A stretch of DNA of 40,180 nucleotides from Candidatus Fiminaster equi (GTDB lineage: Bacteria; Bacillota_I; Bacilli_A; RFN20; CAG-826). The stretch spans positions 1 to 40,180 of the forward strand of contig JAGHUR010000017.1 in the NCBI GenBank assembly GCA_018064745.1. The letters are read 5' to 3'. Shown here one piece after another: positions 1 through 40,180 of this stretch; the first letter of the stretch is position 1; each line of letters begins with the position of its first letter. The notes under the pieces were generated by a model, which saw nothing but the letters and a program-made list of their open reading frames with translations, was not told the origin of the DNA and made no database searches. The position numbers were made by a program, and so were the translations under genes.

Positions 1-18
1 GTAAAAGGTGGCGTAAAT

Positions 19-106
19 TGGTGCCCGGGACCGGACTTGAACCGGTATGAGTTATTCACTCGAGGGATTTTAAGTCCCTTGCGTCTACCAATTTCGCCAC
101 CTGGGC
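19..106 (-). tRNA. tRNA-Leu (anticodon TAA)
   Basis: Class II cloverleaf on the minus strand. The anticodon arm reads GGGACTTAAAATCCC, giving anticodon TAA. There is a long variable arm, a T-arm with GGTTCAAGTCC, discriminator A, and an encoded CCA at 19-21. The acceptor stem has one A-C mismatch. It lies just downstream of tRNA-Lys and probably shares its promoter. Confidence 0.93.
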
Positions 107-112
107 ATTCAG

Positions 113-189
113 TGGTCTCCCGTAGACGATTTGAACGTCCGACCCCTTGATTAAAAGTCGAGTGCTCTAGCCAACTGAGCTAACGGGAG
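113..189 (-). tRNA. tRNA-Lys (anticodon TTT)
   Basis: Minus-strand cloverleaf with acceptor CTCCCGT/ACGGGAG, anticodon loop CTTTTAA (anticodon TTT), discriminator A at 116 and encoded CCA at 113-115. It is the first gene of the Lys-Leu unit driven by the promoter at 221-249. Confidence 0.93.
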
Positions 190-220
190 ATCGTATGCAT
201 TTTTTTCAAAATGCTTTACT

Positions 221-249
221 ATTATACACATGTGAATTATATATGCCAA
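221..249 (-). promoter_or_regulatory. Promoter of tRNA-Lys/tRNA-Leu
   Basis: Minus strand: -35 TTGGCA (244-249), 17-nt spacer, -10 TATAAT (221-226), 31 nt upstream of the tRNA-Lys 5' end. A near-consensus SigA-type promoter. Confidence 0.85.
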
Positions 250-279
250 TACTTTTTTAATAAAAAGTGATTTTGAATA

Positions 280-308
280 TAAAAAAAGCACCAACAAATG
301 GTGTTTTC
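280..308 (-). terminator. Intrinsic terminator after tRNA-Gln
   Basis: Minus strand: CACCA/TGGTG stem extended by A/T pairs past one mismatch, 5-nt loop, then a run of seven T. It separates the Val-Tyr-Gln unit from the Lys-Leu unit. Confidence 0.75.
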
Positions 309-314
309 TTAACT

Positions 315-389
315 TGGTTGGGGTGGCAGGGATCGGACCTGCGAATGTAAGAGTCAAAGTCTTATGCCTTACCACTTGGCTACACCCCA
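315..389 (-). tRNA. tRNA-Gln (anticodon TTG)
   Basis: Minus-strand cloverleaf with acceptor TGGGGTG/CACCCCA, anticodon loop CTTTGAC (TTG), discriminator A and encoded CCA at 315-317. Last gene of the Val-Tyr-Gln unit. Confidence 0.94.
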
Positions 390-394
390 AGAAG

Positions 395-478
395 TGGTGG
401 GCGAGGACAGATTTGAACTGCCGAACCCGAAGGAATTGATTTACAGTCAACCGCGTTTGGCCACTTCGCTACTCGCCC
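395..478 (-). tRNA. tRNA-Tyr (anticodon GTA)
   Basis: Minus-strand class II tRNA. Acceptor GGGCGAG/CTCGCCC is perfectly paired; anticodon loop CTGTAAA gives GTA. It has a variable arm, discriminator A and encoded CCA at 395-397. Confidence 0.94.
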
Positions 479-494
479 ACTTTCACGTTTTTAA

Positions 495-570
495 TGGTGG
501 ATGTTAAGAGGCTCGAACTCCTGACCCCCGCCGTGTAAAGGCGATGCTCTCCCAACTGAGCTAAACATCC
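495..570 (-). tRNA. tRNA-Val (anticodon TAC)
   Basis: Minus-strand cloverleaf with acceptor GGATGTT/AACATCC, anticodon loop TTTACAC (TAC), discriminator A at 498 and encoded CCA at 495-497. First gene of its unit. Confidence 0.93.
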
Positions 571-596
571 ACATTACACACAAAACGTGCTGTATA

Positions 597-624
597 ATTA
601 TATCATTATGATATAGTTAGTCAA
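597..624 (-). promoter_or_regulatory. Promoter of tRNA-Val/Tyr/Gln
   Basis: Minus strand: -35 TTGACT (619-624), 16-nt spacer, -10 TATAAT (597-602). It sits in the short gap after the pgi stop codon, and I see no terminator between pgi and this promoter, so pgi transcripts may read into the tRNAs. Confidence 0.82.
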
Positions 625-631
625 ACAAAAA

Positions 632-1912
632 TTAATAACCTTTTTTACCTAAAAGGCTAAACATGTTTTTCTTATAGATTTCAACGCCTGGTTGATTAAA
701 TGGATTAACACCAAGTAAATATGCAGGCATTGCGCATGTTTTTTCAAAGAAATAGAAGAGATAACCTAAGGTTTCTTCATCAAGTTTTTCAACTTTAATA
801 ACTACGTTAGGAACTTTTGCTGTGTCTGAGTGAGCTGCAAGTGTGCCCTTGAATGCTTTCTCATTAACAAATTCCATATTTTTACCAGCGAGGTAATTTA
901 ATTGATCACCATCATCTTCACATTCTGGAATAATAACTTCATTTTTAGCGTGTTCAACAAACAAGACAGTTTCAAAGAATTTTGGAGTTCCGTCTTGGAT
1001 GAATTGACCAAGTGAGTGAAGGTCTGTTGAGAATGTTGCAGAATCTGGAAGCAATCCTTTGTGTTCTTTGCCTTCTGATTCACCAAATAATTGTTTGAAC
1101 CATTCACCAAGTTGAACAAGTCTTGGTTCATAAGTCACGAACATTTCGACAGCTTTTCCATGTCTGTATTCATAGTCACGAATAACAGCGTATTTGTAAG
1201 CTTCATTTTCTAAAATATTTGGGTTTCTGAGGGTATTTTCAGCGTTTTTCGCGCCTTTTAACAATGCTTTGATATCAATTCCAGCACATGCAATTGGGAA
1301 TAAACCAACTGGTGTAAGAACTGAATAACGACCACCAACATTGCCTGGTAAATCAAAGGTAACATAACCTTCTTTTTCAGCAACATTGTGGAGTGCACCT
1401 TTATGTGAATCTGTTGTTGCAAAAATAGCTTCTTTTGCTTTCTTTTCGCCTAACTTTTTCACAAGTAAATTCTTGAGTAATCTAAATGAGATAGAAGTTT
1501 CTGTTGTTGTTCCTGATTTTGAAATAACATTGACTGCAAACTTCTTATCTTCTAAGTATTTTAATGTCTCTGCGATGTAATCACTGGAGAATGTTTGGCC
1601 CATAAAAATAATTTCTGGTTTTGACATCGGATGTAAACCATTAATTGCTTCAATAGCAGCACGTGCTCCTAAATAGGAACCGCCAATTCCGCAAACAACT
1701 AAAACATCATAGTTCTTGCGAACTTTTTCTGCTTCAGCAATGATTCTGTCGATTTCTTTTTCATCAACATGGCTTGGAAGATCTTCCCAACCAAGGAAAT
1801 CATTTCCTGCGCTTGTTCTTGCATTAATTGCATCGTTAATTTTATTAACTTTCTTTTGATAGGATTTGTAATTAACACCTTTTACTAAGTGTTTGTCGCA
1901 TACTTTAATCAT
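632..1912 (-). CDS. pgi: Glucose-6-phosphate isomerase
   Basis: Cytoplasmic glycolytic enzyme interconverting glucose 6-phosphate and fructose 6-phosphate. The 426-aa length fits the short bacterial PGI family. Visible motifs are the sugar-phosphate isomerase signatures GGSYLGARA (near residue 78), ISKSGTTTET (near 131), GGRYSVLTPVGL, the catalytic-Glu region GESEGK, and NQPGVEIYK near the C-terminus with the catalytic Lys. It is the last gene of a four-gene minus-strand operon. The ATG follows the upstream stop codon by one base, and its ribosome binding site (GAAGG) lies inside the end of the S1-domain gene, which suggests translational coupling. Confidence 0.97.
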   Translation of the reverse strand: MIKVCDKHLVKGVNYKSYQKKVNKINDAINARTSAGNDFLGWEDLPSHVDEKEIDRIIAEAEKVRKNYDVLVVCGIGGSYLGARAAIEAINGLHPMSKPEIIFMGQTFSSDYIAETLKYLEDKKFAVNVISKSGTTTETSISFRLLKNLLVKKLGEKKAKEAIFATTDSHKGALHNVAEKEGYVTFDLPGNVGGRYSVLTPVGLFPIACAGIDIKALLKGAKNAENTLRNPNILENEAYKYAVIRDYEYRHGKAVEMFVTYEPRLVQLGEWFKQLFGESEGKEHKGLLPDSATFSTDLHSLGQFIQDGTPKFFETVLFVEHAKNEVIIPECEDDGDQLNYLAGKNMEFVNEKAFKGTLAAHSDTAKVPNVVIKVEKLDEETLGYLFYFFEKTCAMPAYLLGVNPFNQPGVEIYKKNMFSLLGKKGY

Positions 1913-1913
1913 C

Positions 1914-2276
1914 TTACTTACCTTCTTTCGCTGACTTAATCCATTCTGGTAATTTTTCTTTTAACCCTGAAAAATCGATAAACTCTGGGTCAATTTTAAC
2001 TTTCTTAATACCATTTTTGTGGTATTCTTCTTTTTCTTCTTCGGTAATTTTAGACATAGAAAGTTTTAGGAAACCATCATCTTCAATACCGATGACTTTA
2101 ACTTGATAGGTTTTACCTATTTTGAGATATTTTTTAATATTTCTAATGAAGGTATTAGCAATTTCAGAAATGTGGAGTAAACCTTTCTTTCCATCACTAA
2201 AAATCATAATCGCTCCAAAGTCGCGGATGTTTATGATTGTGCCTTCAATAATGTCGTTAATCTTGTATTCTGTCAT
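1914..2276 (-). CDS. S1-domain RNA-binding protein (CvfD/YugI-like)
   Basis: A 120-aa protein made of one S1 (OB-fold) domain over residues 5-76 (GTIINIRDFGAIMIF, GLLHISEI, VKVIGIEDDGFLKLSMSK) followed by a charged tail. In Firmicutes, single-S1 proteins of this size (CvfD, YugI, general stress protein 13) bind RNA or ribosomes and act post-transcriptionally. The exact role cannot be read from sequence. The start overlaps the ispD stop by 4 nt (ATGA), so the two are translationally coupled. Confidence 0.85.
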   Translation of the reverse strand: MTEYKINDIIEGTIINIRDFGAIMIFSDGKKGLLHISEIANTFIRNIKKYLKIGKTYQVKVIGIEDDGFLKLSMSKITEEEKEEYHKNGIKKVKIDPEFIDFSGLKEKLPEWIKSAKEGK

Positions 2277-2938
2277 TTTATAAATGTCTCCAAATATTTA
2301 ATGTCTTCCACAGTGGTTAGCTTTGCTAATTTCTTACTTCCTGGAATAAGTTTTACTTGAATAAGCATTTTCATAACTAATGAACAATCATCAGTAGCAG
2401 TGGAACCATTTGCTAATTTGTGAGCTTCACTAATGATTCCATATTTGAATGCTTGTGGCGTTTGAACTTTTACTAAACTTGATCTATCAGTCATGCCAAT
2501 AATGTGTTCTTCAAAATCTTGAATTGCAACTGTGTCTTCCATAGGAAGAGAAGTTGTTACAGCACCAAATTCTTTGGCTGCAGCAATTGTTCTATTGATA
2601 ATGTCATCATCAAGCAAAGGACGAGCACCATCATGAATAAGAACAACATCATTTTCTTCAGCTTTTAGCAAAGCTAAACCGTGTTCAACTGAGATTTGTC
2701 TAGTTTCTCCGCCAAGGCAAAGTTTTGCCTTTGGATTGTTTCCGATGTAGTTTTCAATTTCAGATTCATGTTCTTCATTTGTAACAACAACAACTTCATC
2801 AATTGATGAATTATTAAGCAAAGCATCAAGTGGATAAGTGAAAACAGGTTTTCCTTTTAGCAAAAAGACTTGTTTTGAAATATTGCTCTCAAAACGAGTA
2901 GATTTTCCAGCTACTAGAAGGATTGCGAATGTTTTCAT
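2273..2938 (-). CDS. ispD: 2-C-methyl-D-erythritol 4-phosphate cytidylyltransferase
   Basis: Transfers CMP from CTP to MEP in the non-mevalonate isoprenoid pathway. The 221-aa length is typical. Motifs are the N-terminal nucleotide loop LLVAGKSTRF with the following SKQ lysine, VLIHDGARPLLD, PMEDTV, VQTPQAF and TDDCSLV. TarI/CDP-ribitol synthases share this fold and several motifs, so they are the main alternative; no teichoic-acid genes lie nearby. The stop is TGA, which supports standard code use. It lies 5 nt downstream of the HAD phosphatase gene. Confidence 0.85.
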   Translation of the reverse strand: MKTFAILLVAGKSTRFESNISKQVFLLKGKPVFTYPLDALLNNSSIDEVVVVTNEEHESEIENYIGNNPKAKLCLGGETRQISVEHGLALLKAEENDVVLIHDGARPLLDDDIINRTIAAAKEFGAVTTSLPMEDTVAIQDFEEHIIGMTDRSSLVKVQTPQAFKYGIISEAHKLANGSTATDDCSLVMKMLIQVKLIPGSKKLAKLTTVEDIKYLETFIK

Positions 2939-2943
2939 TTTAA

Positions 2944-3795
2944 TTAATCTTCGTCAGGAAGTTCTTTCTTAAGAAGTTCTTCTTCCTCTTGTTTTAATTT
3001 GCTAATTGCAGCTCTACTGTCAATAAAGGCTTTGATTGTTCTATCAAGTTTTGAGCCTTCACGATAGTCTCCAACAGCAGCGTAGTTAATTCTTCCAGCT
3101 TTTAAGAGTTTTTTCATGTTCTCTTTTTCGCCTTTGCCATAAATGGCAATGGAACGTCCGCGACCGTTTTTAACAAGTTGCATACATGGAACGTCAGTCA
3201 TTCCATCCCCCAAATAAATCATGTGGGAATAAGGAATTCTATGAACTGTTTCCTTTTCATTTACTTTTTTGTCATCTGTGATGTCATAGGCACCTTTCGA
3301 GATTCTAAAGAAGTATTGAGTTTTTTGAGTGTAGTTAATTGCAAGTTTTGGCCAAACTGGTTCTTCAGTTTCTGGATCGAAGTAGAATTCACATCCATAC
3401 ATTTCTTTGAATTCTTTGGCAATGCTACAACCCTCTACAATTTCTTTTGTTCCGCTACTTATTAAGTAGTGTTCAACGATAACTCCGTGTTCTTTGCCGT
3501 ATTTATTAATACGTTTGAACCAAGTATCAACACCTGGGAAGAATTCAATATTCTTACCCATTTCATTGAGTAACTTTCTTGTCAAATGGATACCTTTTTC
3601 TTTTGCAAGACGAACCATTGTGTACATGTAAGAGAGAATTCTTTCACATCCAGACTTTTTAGCAAATTCTCCTGTGGCAGCCCAGAATTCATCTGGTGTC
3701 ATGCCAAGTGCTGGAATAAATCCATAGTCTTGCATGTCACTTTTTGACAATGTTGAGTCGAAGTCATACATGATTGCAATAATTGGTTTTTTCAT
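2944..3795 (-). CDS. HAD-superfamily hydrolase (phosphoserine-phosphatase-like)
   Basis: A 283-aa cytoplasmic HAD phosphatase. Motif I is DFDSTLS at residues 11-17 (nucleophile Asp11, acid/base Asp13), motif II is LISSGT, and motif IV is LGDGMTDVPCM with the Mg-binding aspartates. The cap between motifs I and II is helical. The substrate is unknown; a metabolite phosphatase is likely. The C-terminus is a charged helix rich in Glu and Lys. It is the first gene of the operon leading to ispD, the S1 gene and pgi. The start is supported by GAGGTG five nt upstream of the ATG. Confidence 0.87.
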   Translation of the reverse strand: MKKPIIAIMYDFDSTLSKSDMQDYGFIPALGMTPDEFWAATGEFAKKSGCERILSYMYTMVRLAKEKGIHLTRKLLNEMGKNIEFFPGVDTWFKRINKYGKEHGVIVEHYLISSGTKEIVEGCSIAKEFKEMYGCEFYFDPETEEPVWPKLAINYTQKTQYFFRISKGAYDITDDKKVNEKETVHRIPYSHMIYLGDGMTDVPCMQLVKNGRGRSIAIYGKGEKENMKKLLKAGRINYAAVGDYREGSKLDRTIKAFIDSRAAISKLKQEEEELLKKELPDED

Positions 3796-3812
3796 ATAGT
3801 CACCTCGCTTAA

Positions 3813-3841
3813 ACTTTACTAAATAGTAATAATAATGTCAA
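3813..3841 (-). promoter_or_regulatory. Promoter of HAD-ispD-S1-pgi operon
   Basis: Minus strand: -35 TTGACA (3836-3841), 17-nt spacer, -10 TAAAGT (3813-3818). The leader is about 12 nt and contains GAGGTG before the HAD start codon. Confidence 0.82.
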
Positions 3842-3892
3842 ATAATAACAATTGGCAATTTTATATGCCAATTACCTGCAGGTACAAAAGCA

Positions 3893-3922
3893 ACAAAAAA
3901 AGAGAGATAAATCTCTCTTAAT
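3893..3922 (-). terminator. Intrinsic terminator after tRNA-Leu(GAG)
   Basis: Minus strand: AAGAGAGA/TCTCTCTT, 4-nt loop, then a T run. It lies 8 nt past the 3' end of the tRNA. Confidence 0.88.
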
Positions 3923-3929
3923 TATCAAA

Positions 3930-4014
3930 TGGTGCAGTAAGTGAGACTTGAACTCACACGAGTTGCCCCATACGCCCCTCAAACGTACGCGTCTACCAGT
4001 TCCGCCACTACTGC
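3930..4014 (-). tRNA. tRNA-Leu (anticodon GAG)
   Basis: Minus-strand class II tRNA with acceptor GCAGTAG/TTACTGC, anticodon loop TTGAGGG (GAG), long variable arm, T-arm GAGTTCAAGTC, discriminator A and encoded CCA at 3930-3932. It is a single-gene unit with its own promoter and terminator. Confidence 0.92.
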
Positions 4015-4024
4015 AGCGATAAAT

Positions 4025-4053
4025 AATATACTCTTTTCTTTTATTTCTAACAA
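4025..4053 (-). promoter_or_regulatory. Promoter of tRNA-Leu(GAG)
   Basis: Minus strand: -35 TTGTTA (4048-4053), 17-nt spacer, -10 TATATT (4025-4030). It lies between the mgtE stop and the tRNA. Confidence 0.7.
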
Positions 4054-4060
4054 GTAGAAA

Positions 4061-5482
4061 TTACAAAGTGAAGATTAAACTTGCGATTCCAAAGTAAATA
4101 AGCAAGCTTGAAACATCAACAATTGTAGTTAAGAGTGGTTGAGAAACAATTGCTGGATCTTTTTTAATTGCAGCAGCTCCCATTGGAAGTAAAACAGCAA
4201 CCATTTTTGAAAGGAAAATAGCAATTGCAAGGGTACCAGCGACAAGGCCGGATGTCTTGAAAACTTGAGCAGCAAATTCGCCTGTCCAGCAGTTGCCTTG
4301 CCAGATAGAAGCGCCATTGCTTACGATGCCAAAATATTGTTCGATAGAGAACCAAATAAATCCAAAAATCCCTATCAAAACTGCAATAATTGCCGCAGAA
4401 AGTGCCTCTTTTCTGAGAATTTTAAAGAAGTCTTTTGGAGCAAATTCTTTAAGTGCTAAACCACGAATCATGAGGGCGATTGTTTGTCCTCCAGCATTAC
4501 CACCAGTATCCATAATAACTGGAATAAATGCAGCTAAAATTGGAAGCATTGTGAGCTTAGCTTCAAACTTGGACAAAACAAGTGAAGAGAATGTTCCAAG
4601 AATTAAAAGAACAACAATCCAAGGAACACATTTTTTAGCCATTTGACCTACTGATGTTTCAAGGTAAGAATCTTCAAGTGGTGTAACCATTTGTAACTTG
4701 GAGATATCTTCAGTTTGTTCTTCTTCGATAACGTCAACAATATCGTCAATGGTAATAATACCAATCAAACGGCCATCATTATTTAAAACAGCGATGGCGT
4801 TTAAGTCATAACGTTTAACAATGTTAGCAACTTCTTCTTGGTCATCATTGACGTTTACTGTATTGAAGTCTTTGTTCATGATTTCTGATACTTTAGTATC
4901 ACCATCAGCAAAAATTAAGTCATCTAAATCAAGTGTACCGACTAAATTACGTTTTCTATCCATGACGAACAAAGTATAAATTGTTTCTTTGTTTTTACCT
5001 GTTTTTCTAATTTGTCTAATTGCATCATCACAAGAAATGTCGTTTAAAAGGGCAACATACTCTGTTGTCATAATTGAACCAGCAGATTGTTCTTCATAAT
5101 GAAGAAGTCTATTGATTGTTGTTCGTCTTTGTTTATCAACGTTTTTTAAAACTCTGGTAACAACGTTAGCAGGTAATTCTTCAAGGTCGTCAACAATATC
5201 ATCGGTAAATTGTGATTCAAGGATGTCTGCTAATTGATCATCTGAAAGATATTTAACAATTTCTTCTTTAATTTCTGGTGGTAATTCAGTAAAGAATTGA
5301 GCAGTAAATTCTGATTTAACAGTTTTTAAGATAAAGACAATCTTTTTAGGATCTTCCATATCTGCACAGGCTTCAGCTAAGTCGATTTCTGGAACAACCT
5401 CAAAAAGATGTCTAATTTCTTTGACATTTTTGGAGTCGATTAATTGCTCAATTTGAGCAGTTGAAATTAATTCATTTTCCAT
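4061..5482 (-). CDS. mgtE: Magnesium transporter MgtE
   Basis: A 473-aa Mg2+ channel of the MgtE/SLC41 family in the cytoplasmic membrane. The order is an N-terminal MgtE_N helical domain (about 1-125), tandem CBS domains (about 135-258) that sense Mg2+, and five membrane segments from about 285 to the end. The pore signature PVIMDTGGNAGGQT is present. No M-box riboswitch is visible in the 104-nt gap shared with divergent pduL, so control is probably at the protein level through the CBS domains. The start has GGTAGG upstream at a slightly long spacing. Confidence 0.95.
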   Translation of the reverse strand: MENELISTAQIEQLIDSKNVKEIRHLFEVVPEIDLAEACADMEDPKKIVFILKTVKSEFTAQFFTELPPEIKEEIVKYLSDDQLADILESQFTDDIVDDLEELPANVVTRVLKNVDKQRRTTINRLLHYEEQSAGSIMTTEYVALLNDISCDDAIRQIRKTGKNKETIYTLFVMDRKRNLVGTLDLDDLIFADGDTKVSEIMNKDFNTVNVNDDQEEVANIVKRYDLNAIAVLNNDGRLIGIITIDDIVDVIEEEQTEDISKLQMVTPLEDSYLETSVGQMAKKCVPWIVVLLILGTFSSLVLSKFEAKLTMLPILAAFIPVIMDTGGNAGGQTIALMIRGLALKEFAPKDFFKILRKEALSAAIIAVLIGIFGFIWFSIEQYFGIVSNGASIWQGNCWTGEFAAQVFKTSGLVAGTLAIAIFLSKMVAVLLPMGAAAIKKDPAIVSQPLLTTIVDVSSLLIYFGIASLIFTL

Positions 5483-5554
5483 ACTCTGTATCGCCTACCT
5501 GGAAAAGTTTACCTTCTTTTAATAAAAAAAGAAAGCAAAAAGAGTTAAGAGTGA

Positions 5555-5560
5555 TATAAT
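5555..5560 (+). promoter_or_regulatory. Probable -10 box for pduL
   Basis: TATAAT preceded by TGA, 26 nt before the pduL ATG, with no convincing -35. A ribosome binding site, AAAGGAAAG, follows at 5570-5578. Confidence 0.55.
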
Positions 5561-5586
5561 ACTAAACGCAAAAGGAAAGTTAATTT

Positions 5587-6159
5587 ATGAAAAAAATTAT
5601 TGTTGAAACAAGTGCACGTCACATCCACGTCACTCCAGAAGCGCTCGAAATCCTCTGCGGAAAAGGTGCTCAATTAGAAGTTAAAGCTATGCTTTCACAA
5701 CCAGGACAATTCGTTTCTACAACTAGACTCGATTTAGTTGGACCAAAGAAAACAATTTCTGGTGTCTCAATTCTTGGACCATGTAGAAAACTTAATCAAG
5801 TTGAAATTTCTGCTACTGATGCAAGAACTCTTGGAGTTAATGCTCCAGTTAGAGAATCAGGCGATGTCGCAGGCTCTGCTCCAATCAAAATTGTTGGTCC
5901 AGCTGGCGAACTTGAACTCCAAGAAGGCGTTATTGTCGCAAAACGTCACATCCATATGACTCCAGCAGATGCAAAAGAATTTGGTGTTGAAAATGGCCAA
6001 ATCGTTAAGGTTGCAACTGGTTCAGAAGGACGTAAAGTTGTATTCGATGATGTTGTCATCAGAGTACGTGAAGATTTCGCTCTTGCAATGCACATTGATA
6101 CAGATGAATCCAACGCTGGTATGTGTGGCATGAAAGCAGAAGGCGAAATCATTAAATAA
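5587..6159 (+). CDS. pduL: PduL-type phosphate acyltransferase
   Basis: A 190-aa PduL-family phosphotransacylase, which exchanges acyl-CoA and acyl-phosphate (acetyl or propionyl). It has two beta-barrel halves, each with the metal-binding His motif: SARHIHVTP near residue 9 and AKRHIHMTP near residue 120. No microcompartment-targeting extension is visible and there are no shell genes nearby, so a housekeeping role in acetate formation is most likely. In several Firmicutes PduL replaces Pta. Acetate kinase is not in this window. It is probably cotranscribed with the PHP phosphatase 29 nt downstream. Confidence 0.93.
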   Translation: MKKIIVETSARHIHVTPEALEILCGKGAQLEVKAMLSQPGQFVSTTRLDLVGPKKTISGVSILGPCRKLNQVEISATDARTLGVNAPVRESGDVAGSAPIKIVGPAGELELQEGVIVAKRHIHMTPADAKEFGVENGQIVKVATGSEGRKVVFDDVVIRVREDFALAMHIDTDESNAGMCGMKAEGEIIK

Positions 6160-6188
6160 TCGAGAAAATACAGGGATTTTGTGGGAAA

Positions 6189-6968
6189 ATGATTGATTAT
6201 AACTACCACACCCACACATTCAGATGTGGTCACGCAACAGGTACTGAACGCGAATATATTGAAGCTGCAATTGCTTGCGGAATAAAGGTGCTTGGTTTTA
6301 GTGACCACATTATTTTTGAGCATAAAGACGAAAAGTCAAAAGAGAAATTTTACGATTACATAAAAACAATAAATGAATTAAAGGAAGAATATAAAGATAA
6401 AATTGAAATTCATTTAGGGTTTGAATGTGAACATTCTTCTGATCGTGTTGATTATTACAAGTATTTATTAAAAGAAAAGGGAATAGAATACTTAATTCTT
6501 GGTCAGCATTTTGCTCTTGATAAGAAAGGCGAAAAACTTGATTTATTTGAAAATAGTAACAATCGACATAAAATCACAAAATATTATTATAAATTTGTAA
6601 AGAAAGGACTCAAGTCCGGTTTATATTCATATCTTGCTCATCCAGACTTATTTACGCGCGAATATATAGATATAGATAAAACTTATATTAAATATGCTAG
6701 AAAAGTTTGTAATGCCGCAAAGAAATATAATGTTCCAATTGAGATAAATCTCAACGGCCTATATTATAAGAAAACTCGTAATTTGCCAGGTTTAACCTAC
6801 CCATGTGAAACTTTTTTCAAAATTGCAGGAGACGTTGGCAATGATGTCATGGTTGGAATTGATTGCCATGCGCCGGATTTAGTTACAAATGCTGATTTTG
6901 AATGGGCAGAAAATATTATTTCAAAATATAATCTGCATCATATAACTAGATTAGAATTTAAGAAATAA
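6189..6968 (+). CDS. PHP-domain phosphatase (histidinol-phosphatase-like)
   Basis: A 259-aa member of the PHP metal-dependent phosphoesterase family, HisK/HisJ type. The N-terminal metal motif is YHTHTFRCGHA (residues 5-15), followed by GFSDHI, GFECEH, GQHF, LAHPDLF and GIDCHAPD, which supply the usual His/Asp ligands. Family members hydrolyse L-histidinol phosphate, but no other his gene is present here, so another phosphomonoester is possible. The start follows GTGGGA. It sits downstream of pduL in the same orientation. Confidence 0.85.
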   Translation: MIDYNYHTHTFRCGHATGTEREYIEAAIACGIKVLGFSDHIIFEHKDEKSKEKFYDYIKTINELKEEYKDKIEIHLGFECEHSSDRVDYYKYLLKEKGIEYLILGQHFALDKKGEKLDLFENSNNRHKITKYYYKFVKKGLKSGLYSYLAHPDLFTREYIDIDKTYIKYARKVCNAAKKYNVPIEINLNGLYYKKTRNLPGLTYPCETFFKIAGDVGNDVMVGIDCHAPDLVTNADFEWAENIISKYNLHHITRLEFKK

Positions 6969-6997
6969 TTGTATTTAAAACATTGTAAGTATATAAT
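6969..6997 (+). promoter_or_regulatory. Promoter of metK
   Basis: -35 TTGTAT (6969-6974), 17-nt spacer, -10 TATAAT (6992-6997). It starts one base after the preceding stop codon and transcribes the riboswitch leader. Confidence 0.8.
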
Positions 6998-7009
6998 ACG
7001 GACAATCAA

Positions 7010-7119
7010 TCTTATCAAGAACCGAGTAATAAGGAATGTAACAACTCGGTAGCAACTCTCAGAAAAAGGTCTGAGTAAGTGCTCTTCCTTAGCAGTGGCC
7101 CACCCACTGAGCGATAAGA
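7010..7119 (+). ncRNA. SAM-I-like riboswitch aptamer (divergent)
   Basis: Structure seen by hand. P1 is TCTTATC (7010-7016) with GATAAGA (7113-7119). P2 is ACCGAGT (7021-7027) with ACTCGGT (7044-7050). P3 is CTCAGA with TCTGAG (7058-7075). P4 is CAGTGG with CCACTG (7093-7109). S-box-like conserved strings are ATCAAGA after P1, GCAAC after P2 and GTGCTCTTCC in J3/4. A seven-base pseudoknot is possible between TAAGGAA (7030-7036) in the P2 loop and TTCCTTA (7085-7091). The canonical P2 kink-turn sequence is absent. Position directly upstream of metK supports SAM sensing. Confidence 0.8.
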
Positions 7120-7171
7120 GGAAATCACATCAAATTTAAAGTGACTTTCCAAGTGTGGGGAGTCATTTTTT
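7120..7171 (+). terminator. Riboswitch expression platform with terminator
   Basis: Terminator hairpin TGACTTTCC (7142-7150) with GGGGAGTCA (7157-7165), 6-nt loop, then six T. An alternative antiterminator can form between GGAAATCAC (7120-7128) and GTGACTTTCC (7141-7150), one bulged base. This fits SAM-induced transcription termination before metK. Confidence 0.78.
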
Positions 7172-7191
7172 ATTTAGTTGAGGTCGTTAAA

Positions 7192-8355
7192 ATGGAAAAG
7201 AAAAATTTATTTACTTCTGAATCAGTTTCTGAAGGACATCCAGATAAGGTTTCTGATCAAATTGCAGATGCTATTTTGGACGAATGTTTGAAACAAGATC
7301 CACGTTCAAGAGTTGCTTGTGAAGTCTTTTGTACAACAAATTTTGTGCTCATTGGAGGAGAGATAACTTCAAACGCAAAAGTTAATTACAAGCAGATTGC
7401 AAGAAACGTTATTAGAGACATCGGTTATACCAAAAAAGAGTATGGTTTCTCGGATAAAACCGCAAAAATCGTGGTTAAAATGCATCAACAATCTCCTGAC
7501 ATAGCAATGGGTGTTGATGCAGAAAAACCAGAAGATATTGGTGCAGGTGATCAAGGAATTATGTTCGGGTTTGCCACTAATGAATCAGAAGGTTTGATGC
7601 CACTTCCAATTGTTATTGCTCATAAACTTGTTCGTGTCGCAACACACTTAAGAAAAACAAATCAATTTAAGGGTGCTAGACCAGACATGAAATCACAAGT
7701 TACTGTCGATTACAGCAATCCTAAAAAACCAAGAGTCACAACAGTTCTTATGTCAATTCAACATGACCCTGATTTAGATATGAATTTGTTCAAAAAATAT
7801 GTCAAAGAGCAAATTATGCTTCCAGTTGTCTTAAGTTTTGGTCTCAATGAAGACTTCCAAGCAATCATAAATCCAACTGGTAACTTTGTTATTGGCGGTC
7901 CAGCAGGTGATACAGGTGTTACAGGACGTAAGATCATTGTTGACACCTATGGTGGAGCGGGACATCATGGCGGTGGAGCATTCTCTGGAAAAGATCCAAC
8001 TAAGGTTGATAGAAGTGCTTCTTACATGGCTCGTTACATTGCTAAAAACCTTGTTGGAGCAGGCGTTATGGATAAATGTGAAATTCAATTAGGTTATGCA
8101 ATTGGCAAAAACGAACCAGTTTCACTCTATATTGAATCATTTGGTACAAGTAAAATTAAAGAAGAAAAAGTTCTTGATATCATTCATCAAGTCTTTGACT
8201 TAAGACCTGGAATGATTATTAAAAATTTCTCACTTACTCAACCAATATTTGAATATCACAAATTAACAAATTATGGTCACTTTGGAAGACCTGATTTAGA
8301 TCTTCCTTGGGAGAAGTTAGATAAGGTTGAAGAAATCCAAAATTTATTAAAATAA
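7192..8355 (+). CDS. metK: S-adenosylmethionine synthetase
   Basis: Makes SAM from methionine and ATP; 387 aa from the chosen ATG, the usual family length. Motifs are SESVSEGHPDK at the N-terminus, GAGDQGIMFGFA, GGPAGDTGVTGRKIIVDTYGG, and GGAFSGKDPTKVDRSASY. An upstream in-frame GTG at 7141 would add 17 residues but lies inside the terminator hairpin. ATG 7192 has TGAGGT seven nt upstream and yields the conserved start MEKKNLFTSES. Expression is likely shut off by SAM through the upstream riboswitch. Confidence 0.97.
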   Translation: MEKKNLFTSESVSEGHPDKVSDQIADAILDECLKQDPRSRVACEVFCTTNFVLIGGEITSNAKVNYKQIARNVIRDIGYTKKEYGFSDKTAKIVVKMHQQSPDIAMGVDAEKPEDIGAGDQGIMFGFATNESEGLMPLPIVIAHKLVRVATHLRKTNQFKGARPDMKSQVTVDYSNPKKPRVTTVLMSIQHDPDLDMNLFKKYVKEQIMLPVVLSFGLNEDFQAIINPTGNFVIGGPAGDTGVTGRKIIVDTYGGAGHHGGGAFSGKDPTKVDRSASYMARYIAKNLVGAGVMDKCEIQLGYAIGKNEPVSLYIESFGTSKIKEEKVLDIIHQVFDLRPGMIIKNFSLTQPIFEYHKLTNYGHFGRPDLDLPWEKLDKVEEIQNLLK

Positions 8356-8359
8356 TTCG

Positions 8360-8389
8360 AAAATCGCGTGAAAAACGCGGTTTTCTTTT
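8360..8389 (+). terminator. Intrinsic terminator after metK
   Basis: AAAATCGCGT/ACGCGGTTTT, ten pairs including one G-T, GAAAA loop, then a T-rich tail. Confidence 0.9.
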
Positions 8390-8475
8390 ATTACTCTTTA
8401 ATTATTTATAATAATTTGCGATAATATAATTGTAATTAGCTACATAGCATAATTTGGAAAGGAGATTTAACTTTT

Positions 8476-9030
8476 ATGAAAAACCAAATTATTGGTAAGA
8501 ACATTGAAGTTACAAAGTCCATCAAAGACGCTGTCGAAAGCAAGCTTTCACGTCTTGAAAAATACTTTGTTATTAATGAAGATGTTTCTTGCCGCGTTGT
8601 CGTAAGATCTTACCCAGTTGGAGCAAAGGTTGAAATTACAATCTTTACACAATTCATGGATCTTAGAGCTGAGGTTTCTAACAACGACCTTTATGCAGCA
8701 GTTGACCTTGCTATCGACAAACTCGAAGGTCAAATGAGAAAATTAAAAACTCGTATGGACAGATCCAATGGCAAAATGTCACTTGGAAAAGCTCTTGCCC
8801 TTGATTATCTCGAGGACATGGAAGAAGTTTCTGATGAAGAAGACGAAGTTGTCCGTATTAAAACAAAATATCTTGATCCAATGACAGTTGAAGAAGCTGT
8901 CGCTAGAATGGAAGCAATCGACCACCCATTCTTCCTCTATTTAGATGAAGAAGATGATAAGATCTCTGTTGTCTATAAACGTGAAGATGGCGGTTATGGT
9001 ATCTTCCAAGCGGAGAATGAATTAAAGTAA
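8476..9030 (+). CDS. hpf: Long-form ribosome hibernation promoting factor
   Basis: A 184-aa long HPF that dimerises 70S ribosomes into 100S particles when growth slows. The N-terminal beta-alpha domain (residues 1-100, starting KNQIIGKNIEVTKSIKDAVESKL) binds the 30S decoding region. The C-terminal domain (about 125-184, RIKTKYLDPMTVEEAVARMEAIDHPFFLY) makes the homodimer contact. An acidic linker (DMEEVSDEEDE) separates them. The start has GGAAAGGAG upstream. A possible -10 TATAAT lies at 8423-8428 with a weak -35. It has its own terminator. Confidence 0.96.
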   Translation: MKNQIIGKNIEVTKSIKDAVESKLSRLEKYFVINEDVSCRVVVRSYPVGAKVEITIFTQFMDLRAEVSNNDLYAAVDLAIDKLEGQMRKLKTRMDRSNGKMSLGKALALDYLEDMEEVSDEEDEVVRIKTKYLDPMTVEEAVARMEAIDHPFFLYLDEEDDKISVVYKREDGGYGIFQAENELK

Positions 9031-9046
9031 GAAATTAACAAATCTT

Positions 9047-9083
9047 AAAGAGGGGAATTTACTTCCTCTCTTTTCTTTTTCTT
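9047..9083 (+). terminator. Intrinsic terminator after hpf
   Basis: AAAGAGGGGAA paired with TTCCTCTCTTT (11 pairs, one G-T), followed by a T-rich tail. Confidence 0.88.
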
Positions 9084-9177
9084 GTAAATATTTGACAAAT
9101 ATCATAAGATATTGTCGTGCGTTTTTATTAGCGCATTAGGATTCGTAAGTCCATTTCGGTACAAATAGGTACTGAGA
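9082..9177 (+). promoter_or_regulatory. Promoter and structured leader of 9194 gene
   Basis: Candidate -35 TTGTAA (9082-9087), 17-nt spacer, -10 TAAGAT (9105-9110). The leader of about 75 nt contains a 9-bp hairpin, TTTCGGTAC/GTACTGAGA (9154-9177, loop AAATAG), ending just before the ribosome binding site AAAGGAAG. No known riboswitch class is recognised. Confidence 0.5.
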
Positions 9178-9193
9178 TAGAAAGGAAGTAATT

Positions 9194-10045
9194 ATGAATA
9201 ATTACACAGCAGCTATTGCAAGTTTCATTCGTTTCGATGTCATTGTTTTCAATACTCTTGAATATGCAATGAAAAAAGATTCATATGACGTTGATGCTTA
9301 CAAAGCACGTAAAGAAATCATTAGCAATGAAATTAGCCAAAACACACCACTTAAGAATTGCTTAGCAAATTCTGGTGATGCAGGCAAAGCCTTAAATGAT
9401 AAGATTAATGATTTACTCAAACTCATCTATTCTGATGACTCAACAATTGTCAAACTTTCACAAGATGGAAAAGAATTAAGAGTTGACTTCTCACAAGCTA
9501 TTTCAGTTTTTGAAGCAGTTCTTCCAATCCATGAAGAAATGAAGAAAATTGTTGAAGCACACGTTGTTGCAGCAAAGAAAGCAGAACAATATGATGAACC
9601 AACTTACCCAGAAGTTATCGAAAAAGAAGAATACTTCTACCGTGGTTTAGTCAACATGTTAATGCTTGATCAATTTGATCACCAATTTGCTGAATACAAC
9701 AAAGCAAGACAAGAAGCAAAAGGCGGAATCACTGCACAATCTAACTTCATCCAAAACGATATTAATCGTTTAGTTAAGTTATTCCATTTTGTCAGAGACA
9801 ATGCTTTTGCAAGAAATGCAGAATACTATTCTGTCATTGACCCATTGTTTGCATTAATTGAAATGACTGGTGGCCGTAGAGATCTTCCAGAAGGAAAGAA
9901 CTTTGGTCAAATTTTCACTGATGTCAAAACTATCGCAAGAGAAAAGACACAAAAGTGGGAACTTGCATGGAAACCAGTTTATGAAGCATTTATTAAACAC
10001 TTCACTGAAGAAGTTCAAAAGATGCAAGGAGGAGCTAAGGCTTAA
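9194..10045 (+). CDS. Conserved-looking protein of unknown function
   Basis: I do not recognise this 283-aa protein. It is soluble, mostly helical by eye, with no signal peptide, no membrane segment and no obvious catalytic motif. It is rich in Lys, Glu and aromatic residues; stretches such as EYFYRGLVNMLMLDQFDHQFAEYNKARQ and KLFHFVRDNAFARNAEYY look like amphipathic helices. The start has AAAGGAAG seven nt upstream. It is followed 24 nt later by a small membrane protein in the same orientation and shares a terminator with it, so the two may work together. Confidence 0.75.
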   Translation: MNNYTAAIASFIRFDVIVFNTLEYAMKKDSYDVDAYKARKEIISNEISQNTPLKNCLANSGDAGKALNDKINDLLKLIYSDDSTIVKLSQDGKELRVDFSQAISVFEAVLPIHEEMKKIVEAHVVAAKKAEQYDEPTYPEVIEKEEYFYRGLVNMLMLDQFDHQFAEYNKARQEAKGGITAQSNFIQNDINRLVKLFHFVRDNAFARNAEYYSVIDPLFALIEMTGGRRDLPEGKNFGQIFTDVKTIAREKTQKWELAWKPVYEAFIKHFTEEVQKMQGGAKA

Positions 10046-10069
10046 TTTATTAAGTCTTAGGTAATCGCT

Positions 10070-10450
10070 ATGAAAAAGATTTCCACAAAAGAATTTATTT
10101 GGTACGCCGCATGCGGTTTAGTTATCGTATTAGGCTTCATTTGCATGATATTTGGAATTATTGGATATCATTTACCAAAACCAAATTTCGTTACCGATTT
10201 TGAAGGTAAGATTCCACTAGGATTAAGATATTGGGGAATCATCTTCATGGCAATTGGAGTTATTGTTGCTGTTATCGCACTTGTTGTTAACGCCAAGAAA
10301 GCTGATCGTGAAGTCGAAAAGAAAATTCGTAGAGAACAAAGAATTGCAGCTCAAAATAACATGAACATTGAAGTTAAGAGCGCAGTTCAAATTATCGAAG
10401 AACAACCAGCTCCAGAAGAAGCTCCTGGACAAGCTCCAGAAAGCAAATAA
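10070..10450 (+). CDS. Small two-helix membrane protein, unknown function
   Basis: 126 aa with two predicted membrane helices, about residues 9-32 (FIWYAACGLVIVLGFICMIFG) and 53-74 (GIIFMAIGVIVAVIALVVN). A basic, then acidic/proline-rich cytoplasmic tail ends EEQPAPEEAPGQAPESK. The family is not recognised. It is the second gene of the 9194-10450 unit; its start has a weak upstream site (TAGGTAATC) and may be coupled to the first gene. Confidence 0.72.
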   Translation: MKKISTKEFIWYAACGLVIVLGFICMIFGIIGYHLPKPNFVTDFEGKIPLGLRYWGIIFMAIGVIVAVIALVVNAKKADREVEKKIRREQRIAAQNNMNIEVKSAVQIIEEQPAPEEAPGQAPESK

Positions 10451-10464
10451 AATTCTTCAAAATT

Positions 10465-10489
10465 AGCACCTGAAAAATGGTGCTTTTTT
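10465..10489 (+). terminator. Intrinsic terminator after 10070 gene
   Basis: AGCACC/GGTGCT stem, 8-nt loop, then six T. Confidence 0.85.
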
Positions 10490-10511
10490 GTACAAATTTT
10501 CTTAAAATATG

Positions 10512-10540
10512 AAAGTGTCAATTTGGCACTTTTTATTTTA
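10512..10540 (+). promoter_or_regulatory. Inverted repeat before HTH-UGDH; second terminator or operator
   Basis: AAAGTGTC (10512-10519) and GGCACTTT (10525-10532) form an 8-bp hairpin followed by a T-rich run. It could be a tandem second terminator. It also lies immediately upstream of the promoter of a gene whose product begins with a DNA-binding domain, so an operator is equally plausible. Confidence 0.55.
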
Positions 10541-10554
10541 TTTATAAAAATATG

Positions 10555-10563
10555 TGCTATAAT
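10555..10563 (+). promoter_or_regulatory. Extended -10 promoter, leaderless HTH-UGDH
   Basis: TGCTATAAT (extended -10; hexamer 10558-10563) ends 6 nt before the ATG at 10570. Transcription would start at or within a base or two of the start codon, and there is no Shine-Dalgarno site. The -35 is poor, as usual for extended -10 promoters. Confidence 0.7.
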
Positions 10564-10569
10564 TAAGCC

Positions 10570-11862
10570 ATGACATTAAAAGAATTGAGGATTTCTAAAG
10601 GATTTTCCCAGCAAAACGCAGCTAATTTGTTGAACATGCCTTTGAGAACTTATAAACGTTATGAGTTAGAAAAAGCATATGAAAATTCATACAAATATAA
10701 AGCAATTTTTAATGCTCTAAAATTGATTGAAAAAAAACATAAAAAATTAAGTGAAAATGTATTCTCTAAAATTTGCATTATTGGTGGTGGTCATGTCGGT
10801 CTTTCAATAGGCAAAGTTTTGGCAAGAAAATATAATGTTCAAATAGTTGATATTGACCATAAAAAAGTCGAATTAATAAATAAGTTAAAATTAGATAATT
10901 TAGTTGCTGTTGGTGATTTGAAAGATACTTCAAAATTTGAAGTTGCAATTATTTGTCTTCCAACAAATTTTAATGAAGACACTAAGTGTTATGACACAAA
11001 ATCTATTGAAGAAAATGTAAAAACAATTTCAGAAAATAATCCAGCAGCATTAATTGTCATAAAGTCAACTATTGGAATTGGTTTTACTGAATCTTTACAA
11101 ATCAAAAATGAAATAATTTATGCTCCAGAGTTTTTAAGGGAAAAGACTGCTTTTGAAGATGCATTAAATCCTGATCGTTTAGTTGTTGGATGCAGCAAGA
11201 TTTCTCCCAAGGCATATAAGTATGCTTCTACCATTGAAAGTGTTATTAACATTCCACGAAAGACTATTTTCATGTCATATAAAGAAGCTGAAGCAGTTAA
11301 GTTATATTCTAATGCATATCTTGCAATGAGAATCGCGTTCTTTAATGATTTAGATACAACTGCAATGAAGGAAGATATAAATACTAAGAAAGTTATTAAG
11401 GCGATGGGCTTAGATCCTCGAATTGGAGACTACTACAATAATCCAAGCTTTTTCTACAGTGGTTATTGTCTTCCTAAAGATGCTCGTGCTCTATCTAACT
11501 TAGTCGATTCTGATTTAATAAATGCAATTGTTTCATCAAATGAAAATAGAAAAGATTTTATTGTTAAAACCATTATTGAAGAAGCAAGAAAAAGAAACTC
11601 AAAACCAACAATTGGAATTTATAATTTAGACACAGAGAGTAACGGAGAAAAATATCATCAATCTAGCTCATTTGAAATTTTGGAAATATTACGAAAATAT
11701 CCGGTAAAAGTGGTGGTTTTTGACAAAAATTACCAGGAATCCGTGAATAATTTTGAAGAGTTTTGTAATGCCTCTGATCTCATCATTTCTAATACATATG
11801 ATGATAAATTGGAAACTGTAAAAACAAAGTTATTTACAAGAGACCTATTATCAAAAAGGTAA
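10570..11862 (+). CDS. XRE HTH domain fused to UDP-glucose/GDP-mannose-type dehydrogenase
   Basis: A 430-aa fusion. Residues 1-55 are an XRE/Cro-type helix-turn-helix (MTLKELRISKGFSQQNAANLLNM start; recognition region RTYKRYE). Residues 67-430 are a nucleotide-sugar 6-dehydrogenase. They have the Rossmann motif IGGGHVG (71-77), the family signature YAPEFLRE, and the catalytic region SGYCLPKD with nucleophile Cys300. The enzyme part would oxidise a UDP-hexose, probably UDP-glucose, to the uronate for surface polysaccharide. The HTH is absent from ordinary family members. The linker is short (about residues 56-66). The gene stands alone behind a leaderless promoter; autoregulation is inferred. 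Confidence 0.9.
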   Translation: MTLKELRISKGFSQQNAANLLNMPLRTYKRYELEKAYENSYKYKAIFNALKLIEKKHKKLSENVFSKICIIGGGHVGLSIGKVLARKYNVQIVDIDHKKVELINKLKLDNLVAVGDLKDTSKFEVAIICLPTNFNEDTKCYDTKSIEENVKTISENNPAALIVIKSTIGIGFTESLQIKNEIIYAPEFLREKTAFEDALNPDRLVVGCSKISPKAYKYASTIESVINIPRKTIFMSYKEAEAVKLYSNAYLAMRIAFFNDLDTTAMKEDINTKKVIKAMGLDPRIGDYYNNPSFFYSGYCLPKDARALSNLVDSDLINAIVSSNENRKDFIVKTIIEEARKRNSKPTIGIYNLDTESNGEKYHQSSSFEILEILRKYPVKVVVFDKNYQESVNNFEEFCNASDLIISNTYDDKLETVKTKLFTRDLLSKR

Positions 11863-11890
11863 TAATGTGCTAATCTATAAGCACACATTA
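11863..11890 (+). repeat. Inverted repeat between UGDH and aconitase X operon
   Basis: TAATGTG (from 11863) and CACATTA (ending near 11890) flank a loop that can pair further (CT...AG). There is no T run, so it is not a standard terminator. It may be an operator for the operon at 11922; a clear promoter was not found. Confidence 0.4.
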
Positions 11891-11921
11891 TATAAATGAA
11901 TGTGAAGGAGAATTTAATTTT

Positions 11922-13208
11922 ATGTACCAACCTAAAATGAAACTAACTCCGGAGCAGAGAGACATTCTCGATGGCAAACAAGGGGAAACTAAGGCCAAAA
12001 TCATGGAAACCCTTGTTCGTTATGGAGATATTTTTGATGCACCAGAATTAGTACCAGTAACCCATGGATGCGGACACTTAGTTACCTCATTCGGCATGGG
12101 CTTGCTCAAACCTGTTTTCCGCATTTGTGATGAAATGATTGATGCAGGTCTCAAAGTTGAAGGCGGATTCACAATGGATCCACGTCCAGTTGACTACAAA
12201 AACGTCAAATGTAATTTACTTGAGAAAGCTGTCTTTAATCTCATCATGTATGGAAAACAAAAAGATTATGAGGAAAGACTAACAAAGTTAGGAATGGTTC
12301 CAAATGATCCATTCTCATGTGCTTGCTATTTCAAAGAAATAGGAAATATTCCAAAGAAAGGCGATGTCCTTTCTTGGGCCGAGTCTTCTGCAGTTAACTA
12401 CGCAAACTCCGTTCTTGGAGCAAGATGTAACAGAAACTCAGGAATGATTGATATCTTTGGATCAATTATTGGATTTGTTCCAAAATTCGGTTTGTTAACC
12501 GATGAAGGTCGTAAAGCAACTTGGAAAGTCACATTAAAACTTACAAAAATGCCAGAAGCTCAAGTCCTTGGCTCTGCCATTGGTATGAAAGTTATGGAAG
12601 AAGTTCCTTATGTTGTTGGCTTAGACCAATGGATTGGAACCGAACTTAATGATGAATGCACAGGATTCTTAAAAGACTTCGGTGCTGCAACAGCCTCTAA
12701 TGGTGCAGTTGGTTTATATCATATTGATAAAGTTACACCAGAAGCAAAAGAACAAGGTGAAAAACTCCTTGCTCCTGGTTATAAAGAATACGTCATTGAT
12801 GACGCAGAACTCGAAAGAGTTTACAAGAATTATCCAGTCATGTGGAAGAACAAAGAAAAAGAAGGAAATCTTGCCTTCATTGGATGTCCACACTTATCAC
12901 TCAAACAACTTAATGAGTGGACTGATAGATTAGAAAAAGCTCTCCAAGAGAGCGGACGTAAAAAAGTCGCAGTTCGCACAATTCTTTGTACTGCTCCAGC
13001 AGTCAAGGAAGTCTTTATTAAGACTGAAGCTTACGAAAGGCTTATGAAGACAGGTGCTAAACTAACATGCATCTGCCCACTCATGTACGCAAATAACCCA
13101 TTAACAAAGAAACGTCGCATTATGACAGCTTCTAATAAGTTAAGAACTTACACAATGGCTCGTTACTACAAGACAGATGAACTTGTAGCAAAGATTTGCG
13201 GTAAATAA
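11922..13208 (+). CDS. Aconitase X (AcnX) catalytic large subunit
   Basis: A 428-aa DUF521/AcnX large subunit, an aconitase-superfamily Fe-S or metal-dependent hydro-lyase. Family motifs are WAESSAVNYANSVLGARCNRNSG (near 155-177), IGCPHLSLKQLNEW, CTAPAVKE and a C-terminal CICPLMYANN...MTASNKLRTYT segment with cysteines suited to a cluster. Known AcnX enzymes dehydrate cis-3-hydroxy-L-proline or, in archaea, phosphomevalonate. The gene pair with the small subunit at 13223 matches the split-subunit type. The partner flavoenzyme at 13678 suggests dehydration followed by C=C reduction. The substrate here is unknown. The start has AAGGAG upstream. Confidence 0.88.
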   Translation: MYQPKMKLTPEQRDILDGKQGETKAKIMETLVRYGDIFDAPELVPVTHGCGHLVTSFGMGLLKPVFRICDEMIDAGLKVEGGFTMDPRPVDYKNVKCNLLEKAVFNLIMYGKQKDYEERLTKLGMVPNDPFSCACYFKEIGNIPKKGDVLSWAESSAVNYANSVLGARCNRNSGMIDIFGSIIGFVPKFGLLTDEGRKATWKVTLKLTKMPEAQVLGSAIGMKVMEEVPYVVGLDQWIGTELNDECTGFLKDFGAATASNGAVGLYHIDKVTPEAKEQGEKLLAPGYKEYVIDDAELERVYKNYPVMWKNKEKEGNLAFIGCPHLSLKQLNEWTDRLEKALQESGRKKVAVRTILCTAPAVKEVFIKTEAYERLMKTGAKLTCICPLMYANNPLTKKRRIMTASNKLRTYTMARYYKTDELVAKICGK

Positions 13209-13222
13209 GGAGGACATGAAAG

Positions 13223-13663
13223 ATGAAAGAATTTAAAGGTCGTGTCTTAGCAGGCGGAAATTACAAAGGTGAATGCATCGTTTCACACGGTGGATTAAAT
13301 ACCCTTGCAACATTCCAAAGTTCAGCAATTAAACATGCTAAGAAAGTTATTGCCTCTGATCAAAATAACCCAGATTTATATGGTAAAAACATCACAGGCA
13401 TTGCATTAATCCTCCCACAAACAATTGGTTCTACAACAGGCGGAATGGTTCTTCAAGTCATTTGTTCTATGAAGATCAATCCAGCATGTTTACTCTTCTC
13501 TGAGTCTATTGACTCACTTGCAGCAGCAGGTGCAGTTCTCTCAACAGTTTGGGAAGGCTCTGACATCATTGTCATTGATAGACTTGGAAAAGAAATCTTA
13601 GAAACCGCTAAGAGTGGTGGACAAGTAGAAGTTAAAGAAGACGGTACTGTTATCGTCTACTAA
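13223..13663 (+). CDS. Aconitase X small (swivelling) subunit
   Basis: A 146-aa DUF126 protein, the swivelling domain of AcnX that closes over the active site. Conserved features are the glycine-rich start GRVLAGGNYKGE, LPQTIGSTTGG, and SIDSLAAAGAVLSTVWEGSDIIVIDRLG. It starts 14 nt after the large subunit with a strong GGAGG site, giving matched expression of the two subunits. Confidence 0.9.
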   Translation: MKEFKGRVLAGGNYKGECIVSHGGLNTLATFQSSAIKHAKKVIASDQNNPDLYGKNITGIALILPQTIGSTTGGMVLQVICSMKINPACLLFSESIDSLAAAGAVLSTVWEGSDIIVIDRLGKEILETAKSGGQVEVKEDGTVIVY

Positions 13664-13677
13664 TTAGGAGGCTCAAA

Positions 13678-15744
13678 ATGGATAAGAAATTTGAACCATT
13701 ATTTACCCCTTGGAAGATTCGTGATGTCGAAATTAAAAATAGAATTGTCATGACTTCTATGGGCGGAACATCCCTCTTTGGATGGATGGAACCAGCACAC
13801 TTCGATAAAGAAGCTGCAAAATTCATCTTGAAAAGATGTGAGAACAATGTTGGATTAATTCTCCCTGGCATTGCTCCAATCAAAAACCCGATGATGGGTG
13901 GCTGGTTATATTCCAACAAAGGAATGTATAAAAAATTAAAAGTATTCATGGATGAAGTCCATAAAACTGGTGCTAAGTTATTTGTTCAATTAACTGGCGG
14001 TTTTGGAAGATCCATGGCCATTAACTCATTAATGGAAAAGTGCTGCACTAACAAAGTTATGGGTGCACTTATGAAACCAATCTTCAATATGGCTTGGATT
14101 AACGCTGCTCCATCAGTTACACCAAATAGATGGTCAGAAAAAGTTATGACAAGAGCATTAACTGAGAAACAAATTCTCAAGTTCATCGATGCATTCGCAA
14201 AGACAGCAAAACTTTGTAAGGATGCAGGTGTTGATGGTATTGAAGTTCACGCTGTTCATGAAGGTTATTTACTTGACCAATTCACCATGAAATACAGCAA
14301 TTTAAGAACTGATAAATGGGGCGGTTCCTTTGAAAATCGCTATAGATTCCCAGTCGAAATCGTAAAAGCAATCAAAAAAGCATGTGGTGAAGACTTCCCA
14401 GTTTCACTTCGTTATTCAGTTGTCTCAAAGACTAAAGGATTTGGTAAAGGTGCAATGCCTGGCGAAGACTATGTTGAAGTCGGTAGAGACATGGCAGAAT
14501 CCGAAAAAGCAGCCAAGTATTTACAAGATGCTGGCTACGATATGCTTAACTGTGATAATGGTACCTATGATGCTTGGTATTGGGCACATCCTCCAGGATA
14601 CATGGGCAGAAACTGTAACTTAGCAGAAGTTGAACACATTAAAAACTTCGTTGATATTCCAGTTGTTTGCGCAGGTAATATGGATGCAGATGTCGCAGCA
14701 GAATCCATCAAAGCGGGCAAGCTTGATGGTATGGGTGTTGCAAGACAATTCCTTGTTGATCCAGAATGGGTAACAAAGTTAATGGAAGATAGAATTCCAG
14801 ATATTAAGCCATGTATTCAATGTCACAATGGTTGTTTCAATATGTGTCACTATAAGGGCGTTGCAAATGATCAAGCACTTGGTGATGCAATTCACATGGC
14901 AAGATGTGCATTAAACCCAGAAACAATGCAATCCGGTAAATACTTCATTAAACCAGCCAAGAAAGCAAAAAATGTAGCTGTTATTGGCGGTGGTATTGGT
15001 GGTATGGAAGCTGCTCTTGTACTCGCAAAACGCGGGCATAACGTTACAATCTTTGAAAAGAGCGATGTCTTAGGTGGTGTCTTTATTGCTGCAGCAGCTC
15101 CTTCATTCAAAGAATCTGATAGATCTCTCATTGAGTGGTATAAACGTGAAGTTGCAAAATATCCTGCAATTAAAGTTGTTATGAATAAAGAAATCAAATG
15201 TCCAAATTGCTTAGCAAAAGAAGGCAAATTTGATGATGTTATCGTAGCAACTGGTTCAGTTGCAAGAAAACTTCCAGTCAAGGGTGGAGAACTTTGTATT
15301 CCAGCCGTTGACTATTTACTAGGCAAAGCCGATGTTGGTGATAACCCAGTCATTATTGGCGGTGGCTTAACTGGATGTGAAATTGCTTATGAACTTTCAC
15401 TCCAAGGCAAGAAACCAACAATCATTGAAATGAAGAATGATTTAATTGCAGTACGTGGTGTTTGCTTAGCAAACTCTTCATACTTAAGAGATTACTTCGA
15501 ACTTCATAAAACACCAGTCTACTTAGAAACTGGCGTTAAAGAAGTTACTAGCGGCGGAGTCGTTGCTGTTGATAAAAATGGCAAAGAGTTCGAAGTTAGA
15601 GGTAGTGCAGTTATTGCTTCAATTGGTTATAAACCAACCCCAGTATTTGAAGGAAGACATGTTCACTTAGTTGGTGATTGTAATTCAATCGGTAACTTAA
15701 GAACAGTTATCTGGAGAGCTTGGGATGTTGCAATGAAGATATAA
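13678..15744 (+). CDS. Old-Yellow-Enzyme/FadH-type enoate reductase with Fe-S, FAD and NAD(P) domains
   Basis: A 688-aa protein of the 2,4-dienoyl-CoA reductase / 2-enoate reductase family. Residues 1-370 form an FMN-binding TIM barrel (GIEVHAVHEGYLLDQF, RTDKWGGSFENRYRFP). A 4Fe-4S site follows (CIQCHNGCFNMCHY, then a later Cys in HMARCALNP). Then an FAD-binding Rossmann motif (AVIGGGIGGMEAA, near 436) and a second nucleotide motif (VIIGGGLTGCEIAYE). Such enzymes reduce activated C=C bonds using NAD(P)H. It starts 14 nt after the AcnX small subunit behind TTAGGAGG and ends the operon. Confidence 0.9.
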   Translation: MDKKFEPLFTPWKIRDVEIKNRIVMTSMGGTSLFGWMEPAHFDKEAAKFILKRCENNVGLILPGIAPIKNPMMGGWLYSNKGMYKKLKVFMDEVHKTGAKLFVQLTGGFGRSMAINSLMEKCCTNKVMGALMKPIFNMAWINAAPSVTPNRWSEKVMTRALTEKQILKFIDAFAKTAKLCKDAGVDGIEVHAVHEGYLLDQFTMKYSNLRTDKWGGSFENRYRFPVEIVKAIKKACGEDFPVSLRYSVVSKTKGFGKGAMPGEDYVEVGRDMAESEKAAKYLQDAGYDMLNCDNGTYDAWYWAHPPGYMGRNCNLAEVEHIKNFVDIPVVCAGNMDADVAAESIKAGKLDGMGVARQFLVDPEWVTKLMEDRIPDIKPCIQCHNGCFNMCHYKGVANDQALGDAIHMARCALNPETMQSGKYFIKPAKKAKNVAVIGGGIGGMEAALVLAKRGHNVTIFEKSDVLGGVFIAAAAPSFKESDRSLIEWYKREVAKYPAIKVVMNKEIKCPNCLAKEGKFDDVIVATGSVARKLPVKGGELCIPAVDYLLGKADVGDNPVIIGGGLTGCEIAYELSLQGKKPTIIEMKNDLIAVRGVCLANSSYLRDYFELHKTPVYLETGVKEVTSGGVVAVDKNGKEFEVRGSAVIASIGYKPTPVFEGRHVHLVGDCNSIGNLRTVIWRAWDVAMKI

Positions 15745-15763
15745 TCTTCAACAAAACAAATTT

Positions 15764-15789
15764 AAAGGGAACTTCCGTGTTCCCTTTTT
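15764..15789. terminator. Bidirectional intrinsic terminator
   Basis: AAAGGGAAC/GTTCCCTTT, nine perfect pairs, 6-nt loop, T run on the plus strand and an A-rich 5' side that gives a shorter T tract on the minus strand. It separates two convergent genes. Confidence 0.88.
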
Positions 15790-15790
15790 C

Positions 15791-16522
15791 TTAATCATAA
15801 TCCCAACCTTTTAGTGATATTTGCGTTATTACTGCAGAGTAACTAGAAGCACCATTATCAATAAAATTATTACATTTAATGATGAAATAGGACATACTAG
15901 GTTGGAAAATGTAAAATTGCTTTTCATAAGTTGTGTTGCTTGATGGAACATTGCTTCTAACAAAGTTAACTTCATCAATGTTTAATAGATTACATTCGCT
16001 ATCAAACTCATGAATTTTGAATGTAGGTTCATTTTTTGTAGCTTTGTATCTATCTGATGTATGATGGTTAAACCAAATATCTAATCTAACTTCTACCTTT
16101 TTGTAGGACTCTAAATTTGGTGAAATAAGAAACATGTTTCTATCATCAAAATCAATACCACTGAGCTCTAATTTACTAGGATTTTTCCATAAAGCACCAT
16201 TTGGTTTATGACTATCACCATGGTAAAAATCCCAACCATCAGCATAAAATGGTCCATATTTATCAGTGAAAGGGCAGTTGACCCAGTTATCTAAAGATAG
16301 AGGCTCGTTTGTAGGACGATAATCTTCAATATCTAGAGGATATTTTTCATCACCTTGAGTGTGTTCTTCTTCCTCTTCTTCCTCTTCATCTTGTTTGTCA
16401 TTGTCTTCGTGTTGTTGCTCATGTTCTTCGTTTTCAGTTTTTTGATCGGCTGGTGAATTTGCAGGAGTACAGGCACCAAGAACTAGAGGGATAAATAAAA
16501 ATGCTAATAATGACTTTTTCAT
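15791..16522 (-). CDS. Secreted lipoprotein, unknown function
   Basis: A 243-aa lipoprotein precursor with a basic start, a hydrophobic core and lipobox VLGAC, lipidated Cys17. An extended low-complexity Glu/Asp/Gln/His linker (about residues 24-60, including eight consecutive Glu) would hold the folded part away from the membrane. The C-terminal domain (about 75-243) looks beta-rich and is not recognised; a carbohydrate-binding fold is possible. The gene diverges from the endonuclease lipoprotein. No Shine-Dalgarno is present: a TAAAAT box ends exactly 6 nt before the ATG, predicting a leaderless mRNA. Confidence 0.8.
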   Translation of the reverse strand: MKKSLLAFLFIPLVLGACTPANSPADQKTENEEHEQQHEDNDKQDEEEEEEEEHTQGDEKYPLDIEDYRPTNEPLSLDNWVNCPFTDKYGPFYADGWDFYHGDSHKPNGALWKNPSKLELSGIDFDDRNMFLISPNLESYKKVEVRLDIWFNHHTSDRYKATKNEPTFKIHEFDSECNLLNIDEVNFVRSNVPSSNTTYEKQFYIFQPSMSYFIIKCNNFIDNGASSYSAVITQISLKGWDYD

Positions 16523-16528
16523 ATTTCT

Positions 16529-16557
16529 ATTTTAACAAGTTTTGCTAAGCTTTTAAA
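16529..16557 (-). promoter_or_regulatory. Leaderless promoter of lipoprotein gene
   Basis: Minus strand: -35 TTTAAA (16552-16557, weak), 17-nt spacer, -10 TAAAAT (16529-16534), then 6 nt to the ATG. Confidence 0.5.
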
Positions 16558-16559
16558 CC

Positions 16560-16589
16560 TTGAAAGAAATCACTAGAAGTGATTAAATA
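16560..16589 (+). promoter_or_regulatory. Promoter of endonuclease lipoprotein with palindromic operator
   Basis: -35 TTGAAA (16560-16565), 18-nt spacer, -10 TAAATA (16584-16589), then 6 nt to the ATG with no Shine-Dalgarno. The spacer is almost filled by a perfect inverted repeat, AATCACT-AGA-AGTGATT (16568-16584), a likely repressor site. Confidence 0.6.
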
Positions 16590-16595
16590 TTAACT

Positions 16596-17771
16596 ATGAA
16601 AAAATCATTGTTTTTAATTTTATTATCATTAGTTGGAACATGTGCAGCAGGTTGTACTTCAAAAGAAGAACCTGATGAGCCAAAAAAAGATCCAACTGAA
16701 ATTGTTGGCATCAGCATTGATGGCGATTTAAATAAAAAAGAATACGATTATGATGATGAATGGGATTTTTCTGGATTAATAATTAACGCTGTTCAAAGAA
16801 ACGAAAAGAAAGTAAAACTTTCTAGCTCCCAATACACTATGTCAAAAAGTGTTGTAGCTCCTAAGAATTTAGCAGCAGGCCTTTCAATTACAGTTAAATA
16901 TAACAAGAAGAAAACTTTATCTGACTCACGCGTTTTTAATGACATTTTTGTTAGGGATGAAGTTTACGACGAAGCTCAAGAAAAAAGTGACTACTATGTA
17001 GATTGCAATACTACACTTACAGGCACTAGCTTACTAAATGAGCTTCATAGACACTCATTTGCAAAGCATACTTACTTTGTAAAATATGGTGAAACAAACT
17101 CATATTTAAGAAAACAAAAAGAATTTGATTCTCCTGATTTGATCCCAGGAGTACATAATACTGAGTATTTTTACACTGGAAAGCTTTCCAATTACAATAG
17201 CGGAACCCGTGAACACGTTTGGGCATGTAACGACTCGTCAAATTTATGGCCACATGGTGTAGTTGATGAATCTGATTACATTGGTGGTGGATCTGATTTG
17301 TATCACATTCGTCCAAGCGATAGCAAAGTAAACACAGCTCGTGGCGATGCTCCATTTGTTGATTTTGATGACTTTAGTCACTCCTATGTTGAAATTGGTG
17401 ATGGCGGACCTTACAAATTAAAATGTTATAAAAGAGGTTATTCAAGTGGAACTTTAGAATTTGCAGATTTAGTTGAAGTTGATGATCACTTTAAAGGTGA
17501 TGTAGCTCGTATTGTTGCATATTTATATATGCACTACAAGACAAATTCCAATACTCCAAGTGATAAAAAATCGCTAACAGGAGGTCTTAGATTAACCAAT
17601 GTTTTAGGTTATAGCAGTGACAGCAAATGTATTGAAATACTAAAGAAGTGGAATAAGCTTGATAAACCAAGTGATGTTGAAAAACATCGTAACCACGTTG
17701 TTCAACAAATACAAGGTAATCGAAACCCATTTGTTGATGATTACACATTATTAGACAAGATGTTCAATTAG
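16596..17771 (+). CDS. Lipoprotein endonuclease I (secreted nuclease)
   Basis: A 391-aa precursor with lipobox AAGC (Cys19). Residues about 35-115 resemble a bacterial Ig-like domain (VGISIDGDLNKKEYDYDDEWDFSGLIINAV). The remainder matches the endonuclease I family: TREHVWACNDSSNLWP, DLYHIRPSDSKVNTARGDAPF and the C-terminal HRNHVVQQIQGNRNPFVD. The His and Asn residues of the beta-beta-metal active site are present in those blocks. It likely degrades extracellular DNA at the cell surface for nutrition. The transcript is predicted leaderless. The terminator hairpin overlaps the stop codon. Confidence 0.88.
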   Translation: MKKSLFLILLSLVGTCAAGCTSKEEPDEPKKDPTEIVGISIDGDLNKKEYDYDDEWDFSGLIINAVQRNEKKVKLSSSQYTMSKSVVAPKNLAAGLSITVKYNKKKTLSDSRVFNDIFVRDEVYDEAQEKSDYYVDCNTTLTGTSLLNELHRHSFAKHTYFVKYGETNSYLRKQKEFDSPDLIPGVHNTEYFYTGKLSNYNSGTREHVWACNDSSNLWPHGVVDESDYIGGGSDLYHIRPSDSKVNTARGDAPFVDFDDFSHSYVEIGDGGPYKLKCYKRGYSSGTLEFADLVEVDDHFKGDVARIVAYLYMHYKTNSNTPSDKKSLTGGLRLTNVLGYSSDSKCIEILKKWNKLDKPSDVEKHRNHVVQQIQGNRNPFVDDYTLLDKMFN

Positions 17772-17786
17772 GACATCTTTTCTTTT
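17757..17786 (+). terminator. Intrinsic terminator overlapping nuclease stop codon
   Basis: AAGATGTTC/GGACATCTT (nine pairs), loop AATTA, followed by a T-rich tail. The stop codon lies at the loop. Confidence 0.85.
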
Positions 17787-17794
17787 TCTTTTGG

Positions 17795-17822
17795 TTGCTT
17801 TTAATTAAGCAATGGCTATAAT
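17795..17822 (+). promoter_or_regulatory. Promoter of ATP-grasp gene
   Basis: -35 TTGCTT (17795-17800), 16-nt spacer, -10 TATAAT (17817-17822), then a leader with GGAGGG. Confidence 0.78.
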
Positions 17823-17848
17823 ACATACACAATATGGAGGGCCATATA

Positions 17849-19039
17849 ATGAATTTCATATTTATTTCTCCAAACTTTCCAGTAATCTATTCCCATTTCG
17901 TAAAAGAACTTAAAGCAAAAGGTGTTAATGTTCTTGGAATAGGTGATCAACCATACGATTCACTTTGTGATGAACTTAAAAACAATCTTACCGAATATTG
18001 CTATGTTTCAAATATGAACAATATGGATTGGATGATTAATACCGTTCAATACCTAAAAGATAAATACGGTAAAATCGATTTTATCGAATCCAATAACGAA
18101 TATTGGATGAGAAATGACGCTAAATTAAGAGAATGGTTTAACGTTGAAGGTGGCTATAGATTCCATGATTTGGAAGTCTACCAAGCCAAATCAAAGATGA
18201 AACAATTCTTCAAAAAAGCAGGCTTAAAGACTGCTAGATATATCATGGTATCTTCTTTAGAAGAATCACTCAAATTTGTTAAAGAAGTTGGCTATCCAGT
18301 ATTTGCAAAACCTGACAGTGGAGTGGGAGCTGCAGATACCTTCAAAATCAAAAATGAAGAAGATCTTAAAAATTTCCATAATCTTGTTCATCCAGAACCA
18401 TACATTATGGAAGAATTCATTAAAGGTTCAATTGTAAGCTTTGATGGTATTGCAAATAAGGAATGCGAAGTAACAATATGTTTCAAAGAAACATTCCCAA
18501 CTCCAATCGCAGAAGTTGTATCTCAAAATAAAGATGTCTACTACTTTGCAAAATCAAAGATGCCAAAAACATATAGAGAAACGGGAGAAAGAATTGTTAA
18601 AGCATTCAACATTTCTCAAAGATGTTTCCATATTGAACTTTGGCAATTACTTGAAGACAAACCAGGACTTGCGAAAAAGGGTGAAATAATCGCTCTAGAA
18701 GCAAACTTAAGAAGCCCAGGTGGAAATACTCCAGATTTATTAAATCTCGTATCTAAATGTGACTACTACGAGACATATGCAAATATGATCGTTAATAACG
18801 TTTCACATTTAGATAACGAAACTGACCTAGTTTCATATTCAATAAATCGTAAGAATACAATATTATATGAACACAGTTCATTTGATATTATGGAGAAGTA
18901 CAGTGAAAATCTAAAACAACACGGTGCTTATCCTCAAGCATTTAGAGATGCTCTAGGAGATGAATTCTTCTTGTTCTTATTCAAGCATGATGCTAAGAAA
19001 GAAAAAGAATTCCTAGATTACGTTCTAGCACATAAATAA
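17849..19039 (+). CDS. ATP-grasp family ligase, substrate unknown
   Basis: A 396-aa cytoplasmic ATP-grasp enzyme. The pre-ATP-grasp domain covers residues 1-115. The ATP-grasp core has YPVFAKPDSGVGAADTFKI (Lys and Gly-rich loop, near 153-171), YIMEEFIKGSIVSFDG and the Mg-binding EANLRSPGGNTPDLLN. It resembles carbamoyl-phosphate-synthase-like or carnosine-synthase-like single-chain ligases joining a carboxylate to an amine. An in-frame ATG at 17834 was rejected because GGAGGG, the ribosome binding site, follows it directly. It is a single-gene unit. Confidence 0.83.
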   Translation: MNFIFISPNFPVIYSHFVKELKAKGVNVLGIGDQPYDSLCDELKNNLTEYCYVSNMNNMDWMINTVQYLKDKYGKIDFIESNNEYWMRNDAKLREWFNVEGGYRFHDLEVYQAKSKMKQFFKKAGLKTARYIMVSSLEESLKFVKEVGYPVFAKPDSGVGAADTFKIKNEEDLKNFHNLVHPEPYIMEEFIKGSIVSFDGIANKECEVTICFKETFPTPIAEVVSQNKDVYYFAKSKMPKTYRETGERIVKAFNISQRCFHIELWQLLEDKPGLAKKGEIIALEANLRSPGGNTPDLLNLVSKCDYYETYANMIVNNVSHLDNETDLVSYSINRKNTILYEHSSFDIMEKYSENLKQHGAYPQAFRDALGDEFFLFLFKHDAKKEKEFLDYVLAHK

Positions 19040-19044
19040 CAAGT

Positions 19045-19074
19045 AAAAGGTGATTCATTCGATTCACCTTTTTT
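19045..19074 (+). terminator. Intrinsic terminator after ATP-grasp gene
   Basis: AAAAGGTGA/TCACCTTTT, nine pairs, 10-nt loop, T run. Confidence 0.88.
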
Positions 19075-19075
19075 C

Positions 19076-19103
19076 TTGCTTTTTTTGTGCGTATATATAT
19101 AAA
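19076..19103 (+). promoter_or_regulatory. Promoter of pckA operon
   Basis: -35 TTGCTT (19076-19081), 16-nt spacer, -10 TATAAA (19098-19103). The leader contains CAGGTAG before the pckA ATG. Confidence 0.6.
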
Positions 19104-19122
19104 ATATATGCAGGTAGTAATT

Positions 19123-20727
19123 ATGAAACTTGATTTATCAAAATATGGAATTAACAACACAATTGAACTTTTTCATAACCCTTCATATAAATTTCTTTTT
19201 GAAGAAGAAACTAAACAAAGTTTAGATGGTTACGAAAAAGGTCAATTAACCGAATTAGATGCAATCAACGTAATGACAGGAATCTATACTGGACGAAGTC
19301 CTAAGGATAAATTCATTGTCATGGATGAAGTTAGCAAGGACACTGTGTGGTGGACTAGTGATAACTTCAAAAACGACAATCATCCAGCTTCAGTAGAAGC
19401 TTGGAATGAGTGTAAGAAGATTGCATTAAGTCAGTTATCAAACAAACGTTTATATGTTGTAGATGCCTATTGTGGTGCGAATAAAGACACCCGTATGGCA
19501 GTTAGATTCATCTGTGAAGTCGCATGGCAGGCTCATTTTATTAAAAACATGTTCATTAAACCAAGTGATGAAGAACTTGCTAACTTTGAACCTGATTTTG
19601 TTGTCTATAACGCTTCAAAGGCAAAAGTTAATAATTACAAAGAACTTGGTTTGAATTCAGAGACTGCTGTTTTATTTAACCTCACTAGTAGGGAACAGAT
19701 TATTCTTAACACCTGGTATGGTGGTGAAATGAAGAAGGGAATGTTCTCAATGATGAACTACTTCTTACCACTTAAAGGCATCGCTTCAATGCATTGTAGT
19801 GCGAATACAGACCTAGATGGTAAGAATACAGCAATCTTCTTTGGACTTTCTGGAACTGGCAAAACAACTCTTTCAACTGATCCAAAACGTTTACTTGTGG
19901 GTGATGATGAACATGGTTGGGATGATAATGGAATCTTTAACTTTGAAGGTGGCTGTTACGCTAAAGTAATTAACCTCGATAAAGACTCAGAACCAGACAT
20001 TTATAACGCAATTAGACGCAACGCATTACTAGAGAACGTAACTGTAGATGATATGGGACGTATCGATTTTTCTGATAAATCCGTTACTGAGAACACTAGA
20101 GTTTCATATCCAATCAATCACATTAAAAACATCGTTAAACCAGTTAGTAGTGCACCTCACGCTAAATGTGTAATATTCCTTTCAGCAGATGCTTATGGAG
20201 TTCTTCCTCCAGTAAGTATTCTTTCACCTGAACAAACTCAATACTATTTCCTCTCAGGTTATACATCAAAACTTGCAGGTACCGAAAGAGGAATTACAGA
20301 ACCTACACCAACCTTCTCAAGTTGCTTCGGCCAAGCCTTCTTGGAGTTACATCCAACTAAGTATGCTGAAGAGCTTGTTAAGAAGATGAATATGGTTGGA
20401 GCAAAGGCTTATTTAGTGAATACAGGCTGGAACGGTAGTGGTAAACGAATCTCAATTAAAGACACCCGTGGTATTATCGATTCAATACTAGACGGGTCAA
20501 TTAATAAGGCAAAAACAAAGACTATACCAGTGTTCAATCTTGAAATTCCAACTGAACTAAAAGGTGTTGATTCCAAAATACTTGACCCAAGAGACACTTA
20601 TGGGAATACAACTGATTGGGACAACAAGGCAAATAGTCTTGCAAATAAATTTGTAGATAACTTCAAAAAGTTTGAATTGAATGATAACGGAAGGGCACTT
20701 AGTAAATATGGCCCTAAAGCAAAATAG
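19123..20727 (+). CDS. pckA: Phosphoenolpyruvate carboxykinase (ATP)
   Basis: A 534-aa enzyme interconverting oxaloacetate + ATP with PEP + CO2 + ADP. Motifs are the kinase-type P-loop [14 protein letters not shown], the [28 protein letters not shown] metal/substrate block and [15 protein letters not shown]. In anaerobes it often runs towards oxaloacetate. Earlier in-frame starts (GTG 19087, ATG 19108) were rejected; ATG 19123 has CAGGTAG upstream and gives [12 protein letters not shown], which aligns with family N-termini. It is followed 12 nt later by an aminotransferase that can use oxaloacetate. Confidence 0.97.
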
Positions 20728-20739
20728 GAGGGTAGAGCA

Positions 20740-21948
20740 ATGGAAGATTTAAAAGCAAAGTATGACGAATATAAAGCCATGAATTTATCTTTAAACATGA
20801 CAAGGGGTAAACCATGTAAGGAACAACTTATTCTTTCTAACACGATGCTTGATTGTCTAAACAGCAAATCTGATTTTTTATCCGCTGAAGGATATGATGT
20901 TAGAAACTATGGCTGCCTTGATGGCATTAAGGAATGTAAAAAGCTTCTTGCAGACATGGTAGATGCACAACCAGAGAATGTCTTCATTTTCGGTAATTCA
21001 TCCCTTAACGTTATGTATGATTGTATTGCAAAAAGCGTTACCCATGGCGTATTAAATAACAAACCTTGGTCAAAACAAGGCAAGATTAAATGGATCTGTC
21101 CAGTTCCAGGCTATGATAGACATTTTGCAATTCTAGAACACTTTGGAATTGAAATGATAAATGTTCCACTTAAAGAAGATGGTCCAGACATGGATCTAGT
21201 GGAAAAACTTGTAAAGGATAAACACGTAAAAGGTATTTGGTGTGTTCCTGTTTACTCTAACCCATCTGGTATTTCTTACTCTGATGAAGTAGTGAGAAGA
21301 CTTGCAAACTTAAAACCAAAAGCACCAGACTTTAGAATCTATTGGGACAACGCCTATGTTGTTCATCACCTCTATGATGACAAGCAAATTAAGGTATTAA
21401 ACATTCTCGACGAATGCCGTAAAGCTAACAACCCAGATTTAGTGTATGAATTCGTTTCTACATCTAAAGTAACATTCCCTGGTGGTGGTGTAGCAGCTTT
21501 AGTAACTTCGATCAATAACCTTGACTCAATTAAGGGTTTAGTGAAGTATCAAACCATTGGCCCAGATAAATTAAACCAACTTAGACACGTTATGTTCTTC
21601 AAGGATATTAATGGTCTTAAGGAACAAATGAGAAAGCACGCTGAGATATTAAGACCTAAGTTTGAATACATTGAGAAAAGATTCTCAGAGGAACTTGTTG
21701 GCCTTGCTAAATGGACAAATCCATTAGGAGGTTACTTCGTTACAGTAGAAGTTCCAGGACGCGCTAAACAAGTAGTGGAGAAAGCAAAAGAACTCGGCTT
21801 ATCACTAGTAGAAGTTGGCTCAGCATTCCCATATCACAAAGATCCAAATAACTCTGTAATTAGACTCGCACCAACATGCATGGATCAAAAGGAACTTGAA
21901 CTTGCTACCGAGATATTTATTCTCTCAGTTAAACTCTGCTCTAAATAA
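20740..21948 (+). CDS. PLP aminotransferase (aspartate aminotransferase, type Ic-like)
   Basis: A 402-aa fold-type I PLP enzyme. Visible motifs are the N-terminal NMTRGKPC, FIFGNSSLNVMYDC (phosphate cup), VPVYSNPSGISYS, DNAYVVHH and STSKVTFPGGGVA with the Schiff-base Lys. The motif set fits the MocR-like type Ic aspartate aminotransferases. Cotranscription with pckA suggests joint control of oxaloacetate and aspartate. The start has GGAGGG upstream. The operon ends with an intrinsic terminator. Confidence 0.88.
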   Translation: MEDLKAKYDEYKAMNLSLNMTRGKPCKEQLILSNTMLDCLNSKSDFLSAEGYDVRNYGCLDGIKECKKLLADMVDAQPENVFIFGNSSLNVMYDCIAKSVTHGVLNNKPWSKQGKIKWICPVPGYDRHFAILEHFGIEMINVPLKEDGPDMDLVEKLVKDKHVKGIWCVPVYSNPSGISYSDEVVRRLANLKPKAPDFRIYWDNAYVVHHLYDDKQIKVLNILDECRKANNPDLVYEFVSTSKVTFPGGGVAALVTSINNLDSIKGLVKYQTIGPDKLNQLRHVMFFKDINGLKEQMRKHAEILRPKFEYIEKRFSEELVGLAKWTNPLGGYFVTVEVPGRAKQVVEKAKELGLSLVEVGSAFPYHKDPNNSVIRLAPTCMDQKELELATEIFILSVKLCSK

Positions 21949-21952
21949 AAGA

Positions 21953-22000
21953 AAAATACACCCGTATAGGTATTAAGCACCCACACAGGTGTATTTTTTA
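21953..22000 (+). terminator. Intrinsic terminator after aminotransferase gene
   Basis: AAAATACACC (21953-21962) pairs with GGTGTATTTT (21988-21997). The 25-nt loop can pair internally, and a T run follows. Confidence 0.78.
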
Positions 22001-22004
22001 TTGA

Positions 22005-22066
22005 TTTGCGCATTTGTTTTTAAAAGCGCAAAATTTGCGCAATTATTGCTTTACAAAATGCGCAAA
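22005..22066 (+). promoter_or_regulatory. TGCGCAAA operator array before HTH-MNT gene
   Basis: Four copies of one half-site: TTTGCGCA (22005-22012), a perfect palindrome GCGCAAA-A-TTTGCGC (22026-22040), and TGCGCAAA (22059-22066). The last copy lies inside the promoter spacer. This is a strong candidate for binding by the XRE domain encoded by the gene itself. Confidence 0.7.
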
Positions 22067-22077
22067 TATATTATAAT
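22050..22077 (+). promoter_or_regulatory. Leaderless promoter of HTH-MNT gene
   Basis: -35 TTTACA (22050-22055), 16-nt spacer containing TGCGCAAA, -10 TATAAT (22072-22077), then exactly 6 nt to the ATG at 22084. No Shine-Dalgarno. Confidence 0.8.
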
Positions 22078-22083
22078 GTAGTC

Positions 22084-22560
22084 ATGAATGAAATTGGATA
22101 TATTAGAGAAAAAGTTGGTTTGACTCAAGAAGAAGCAGCCAAACTTTTAGGTATTTCTAGAAGATCATACCAACAATACGAAACTGAACATCAAAAGGTT
22201 TACACCTATAAGTATAAATATTTTTTAGAAGTATTAAGTAAACAAACAACCATCGATGAGGAACATGGTGTTTTAAATATTGATGATATTGTTAATACTT
22301 GTAAAAAAGTATTTAAAGATTATGAAGTTAATTTCTGTTATTTGTTTGGCTCATACGCTAAAAATAAAGCAAAAGGAAGCAGTGATGTCGACTTATTGAT
22401 TGATGCCCCTTCAATTAAAGGTGCTAAATTCTTTGGACTTGTTGAAGCTCTTAGAACCGCGTTATCTAAGAAAGTCGATTTACTTGATATAAATCAGTTA
22501 GTAAATAATAAAGAGTTGCTTAGTGAAATTCTTAAGGAGGGAATCAAGATATATGGATAA
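22084..22560 (+). CDS. XRE HTH fused to MNT nucleotidyltransferase (antitoxin-like)
   Basis: A 158-aa fusion. Residues 1-55 are an XRE helix-turn-helix (LTQEEAAKLLGISRRSYQQYE). Residues about 65-158 are a minimal nucleotidyltransferase with the GSx10DxD motif FGSYAKNKAKGSSDVDLLI (Gly89, Ser90, Asp101, Asp103). MNT proteins pair with HEPN toxins in type VII toxin-antitoxin modules and silence them by AMPylation. The next gene, overlapping by 8 nt, is a HEPN gene that carries a stop codon. The gene lies behind an array of TGCGCAAA sites. Confidence 0.88.
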   Translation: MNEIGYIREKVGLTQEEAAKLLGISRRSYQQYETEHQKVYTYKYKYFLEVLSKQTTIDEEHGVLNIDDIVNTCKKVFKDYEVNFCYLFGSYAKNKAKGSSDVDLLIDAPSIKGAKFFGLVEALRTALSKKVDLLDINQLVNNKELLSEILKEGIKIYG

Positions 22561-22894
22561 TGCCAAAGATGATTCGTATTATCTTTCGAAAATATTTGGC
22601 GACGTAAACAAAATACTGGAATATATGTAAAATGTATCTGAAGAAGATTTTAGAAACAATAATGAGCTTATTGATGCTGTTTGTTTCAGAATTATTCAAA
22701 TTCATGAAAATTTCAATAAAGTATCCGATAAATTCAAAGTTAAAAATCCTGAAATAAATTATTCTGATATTCGTGGTTTCAGAAACAGGATAGTCCATGA
22801 ATATGGAAATGTTGATTATCATATTGTTTATGAAACAGCCACTGATGATATATTCGTATTACATCATCAATTAGAAAAAGTATTAAATAATTAA
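22553..22894 (+). pseudogene. HEPN toxin gene (DUF86-like) interrupted by an in-frame stop
   Basis: The reading frame starting at ATG 22553 (ribosome binding site AAGGAGGG at 22535-22542) gives 25 residues ending KILEYM, then TAA at 22628-22630. The same frame continues for 87 residues to TAA 22892-22894: NVSEEDFRNNNELIDAVCF onward, with the HEPN catalytic motif RNRIVHEYG (Rx4H) intact. The whole matches the usual length of about 112 aa. A single base change to a stop codon is the simplest explanation. No Met occurs after the stop, so reinitiation would need a non-ATG codon. Confidence 0.8.
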
Positions 22895-22908
22895 AACTAG
22901 TAAAAAAG

Positions 22909-22947
22909 AAAACGAGGTTGGTTAGAGTCCCTCGTTTTTCTTTTTTT
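22909..22947. terminator. Bidirectional terminator between HEPN and LysR genes
   Basis: AAAACGAGG/CCTCGTTTT, nine pairs, 12-nt loop, T run on the plus strand and A-rich flank that serves the convergent minus-strand gene. Confidence 0.82.
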
Positions 22948-23833
22948 AATCTGCTGTCTTCTCAGTAAGAATTGCTTTACAGATTTGGTAAGCTTTTCTT
23001 TCTGCAGATGTGAATCGTTTAGTGATATGTCTAATTAAGAATAAGTTTCTCTCAAGTGGAATATCAAGTTCAATTTCTCTAAGTTCACCTGAGTCAAGAT
23101 ATGGTTTGACAACATCTTCTGCTAGTAAACCAATTCCAAGTCCTGATTTAGCAAGTTGGATAATAACTAAGTTTGAGGCTGATTCCATACGTGGGTTTTC
23201 AATCTTAACCCCTTTAATGGCTAGTCTATAGTCAATAATACGTCTTGGTGCACTTCCTTTTTCTCTCACAAGTAAATCGTAATCAATTAACTCGTGAAGT
23301 TTAAGTTTATTAGGTGCCTTATACCCTGGAGCGCAGACAGCCACTAAGCGGTCTTTACCAACTAATTCAGTTTTAATATGTGGGTTTGAGACTAAGCCTT
23401 CTGCAATAGCAAAGTCTAAGTCTCCACTAAGAATCATAGATTTTAATACGTCTGGCTTTTCAATGTAGAGTCTAGGATCAACATCAGGCATTTGCTTTTT
23501 GATGCGTTCTAGGAATGTTGGAAGAATAATTTCACCGAATGCCATGGATGAACCAATGTAAATATCTGGTTTACTATCTAGGTTGCGGGTGAGTTCTTCA
23601 AATTCAGTAAAGCTTGCAATGACCTCTTTTGCCTTTGCAAGAAGTATTTCTCCTTCACGTGTGAGCACTAGGTGCCTATTCACACGTTTAAATAAGGTTA
23701 TATTATAGTATTTTTCAAGTTCGATAATTGTTTGTGATACGGATGGTTGAGCAACACATAGCTCCTCAGCAGTTCTTGAAATAGATCCAAGTTCACATAC
23801 TTTGATAAATGTTTTTAAGTGTCTAATTGTCAT
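22946..23833 (-). CDS. LysR-family transcriptional regulator
   Basis: A 295-aa regulator. The N-terminal winged HTH (residues 1-60: MTIRHLKTFIKVCELGSISRTAEELCVAQPSVSQTIIELEKYYNITLFKR) is followed by a LysR substrate-binding domain from about residue 90. It resembles the CysL/YeiE branch by eye, but the effector is unknown. It is divergent from the superoxide reductase gene, the usual arrangement for a LysR regulator and its target. The ATAGGCA repeats in the shared intergenic region are candidate binding sites. The start has AAGGAG upstream. Confidence 0.92.
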   Translation of the reverse strand: MTIRHLKTFIKVCELGSISRTAEELCVAQPSVSQTIIELEKYYNITLFKRVNRHLVLTREGEILLAKAKEVIASFTEFEELTRNLDSKPDIYIGSSMAFGEIILPTFLERIKKQMPDVDPRLYIEKPDVLKSMILSGDLDFAIAEGLVSNPHIKTELVGKDRLVAVCAPGYKAPNKLKLHELIDYDLLVREKGSAPRRIIDYRLAIKGVKIENPRMESASNLVIIQLAKSGLGIGLLAEDVVKPYLDSGELREIELDIPLERNLFLIRHITKRFTSAERKAYQICKAILTEKTAD

Positions 23834-23856
23834 ATAGGCATCTCCTTATCAATTAC

Positions 23857-23885
23857 TTTATATTATAAAGATTTACGTATTGCAA
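23857..23885 (-). promoter_or_regulatory. Promoter of LysR gene
   Basis: Minus strand: -35 TTGCAA (23880-23885), 17-nt spacer, -10 TATAAA (23857-23862). One ATAGGCA copy lies between its ribosome binding site and the start codon. Confidence 0.6.
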
Positions 23886-24049
23886 CAAGAATGTTTTGAA
23901 AAATGTCTAGTGAACTCACTTTTTGACATTTTTCCGAACTTTCTTTCAACAAAGTTGAATAGTAAATATGTATAAGCAAATGCCTATACAAAACATACAA
24001 TTTTCGTCTAAATAGGTTTTTGGCTATAAAAAGTATCAGTTTTTGTTAT

Positions 24050-24078
24050 TTTACAAAGCCTGGATAGGCACTGATAAT
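24050..24078 (+). promoter_or_regulatory. Promoter of dfx with ATAGGCA in spacer
   Basis: -35 TTTACA (24050-24055), 17-nt spacer, -10 GATAAT (24073-24078). The spacer carries ATAGGCA (24064-24070), so a bound protein would directly affect polymerase. Confidence 0.75.
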
Positions 24079-24157
24079 GTAGGTGTAGATGAGGTGAGTG
24101 TCCACAAAATCACGGTAGCTAATTACAAGTTAACTCACCAAGAAAGGAAATAAAAAT

Positions 24158-24583
24158 ATGAAGAAATACATGAGATGTAGCGTATGCGGTCAAATCATTG
24201 AAGTAGTGAAGGACACAGGTGTAGGAATGATATGCTGTGGTGAACCAATGGAAGAAATTCATCCAAGAAAAGAGGATCCTGTCTTTGGAGAGAAACACGT
24301 TCCAGTCTTCAAAATCACTGATAATAACAAAGTTGTAGTTCAAATTGGAACAGTCTTACACCCTTCAACTACTGATCACTACATTGAGTGGATTGTCCTC
24401 GAGACAACAAAGGGAAGCCAAAAAAGAACACTTAAACCTGGCGATTCCCCTGCAGCACTATTCACCTTAGAAGATGGTGAACAAGTTGTGGCAGTCTATG
24501 CATACTGTAACATTCACTCGTTATGGAAAGTATGCGTAAAAGAAAAGAAGAAACCTTGTGGATGTGATATCCGTAAGGAGTAA
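24158..24583 (+). CDS. dfx: Superoxide reductase (desulfoferrodoxin)
   Basis: A 141-aa two-iron superoxide reductase that reduces superoxide to peroxide without making O2, typical of anaerobes. Centre I, the desulforedoxin domain, has Cys7, Cys10, Cys26 and Cys27. Centre II, the catalytic iron, has His47, His68, His74, Cys117 and His120, with the EKHVP Glu-Lys pair preceding His47. It carries a Cys-rich tail (CGCD). The start has AAAGGAAA upstream. It is divergent from a LysR gene and followed by D-LDH after a long hairpin. Confidence 0.95.
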   Translation: MKKYMRCSVCGQIIEVVKDTGVGMICCGEPMEEIHPRKEDPVFGEKHVPVFKITDNNKVVVQIGTVLHPSTTDHYIEWIVLETTKGSQKRTLKPGDSPAALFTLEDGEQVVAVYAYCNIHSLWKVCVKEKKKPCGCDIRKE

Positions 24584-24606
24584 GTTAGGTTTAAGTTTCA
24601 ATAAAT

Positions 24607-24653
24607 GAAGATGTGAGGGGATTGAAATTATGGGTTAATTCTCTCACATCTTC
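24607..24653 (+). repeat. 17-bp hairpin between dfx and D-LDH
   Basis: GAAGATGTGAGGGGATT (24607-24623) pairs with AATTCTCTCACATCTTC (24637-24653) over 17 positions (two G-T), loop 13 nt. No T run follows, and the D-LDH ribosome binding site begins 3 nt later, so it is not a normal terminator. It could be an mRNA processing or stability element, or an attenuator. Confidence 0.75.
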
Positions 24654-24670
24654 TCAAAGGAAAATAAAAT

Positions 24671-25660
24671 ATGAATAAAATAAAAGCACTAGTATACGAC
24701 TCAAAGTTATACACAAAAGAAGCATTTGAAAATGCAGAACATGATGGCATTGAGTTTACATATGTTGACACTAGATTAAATAAACACACTGTAAAACTAG
24801 CAAAAGATTACGACACAATTGTAACATTTGTTAATGATGACCTTGGTGAAGAAGTAATTGAAAAACTTATTGACCAAGGTAAGAAAGTAGTCTTCTTAAG
24901 ATGCGCTGGTTATAACAATGTAGATTTAAAGAAGGCAAGGGGTAAACTTAGCTTTTACCGAGTGCCTTCTTATTCTCCATACGCTATTGGAGAGTTTACA
25001 TTCGCACTTTTGCTAACAAGCTTAAGAAGAACCCATAAAGCCTATAACAGAACTCGTGAATTCAATTTCTCACTAGAGGGATTTGTAGGTATGGACTTAC
25101 ACAACAAAACCATTGGAGTCATTGGTACAGGTCGTATAGGAAGAGTAGTCATTGATATTGCTAATGGATTTAAGATGAACGTACTCGCCTATGATCCATA
25201 CCAAAAAGACAAGAATTGTGAAATTAAGTATGTCTCACTTAAACAATTAATTAAAAAGTCAGACATAATCACATTGCATTGTCCATTGACTAAGAAAACT
25301 GAACACATGATTGATAAGAAGGCAATAGAAAGTATGAAGAAGGGCGCAATAATCATTAATACCTCGAGAGGTGGACTAATTGATTCAAAAGCACTTCTTA
25401 AAGGCATTGAATCTAGAAAAGTTTCATCCGCATGTTTAGATGTATACGAAGAAGAAGCAGACATCTTCTACGAGGATAGATCTAATCACATACTTAATGA
25501 TGAAACTTTAAGAGATTTAATTTCAATGCCTAATGTTATTGTGACTTCTCATCAAGCATTTTTGACTAAGGAGGCACTTGATAATATTGCTATGACAACT
25601 ATATATAATATAAGACGCTATTTTAATAACGATCCAGATGAAGATAATCATCTTTTGTAA
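24671..25660 (+). CDS. ldhA: D-lactate dehydrogenase (D-2-hydroxyacid dehydrogenase family)
   Basis: A 329-aa NAD-dependent enzyme reducing pyruvate to D-lactate. The motifs are the Rossmann GTGRIGR (near residue 155), NTSRGGLID with the substrate Arg, EEADIFYEDRS typical of fermentative LdhA, and the catalytic-His block VTSHQAFLT. It follows dfx by 87 nt with no recognisable promoter in between, so the two may be cotranscribed under the LysR regulator, linking redox balance to oxidative stress. The ribosome binding site is AAAGGA. Confidence 0.9.
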   Translation: MNKIKALVYDSKLYTKEAFENAEHDGIEFTYVDTRLNKHTVKLAKDYDTIVTFVNDDLGEEVIEKLIDQGKKVVFLRCAGYNNVDLKKARGKLSFYRVPSYSPYAIGEFTFALLLTSLRRTHKAYNRTREFNFSLEGFVGMDLHNKTIGVIGTGRIGRVVIDIANGFKMNVLAYDPYQKDKNCEIKYVSLKQLIKKSDIITLHCPLTKKTEHMIDKKAIESMKKGAIIINTSRGGLIDSKALLKGIESRKVSSACLDVYEEEADIFYEDRSNHILNDETLRDLISMPNVIVTSHQAFLTKEALDNIAMTTIYNIRRYFNNDPDEDNHLL

Positions 25661-25690
25661 ATGCTTTCATGAAAATTTTCAGAAAATAAC

Positions 25691-25800
25691 TTGCAAACGT
25701 AAAAATTAGGTGTAAAGTATTCCTTCAAATTTCATACGAAAGGGTATGGAGTTTGAGCAGAATAAATAGATTCTGTTATTACTATCTAGAGAGGAGACGT
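25691..25800 (+). promoter_or_regulatory. Promoter and two-hairpin leader of 75-aa ORF
   Basis: Weak promoter TTGCAA (25691-25696), 16 nt, TAAAGT (25713-25718). The leader has a 13-bp hairpin TCAAATTTCATAC/GTATGGAGTTTGA (25725-25756, loop GAAAGG), then CAGAAT/ATTCTG (about 25758-25776), then GAGAGGAG before the ATG. Confidence 0.6.
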
Positions 25801-25804
25801 AGTA

Positions 25805-26032
25805 ATGTTTGGTTACAGGAACCACGTAATGCATTGCTACCGCTACTACCTATTTAGTACCGGTACTACGCTTAGGAATCGTTTCTTCAACACAAGAAGA
25901 GACGCCGAAGCGGAAATGTACAATTATTGCGCAAAACACGGTATTCAAATAGAGTGCAGTGAGCTAGACAAGCACGAGCGTAAGTACACAAATCACGCAG
26001 GTGTTAGATTCTACATTAATCGTGCAGACTAA
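25805..26032 (+). CDS. Small basic aromatic protein, unknown function
   Basis: 75 aa, rich in Arg, Tyr, His and Asn (MFGYRNHVMHCYRYYLFSTG start). There is no membrane segment or signal peptide, and I do not recognise a family. A strong GAGAGGAG site supports translation. Codon choice is less AT-biased than in the neighbours (many CGC, TAC, GAC), hinting at a different origin or strong constraint. It sits between two structured RNA segments. Confidence 0.6.
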   Translation: MFGYRNHVMHCYRYYLFSTGTTLRNRFFNTRRDAEAEMYNYCAKHGIQIECSELDKHERKYTNHAGVRFYINRAD

Positions 26033-26041
26033 CAAGCGAAG

Positions 26042-26075
26042 GCACCTGACTGCCTAGTAACATAAAGTCAGGTCC
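26042..26075 (+). repeat. Hairpin between two small ORFs
   Basis: ACCTGACT (26044-26051) pairs perfectly with AGTCAGGT (26066-26073), extended by flanking G/C. No T run follows. It lies between the 75-aa and 46-aa ORFs and may separate their expression. Confidence 0.65.
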
Positions 26076-26110
26076 CCGAATGTATTAAAAACAGAAAGGA
26101 GATTGATTAT

Positions 26111-26251
26111 ATGTCTGTTTATGAAAAGATTCTTGAAGAAGAATATCTTAACAAAGTCAACTCCTCTGAAAATATAAACCCGGATATTGATGAGGAAAGA
26201 CCACTTGTAGATTCAAATAACATTGATTCCTCAAGTATGTTATTCTTCTGA
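26111..26251 (+). CDS. 46-aa acidic peptide, unknown function
   Basis: MSVYEKILEEEYLNKVNSSE start, ending SSSMLFF, stop TGA. It is preceded by GAAAGGAG at a good spacing and followed by an intrinsic terminator 17 nt after the stop, which supports it as a real gene. It is acidic and Asn/Ser-rich with no recognised family. Confidence 0.6.
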   Translation: MSVYEKILEEEYLNKVNSSENINPDIDEERPLVDSNNIDSSSMLFF

Positions 26252-26267
26252 TTAACCCAAGAACCCC

Positions 26268-26306
26268 AAAAGCAGCCCATTTTAAAAGGCTGCTTTTCTT
26301 TTTACT
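26268..26306 (+). terminator. Intrinsic terminator of the small-ORF unit
   Basis: AAAAGCAGCC/GGCTGCTTTT, ten perfect pairs, 10-nt loop, T-rich tail. Confidence 0.9.
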
Positions 26307-26359
26307 TTTGAATTTAAGAAAACTTCATTCCTTTTTCGTAAAATTCAAAACCGCGACTT

Positions 26360-26388
26360 TTTACATATTCCTTAAAGGGTGGTATAAT
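26360..26388 (+). promoter_or_regulatory. Promoter of first PAP2 gene
   Basis: -35 TTTACA (26360-26365), 17-nt spacer, -10 TATAAT (26383-26388), then 14 nt to the ATG. The mRNA leader would be about 7 nt with no Shine-Dalgarno. Confidence 0.82.
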
Positions 26389-26402
26389 ACTCGCCGCCAG
26401 AT

Positions 26403-27104
26403 ATGAAAAAGATTATTGAATGGATCAAAGAGATTCCTTGGTATGGTTATGTTTTTGCCGCTGGTTGCATTGGCGTGCAATGTTTAGTCTACCTTATTAC
26501 AGGTCAAATAAATGCCGGAAGAGCAGAAACAGTTCAAGCAGTAAGCGTTAAGATTGCTGCTATTGATGACGCATTCCCATTTATTGTAAACTCAATCATT
26601 TTCTACTTTGCATCATTTATATTCTGGTTCTTAGGGGCTATTGAAGTTAGTAAATGTGGTAAAGAACATGTTGTAAATCTATCAATTGGATACTTCATAT
26701 GCTTAATGATTGGCCTAATGTTCTTTGTGTTCATGCCAACCTACATCGATAGGCAAGCTGAAGGTGTGCTAGACGCAGTTAAACAGCCAGGATTTACTAA
26801 TTGGCTTTTAAATCTAATATATCAAAATGATGGTGGACGTTATGGAGTTAACTTGTTTCCATCATTCCATTGCTTTGTTACTATGTGGTGGTGTTTAGCA
26901 GCTCATTTCCAAAAGAGAATGAGACCAGGATATAAGATGTTTACTGTTATTGCAGTCATTCTAGTTTGTGTTTCTACACTTACCACCAAACAGCATTACT
27001 TCCTTGATATTGTTGGTGGTTTAGGACTTGCAGTTGTTATATTCTTCCCAATTAAATGGATTAATCCTGCTAAGTATATATTTAAGAAAAAGGTGAGCGA
27101 GTAA
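26403..27104 (+). CDS. PAP2-family membrane phosphatase/phosphotransferase (copy 1)
   Basis: A 233-aa integral membrane protein with about five or six helices. PAP2 motifs are NLFPSFHCFVTMWW (Ser-His region) and TLTTKQHYFLDIVGG, with the catalytic His and Asp. The first motif is degenerate, as in the inositol-phosphorylceramide-synthase-like PAP2_3 branch. It probably acts on lipid phosphates such as undecaprenyl or phosphatidate derivatives at the outer membrane face. It is a close paralogue of the following gene, the same length. The predicted mRNA leader is very short. Confidence 0.85.
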   Translation: MKKIIEWIKEIPWYGYVFAAGCIGVQCLVYLITGQINAGRAETVQAVSVKIAAIDDAFPFIVNSIIFYFASFIFWFLGAIEVSKCGKEHVVNLSIGYFICLMIGLMFFVFMPTYIDRQAEGVLDAVKQPGFTNWLLNLIYQNDGGRYGVNLFPSFHCFVTMWWCLAAHFQKRMRPGYKMFTVIAVILVCVSTLTTKQHYFLDIVGGLGLAVVIFFPIKWINPAKYIFKKKVSE

Positions 27105-27148
27105 AGTTCATTTTTTCTTTTTTATTTAGCAACTTAATTCTAATTTGC

Positions 27149-27154
27149 TATAAT
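27149..27154 (+). promoter_or_regulatory. -10 box of second PAP2 gene
   Basis: TATAAT, 14 nt before the ATG, exactly the spacing seen for copy 1, with a weak -35 TTAGCA (27126-27131). No Shine-Dalgarno; the bases just before and after the ATG are shared with copy 1. Confidence 0.65.
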
Positions 27155-27168
27155 AAACCCCGTTCGAT

Positions 27169-27870
27169 ATGAAAAAGAAAATTATTTCATTACTAAAGTT
27201 TTTCCCTTGGTATGGCTATGTATTTGCAGCAGGAACAATCCTACTTCAAGTTACAATCTACTTTATTACAGGCACCATTAACACTGGTCGTGTTGGAAAT
27301 ATTGTTCCGGTAGATGTTAAGATTGCTGCTATTGATGACGCTATACCTTTTATTGTTAACTCATCAATATTCTACTTTGCATCATATCCTTATTGGTTTA
27401 TTGCAGCCTTAGCAGTAACAAGATGTGGTAAAGAACATGTAGTTAACCTTGCTATTGGATACACAATTTGTATCTTCATTGGTTTCTTCTTCTTTGTGTT
27501 TATGCCTACTTACTACGATCGTGTTGGAGAAGGCGTATATCAAGCAGTTCATCAACCAGGCGGTATGAATGGTCTACTTGCATTCATCTATGACAATGAT
27601 GGCAAGGAAATGGGAAATAACCTCTTCCCATCATTCCATTGCTTAGTAACAATGTATTGGTGTTTAGCAGCCCATTTCCGTAAAGAACTACCAAGAGGTT
27701 ACAAGATATTCACAATCATTATGGTTATACTTATTTGTACCTGCACATTAACAACTAAACAGCATTACTTCTTAGATGTTGTATCAGGTATTGGTATTGC
27801 CACAGTCATATTCTTCATAGTGAAATTCATTAATCCTGCTAGATTTATATTCAAGAAAAAAGTCGAGTAA
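27169..27870 (+). CDS. PAP2-family membrane phosphatase/phosphotransferase (copy 2)
   Basis: A 233-aa paralogue of the preceding gene, colinear along its whole length (IPWYGYVFAAG versus FPWYGYVFAAG, VKIAAIDDA, FPSFHC, TKQHYFLD). The arrangement points to a tandem duplication with divergence. It has its own promoter. The terminator stem overlaps the last codons and the stop. Confidence 0.85.
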   Translation: MKKKIISLLKFFPWYGYVFAAGTILLQVTIYFITGTINTGRVGNIVPVDVKIAAIDDAIPFIVNSSIFYFASYPYWFIAALAVTRCGKEHVVNLAIGYTICIFIGFFFFVFMPTYYDRVGEGVYQAVHQPGGMNGLLAFIYDNDGKEMGNNLFPSFHCLVTMYWCLAAHFRKELPRGYKIFTIIMVILICTCTLTTKQHYFLDVVSGIGIATVIFFIVKFINPARFIFKKKVE

Positions 27871-27888
27871 TATCAGCTCGACTTTTTT
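27856..27888. terminator. Bidirectional terminator overlapping PAP2 copy 2 stop codon
   Basis: AAAAAGTCGAG/CTCGACTTTTT, eleven pairs, loop TAATATCAG holding the stop codon, T runs in both directions. It also serves the convergent RelB-like gene. Confidence 0.9.
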
Positions 27889-27911
27889 AAAACGTACAAT
27901 GCCTGGTTAGA

Positions 27912-28211
27912 TTAATTCTTGCTTTTTCGTTCTTTTCTAACTTCTGCAATAATGTCATTAATCTCATCAAGAGTTAATTTATCTAAGCCATTATCTTCAG
28001 ACTCTTTTTGCATCTCTGCAATTGTCTTTGCTAAATGTTTTGGATCGACTGGTGTTTCAATAACTGGCTCAAACGGAATTCCGCCTGTTCTAATTACTTT
28101 TATCAAAAACATTCTAATAGCAGTGCTTAGATCTAGTCCGACACTTTTAAGAACAAATTCAGCACCTTCTTTGGTGTCTTTATCAATTCTAACTTGTAAT
28201 ACTGTCGACAT
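27912..28211 (-). CDS. RelB/DinJ-family antitoxin-like protein (orphan)
   Basis: A 99-aa ribbon-helix-helix protein of the RelB/DinJ family. The N-terminal part, VLQVRIDKDTKEGAEFVLKSVGLDLSTAIRMFLIKVIRTGGIPFE, matches the DNA-binding half; the C-terminal part is a charged helix that would wrap a toxin. No toxin gene adjoins it on either side. It could be a solitary antitoxin or a transcription regulator. The start has AGGAGAA upstream. Confidence 0.85.
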   Translation of the reverse strand: MSTVLQVRIDKDTKEGAEFVLKSVGLDLSTAIRMFLIKVIRTGGIPFEPVIETPVDPKHLAKTIAEMQKESEDNGLDKLTLDEINDIIAEVRKERKSKN

Positions 28212-28288
28212 ATCAATTCTCCTGTTTGTAATGACATTGTACTACAAGTTAGTAATAAAATGAAAGTAATATTTATAATATTGGTATG

Positions 28289-28323
28289 AAAAAAGAGATC
28301 CATTTTCTAACGAATCTCTTTTT
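28289..28323 (-). terminator. Intrinsic terminator after APC permease gene
   Basis: Minus strand: AAAAGAGAT/ATCTCTTTT, nine pairs, 13-15 nt loop, T run. Confidence 0.85.
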
Positions 28324-28329
28324 ACAATT

Positions 28330-29766
28330 TTATTCAAGTTCGACTGGTACGCCAATCTTCTTTCTTTGCCACAAGAAGAAGATAACACCAAGTAATACCC
28401 ATACACCAAGCATGACATAGCTTTGCCATACAAAGTGAACTGATTCAAATCCTGGAATAGGAATGAGTTGTAAAATCATGAATAATACTGCAAATACACA
28501 TCCTGTAATGGCACATATAAACTTAAACATGCTTCCATCTTTGTCTCTTCTAATCTCTCTTGCAGCACACAAACATGTAAAGAAGAATCCAATTGATGCT
28601 CCGATTGATGACATATCAACGAACCATCCAAGTGCTTCTCTACCAAGGAATGGACCAACAAGGGAAATGATTAAACAGAAGATAAGTGCGTTACGTGGAG
28701 TTTGATGTTTTTCATCTAACTTAGCAAATGTTCTTGGAAGGAATCCATCTTTTGCCATTGACCACATAAGTCTTGAAGATGCTAAATAGAAGCCCATCAT
28801 GCCACTTAATACAGCACTTGCAACACCAAATCCAACTAAGACCTTACCAAATGTGCCAAGCATCTTTTCAGCAGCAACAAGTACTACCCATTTGCCTTCA
28901 ACACATAATTCAGGCCAGTTATTTAATGCTACAGCACAGATAGTGTTATTTGAGATATAAACGAATGCACCGAATGCAATCGCAATGATCATAATCTTAA
29001 TAACTTTTTTAAATGGGAATTTGAATTCTTCTGCAGCTTGTGGAATTGTATCAAAGCCAACGAATGCCCATGGTGCAATTGCAAATGTTGCTAAAATTGC
29101 AGGAGCCCATGAGTTGGCTTTGACGCCTTCTGTAGCATATGCTGCCTTATCAAAACCCCATAGTGGGTTAAAGTTAACGCCATCTTTAATAGCAAATACA
29201 ATGCCACTTATGCATAATGTGAAGGCACAAACCGCTAGTGTAATGGCTAGTCCCTTTTGAATAAATCCAGCTTTCTCAACGCCAAGAATGTTAAGAATTG
29301 CAAACGCTACTAAGAATACAACCGCGACAATAATACCGCCTAAGTAGACAGGATTGCCTGCCACAGAATAGGAGCCAACGCCCCAACTTACAGCTGTATT
29401 TCCGAATAATCCTTCCATAATTAGTGGTATGGCGGTACTATTCATTGGAACATTTGTTAAATATGCAGCGACTAGGAACCATCCACAAATGAAGGCAGGA
29501 ATCTTACCAAAATTTGATTTGGTAAATGTAAACTCACCACCAGCTTTTGGATGTTTAGGTACCATGTAGGCATAGCTAACTGCAATAATAACCATAACAA
29601 GAGCACCAAGCACCATTGCGATTGCGGTACCTGCAACACCAGAGTTTGGTAAGAATTTTTTGCCTGGGTTGATAAATGAGCCCCAACCAATGATACATCC
29701 GAAAGCAATAGCCCAGACAGATAATGGATTAAGTGATTTTTTGAGTTGTTGTTTTTCTTTTGCCAT
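28330..29766 (-). CDS. APC-superfamily amino acid/amine permease
   Basis: A 478-aa secondary transporter with about twelve membrane helices. The N-terminal IAFGCIIGWGSFINPGKKFL is the unwound-helix motif of APC carriers, and AGGEFTFTKSNFG is family-typical. The substrate is not fixed by sequence. It lies 11 nt downstream of the LicC-like gene in one operon, so a choline- or ethanolamine-like substrate is a reasonable inference, although the classic pneumococcal partner LicB belongs to another family. The start has AAGGAG upstream. Confidence 0.87.
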   Translation of the reverse strand: MAKEKQQLKKSLNPLSVWAIAFGCIIGWGSFINPGKKFLPNSGVAGTAIAMVLGALVMVIIAVSYAYMVPKHPKAGGEFTFTKSNFGKIPAFICGWFLVAAYLTNVPMNSTAIPLIMEGLFGNTAVSWGVGSYSVAGNPVYLGGIIVAVVFLVAFAILNILGVEKAGFIQKGLAITLAVCAFTLCISGIVFAIKDGVNFNPLWGFDKAAYATEGVKANSWAPAILATFAIAPWAFVGFDTIPQAAEEFKFPFKKVIKIMIIAIAFGAFVYISNNTICAVALNNWPELCVEGKWVVLVAAEKMLGTFGKVLVGFGVASAVLSGMMGFYLASSRLMWSMAKDGFLPRTFAKLDEKHQTPRNALIFCLIISLVGPFLGREALGWFVDMSSIGASIGFFFTCLCAAREIRRDKDGSMFKFICAITGCVFAVLFMILQLIPIPGFESVHFVWQSYVMLGVWVLLGVIFFLWQRKKIGVPVELE

Positions 29767-29777
29767 TGTTTTACTCC

Positions 29778-30665
29778 TTATACGTTATACGCTGGGTCGA
29801 TTGCTTTTAATTCGTTGAAGGTGTCAATTTCGATGACATCTTCATCAAAACATGGAAGCACTCTGACCTTGTATTCGCCTCTATGAACTTGGTTAATAAC
29901 GGTCTCCCAGTATTTTTCTTTTCCGCCAGGAGCTAAGAATGTTGATTCGATATCTTTTGCAAGTCTAACTCCATCAGCATCTGAAATGTAATAGATACCA
30001 ACCATTTGATGACAATTGAGTCCGCCAATCTTTTCCTCATCAACAAATCCATCTTTGTCTACTGTTAACACCCAGTCATCAGATCTGTCTTTGTAAATAC
30101 CAAGAACATCTGATGTGTAGTGATACTTACGAATAATCTTTGGATTGGACACTAATAAGTCGGCTTCCAGGACGTATGAATTTCTAATTAAGTCCCTAGC
30201 TATGTAAGCTGAACCGATGTTATTAGCCTCATTGTATTTTGGGTTTTCTAAGAATTTGATCATTGGATATTTGTATAGAAGTTGATCAAATTGTTCGCCA
30301 AGATAACCACGGACAATGTAGATTTCTTTAATTTCTGCTTCTAAACAAGCATCGATTAGGGAATCAATGATTCTCTTACCATGAACCTTAACGAGTGGTT
30401 TTGGTGTATTAAGTGTGATTGGGACAAGTCTAGAACCAAAGCCTGCAGCAATGAATATTGCTCTTTTTACACGGTATGGTTCGAGTGCTTCAAGTCCTTT
30501 CTTTGAAATTTGTTTTCCTTCAACATAGCCAAGGTCTTGGAGTTCATTAACAACTTTGTTGATTGTTCCAAGAGAATAGCCTGTCTCTTTTTCTAAATCT
30601 CTTTGTGATTTATTACCACCTTCAAGCAGTGATAAAATGTCGAATTGTTTCTTACTAAGTGACAT
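29778..30665 (-). CDS. Winged-HTH + LicC-like nucleotidyltransferase
   Basis: A 295-aa fusion. Residues 1-60 are a MarR-like winged helix (KKQFDILSLLEGGNKSQRDLEKETGYSLGTINKVVNELQDLGYV). Residues 68-295 are a sugar-1-phosphate/choline-phosphate nucleotidyltransferase with FIAAGFGSRLVPITLNTPKPLVKVHGK, acidic EADLLV and ENPKYNEANNIGSAYIA, as in LicC. It would make CDP-choline for phosphocholine decoration of surface glycans, though another NDP-sugar is possible. An earlier in-frame ATG (30707) was rejected: ATG 30665 has AGAGGTAG upstream. This wHTH-LicC fusion is known in Firmicutes, unlike the XRE fusions nearby. Confidence 0.85.
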   Translation of the reverse strand: MSLSKKQFDILSLLEGGNKSQRDLEKETGYSLGTINKVVNELQDLGYVEGKQISKKGLEALEPYRVKRAIFIAAGFGSRLVPITLNTPKPLVKVHGKRIIDSLIDACLEAEIKEIYIVRGYLGEQFDQLLYKYPMIKFLENPKYNEANNIGSAYIARDLIRNSYVLEADLLVSNPKIIRKYHYTSDVLGIYKDRSDDWVLTVDKDGFVDEEKIGGLNCHQMVGIYYISDADGVRLAKDIESTFLAPGGKEKYWETVINQVHRGEYKVRVLPCFDEDVIEIDTFNELKAIDPAYNV

Positions 30666-30850
30666 GATTCTACCTCTTTTGTTCAAAACTGAGGTCAAGT
30701 TTATCATAAAATGAACGGATTTGCTATTAGAATTTAATAAAAGCGTTCAAATATCGAAGAAAATAGTTTAGTTTTAGAACAAATTGCATATTTTACTATA
30801 TCTTTTAATTAAATAAATGCGTATGCGAAAATATGGCAAAATATGCAACT

Positions 30851-30913
30851 TTTGCACTTTTTCTTTACTTTTAGTGCCAATGGTATACTATGTATATAAC
30901 AAAGAGGTGCAAA
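30851..30913 (+). promoter_or_regulatory. Promoter and TTTGCAC/GTGCAAA sites before HTH-capE
   Basis: Extended -10 TGGTATACT (hexamer 30884-30889) with a weak -35. TTTGCAC (30851-30857), GTGCCAA (30874-30880) and GTGCAAA (30907-30913) form inverted half-sites around it. The last overlaps the ribosome binding site AGAGGTG, so a bound repressor could block both transcription and initiation. Confidence 0.55.
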
Positions 30914-30914
30914 T

Positions 30915-32108
30915 ATGACATTAAAAGAAACTCGCAAAAATTGCAAATTAACTCAAGAAGAAGCAGCAAAAGTTGTAGGTGTTGCTCTTCGTACATATGT
31001 TTCATATGAAAAGGATGAAAAGAAAGCTGATCAATTAAAATTAACAAGAATGATTGAAATTTTAAATGAACATGCAGCAAAGGATACATCAATCCTTAAA
31101 GACAAAGTCTTATTGATTACAGGTGGTACTGGTTCATTTGGCCATGCAGTTGTAGATAGATTCTTGGAAACTGACATCAAAGAAATCAGAATTCTTTCTC
31201 GTGATGAAAAGAAACAAGATGATATGAGAAAGGCATATAACAACTCCAAACTTAAATTCTATATTGGTGATGTTCGTAACCTTCCAAGTATTATTGATGC
31301 ATTCAAAGGTGTTGACTATGTTTTCTCTGCAGCAGCACTTAAACAAGTTCCATCTTGTGAATTCTATCCAATGGAAGCAGTCAGAACTAATGTTATTGGT
31401 TCAGACAACGTTATTACAGCATGCGTTCAAAACCATGTTAAGAAAGCAATCTTCTTATCTACAGATAAAGCAGCATACCCAATTAACGCAATGGGCATTT
31501 CAAAAGCTCTTATGGAAAAGAACGTTATTGCAAGATCAAGACAACTTCTTGAAGGCGATACAGTTCTTTGTTTAACAAGATATGGTAATGTCATGGCATC
31601 TCGTGGTTCAGTTATTCCTCTATTTTTACAACAAATCAAAGATGGTAAACCAATTACAATTACAAATCCTGATATGACAAGATTTATGATGACACTTGAT
31701 GATGCTGTTGATTTAGTACTCTATGCATTTGAACATGGTGAACAAGGTGATTTGTTTGTTCAAAAAGCTCCAGCAGCCACAATTGATACACTTGCTAAAG
31801 CAGTTATCTCATTAACTGGTAGCAAGACTGGCATTTCATATATCGGAACACGTCATGGCGAAAAACTCTTTGAAACACTTGTCACTCAAGAAGAAATGCT
31901 TAAGGCTGTTGATATGGGCAACTTCTTCTGTGTCAAAGCAGATAATAGAGATCTCAACTATGATAAATATTTCTCCAAAGGAAACAAAAAGCTTAATCTT
32001 GGAGAATCATATACATCTCATAACACTGGAAGACTCGATGTTGAAGGTATGAAAAAACTTCTTAAAAAACTCGAATTATTTGGTGGTCCAGTTAGACAAC
32101 ACGAATAA
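30915..32108 (+). CDS. capE: XRE HTH fused to CapE-type UDP-GlcNAc 4,6-dehydratase/5-epimerase
   Basis: A 397-aa fusion. Residues 1-55 are XRE HTH (LTQEEAAKVVGVALRTYVSYEKDEKK). Residues 62-397 are a short-chain dehydrogenase-type sugar enzyme with NAD motif TGGTGSFG (69-76) and the atypical triad Thr183, Met193, Lys197 in STDKAAYPINAMGISK, the Met-for-Tyr replacement diagnostic of CapE/FnlA. It catalyses the first step to UDP-N-acetyl-L-fucosamine. Ordinary CapE lacks the HTH. It has a ribosome binding site and is cotranscribed with capF 20 nt downstream. Confidence 0.92.
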   Translation: MTLKETRKNCKLTQEEAAKVVGVALRTYVSYEKDEKKADQLKLTRMIEILNEHAAKDTSILKDKVLLITGGTGSFGHAVVDRFLETDIKEIRILSRDEKKQDDMRKAYNNSKLKFYIGDVRNLPSIIDAFKGVDYVFSAAALKQVPSCEFYPMEAVRTNVIGSDNVITACVQNHVKKAIFLSTDKAAYPINAMGISKALMEKNVIARSRQLLEGDTVLCLTRYGNVMASRGSVIPLFLQQIKDGKPITITNPDMTRFMMTLDDAVDLVLYAFEHGEQGDLFVQKAPAATIDTLAKAVISLTGSKTGISYIGTRHGEKLFETLVTQEEMLKAVDMGNFFCVKADNRDLNYDKYFSKGNKKLNLGESYTSHNTGRLDVEGMKKLLKKLELFGGPVRQHE

Positions 32109-32128
32109 TAAAATTTTAGGGACAAAAA

Positions 32129-33229
32129 ATGAAAGTTTTAGTTACTGGTTCTAATGGCTTTATTGGTAAGCACATGGTTAAGGCTTTGATCAAGTCCAAC
32201 CACGAAGTTTTGCCATACGATTTAGACAAGACAGAAAGTGACTTAATTAACTACATAAAAGAAGCTGATTTTGTCATTCATTTGGCTGGAATAAATCGTC
32301 CATTAACCGTTGAAGAATTTTATGATGGAAATACTAACTTCACAAAGAAAATAGTGGACTTTTTACGCGAAAATCGCCGTGAAATCCCAGTTATTATGTC
32401 ATCTTCCATCCAAGCTGCACTTGATAATGACTATGGCAAATCTAAGAAAATGGGAGAGGATTTTTTACTAAATTCTGGACTACCTGTTTATGTCTTCAGA
32501 TTAGCTAATGTTTTTGGTAAGTGGTGCAGACCAAATTACAACTCTGCAGCAGCAACTTTCATGTACAATATCGCTCATGATTTACCTATTGAAATCAGGG
32601 ACAGAACCTATGTTGTTCATTACAATTATGTTGAAGATATTGTTAATACTTTTTTAGGATGCGTAAATGGTGAAATTAAGCCATCTAAAAACATTCTTTC
32701 TGTTTCCCCAGCGCATGATTGTTCTCTTGGAGATCTTGCAGATAACCTCTACAGATTTAAAATGGCAGTGGAATCAGATGAACATCTTCCTGTAATTCAT
32801 AACGATTTTGAATATAAATTGTTTGTTTCATTCCTTGATTATTTAAGTGAAGATGGCTACAAATTCAATTTTGCAGCAGATCAACGTGGTTCATTCGAGG
32901 AAATCTACAAATCAAAGAAACATGGTCAGATATCAATCAACAAGTCTTTCCCAGGAATCACAAAAGGTGGACACTTCCACACATATAAGAATGAAATTTT
33001 TATGACTGTCAAAGGTGAATGTGTGACAAGACAAAGAAAAATAGGTGGCACTGAAATCCTTGAGTTCCCAACAAAAGGAATTGAATCTAAGAAAGTTGAT
33101 ATTATTCCTAATTATACGCACGACATTAAAAATGTTGGTGATGAGGAATCAATTACATTAATGTGGATCTCAGAAGTATACTCAGATGAAACTGCAGATA
33201 CATACAAAGAGGATGTAGACCTAAAATGA
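32129..33229 (+). CDS. capF: CapF-type bifunctional UDP-sugar reductase/epimerase
   Basis: A 366-aa enzyme for the second step to UDP-L-FucNAc. The N-terminal Rossmann domain has VTGSNGFIGKHM (residues 5-16) and the YGKSK active-site motif. The C-terminal cupin (about 245-366) has FPGITKGGHFHTYKNEIFMTVKGE with the zinc-binding histidines. It follows HTH-capE directly; the ribosome binding site is weak (TAGGGA). The TGA stop overlaps the next start by 4 nt. Confidence 0.93.
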   Translation: MKVLVTGSNGFIGKHMVKALIKSNHEVLPYDLDKTESDLINYIKEADFVIHLAGINRPLTVEEFYDGNTNFTKKIVDFLRENRREIPVIMSSSIQAALDNDYGKSKKMGEDFLLNSGLPVYVFRLANVFGKWCRPNYNSAAATFMYNIAHDLPIEIRDRTYVVHYNYVEDIVNTFLGCVNGEIKPSKNILSVSPAHDCSLGDLADNLYRFKMAVESDEHLPVIHNDFEYKLFVSFLDYLSEDGYKFNFAADQRGSFEEIYKSKKHGQISINKSFPGITKGGHFHTYKNEIFMTVKGECVTRQRKIGGTEILEFPTKGIESKKVDIIPNYTHDIKNVGDEESITLMWISEVYSDETADTYKEDVDLK

Positions 33230-33456
33230 GAACAGTGGAAAAAGGTGCTAAATATAAACATTTCAAAGGAAATCTCTATAAGGTAATTGAGATAGCAAAG
33301 AACACTGAAACAAATGAAATGATGGTGGTGTATCAAGCTCTATATGGAGATTATGGTATATTTGTAAGACCACTTGTAATGTTTCTATCTAAGGTAGATA
33401 AAGAAAAATATCCTGATTCAAATCAGGAATACAGATACGAAAAAGTAGAAGATTAA
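33226..33456 (+). CDS. DUF1653 family protein
   Basis: A 76-aa protein matching the DUF1653 pattern: KYKHFKGNLYKVIEIAKNTETNEMMVVYQALYGDYGIFVRPLVMFLSKV. The family is a compact beta-rich domain of unknown function often found near metabolic genes. It is translationally coupled to capF through an ATGA overlap. Confidence 0.88.
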   Translation: MRTVEKGAKYKHFKGNLYKVIEIAKNTETNEMMVVYQALYGDYGIFVRPLVMFLSKVDKEKYPDSNQEYRYEKVED

Positions 33457-33485
33457 GGCATTAACTTTGTTAATGTCTTTTCTTT
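33455..33485 (+). terminator. Intrinsic terminator after capE-capF-DUF1653
   Basis: AAGGCATTAA/TTAATGTCTT, ten pairs (one G-T), loop CTTTG, T-rich tail. Confidence 0.85.
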
Positions 33486-33557
33486 ATAATTAAATACCTA
33501 TAATCTATATAATTTTTCTGTATTTTACACATACTTGTTTTTCTTTGAATATATAGT

Positions 33558-33580
33558 TGAGCAAAGCAAAAACTTGCTCA
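33558..33580 (+). promoter_or_regulatory. Leader hairpin before small membrane gene cluster
   Basis: TGAGCAA/TTGCTCA (7 bp, 9-nt loop) between a possible promoter (TTTACA near 33524, GAATAT 17 nt later) and the AAGGAG of the 31-aa ORF. Confidence 0.45.
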
Positions 33581-33597
33581 CTACCAAGGAGATAAAA

Positions 33598-33693
33598 ATG
33601 AGAGAAGTATTAATTAGAACTGGAATAGTAGTTGGACTCTTATTTTGTATTTTGTTTCAATTGCTTCTCTTCCACGCTCTAGTTGTTTGGTAA
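33598..33693 (+). CDS. 31-aa single-span membrane peptide
   Basis: MREVLIRTGIVVGLLFCILF... is one hydrophobic helix of about 20 residues with a charged N-terminus, ending VVW. AAGGAGAT precedes the ATG at a good spacing. No homologue is recognised. It is the first of three or four tiny membrane genes in one direction. Confidence 0.6.
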   Translation: MREVLIRTGIVVGLLFCILFQLLLFHALVVW

Positions 33694-33712
33694 AAAAAGA
33701 AAGGAAAACAAT

Positions 33713-33922
33713 ATGTTATCTACTTACTTCATTATTATGGGTATTGTTGCTGGCATTATCACTTTTGCATGGGCATTAGGCCAAATCTTTAAAGTGATCA
33801 AAACTTTCCAAGAATATGACACCTACTAGGAGAAGTTTGCTAGCATCTTAAATTTACTCGGAATTGTAACTATGGGTGTTGCAGTAGTTATCCTATTCTT
33901 TACTGTATCAGGATTACTTTAG
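33713..33922 (+). pseudogene. Two-span membrane protein split by an in-frame TAG
   Basis: ATG 33713, with AAAGGAAA upstream, encodes 38 residues (one membrane helix, then KVIKTFQEYDTY) to TAG at 33827-33829. The same frame continues with 30 more residues containing a second helix (LGIVTMGVAVVILFFTVSGLL) to TAG 33920-33922. The joined product, about 69 aa, would resemble the two-helix neighbour at 33962. A nonsense mutation is most likely. The TAG is embedded in TAGGAG, a ribosome-binding-like string, so a coupled second peptide with an unusual start is the alternative. Confidence 0.55.
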
Positions 33923-33961
33923 TAATCCATTTCAAGAAAATCCATTGAAAGGAGAAGAAAT

Positions 33962-34219
33962 ATGAGAAGACATTATGGCTTTGATTCCAAGTATTACAAA
34001 TGCATGGGATTTATGACAGTTTGTTTCATGGTTGTTGGTCTTGTTTTCTACACAATTTTCATGATCAGAACATTTGTGAATGGCACTGATTGGTTAGTTG
34101 GTATTTTGCTTGTCTTTGGTGAGCTCGCAATGCTTACACTTTTACCAGCTCTTGCTAACTCATTTATGGCACTTGGTTGTACCATTGAAAGAGATCATAT
34201 CAACGACTTAGACGACTAG
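33962..34219 (+). CDS. Small two-helix membrane protein, unknown function
   Basis: 85 aa with membrane segments at about 14-34 (CMGFMTVCFMVVGLVFYTIFM) and 44-68 (WLVGILLVFGELAMLTLLPALANSF), and an acidic end. GAAAGGAG gives a strong start. The family is not recognised. It is the last gene of the small-membrane cluster, followed by a terminator. Confidence 0.72.
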   Translation: MRRHYGFDSKYYKCMGFMTVCFMVVGLVFYTIFMIRTFVNGTDWLVGILLVFGELAMLTLLPALANSFMALGCTIERDHINDLDD

Positions 34220-34237
34220 TCGAATCTTCTAATAATC

Positions 34238-34272
34238 AAGGATGATACTTAAAATAAGTGTCATCTTTTTAT
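34238..34272 (+). terminator. Intrinsic terminator after small membrane cluster
   Basis: AAGGATGATACTT/AAGTGTCATCTTT, 13 pairs, loop AAAAT, T-rich tail. Confidence 0.9.
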
Positions 34273-34279
34273 TATTGGC

Positions 34280-34342
34280 TCTATTTTGAAAAAGTATCGA
34301 TTAATTCGAACAAAAAATTTCAAAACAAACACTCAAAATAGA
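34280..34342 (+). repeat. 10-bp inverted repeat upstream of McrB-like gene
   Basis: TCTATTTTGA (34280-34289) and TCAAAATAGA (34333-34342) are perfect inverse copies 43 nt apart. They flank an AT-rich stretch upstream of the promoter at 34372-34401 and may be a regulator-binding or looping site. Confidence 0.5.
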
Positions 34343-34371
34343 CCCATATATGTATAAATAGTAAATTATTC

Positions 34372-34401
34372 TTTGGAATAAGTAATATATTTTGGTAGAA
34401 T
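34372..34401 (+). promoter_or_regulatory. Promoter of McrB-like operon
   Basis: -35 TTTGGA (34372-34377), 18-nt spacer, -10 TAGAAT (34396-34401); TGGAGA then precedes the ATG. Confidence 0.55.
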
Positions 34402-34422
34402 ATAAAGCAACTGGAGATAATT

Positions 34423-36456
34423 ATGGAAACTACTAACACACCAAACTCACAACATAAAGTTGTAGCAACCAAGACAGTCATGAAAACCAAAAAAGTCCTT
34501 GTTAGCAAGGGTGTTTTCTTTTCTATCTTTGTTGTAATTTTTGCACTTGCTGCATTCTTTATGTTCTGCCTTGATAAGGAGAACTTCTTAAGAAAACAAT
34601 TTAACGCTAAATTTTTAAATTCTATTGCAGATTTCTTTAGCGGAACATTGAAGATTAACTTCGATGTCACGATGATGACATGGATTACATTCTTCTTATT
34701 TGTAATCGTCTTCTTCGCGGTATTTACAACATTCTTCTTTAAGAAGAACATCTTGCAAAAAAAAGAAGCAAAACAAATCCGTAAAAAAGGTGAACCTCTT
34801 TCTGCAAAGCAAAAAGTCACATTTAATGTAGTATATTTCATTCTTGCTGGTCTCTTAATGGCTGGTTTAATCCTACTTATTCTCCTTGTTTTAGTTCCAA
34901 ATTTACCACTTCCAGCTGCTCAAAAAAACGCATCATTTATTGGTCATAACTTGTTAACAAATACACTTCCAACTATCGGAATTGTCATGTTACTTGTTGC
35001 TATATTCCCAGCTGCATGTTTAGTTTTATTCTGCTTATTTAAAGTTATTGTCTTCTTGATTAGCTTAATTGTTTCAGGCGTTTCCAAATCAGTTATGCAA
35101 TCCGAAGAATATCAAGAATCAATGGCTGCAACACAAGCTGCAGCAGCAGATATTGCTTCTTCAATGGCAGAAGCCAAAGGCTTGTCAGGCGACGCACTTG
35201 CAAGAGCTAAAGATGCTCAAAAGAACGGACAAAAGAAAAACTCAATGGCCGGATTCAATATCTTCCCAGCTCTTGATAACATCGATAAGAAATATGAAGA
35301 AATTGAAGCTAAAAAGGCTGAAGAAGAAGCTGCTAAAGCACAAGCTGAAGCTGATAGACAAGCAGCAATTGAAAGAGGCGAAGAGGTTCCAGAAATTCCT
35401 GAACAAGAAGTTGTCGAAGAACCAAAAGAAATTACATATGAAGAATTCACACAGTTTGCATATGAGTTCCAATCATACCTTTGCCATCAAAAATATTACT
35501 TTGATCTTACAATTATTAGATCATTCATCGCAGGTCTTGCGTCTTCAAGAATGATTCTTTTACAAGGCTTATCAGGTACAGGTAAGACCACACTCCCACG
35601 TGTATTCCTTGAATACATTGGTTCAAAAGCATGGTTCTTCCCAGTCCAAGCAACATGGAGAGATAGATCAGACGTTACTGGTTATTTCTCAGAATTTGCT
35701 AACGAATTCAAAGAAACTGAGTTCTTAAAACACTTATATGAAGCTAGCTATACTCCAGACAAAGTTAACTTACTCGTTCTCGATGAAATGAATATTTCCC
35801 GTGTTGAGTACTATTTCGCTGACTTCTTATCAATCTTTGAATATCCATCAGCAGACTGGTTAGTCCCACTCATTCAAATCCACGATGACGTAGTCATGCC
35901 AAAGAAACTTGAAGGTGGTATGGCCCGTATTCCAACAAATACATGGTTCATTGGTACAGTTAACATCGATGACTCAACATTTACAATTACAGACAAGGTC
36001 TATGACCGTGTTATTGCTATTGACTTTGAAGAACTTAATATTCCATTTGAATCAGACTATCCATATGATCCACATCCATTAAAATGTGGTGAACTCGAAA
36101 AGATGTTTGCAGAATGTAGAGCGCACGAAGAAAACAAACTCTCCGATGAAGAAAAACTCAAATTCCTCAAACTCGCTGCATTTACTGCAGATACATTCGA
36201 TGTTAAGTTTGGTAACCGTATTATGAACCAAATTGAAAACTTCGTTCCTGTTTTCGTTGCCCTTGGTGGTACAAAGGAACAAGCTCTCGACTTAATGTTC
36301 GCAAATAAGATTCTCCGTAAATTAAACGGTAAATTTGAATCATACATTAAAGATGGTTTAGTTAAACTTACACGTTACCTCAATACTGAATACGGTAAAG
36401 GTGTATTCCTTAAGACTGAAAAATTAGTTAACCTCATTAGCAAGAAACTTGCATAA
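34423..36456 (+). CDS. Membrane-anchored McrB-like AAA+ ATPase
   Basis: A 677-aa protein. The N-terminal half has four hydrophobic regions, about residues 27-50, 85-110, 130-157 and 185-220. An Ala/Glu/Lys-rich coiled coil follows (about 285-330). The C-terminal half is an AAA+ domain with Walker [11 protein letters not shown] (about 381-390), Walker B NLLVLDEMN (about 449-457) and the McrB/AAA_5-type sensor motif FIGTVNIDDSTF (about 509-520). McrB normally binds GTP and drives the McrC nuclease; membrane anchoring is not the classic form. The following gene encodes a McrC-like partner 11 nt downstream. Confidence 0.82.
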   Translation: METTNTPNSQHKVVATKTVMKTKKVLVSKGVFFSIFVVIFALAAFFMFCLDKENFLRKQFNAKFLNSIADFFSGTLKINFDVTMMTWITFFLFVIVFFAVFTTFFFKKNILQKKEAKQIRKKGEPLSAKQKVTFNVVYFILAGLLMAGLILLILLVLVPNLPLPAAQKNASFIGHNLLTNTLPTIGIVMLLVAIFPAACLVLFCLFKVIVFLISLIVSGVSKSVMQSEEYQESMAATQAAAADIASSMAEAKGLSGDALARAKDAQKNGQKKNSMAGFNIFPALDNIDKKYEEIEAKKAEEEAAKAQAEADRQAAIERGEEVPEIPEQEVVEEPKEITYEEFTQFAYEFQSYLCHQKYYFDLTIIRSFIAGLASSRMILLQGLSGTGKTTLPRVFLEYIGSKAWFFPVQATWRDRSDVTGYFSEFANEFKETEFLKHLYEASYTPDKVNLLVLDEMNISRVEYYFADFLSIFEYPSADWLVPLIQIHDDVVMPKKLEGGMARIPTNTWFIGTVNIDDSTFTITDKVYDRVIAIDFEELNIPFESDYPYDPHPLKCGELEKMFAECRAHEENKLSDEEKLKFLKLAAFTADTFDVKFGNRIMNQIENFVPVFVALGGTKEQALDLMFANKILRKLNGKFESYIKDGLVKLTRYLNTEYGKGVFLKTEKLVNLISKKLA

Positions 36457-36467
36457 TCATATAGTAT

Positions 36468-37997
36468 ATGAAGACTGATATTGGCAATTACTTATCTAGC
36501 TACAATGAAAAGCTTTTAAATCAACTTGTTACCCAAGGTACTTTTGTTGAGATTGGAAAAGCATTTTCAAAGAGCTCTGCTGGAGCCCTTGCAAGTGGTT
36601 TAAAGAGCAATGCCTATGAAGAAAAAGTTGATTTCCCATGGATTGATCAACTCGATGAAGTAACCGAGAAAATCATGTCCATCGCTTCAAACCCACGTAC
36701 TCACGTACGTTTTGATAAGGAAATCCGTCTTGCAGAGCAAGCAGTTAAAGTTGATGGTAATGATATGAAAATGACCACCAAGACTTCTAAGCTTTGGAGA
36801 CTTAAAGATGAGGAATTTAAACCAGAGAAGGTTTATACAACTGTTTACGAAGCTGACTTCGCAATCTACGAAAATAGATTCTTACTCAACTTAGTTAATA
36901 AAATTAACAACTTACTTAACCACGCTATTGCAAAACTCAATGAAATGGTTAAGAGAGTCAATAAGAATTATGTTGGTCAGACGGTTTCTCTTGCATCTAT
37001 TGATGATGTTAAAGATATTGCAAACTTAGATAAGATTTCAGCACTCACACCAAAGAGTGAAGAAAACTTACTTTTAACAACATCTGATGCATCATTCCTT
37101 GATGACTGGAAGATGCTTGTCAAAGCAAAGAACAGAATTAATAACTTCTATTCAACCCCATTCTATCATTATTTAAAGGATCAAAAACCTCTTTCTGATA
37201 GTGATGTTCATATTACAAACATCTTAGCAGAAGACCGTTCTTATGCTCCATGCTATAACTTCTATTTAAGACTTATTAAAATGGACAAGGTTGAAGAAGA
37301 AAAGAAACCAGTTGATCCAATTGATTACCATAACTTTGTTATTTCTAACATTTTCTCTGTTTTAGCAGACCGAGGATTTATGGCACCATATGATGCTGGA
37401 AATAAACTTGAAATCAATGCTAACTTACTTAAATGTGAAAACTACAAAGTAGTGAAAGATGAAATGAATTGCTTCATCACAACAACTGATAAAGATCACA
37501 TTGATATTAAATTTGAATTTAACTACACAAAAACACCTCAAACAGAAGCTGATGCTATGTTTACTGGTAGAAGAGCATCCCTTGTAAGTATTGACCTTGT
37601 TTCGAAGAAAGACGAAGAATTCTTAAATGTTGAAGAATTATCAGTCCACTTTAGAAAACTCATCAACCAAAGACTTAAAAAGGATTACACTAACGCATTT
37701 GTTATTACACCAATTGATGGCACTGAGAAAGATGATGTAATCATCTGTTCACCTCATTGCTATAAGATTGATGCTAATATCACAAATATGATTAAATCAT
37801 GTCTTATCTTTGCAGAAGGTGATACTTCACTTTATGCAAAAGTTTGTCCAGTATGTGGAGCATACATGGATGGTGAACAAGAAAACGGTAACTGTTACTG
37901 TTCTAACTGTGGTTCAACCTATTCTCTTATGAGTCAAGGTACAAACGAACATAAGAATGAATTAATTTGGATCAAACGTATTAAGAATCCTGATTAA
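36468..37997 (+). CDS. DUF2357/McrC-like protein with C-terminal zinc ribbon
   Basis: A 509-aa protein. The N-terminal part resembles DUF2357 of McrC-type partners, with YEADFAIYENRFLLNLVNKI near residue 130 as the recognisable ENRF signature. The central part is alpha/beta and unassigned. Near 460-483 there is a zinc ribbon, CPVCGAYMDGEQENGNCYCSNCG, with CxxC pairs. I could not identify a convincing PD-(D/E)xK nuclease motif, so it may be a non-cutting partner of the AAA+ protein upstream or a divergent nuclease. No clear Shine-Dalgarno is present; it probably depends on coupling. Confidence 0.65.
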   Translation: MKTDIGNYLSSYNEKLLNQLVTQGTFVEIGKAFSKSSAGALASGLKSNAYEEKVDFPWIDQLDEVTEKIMSIASNPRTHVRFDKEIRLAEQAVKVDGNDMKMTTKTSKLWRLKDEEFKPEKVYTTVYEADFAIYENRFLLNLVNKINNLLNHAIAKLNEMVKRVNKNYVGQTVSLASIDDVKDIANLDKISALTPKSEENLLLTTSDASFLDDWKMLVKAKNRINNFYSTPFYHYLKDQKPLSDSDVHITNILAEDRSYAPCYNFYLRLIKMDKVEEEKKPVDPIDYHNFVISNIFSVLADRGFMAPYDAGNKLEINANLLKCENYKVVKDEMNCFITTTDKDHIDIKFEFNYTKTPQTEADAMFTGRRASLVSIDLVSKKDEEFLNVEELSVHFRKLINQRLKKDYTNAFVITPIDGTEKDDVIICSPHCYKIDANITNMIKSCLIFAEGDTSLYAKVCPVCGAYMDGEQENGNCYCSNCGSTYSLMSQGTNEHKNELIWIKRIKNPD

Positions 37998-38024
37998 TAT
38001 ATATTATATAGATAAGATATATAT

Positions 38025-38050
38025 AGACGTCCGAAAGGGCGTCTTTTATT
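38025..38050 (+). terminator. Intrinsic terminator after McrBC-like pair
   Basis: AGACGTCC/GGGCGTCT, eight pairs, GAAA tetraloop, T-rich tail. Confidence 0.87.
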
Positions 38051-38055
38051 AATTT

Positions 38056-38113
38056 TATGTCAAATATGTCAGTATTATGACAATATTTATTATTATATTT
38101 GCTTTTATATGAC
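38056..38113 (+). promoter_or_regulatory. TATGTCA/TATGACA operator array before HTH-capG
   Basis: TATGTCA occurs twice (38056-38062, 38065-38071). TGTCA (38067-38071) and TGACA (38078-38082) form an inverted repeat with a 6-nt gap. TATGAC recurs at 38108-38113 inside the promoter spacer. These are candidate sites for the XRE domain of the gene product. Confidence 0.6.
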
Positions 38114-38127
38114 TTTTGGCGTATTAT
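38099..38127 (+). promoter_or_regulatory. Leaderless promoter of HTH-capG
   Basis: -35 TTGCTT (38099-38104), 17-nt spacer, -10 TATTAT (38122-38127), then exactly 6 nt to the ATG at 38134. No Shine-Dalgarno. Confidence 0.8.
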
Positions 38128-38133
38128 TTAGGC

Positions 38134-39459
38134 ATGAATAAATTACTCGAAACTAGAAAAAACCTTGGTATAAGCCAATCTGTAGCCGCCGAAAAGCTCG
38201 GTGTCTCATTAAGAACATATCAAAGATATGAAAATGAAAATTCACTTGAGGAAGGTGAATTAAATGAACTTGTAAAATCATTAAACGAGAAATGTGCCAA
38301 TTTGTCATATAAACACTTTCAAGACAACGGAAAACTCAAACTTTTGATTATTGTAGGTACAAGACCAGAAATCATTCGTCTTGCAGCAGTCATAAATAAA
38401 TGTAGAGAATACTTTGATACTCTTCTTGCACATACAGGCCAAAACTATGATTACAACCTCAATGGTGTCTTTTTTAAAGACCTTAAGATAAAAGATCCAG
38501 ATATATACTTAAACGCTGTTGGAAAAGACCTTGGTGAAACAATGGGCAACATCATTGCAAAATCATATGAATTAATGGTGGAGATTAAACCAGATGCAGT
38601 TCTAGTACTTGGAGATACTAATTCATGTCTTTCAGTAATAGGAGCAAAACGTCTTCATATTCCAATCTTCCATATGGAAGCTGGTAATAGATGTAAAGAT
38701 GAATGCCTCCCAGAAGAAACAAATAGAAGAATTGTTGATATCATCTCTGATGTTAACTTAGCGTACTCTGAACACGCTAGAAGATATTTAGCAGATTGTG
38801 GACTTCCAAAAGAAAGAACATATGTCACTGGATCGCCAATGGCAGAAGTTCTCCATCAAAATATCAACGAGATTGAATCCAGTGACATATTGAATAAACT
38901 TTCCCTTAAAAAGGGCAAGTATATTCTTCTTTCTGCACACCGTGAGGAAAACATTGATACAGAGAAGAACTTCAATAGCTTGTTCTCCGCTATCAATAAG
39001 ATGGCAGAGATATATGATATGCCAATACTCTATTCATGCCATCCTAGATCAAGAAAAAGACTTGAAGCTACAGGATTCAAGCTTGATCCTAGAGTAGTGA
39101 TGCATGAACCATTAGGTTTCCATGACTACAACAACCTTCAAATGAATGCTTTCTGTGTTGTGTCTGACTCTGGTACTTTACCAGAGGAATCAAGCTTCTA
39201 TGCTTCTATTGGCAAACCAATCGCAGCAGTCTGTATTCGTACATCTACAGAAAGACCAGAAGCATTAGATGATGCATGCTTCGTACTCGCTGGAATAGAT
39301 GAAAAGAATCTACTCCAAGCAGTAGAAGTCGCAATCAATAATAAAGCTGGTTGTCATCCAGTAGATAATTACATTGATACAAATGTATCAGATAAAGTAG
39401 TAAAACTAATTCAATCCTATGTTGGAGTAGTAAATAAAATGGTTTGGAGAAAGGAATAA
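38134..39459 (+). CDS. capG: XRE HTH fused to CapG/FnlC-type UDP-sugar 2-epimerase
   Basis: A 441-aa fusion. Residues 1-55 are XRE HTH (ISQSVAAEKLGVSLRTYQRYENEN). Residues 68-441 are a non-hydrolysing UDP-N-acetylhexosamine 2-epimerase: IVGTRPEIIRLAAVI, GDTNSCLS, HMEAGNRCKDECLPEETNRRIVD, TGSPMAEVL, SAHREENI. The EAGNRC block fits CapG/FnlC, which makes UDP-L-FucNAc in the last step after CapE and CapF, rather than housekeeping MnaA. A TTG 18 nt upstream was rejected because it lies before and through the -10 box. Confidence 0.9.
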   Translation: MNKLLETRKNLGISQSVAAEKLGVSLRTYQRYENENSLEEGELNELVKSLNEKCANLSYKHFQDNGKLKLLIIVGTRPEIIRLAAVINKCREYFDTLLAHTGQNYDYNLNGVFFKDLKIKDPDIYLNAVGKDLGETMGNIIAKSYELMVEIKPDAVLVLGDTNSCLSVIGAKRLHIPIFHMEAGNRCKDECLPEETNRRIVDIISDVNLAYSEHARRYLADCGLPKERTYVTGSPMAEVLHQNINEIESSDILNKLSLKKGKYILLSAHREENIDTEKNFNSLFSAINKMAEIYDMPILYSCHPRSRKRLEATGFKLDPRVVMHEPLGFHDYNNLQMNAFCVVSDSGTLPEESSFYASIGKPIAAVCIRTSTERPEALDDACFVLAGIDEKNLLQAVEVAINNKAGCHPVDNYIDTNVSDKVVKLIQSYVGVVNKMVWRKE

Positions 39460-39482
39460 TTCTTCAAACCTTTTTCTTTTAT
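39441..39482 (+). terminator. Intrinsic terminator overlapping capG stop codon
   Basis: GGTTTGGAGAA/TTCTTCAAACC, 11 pairs (one G-T), loop AGGAATAA with the stop codon, T-rich tail. Confidence 0.87.
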
Positions 39483-39485
39483 ATA

Positions 39486-39497
39486 ATTTCGCGAAAT
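39486..39497 (+). repeat. 12-bp perfect palindrome ATTTCGCGAAAT
   Basis: It lies in the 195-nt gap before the last gene. The rest of that gap is AT-rich with no convincing promoter or other gene. It may be an operator; evidence is sequence symmetry only. Confidence 0.35.
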
Positions 39498-39654
39498 ATT
39501 AACTGCTGTCGAAAAGCTTTTATTATATTAGCCGTTTCATTTAGAATAGTTTAATGAGAAATAATAATTTATATATAAATTACATCTATCGTATGAAAAA
39601 AGTGTATTGAGAGCTCTTTATTTATAAATTAAATTATTAATATGGAGGCGTTTC

Positions 39655-40180
39655 ATGAAACAAGAAATTGTGTATAAAAAGATAAAAGAAATTTTAAAAA
39701 ATGGATGTTTGACTGTAAGCTTGCTTATTAATGAATTGTTGAAACAAAAAGTTTTTTCAAATAGAGAAACCGCAAGAACAAATATTTTTAGACTGTTGAA
39801 AGGGGAATTTTTAGCTTCGTCAAAACCAATTACTTTTCTTGACCAAGGTTTTGCTATTGCGACAAATGATATCAATTTGGCAAGCAACTGTAAATCAATG
39901 ATATTAAATAATTACGCATGTTTTAATAGTGTAGTAAAAGCACTGGATTCATTAGGGCAAATTTCATATTTTGAACTTGAAAAAATTTTCGTTTTGAAAC
40001 GAGGAGATATTAACTCTCTTTTGAAGATTATCAAATCAGTTCAGTATATTTACAATTGCCAAAATGACCAAACGAACAAATGTTTAAAATCAAATTATGA
40101 AAATATTTATGATTCAGCTTATGTATCTTTAAAAAAGCATTTAACATCAATTTTTATTAATTATTTGCAAGAAATAAATC
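39655..40180 (+). CDS. Unknown protein, 3' end beyond window
   Basis: Open frame from ATG 39655 to the window edge, at least 175 codons: MKQEIVYKKIKEILKNGCLT start, then VSLLINELLKQKVFSNRETARTNIFRLLKGEFL, which looks like a winged-helix or HTH-like segment. ATGGAGGC lies upstream at a suitable distance. The composition is more AT-rich, with many TTG and GTA codons, than the genes before it, which may mark recently acquired DNA. I do not recognise a family. Confidence 0.6.
   Translation, partial: MKQEIVYKKIKEILKNGCLTVSLLINELLKQKVFSNRETARTNIFRLLKGEFLASSKPITFLDQGFAIATNDINLASNCKSMILNNYACFNSVVKALDSLGQISYFELEKIFVLKRGDINSLLKIIKSVQYIYNCQNDQTNKCLKSNYENIYDSAYVSLKKHLTSIFINYLQEIN

Follow-up and report, generated by a model that had tools for sequence, protein, structure and literature searches.

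A gene pair inserted in a capsule locus

The window analysed here, meaning the whole stretch of 40,180 nucleotides of Candidatus Fiminaster equi contig JAGHUR010000017.1, carries two adjacent genes on the forward strand. The first encodes a 677-aa AAA+ protein of the McrB type, with an NxD sensor loop and four transmembrane (TM) segments (34423..36456), and the second, which follows after a gap of 11 bp, encodes a partner protein of 509 aa that belongs to a DUF2357 family and ends in a zinc ribbon (36468..37997). A genus mate, G011, harbors an orthologous pair (loci L040/L042) with 90% identity in the AAA+ protein and 77% in the partner. The dN/dS ratios between the two genomes, 0.14 for the AAA+ gene and 0.20 for the partner gene, reflect purifying selection, which indicates that both are real genes. 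A terminator-like hairpin is found upstream of the pair (34238..34268, +), and a promoter-like site with an extended -10 (TTGGAA-17-TAGAAT; 34373..34401, +) ends 21 bp before the AAA+ start, though this is a consensus match only, and shuffled sequence yields such matches at least as often as the DNA around the pair does.

The pair forms part of an insert between capF and capG that starts at the capF stop codon, overlapped by the first inserted gene (a 76-aa DUF1653 protein; 33226..33456, +), and extends to a terminator-like hairpin downstream of the partner gene (38025..38044, +). This hairpin resembles one that the genus mates L082 and L084 have directly downstream of capF; in both, capE-capF-capG is uninterrupted and lacks the pair. 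Among the 24 genomes of the genus searched, only that of the window and G011 carry the pair, which is thus accessory. Its neighbours are capE, capF, capG, the DUF1653 gene and genes for small TM proteins; neither a HEPN or other nuclease gene nor any defence gene lies next to it, and no SipW, TasA-like or ABC-transporter genes were found beside it. One of the small proteins, of 85 aa with two TM segments (33962..34219, +) and 52% identical in G011, does not accompany the other orphan pairs and is therefore probably not a core part of the system.

Another small TM protein gene of the insert (33714-33930) has an in-frame TAG about 38 codons from its ATG, and its G011 homolog (L042, 10094-10303) reads through to yield 69 aa. 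In three genes for sugar or nucleotidyltransferase enzymes, capE, capG and an NTP_transferase gene (30915-32108, 38116-39459 and 29778-30707), an N-terminal helix-turn-helix is fused to the catalytic domain, and the N-termini of capE and capG are conserved in G011. The start of capG (38116-38140) is listed as a TTG but probably lies at the ATG in position 38134: genus mates conserve the element GTCGTATTATTTxGxCATG, which suggests a start with almost no leader.

The AAA+ protein

The N-terminal part of the AAA+ protein is a membrane domain (residues about 30-225; 34510..35097, +) with four segments near residues 31-49, 88-106, 140-158 and 187-224, in agreement with the preliminary description. 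These were called by hydropathy in the G011 ortholog, which aligns to the window protein without gaps in this region, using simple in-house scripts of the kind also used for clustering sequences. Counts of Lys and Arg in the N-terminus and the successive loops (6, 5, 10 and 1) favour an N-in/C-in topology, which would place the AAA domain in the cytoplasm. Pfam detects no DNA-binding (reader) domain at the N-terminus, where none had been apparent in the preliminary description either; the four TM segments stand there instead. The membrane part has a dN/dS of 0.17 between the window and G011, and the linker rich in Ala, Glu and Lys that follows it (residues 226-345; 35098..35457, +) is the least constrained stretch of the gene (0.23).

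In the AAA+ core (residues 346-677; 35458..36453, +; dN/dS 0.07), the motor residues are intact, with Walker A at 382-389 (GLSGTGKT), Walker B at D454/E455 followed by N457 (LVLDEMN), the sensor loop N514-x-D516-D517 (GTVNIDDS) and a finger arginine at R529. G385, K388, D454, E455, N457, N514, D516 and R529 are invariant in all 65 AAA+ sequences compared. GTVNIDDS had been called a McrB-type motif; it is indeed present, but its type is NxD (N514-x-D516-D/E) and not the NxxD of classical McrB. Likewise, R529 is a single arginine where McrB has two. N457 corresponds to Asn282 of Escherichia coli McrB, through which McrC binding is relayed (PMC6624300, PMC7680126).

Matches of the AAA+ protein to Pfam families were weak (AAA_16, AAA_5). 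Since alignment-based profile searches of the PDB gave nothing useful, the structural evidence is carried by a single-sequence search, in which the best matches of the core, and the sole convincing solved relatives, were E. coli McrB chains (1e-5 to 3e-5). Profile comparison of the core favoured McrB (95%, score 77) over MoxR (90%, score 57). In an unrooted tree the NxxD McrB, MoxR and NxD groups separate, and the window protein lies inside the NxD group (branch support 94/89). Searching plasmids by tblastn, we moreover found the AAA+ core in proteins whose annotation includes EVE and DUF3578. Both of these are N-terminal domains of McrB. EVE has also been reported as a domain of another McrB-family protein (PMC10602043), and the NxD branch has been described by Bell et al. 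2024 under the names CoCoNuT and CoCoPALM (PMC11090510). Judged by these sequence comparisons, the AAA+ core is a member of the McrB family, in its NxD branch, rather than of MoxR. The choice between these two families had been named beforehand as decisive for reading the locus as McrBC-like, together with the family of the partner, to which we now turn.

The partner protein

The partner can be divided into a DUF2357-like helical region (residues 1-300; 36468..37367, +) with conserved Y134-E135-N136, T250-N251 and Y259, a middle region (residues 301-455; 37368..37832, +) at the site where McrC carries its PD-(D/E)xK nuclease, and a C4 zinc ribbon (C460, C463, C478 and C481; 37833..37994, +). 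Taken alone, the window partner has no significant match to DUF2357 or any other family. However, 14 of 34 close members of its family match PF09823 (DUF2357), at best with 3e-13 and in several cases above Pfam's cut-off. Using the G011 ortholog as query, 465 residues could be aligned to a DUF2357-matching relative from G143 at 29% identity (3e-26). Furthermore, the partner profile matches proteins of Deinococcus and Pseudanabaena plasmids that NCBI annotates as DUF2357 (50 and 45 bits), and the genes of these adjoin NxD AAA genes. Through these family members, the window partner is assigned to a DUF2357 family. DUF2357 is the N-terminal domain of McrC that activates McrB (PMC11090510). As such, both halves of the McrBC-like pair proposed in the preliminary description, a McrB-family core and a DUF2357-like partner, are borne out.

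The zinc ribbon, likewise noticed earlier, has its four cysteines invariant in 34/34 partner relatives and is the most constrained stretch of the partner (dN/dS 0.07). The middle region, conversely, keeps no acidic or lysine residue and no catalytic residue across the same 34 relatives, consistent with the earlier remark that no PD-(D/E)xK nuclease is apparent. An inactive PD-(D/E)xK fold is possible, as in the partners of CoCoNuT Type II systems. When the partner profile was compared to that of genuine McrC (PF10117), no significant match emerged, and homology to the McrC nuclease is therefore not claimed. AlphaFold models of both proteins, predicted from three sequences, were too poor for use (mean pLDDT 36.5 and 45.1).

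In one relative of the clade discussed below, G079 (L153, 9540-12737), the partner reaches 1065 aa through a C-terminal fusion to an acetyltransferase that looks to be of the GNAT type, plus further domains.

Relatives and their gene contexts

A survey of the order found AAA+ relatives of this membrane-linked family in 152/223 genomes, and in all 23 of the first loci the AAA+ and partner genes are adjacent. The relatives form three groups, with one TM segment, with four TM segments and zinc-ribbon partners, and with eight or more. The 1-TM group matches CoCoPALM and is adjoined by SipW-like, EAL and secreted proteins. Its operons (L048-L059) combine EAL-domain proteins, a PNP_UDP_1 phosphorylase, a SipW-like peptidase and secreted proteins, and the EAL-domain neighbours suggest a link to c-di-GMP.

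A search for conserved neighbours, as had been suggested from the sequence, found them around the 4-TM pairs. In 45 of these, hand-picked from the survey matches with the best first, so that the fractions apply to this selection rather than to the order at large, the locus contains a SipW-type signal peptidase (38/45), TasA/CalY-like exported proteins (36/45), an ABC ATPase (37/45), an ABC permease (36/45) and a large secreted protein (35/45). The SipW identity rests on TIGR02228 (signal peptidase I of NCBIfam), above cut-off in one representative and below it in others. The exported proteins match no family model; their TasA-like label is inferred from their length and a GFASW signal-peptide motif, which a simple pattern recovers in 42 of the 82 proteins that make up three clusters.

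The 8+-TM proteins and their DUF2357-like partners constitute a separate, stand-alone two-gene clade in 11/218 genomes, without conserved neighbours (L061/L256-L265, L266-L274). Beside one of them (L061) we noticed the BREX genes PglZ and BrxL, a potential link to defence that was dropped as they are absent from the eight other 8-TM loci read. Soluble NxD relatives occur on plasmids, with helicases beside them.

The window pair itself falls into a small clade of five members (the window, G011, G079 at L153, G180 at L145 and the Clostridia contig L041), supported by 98/97 and 100/98 in the trees. The SipW operon is absent from all five, and none of the conserved neighbours of the 4-TM pairs stands by them. 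Instead, four of the five pairs adjoin genes for nucleotide sugars or polysaccharides: capF/capG twice, a WbpM-like gene (L145) and galE (L153), the latter two named from reading the sequence, not from a family search. The L041 contig ends within the partner gene and covers the upstream side only. Neither 395 genomes of the class nor 392 of the phylum yielded a further pair of the window type.

Discussion

Our preferred reading, to which we give a probability of about 0.5, is that the pair is a nuclease-free, membrane-tethered McrB-type (NxD) motor acting at the cell envelope. The conserved, intact motor and the DUF2357 neighbour that always accompanies it imply a ring driven by NTP, which would be switched by the partner. 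Like McrB, the AAA+ protein would assemble as a hexamer; its four helices would fix it in the membrane, with the motor domain on the cytoplasmic side. The partner would dock on this ring and, through its helical region, trigger NTP hydrolysis in the manner of the N-terminal domain of McrC. The membrane anchor and the missing nuclease residues in turn imply that whatever the motor works on is located at the membrane; a client or adaptor would likely be contacted by the zinc ribbon, which would take the place of the nuclease. The NTP-driven work would thus be applied to envelope components. What these could be is suggested by gene context. In most relatives they would be TasA-like surface proteins processed by SipW, which the motor would help to export or assemble alongside the ABC transporter; for the window clade, something tied to the surface polysaccharide of the surrounding genes is more likely. 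It should be noted, however, that this latter link may just reflect that capsule loci gather insertions. Such reuse at the envelope has a precedent in Staphylococcus aureus, where the McrB protein PcdA has been recruited to cell division (PMC10602043). Tentatively, and with the odds somewhat against it, one may extend the reading to a whole McrBC-type branch that lost its nuclease function and became membrane motors which export or assemble fibres of the cell surface and, in the case of the window clade, surface glycans.

How does the pair compare to systems already known? CoCoPALM, the membrane-linked NxD McrBC systems found near signal peptidases (PMC11090510), come close, having a NxD McrB-like GTPase with a membrane-spanning N-terminus and an adjacent DUF2357 protein. 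The published systems, however, bear coiled coils on both proteins and a TM/coiled-coil domain resembling FtsB, where the window pair has four TM segments and a zinc-ribbon partner. The close relatives of the window pair furthermore add an ABC transporter and TasA-like proteins, and the pair itself lacks the adjacent signal peptidase that most related pairs have. The preliminary description had considered a new system; the broader class already has its name in CoCoPALM, but the variant with four TM segments and a zinc ribbon differs from it. CnuB and CnuC of CoCoNuT Type II (PMC11090510) share the NxD motif and a DUF2357 partner that carries a zinc ribbon and whose nuclease is inactive or missing, whereas the window pair is anchored in the membrane and neither helicase, HEPN and TerY-P genes nor long coiled-coil ones adjoin it. 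With the McrBC of E. coli and Thermococcus gammatolerans, the pair has in common an AAA core with the McrB-type Walker B-N motif and an adjacent activator gene; it differs in its NxD loop, its one finger arginine, the lack of a DNA-binding domain and the lack of a PD-(D/E)xK signature in the partner. PcdA is alike in being a McrB-family protein outside restriction, within envelope and division machinery, but it has EVE domains and degraded Walker motifs, no McrC partner, and no membrane domain described (PMC10602043).

The main rival is a membrane-linked antiphage system, in which the ring would sense infection through the partner or its zinc ribbon, and the membrane part (24 helices in the case of a hexamer) would act as an abortive-infection effector or block the entry of DNA. 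Its McrBC ancestry, the compact two-gene unit at a variable locus in 2 of 24 genus members, the fast divergence of the partner compared to capE (77% vs 99% identity to G011) and the plasmid-borne soluble NxD relatives beside helicases all fit such a role, as does the independent 8+-TM clade, which has no conserved neighbours, as would be expected of a self-contained system. Moreover, the PADLOC candidate PDC-M26A matches the window AAA+ protein at 3.4e-39. This profile, however, matches the SipW-linked relatives as well, and therefore does not discriminate in favour of defence; the PDC-M26 partner profile has no match in the pair, and no description of PDC-M26 was found in the literature searched. 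Against this rival, too, the close 4-TM relatives sit inside long, conserved surface-protein operons, the window pair has no adjoining defence genes, and no relative in a viral contig could be confirmed, matches to phage records being two in number and both partial. Such a wide spread throughout the order, combined with no confirmed viral-contig relative, is unlike a typical mobile defence gene. We consider an antiphage role the less likely reading, though a serious one, and the defence or stress system of the preliminary description is not the best-supported half of its functional suggestion: with close relatives mostly in SipW/TasA-like/ABC-transporter operons and the window copy in a capsule locus, the remodelling ATPase that it offered as alternative fits better.

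A restriction system in the style of classical McrBC, whose nuclease diverged past recognition, is improbable. A helix-strands-helix order in the middle region of the partner, from the crude, low-confidence AlphaFold model, and a lone Asp (V-S-I-D) in this region of the L153 and window partners hint at such a fold, and CoCoNuT Type II partners do retain an inactive PD-(D/E)xK fold ahead of their zinc ribbon (PMC11090510). Yet the lack of conserved acidic or lysine residues, the membrane domain standing where a DNA-binding domain would be, and the non-significant comparison with PF10117 all speak against it. Lastly, a MoxR-like chaperone pair for a membrane enzyme is highly improbable: AAA proteins do remodel beside membrane proteins and AAA_5-type folds are related, but there is neither an AAA_3/MoxR match in the AAA+ protein nor a VWA partner at the locus, MoxR was not found in the six searched genomes of the order (including the incomplete window genome, at about 80%), and McrB is preferred both in the tree and by the profiles.

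Restriction is the role for which motors of the McrB family of AAA+ proteins are mainly known. If the envelope motor reading is true, the nuclease-free and widespread branch linked to SipW and TasA-like export shows how a defence motor can turn into an envelope machine, and profile-based defence catalogues, by models such as PDC-M26A, may list envelope systems among the antiphage ones. With its motor residues and zinc ribbon invariant, the pair lends itself to a direct test of the envelope idea via point mutation.

Elsewhere in the window genome (L170, 14066-16625; G000 contig C50), a SipW-like gene is preceded by genes for two small exported proteins and has no AAA+/partner pair next to it. 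A four-gene cluster with a NxD McrB-like member was also seen on L254 (MT835511.1, an unverified phage scaffold from human faeces), encoding a 1049-aa P-loop protein, a 535-aa protein, an AAA protein with GTANQDES and a 689-aa protein; the scaffold may be a bacterial contig that was binned wrongly, or the system may be carried by a phage.
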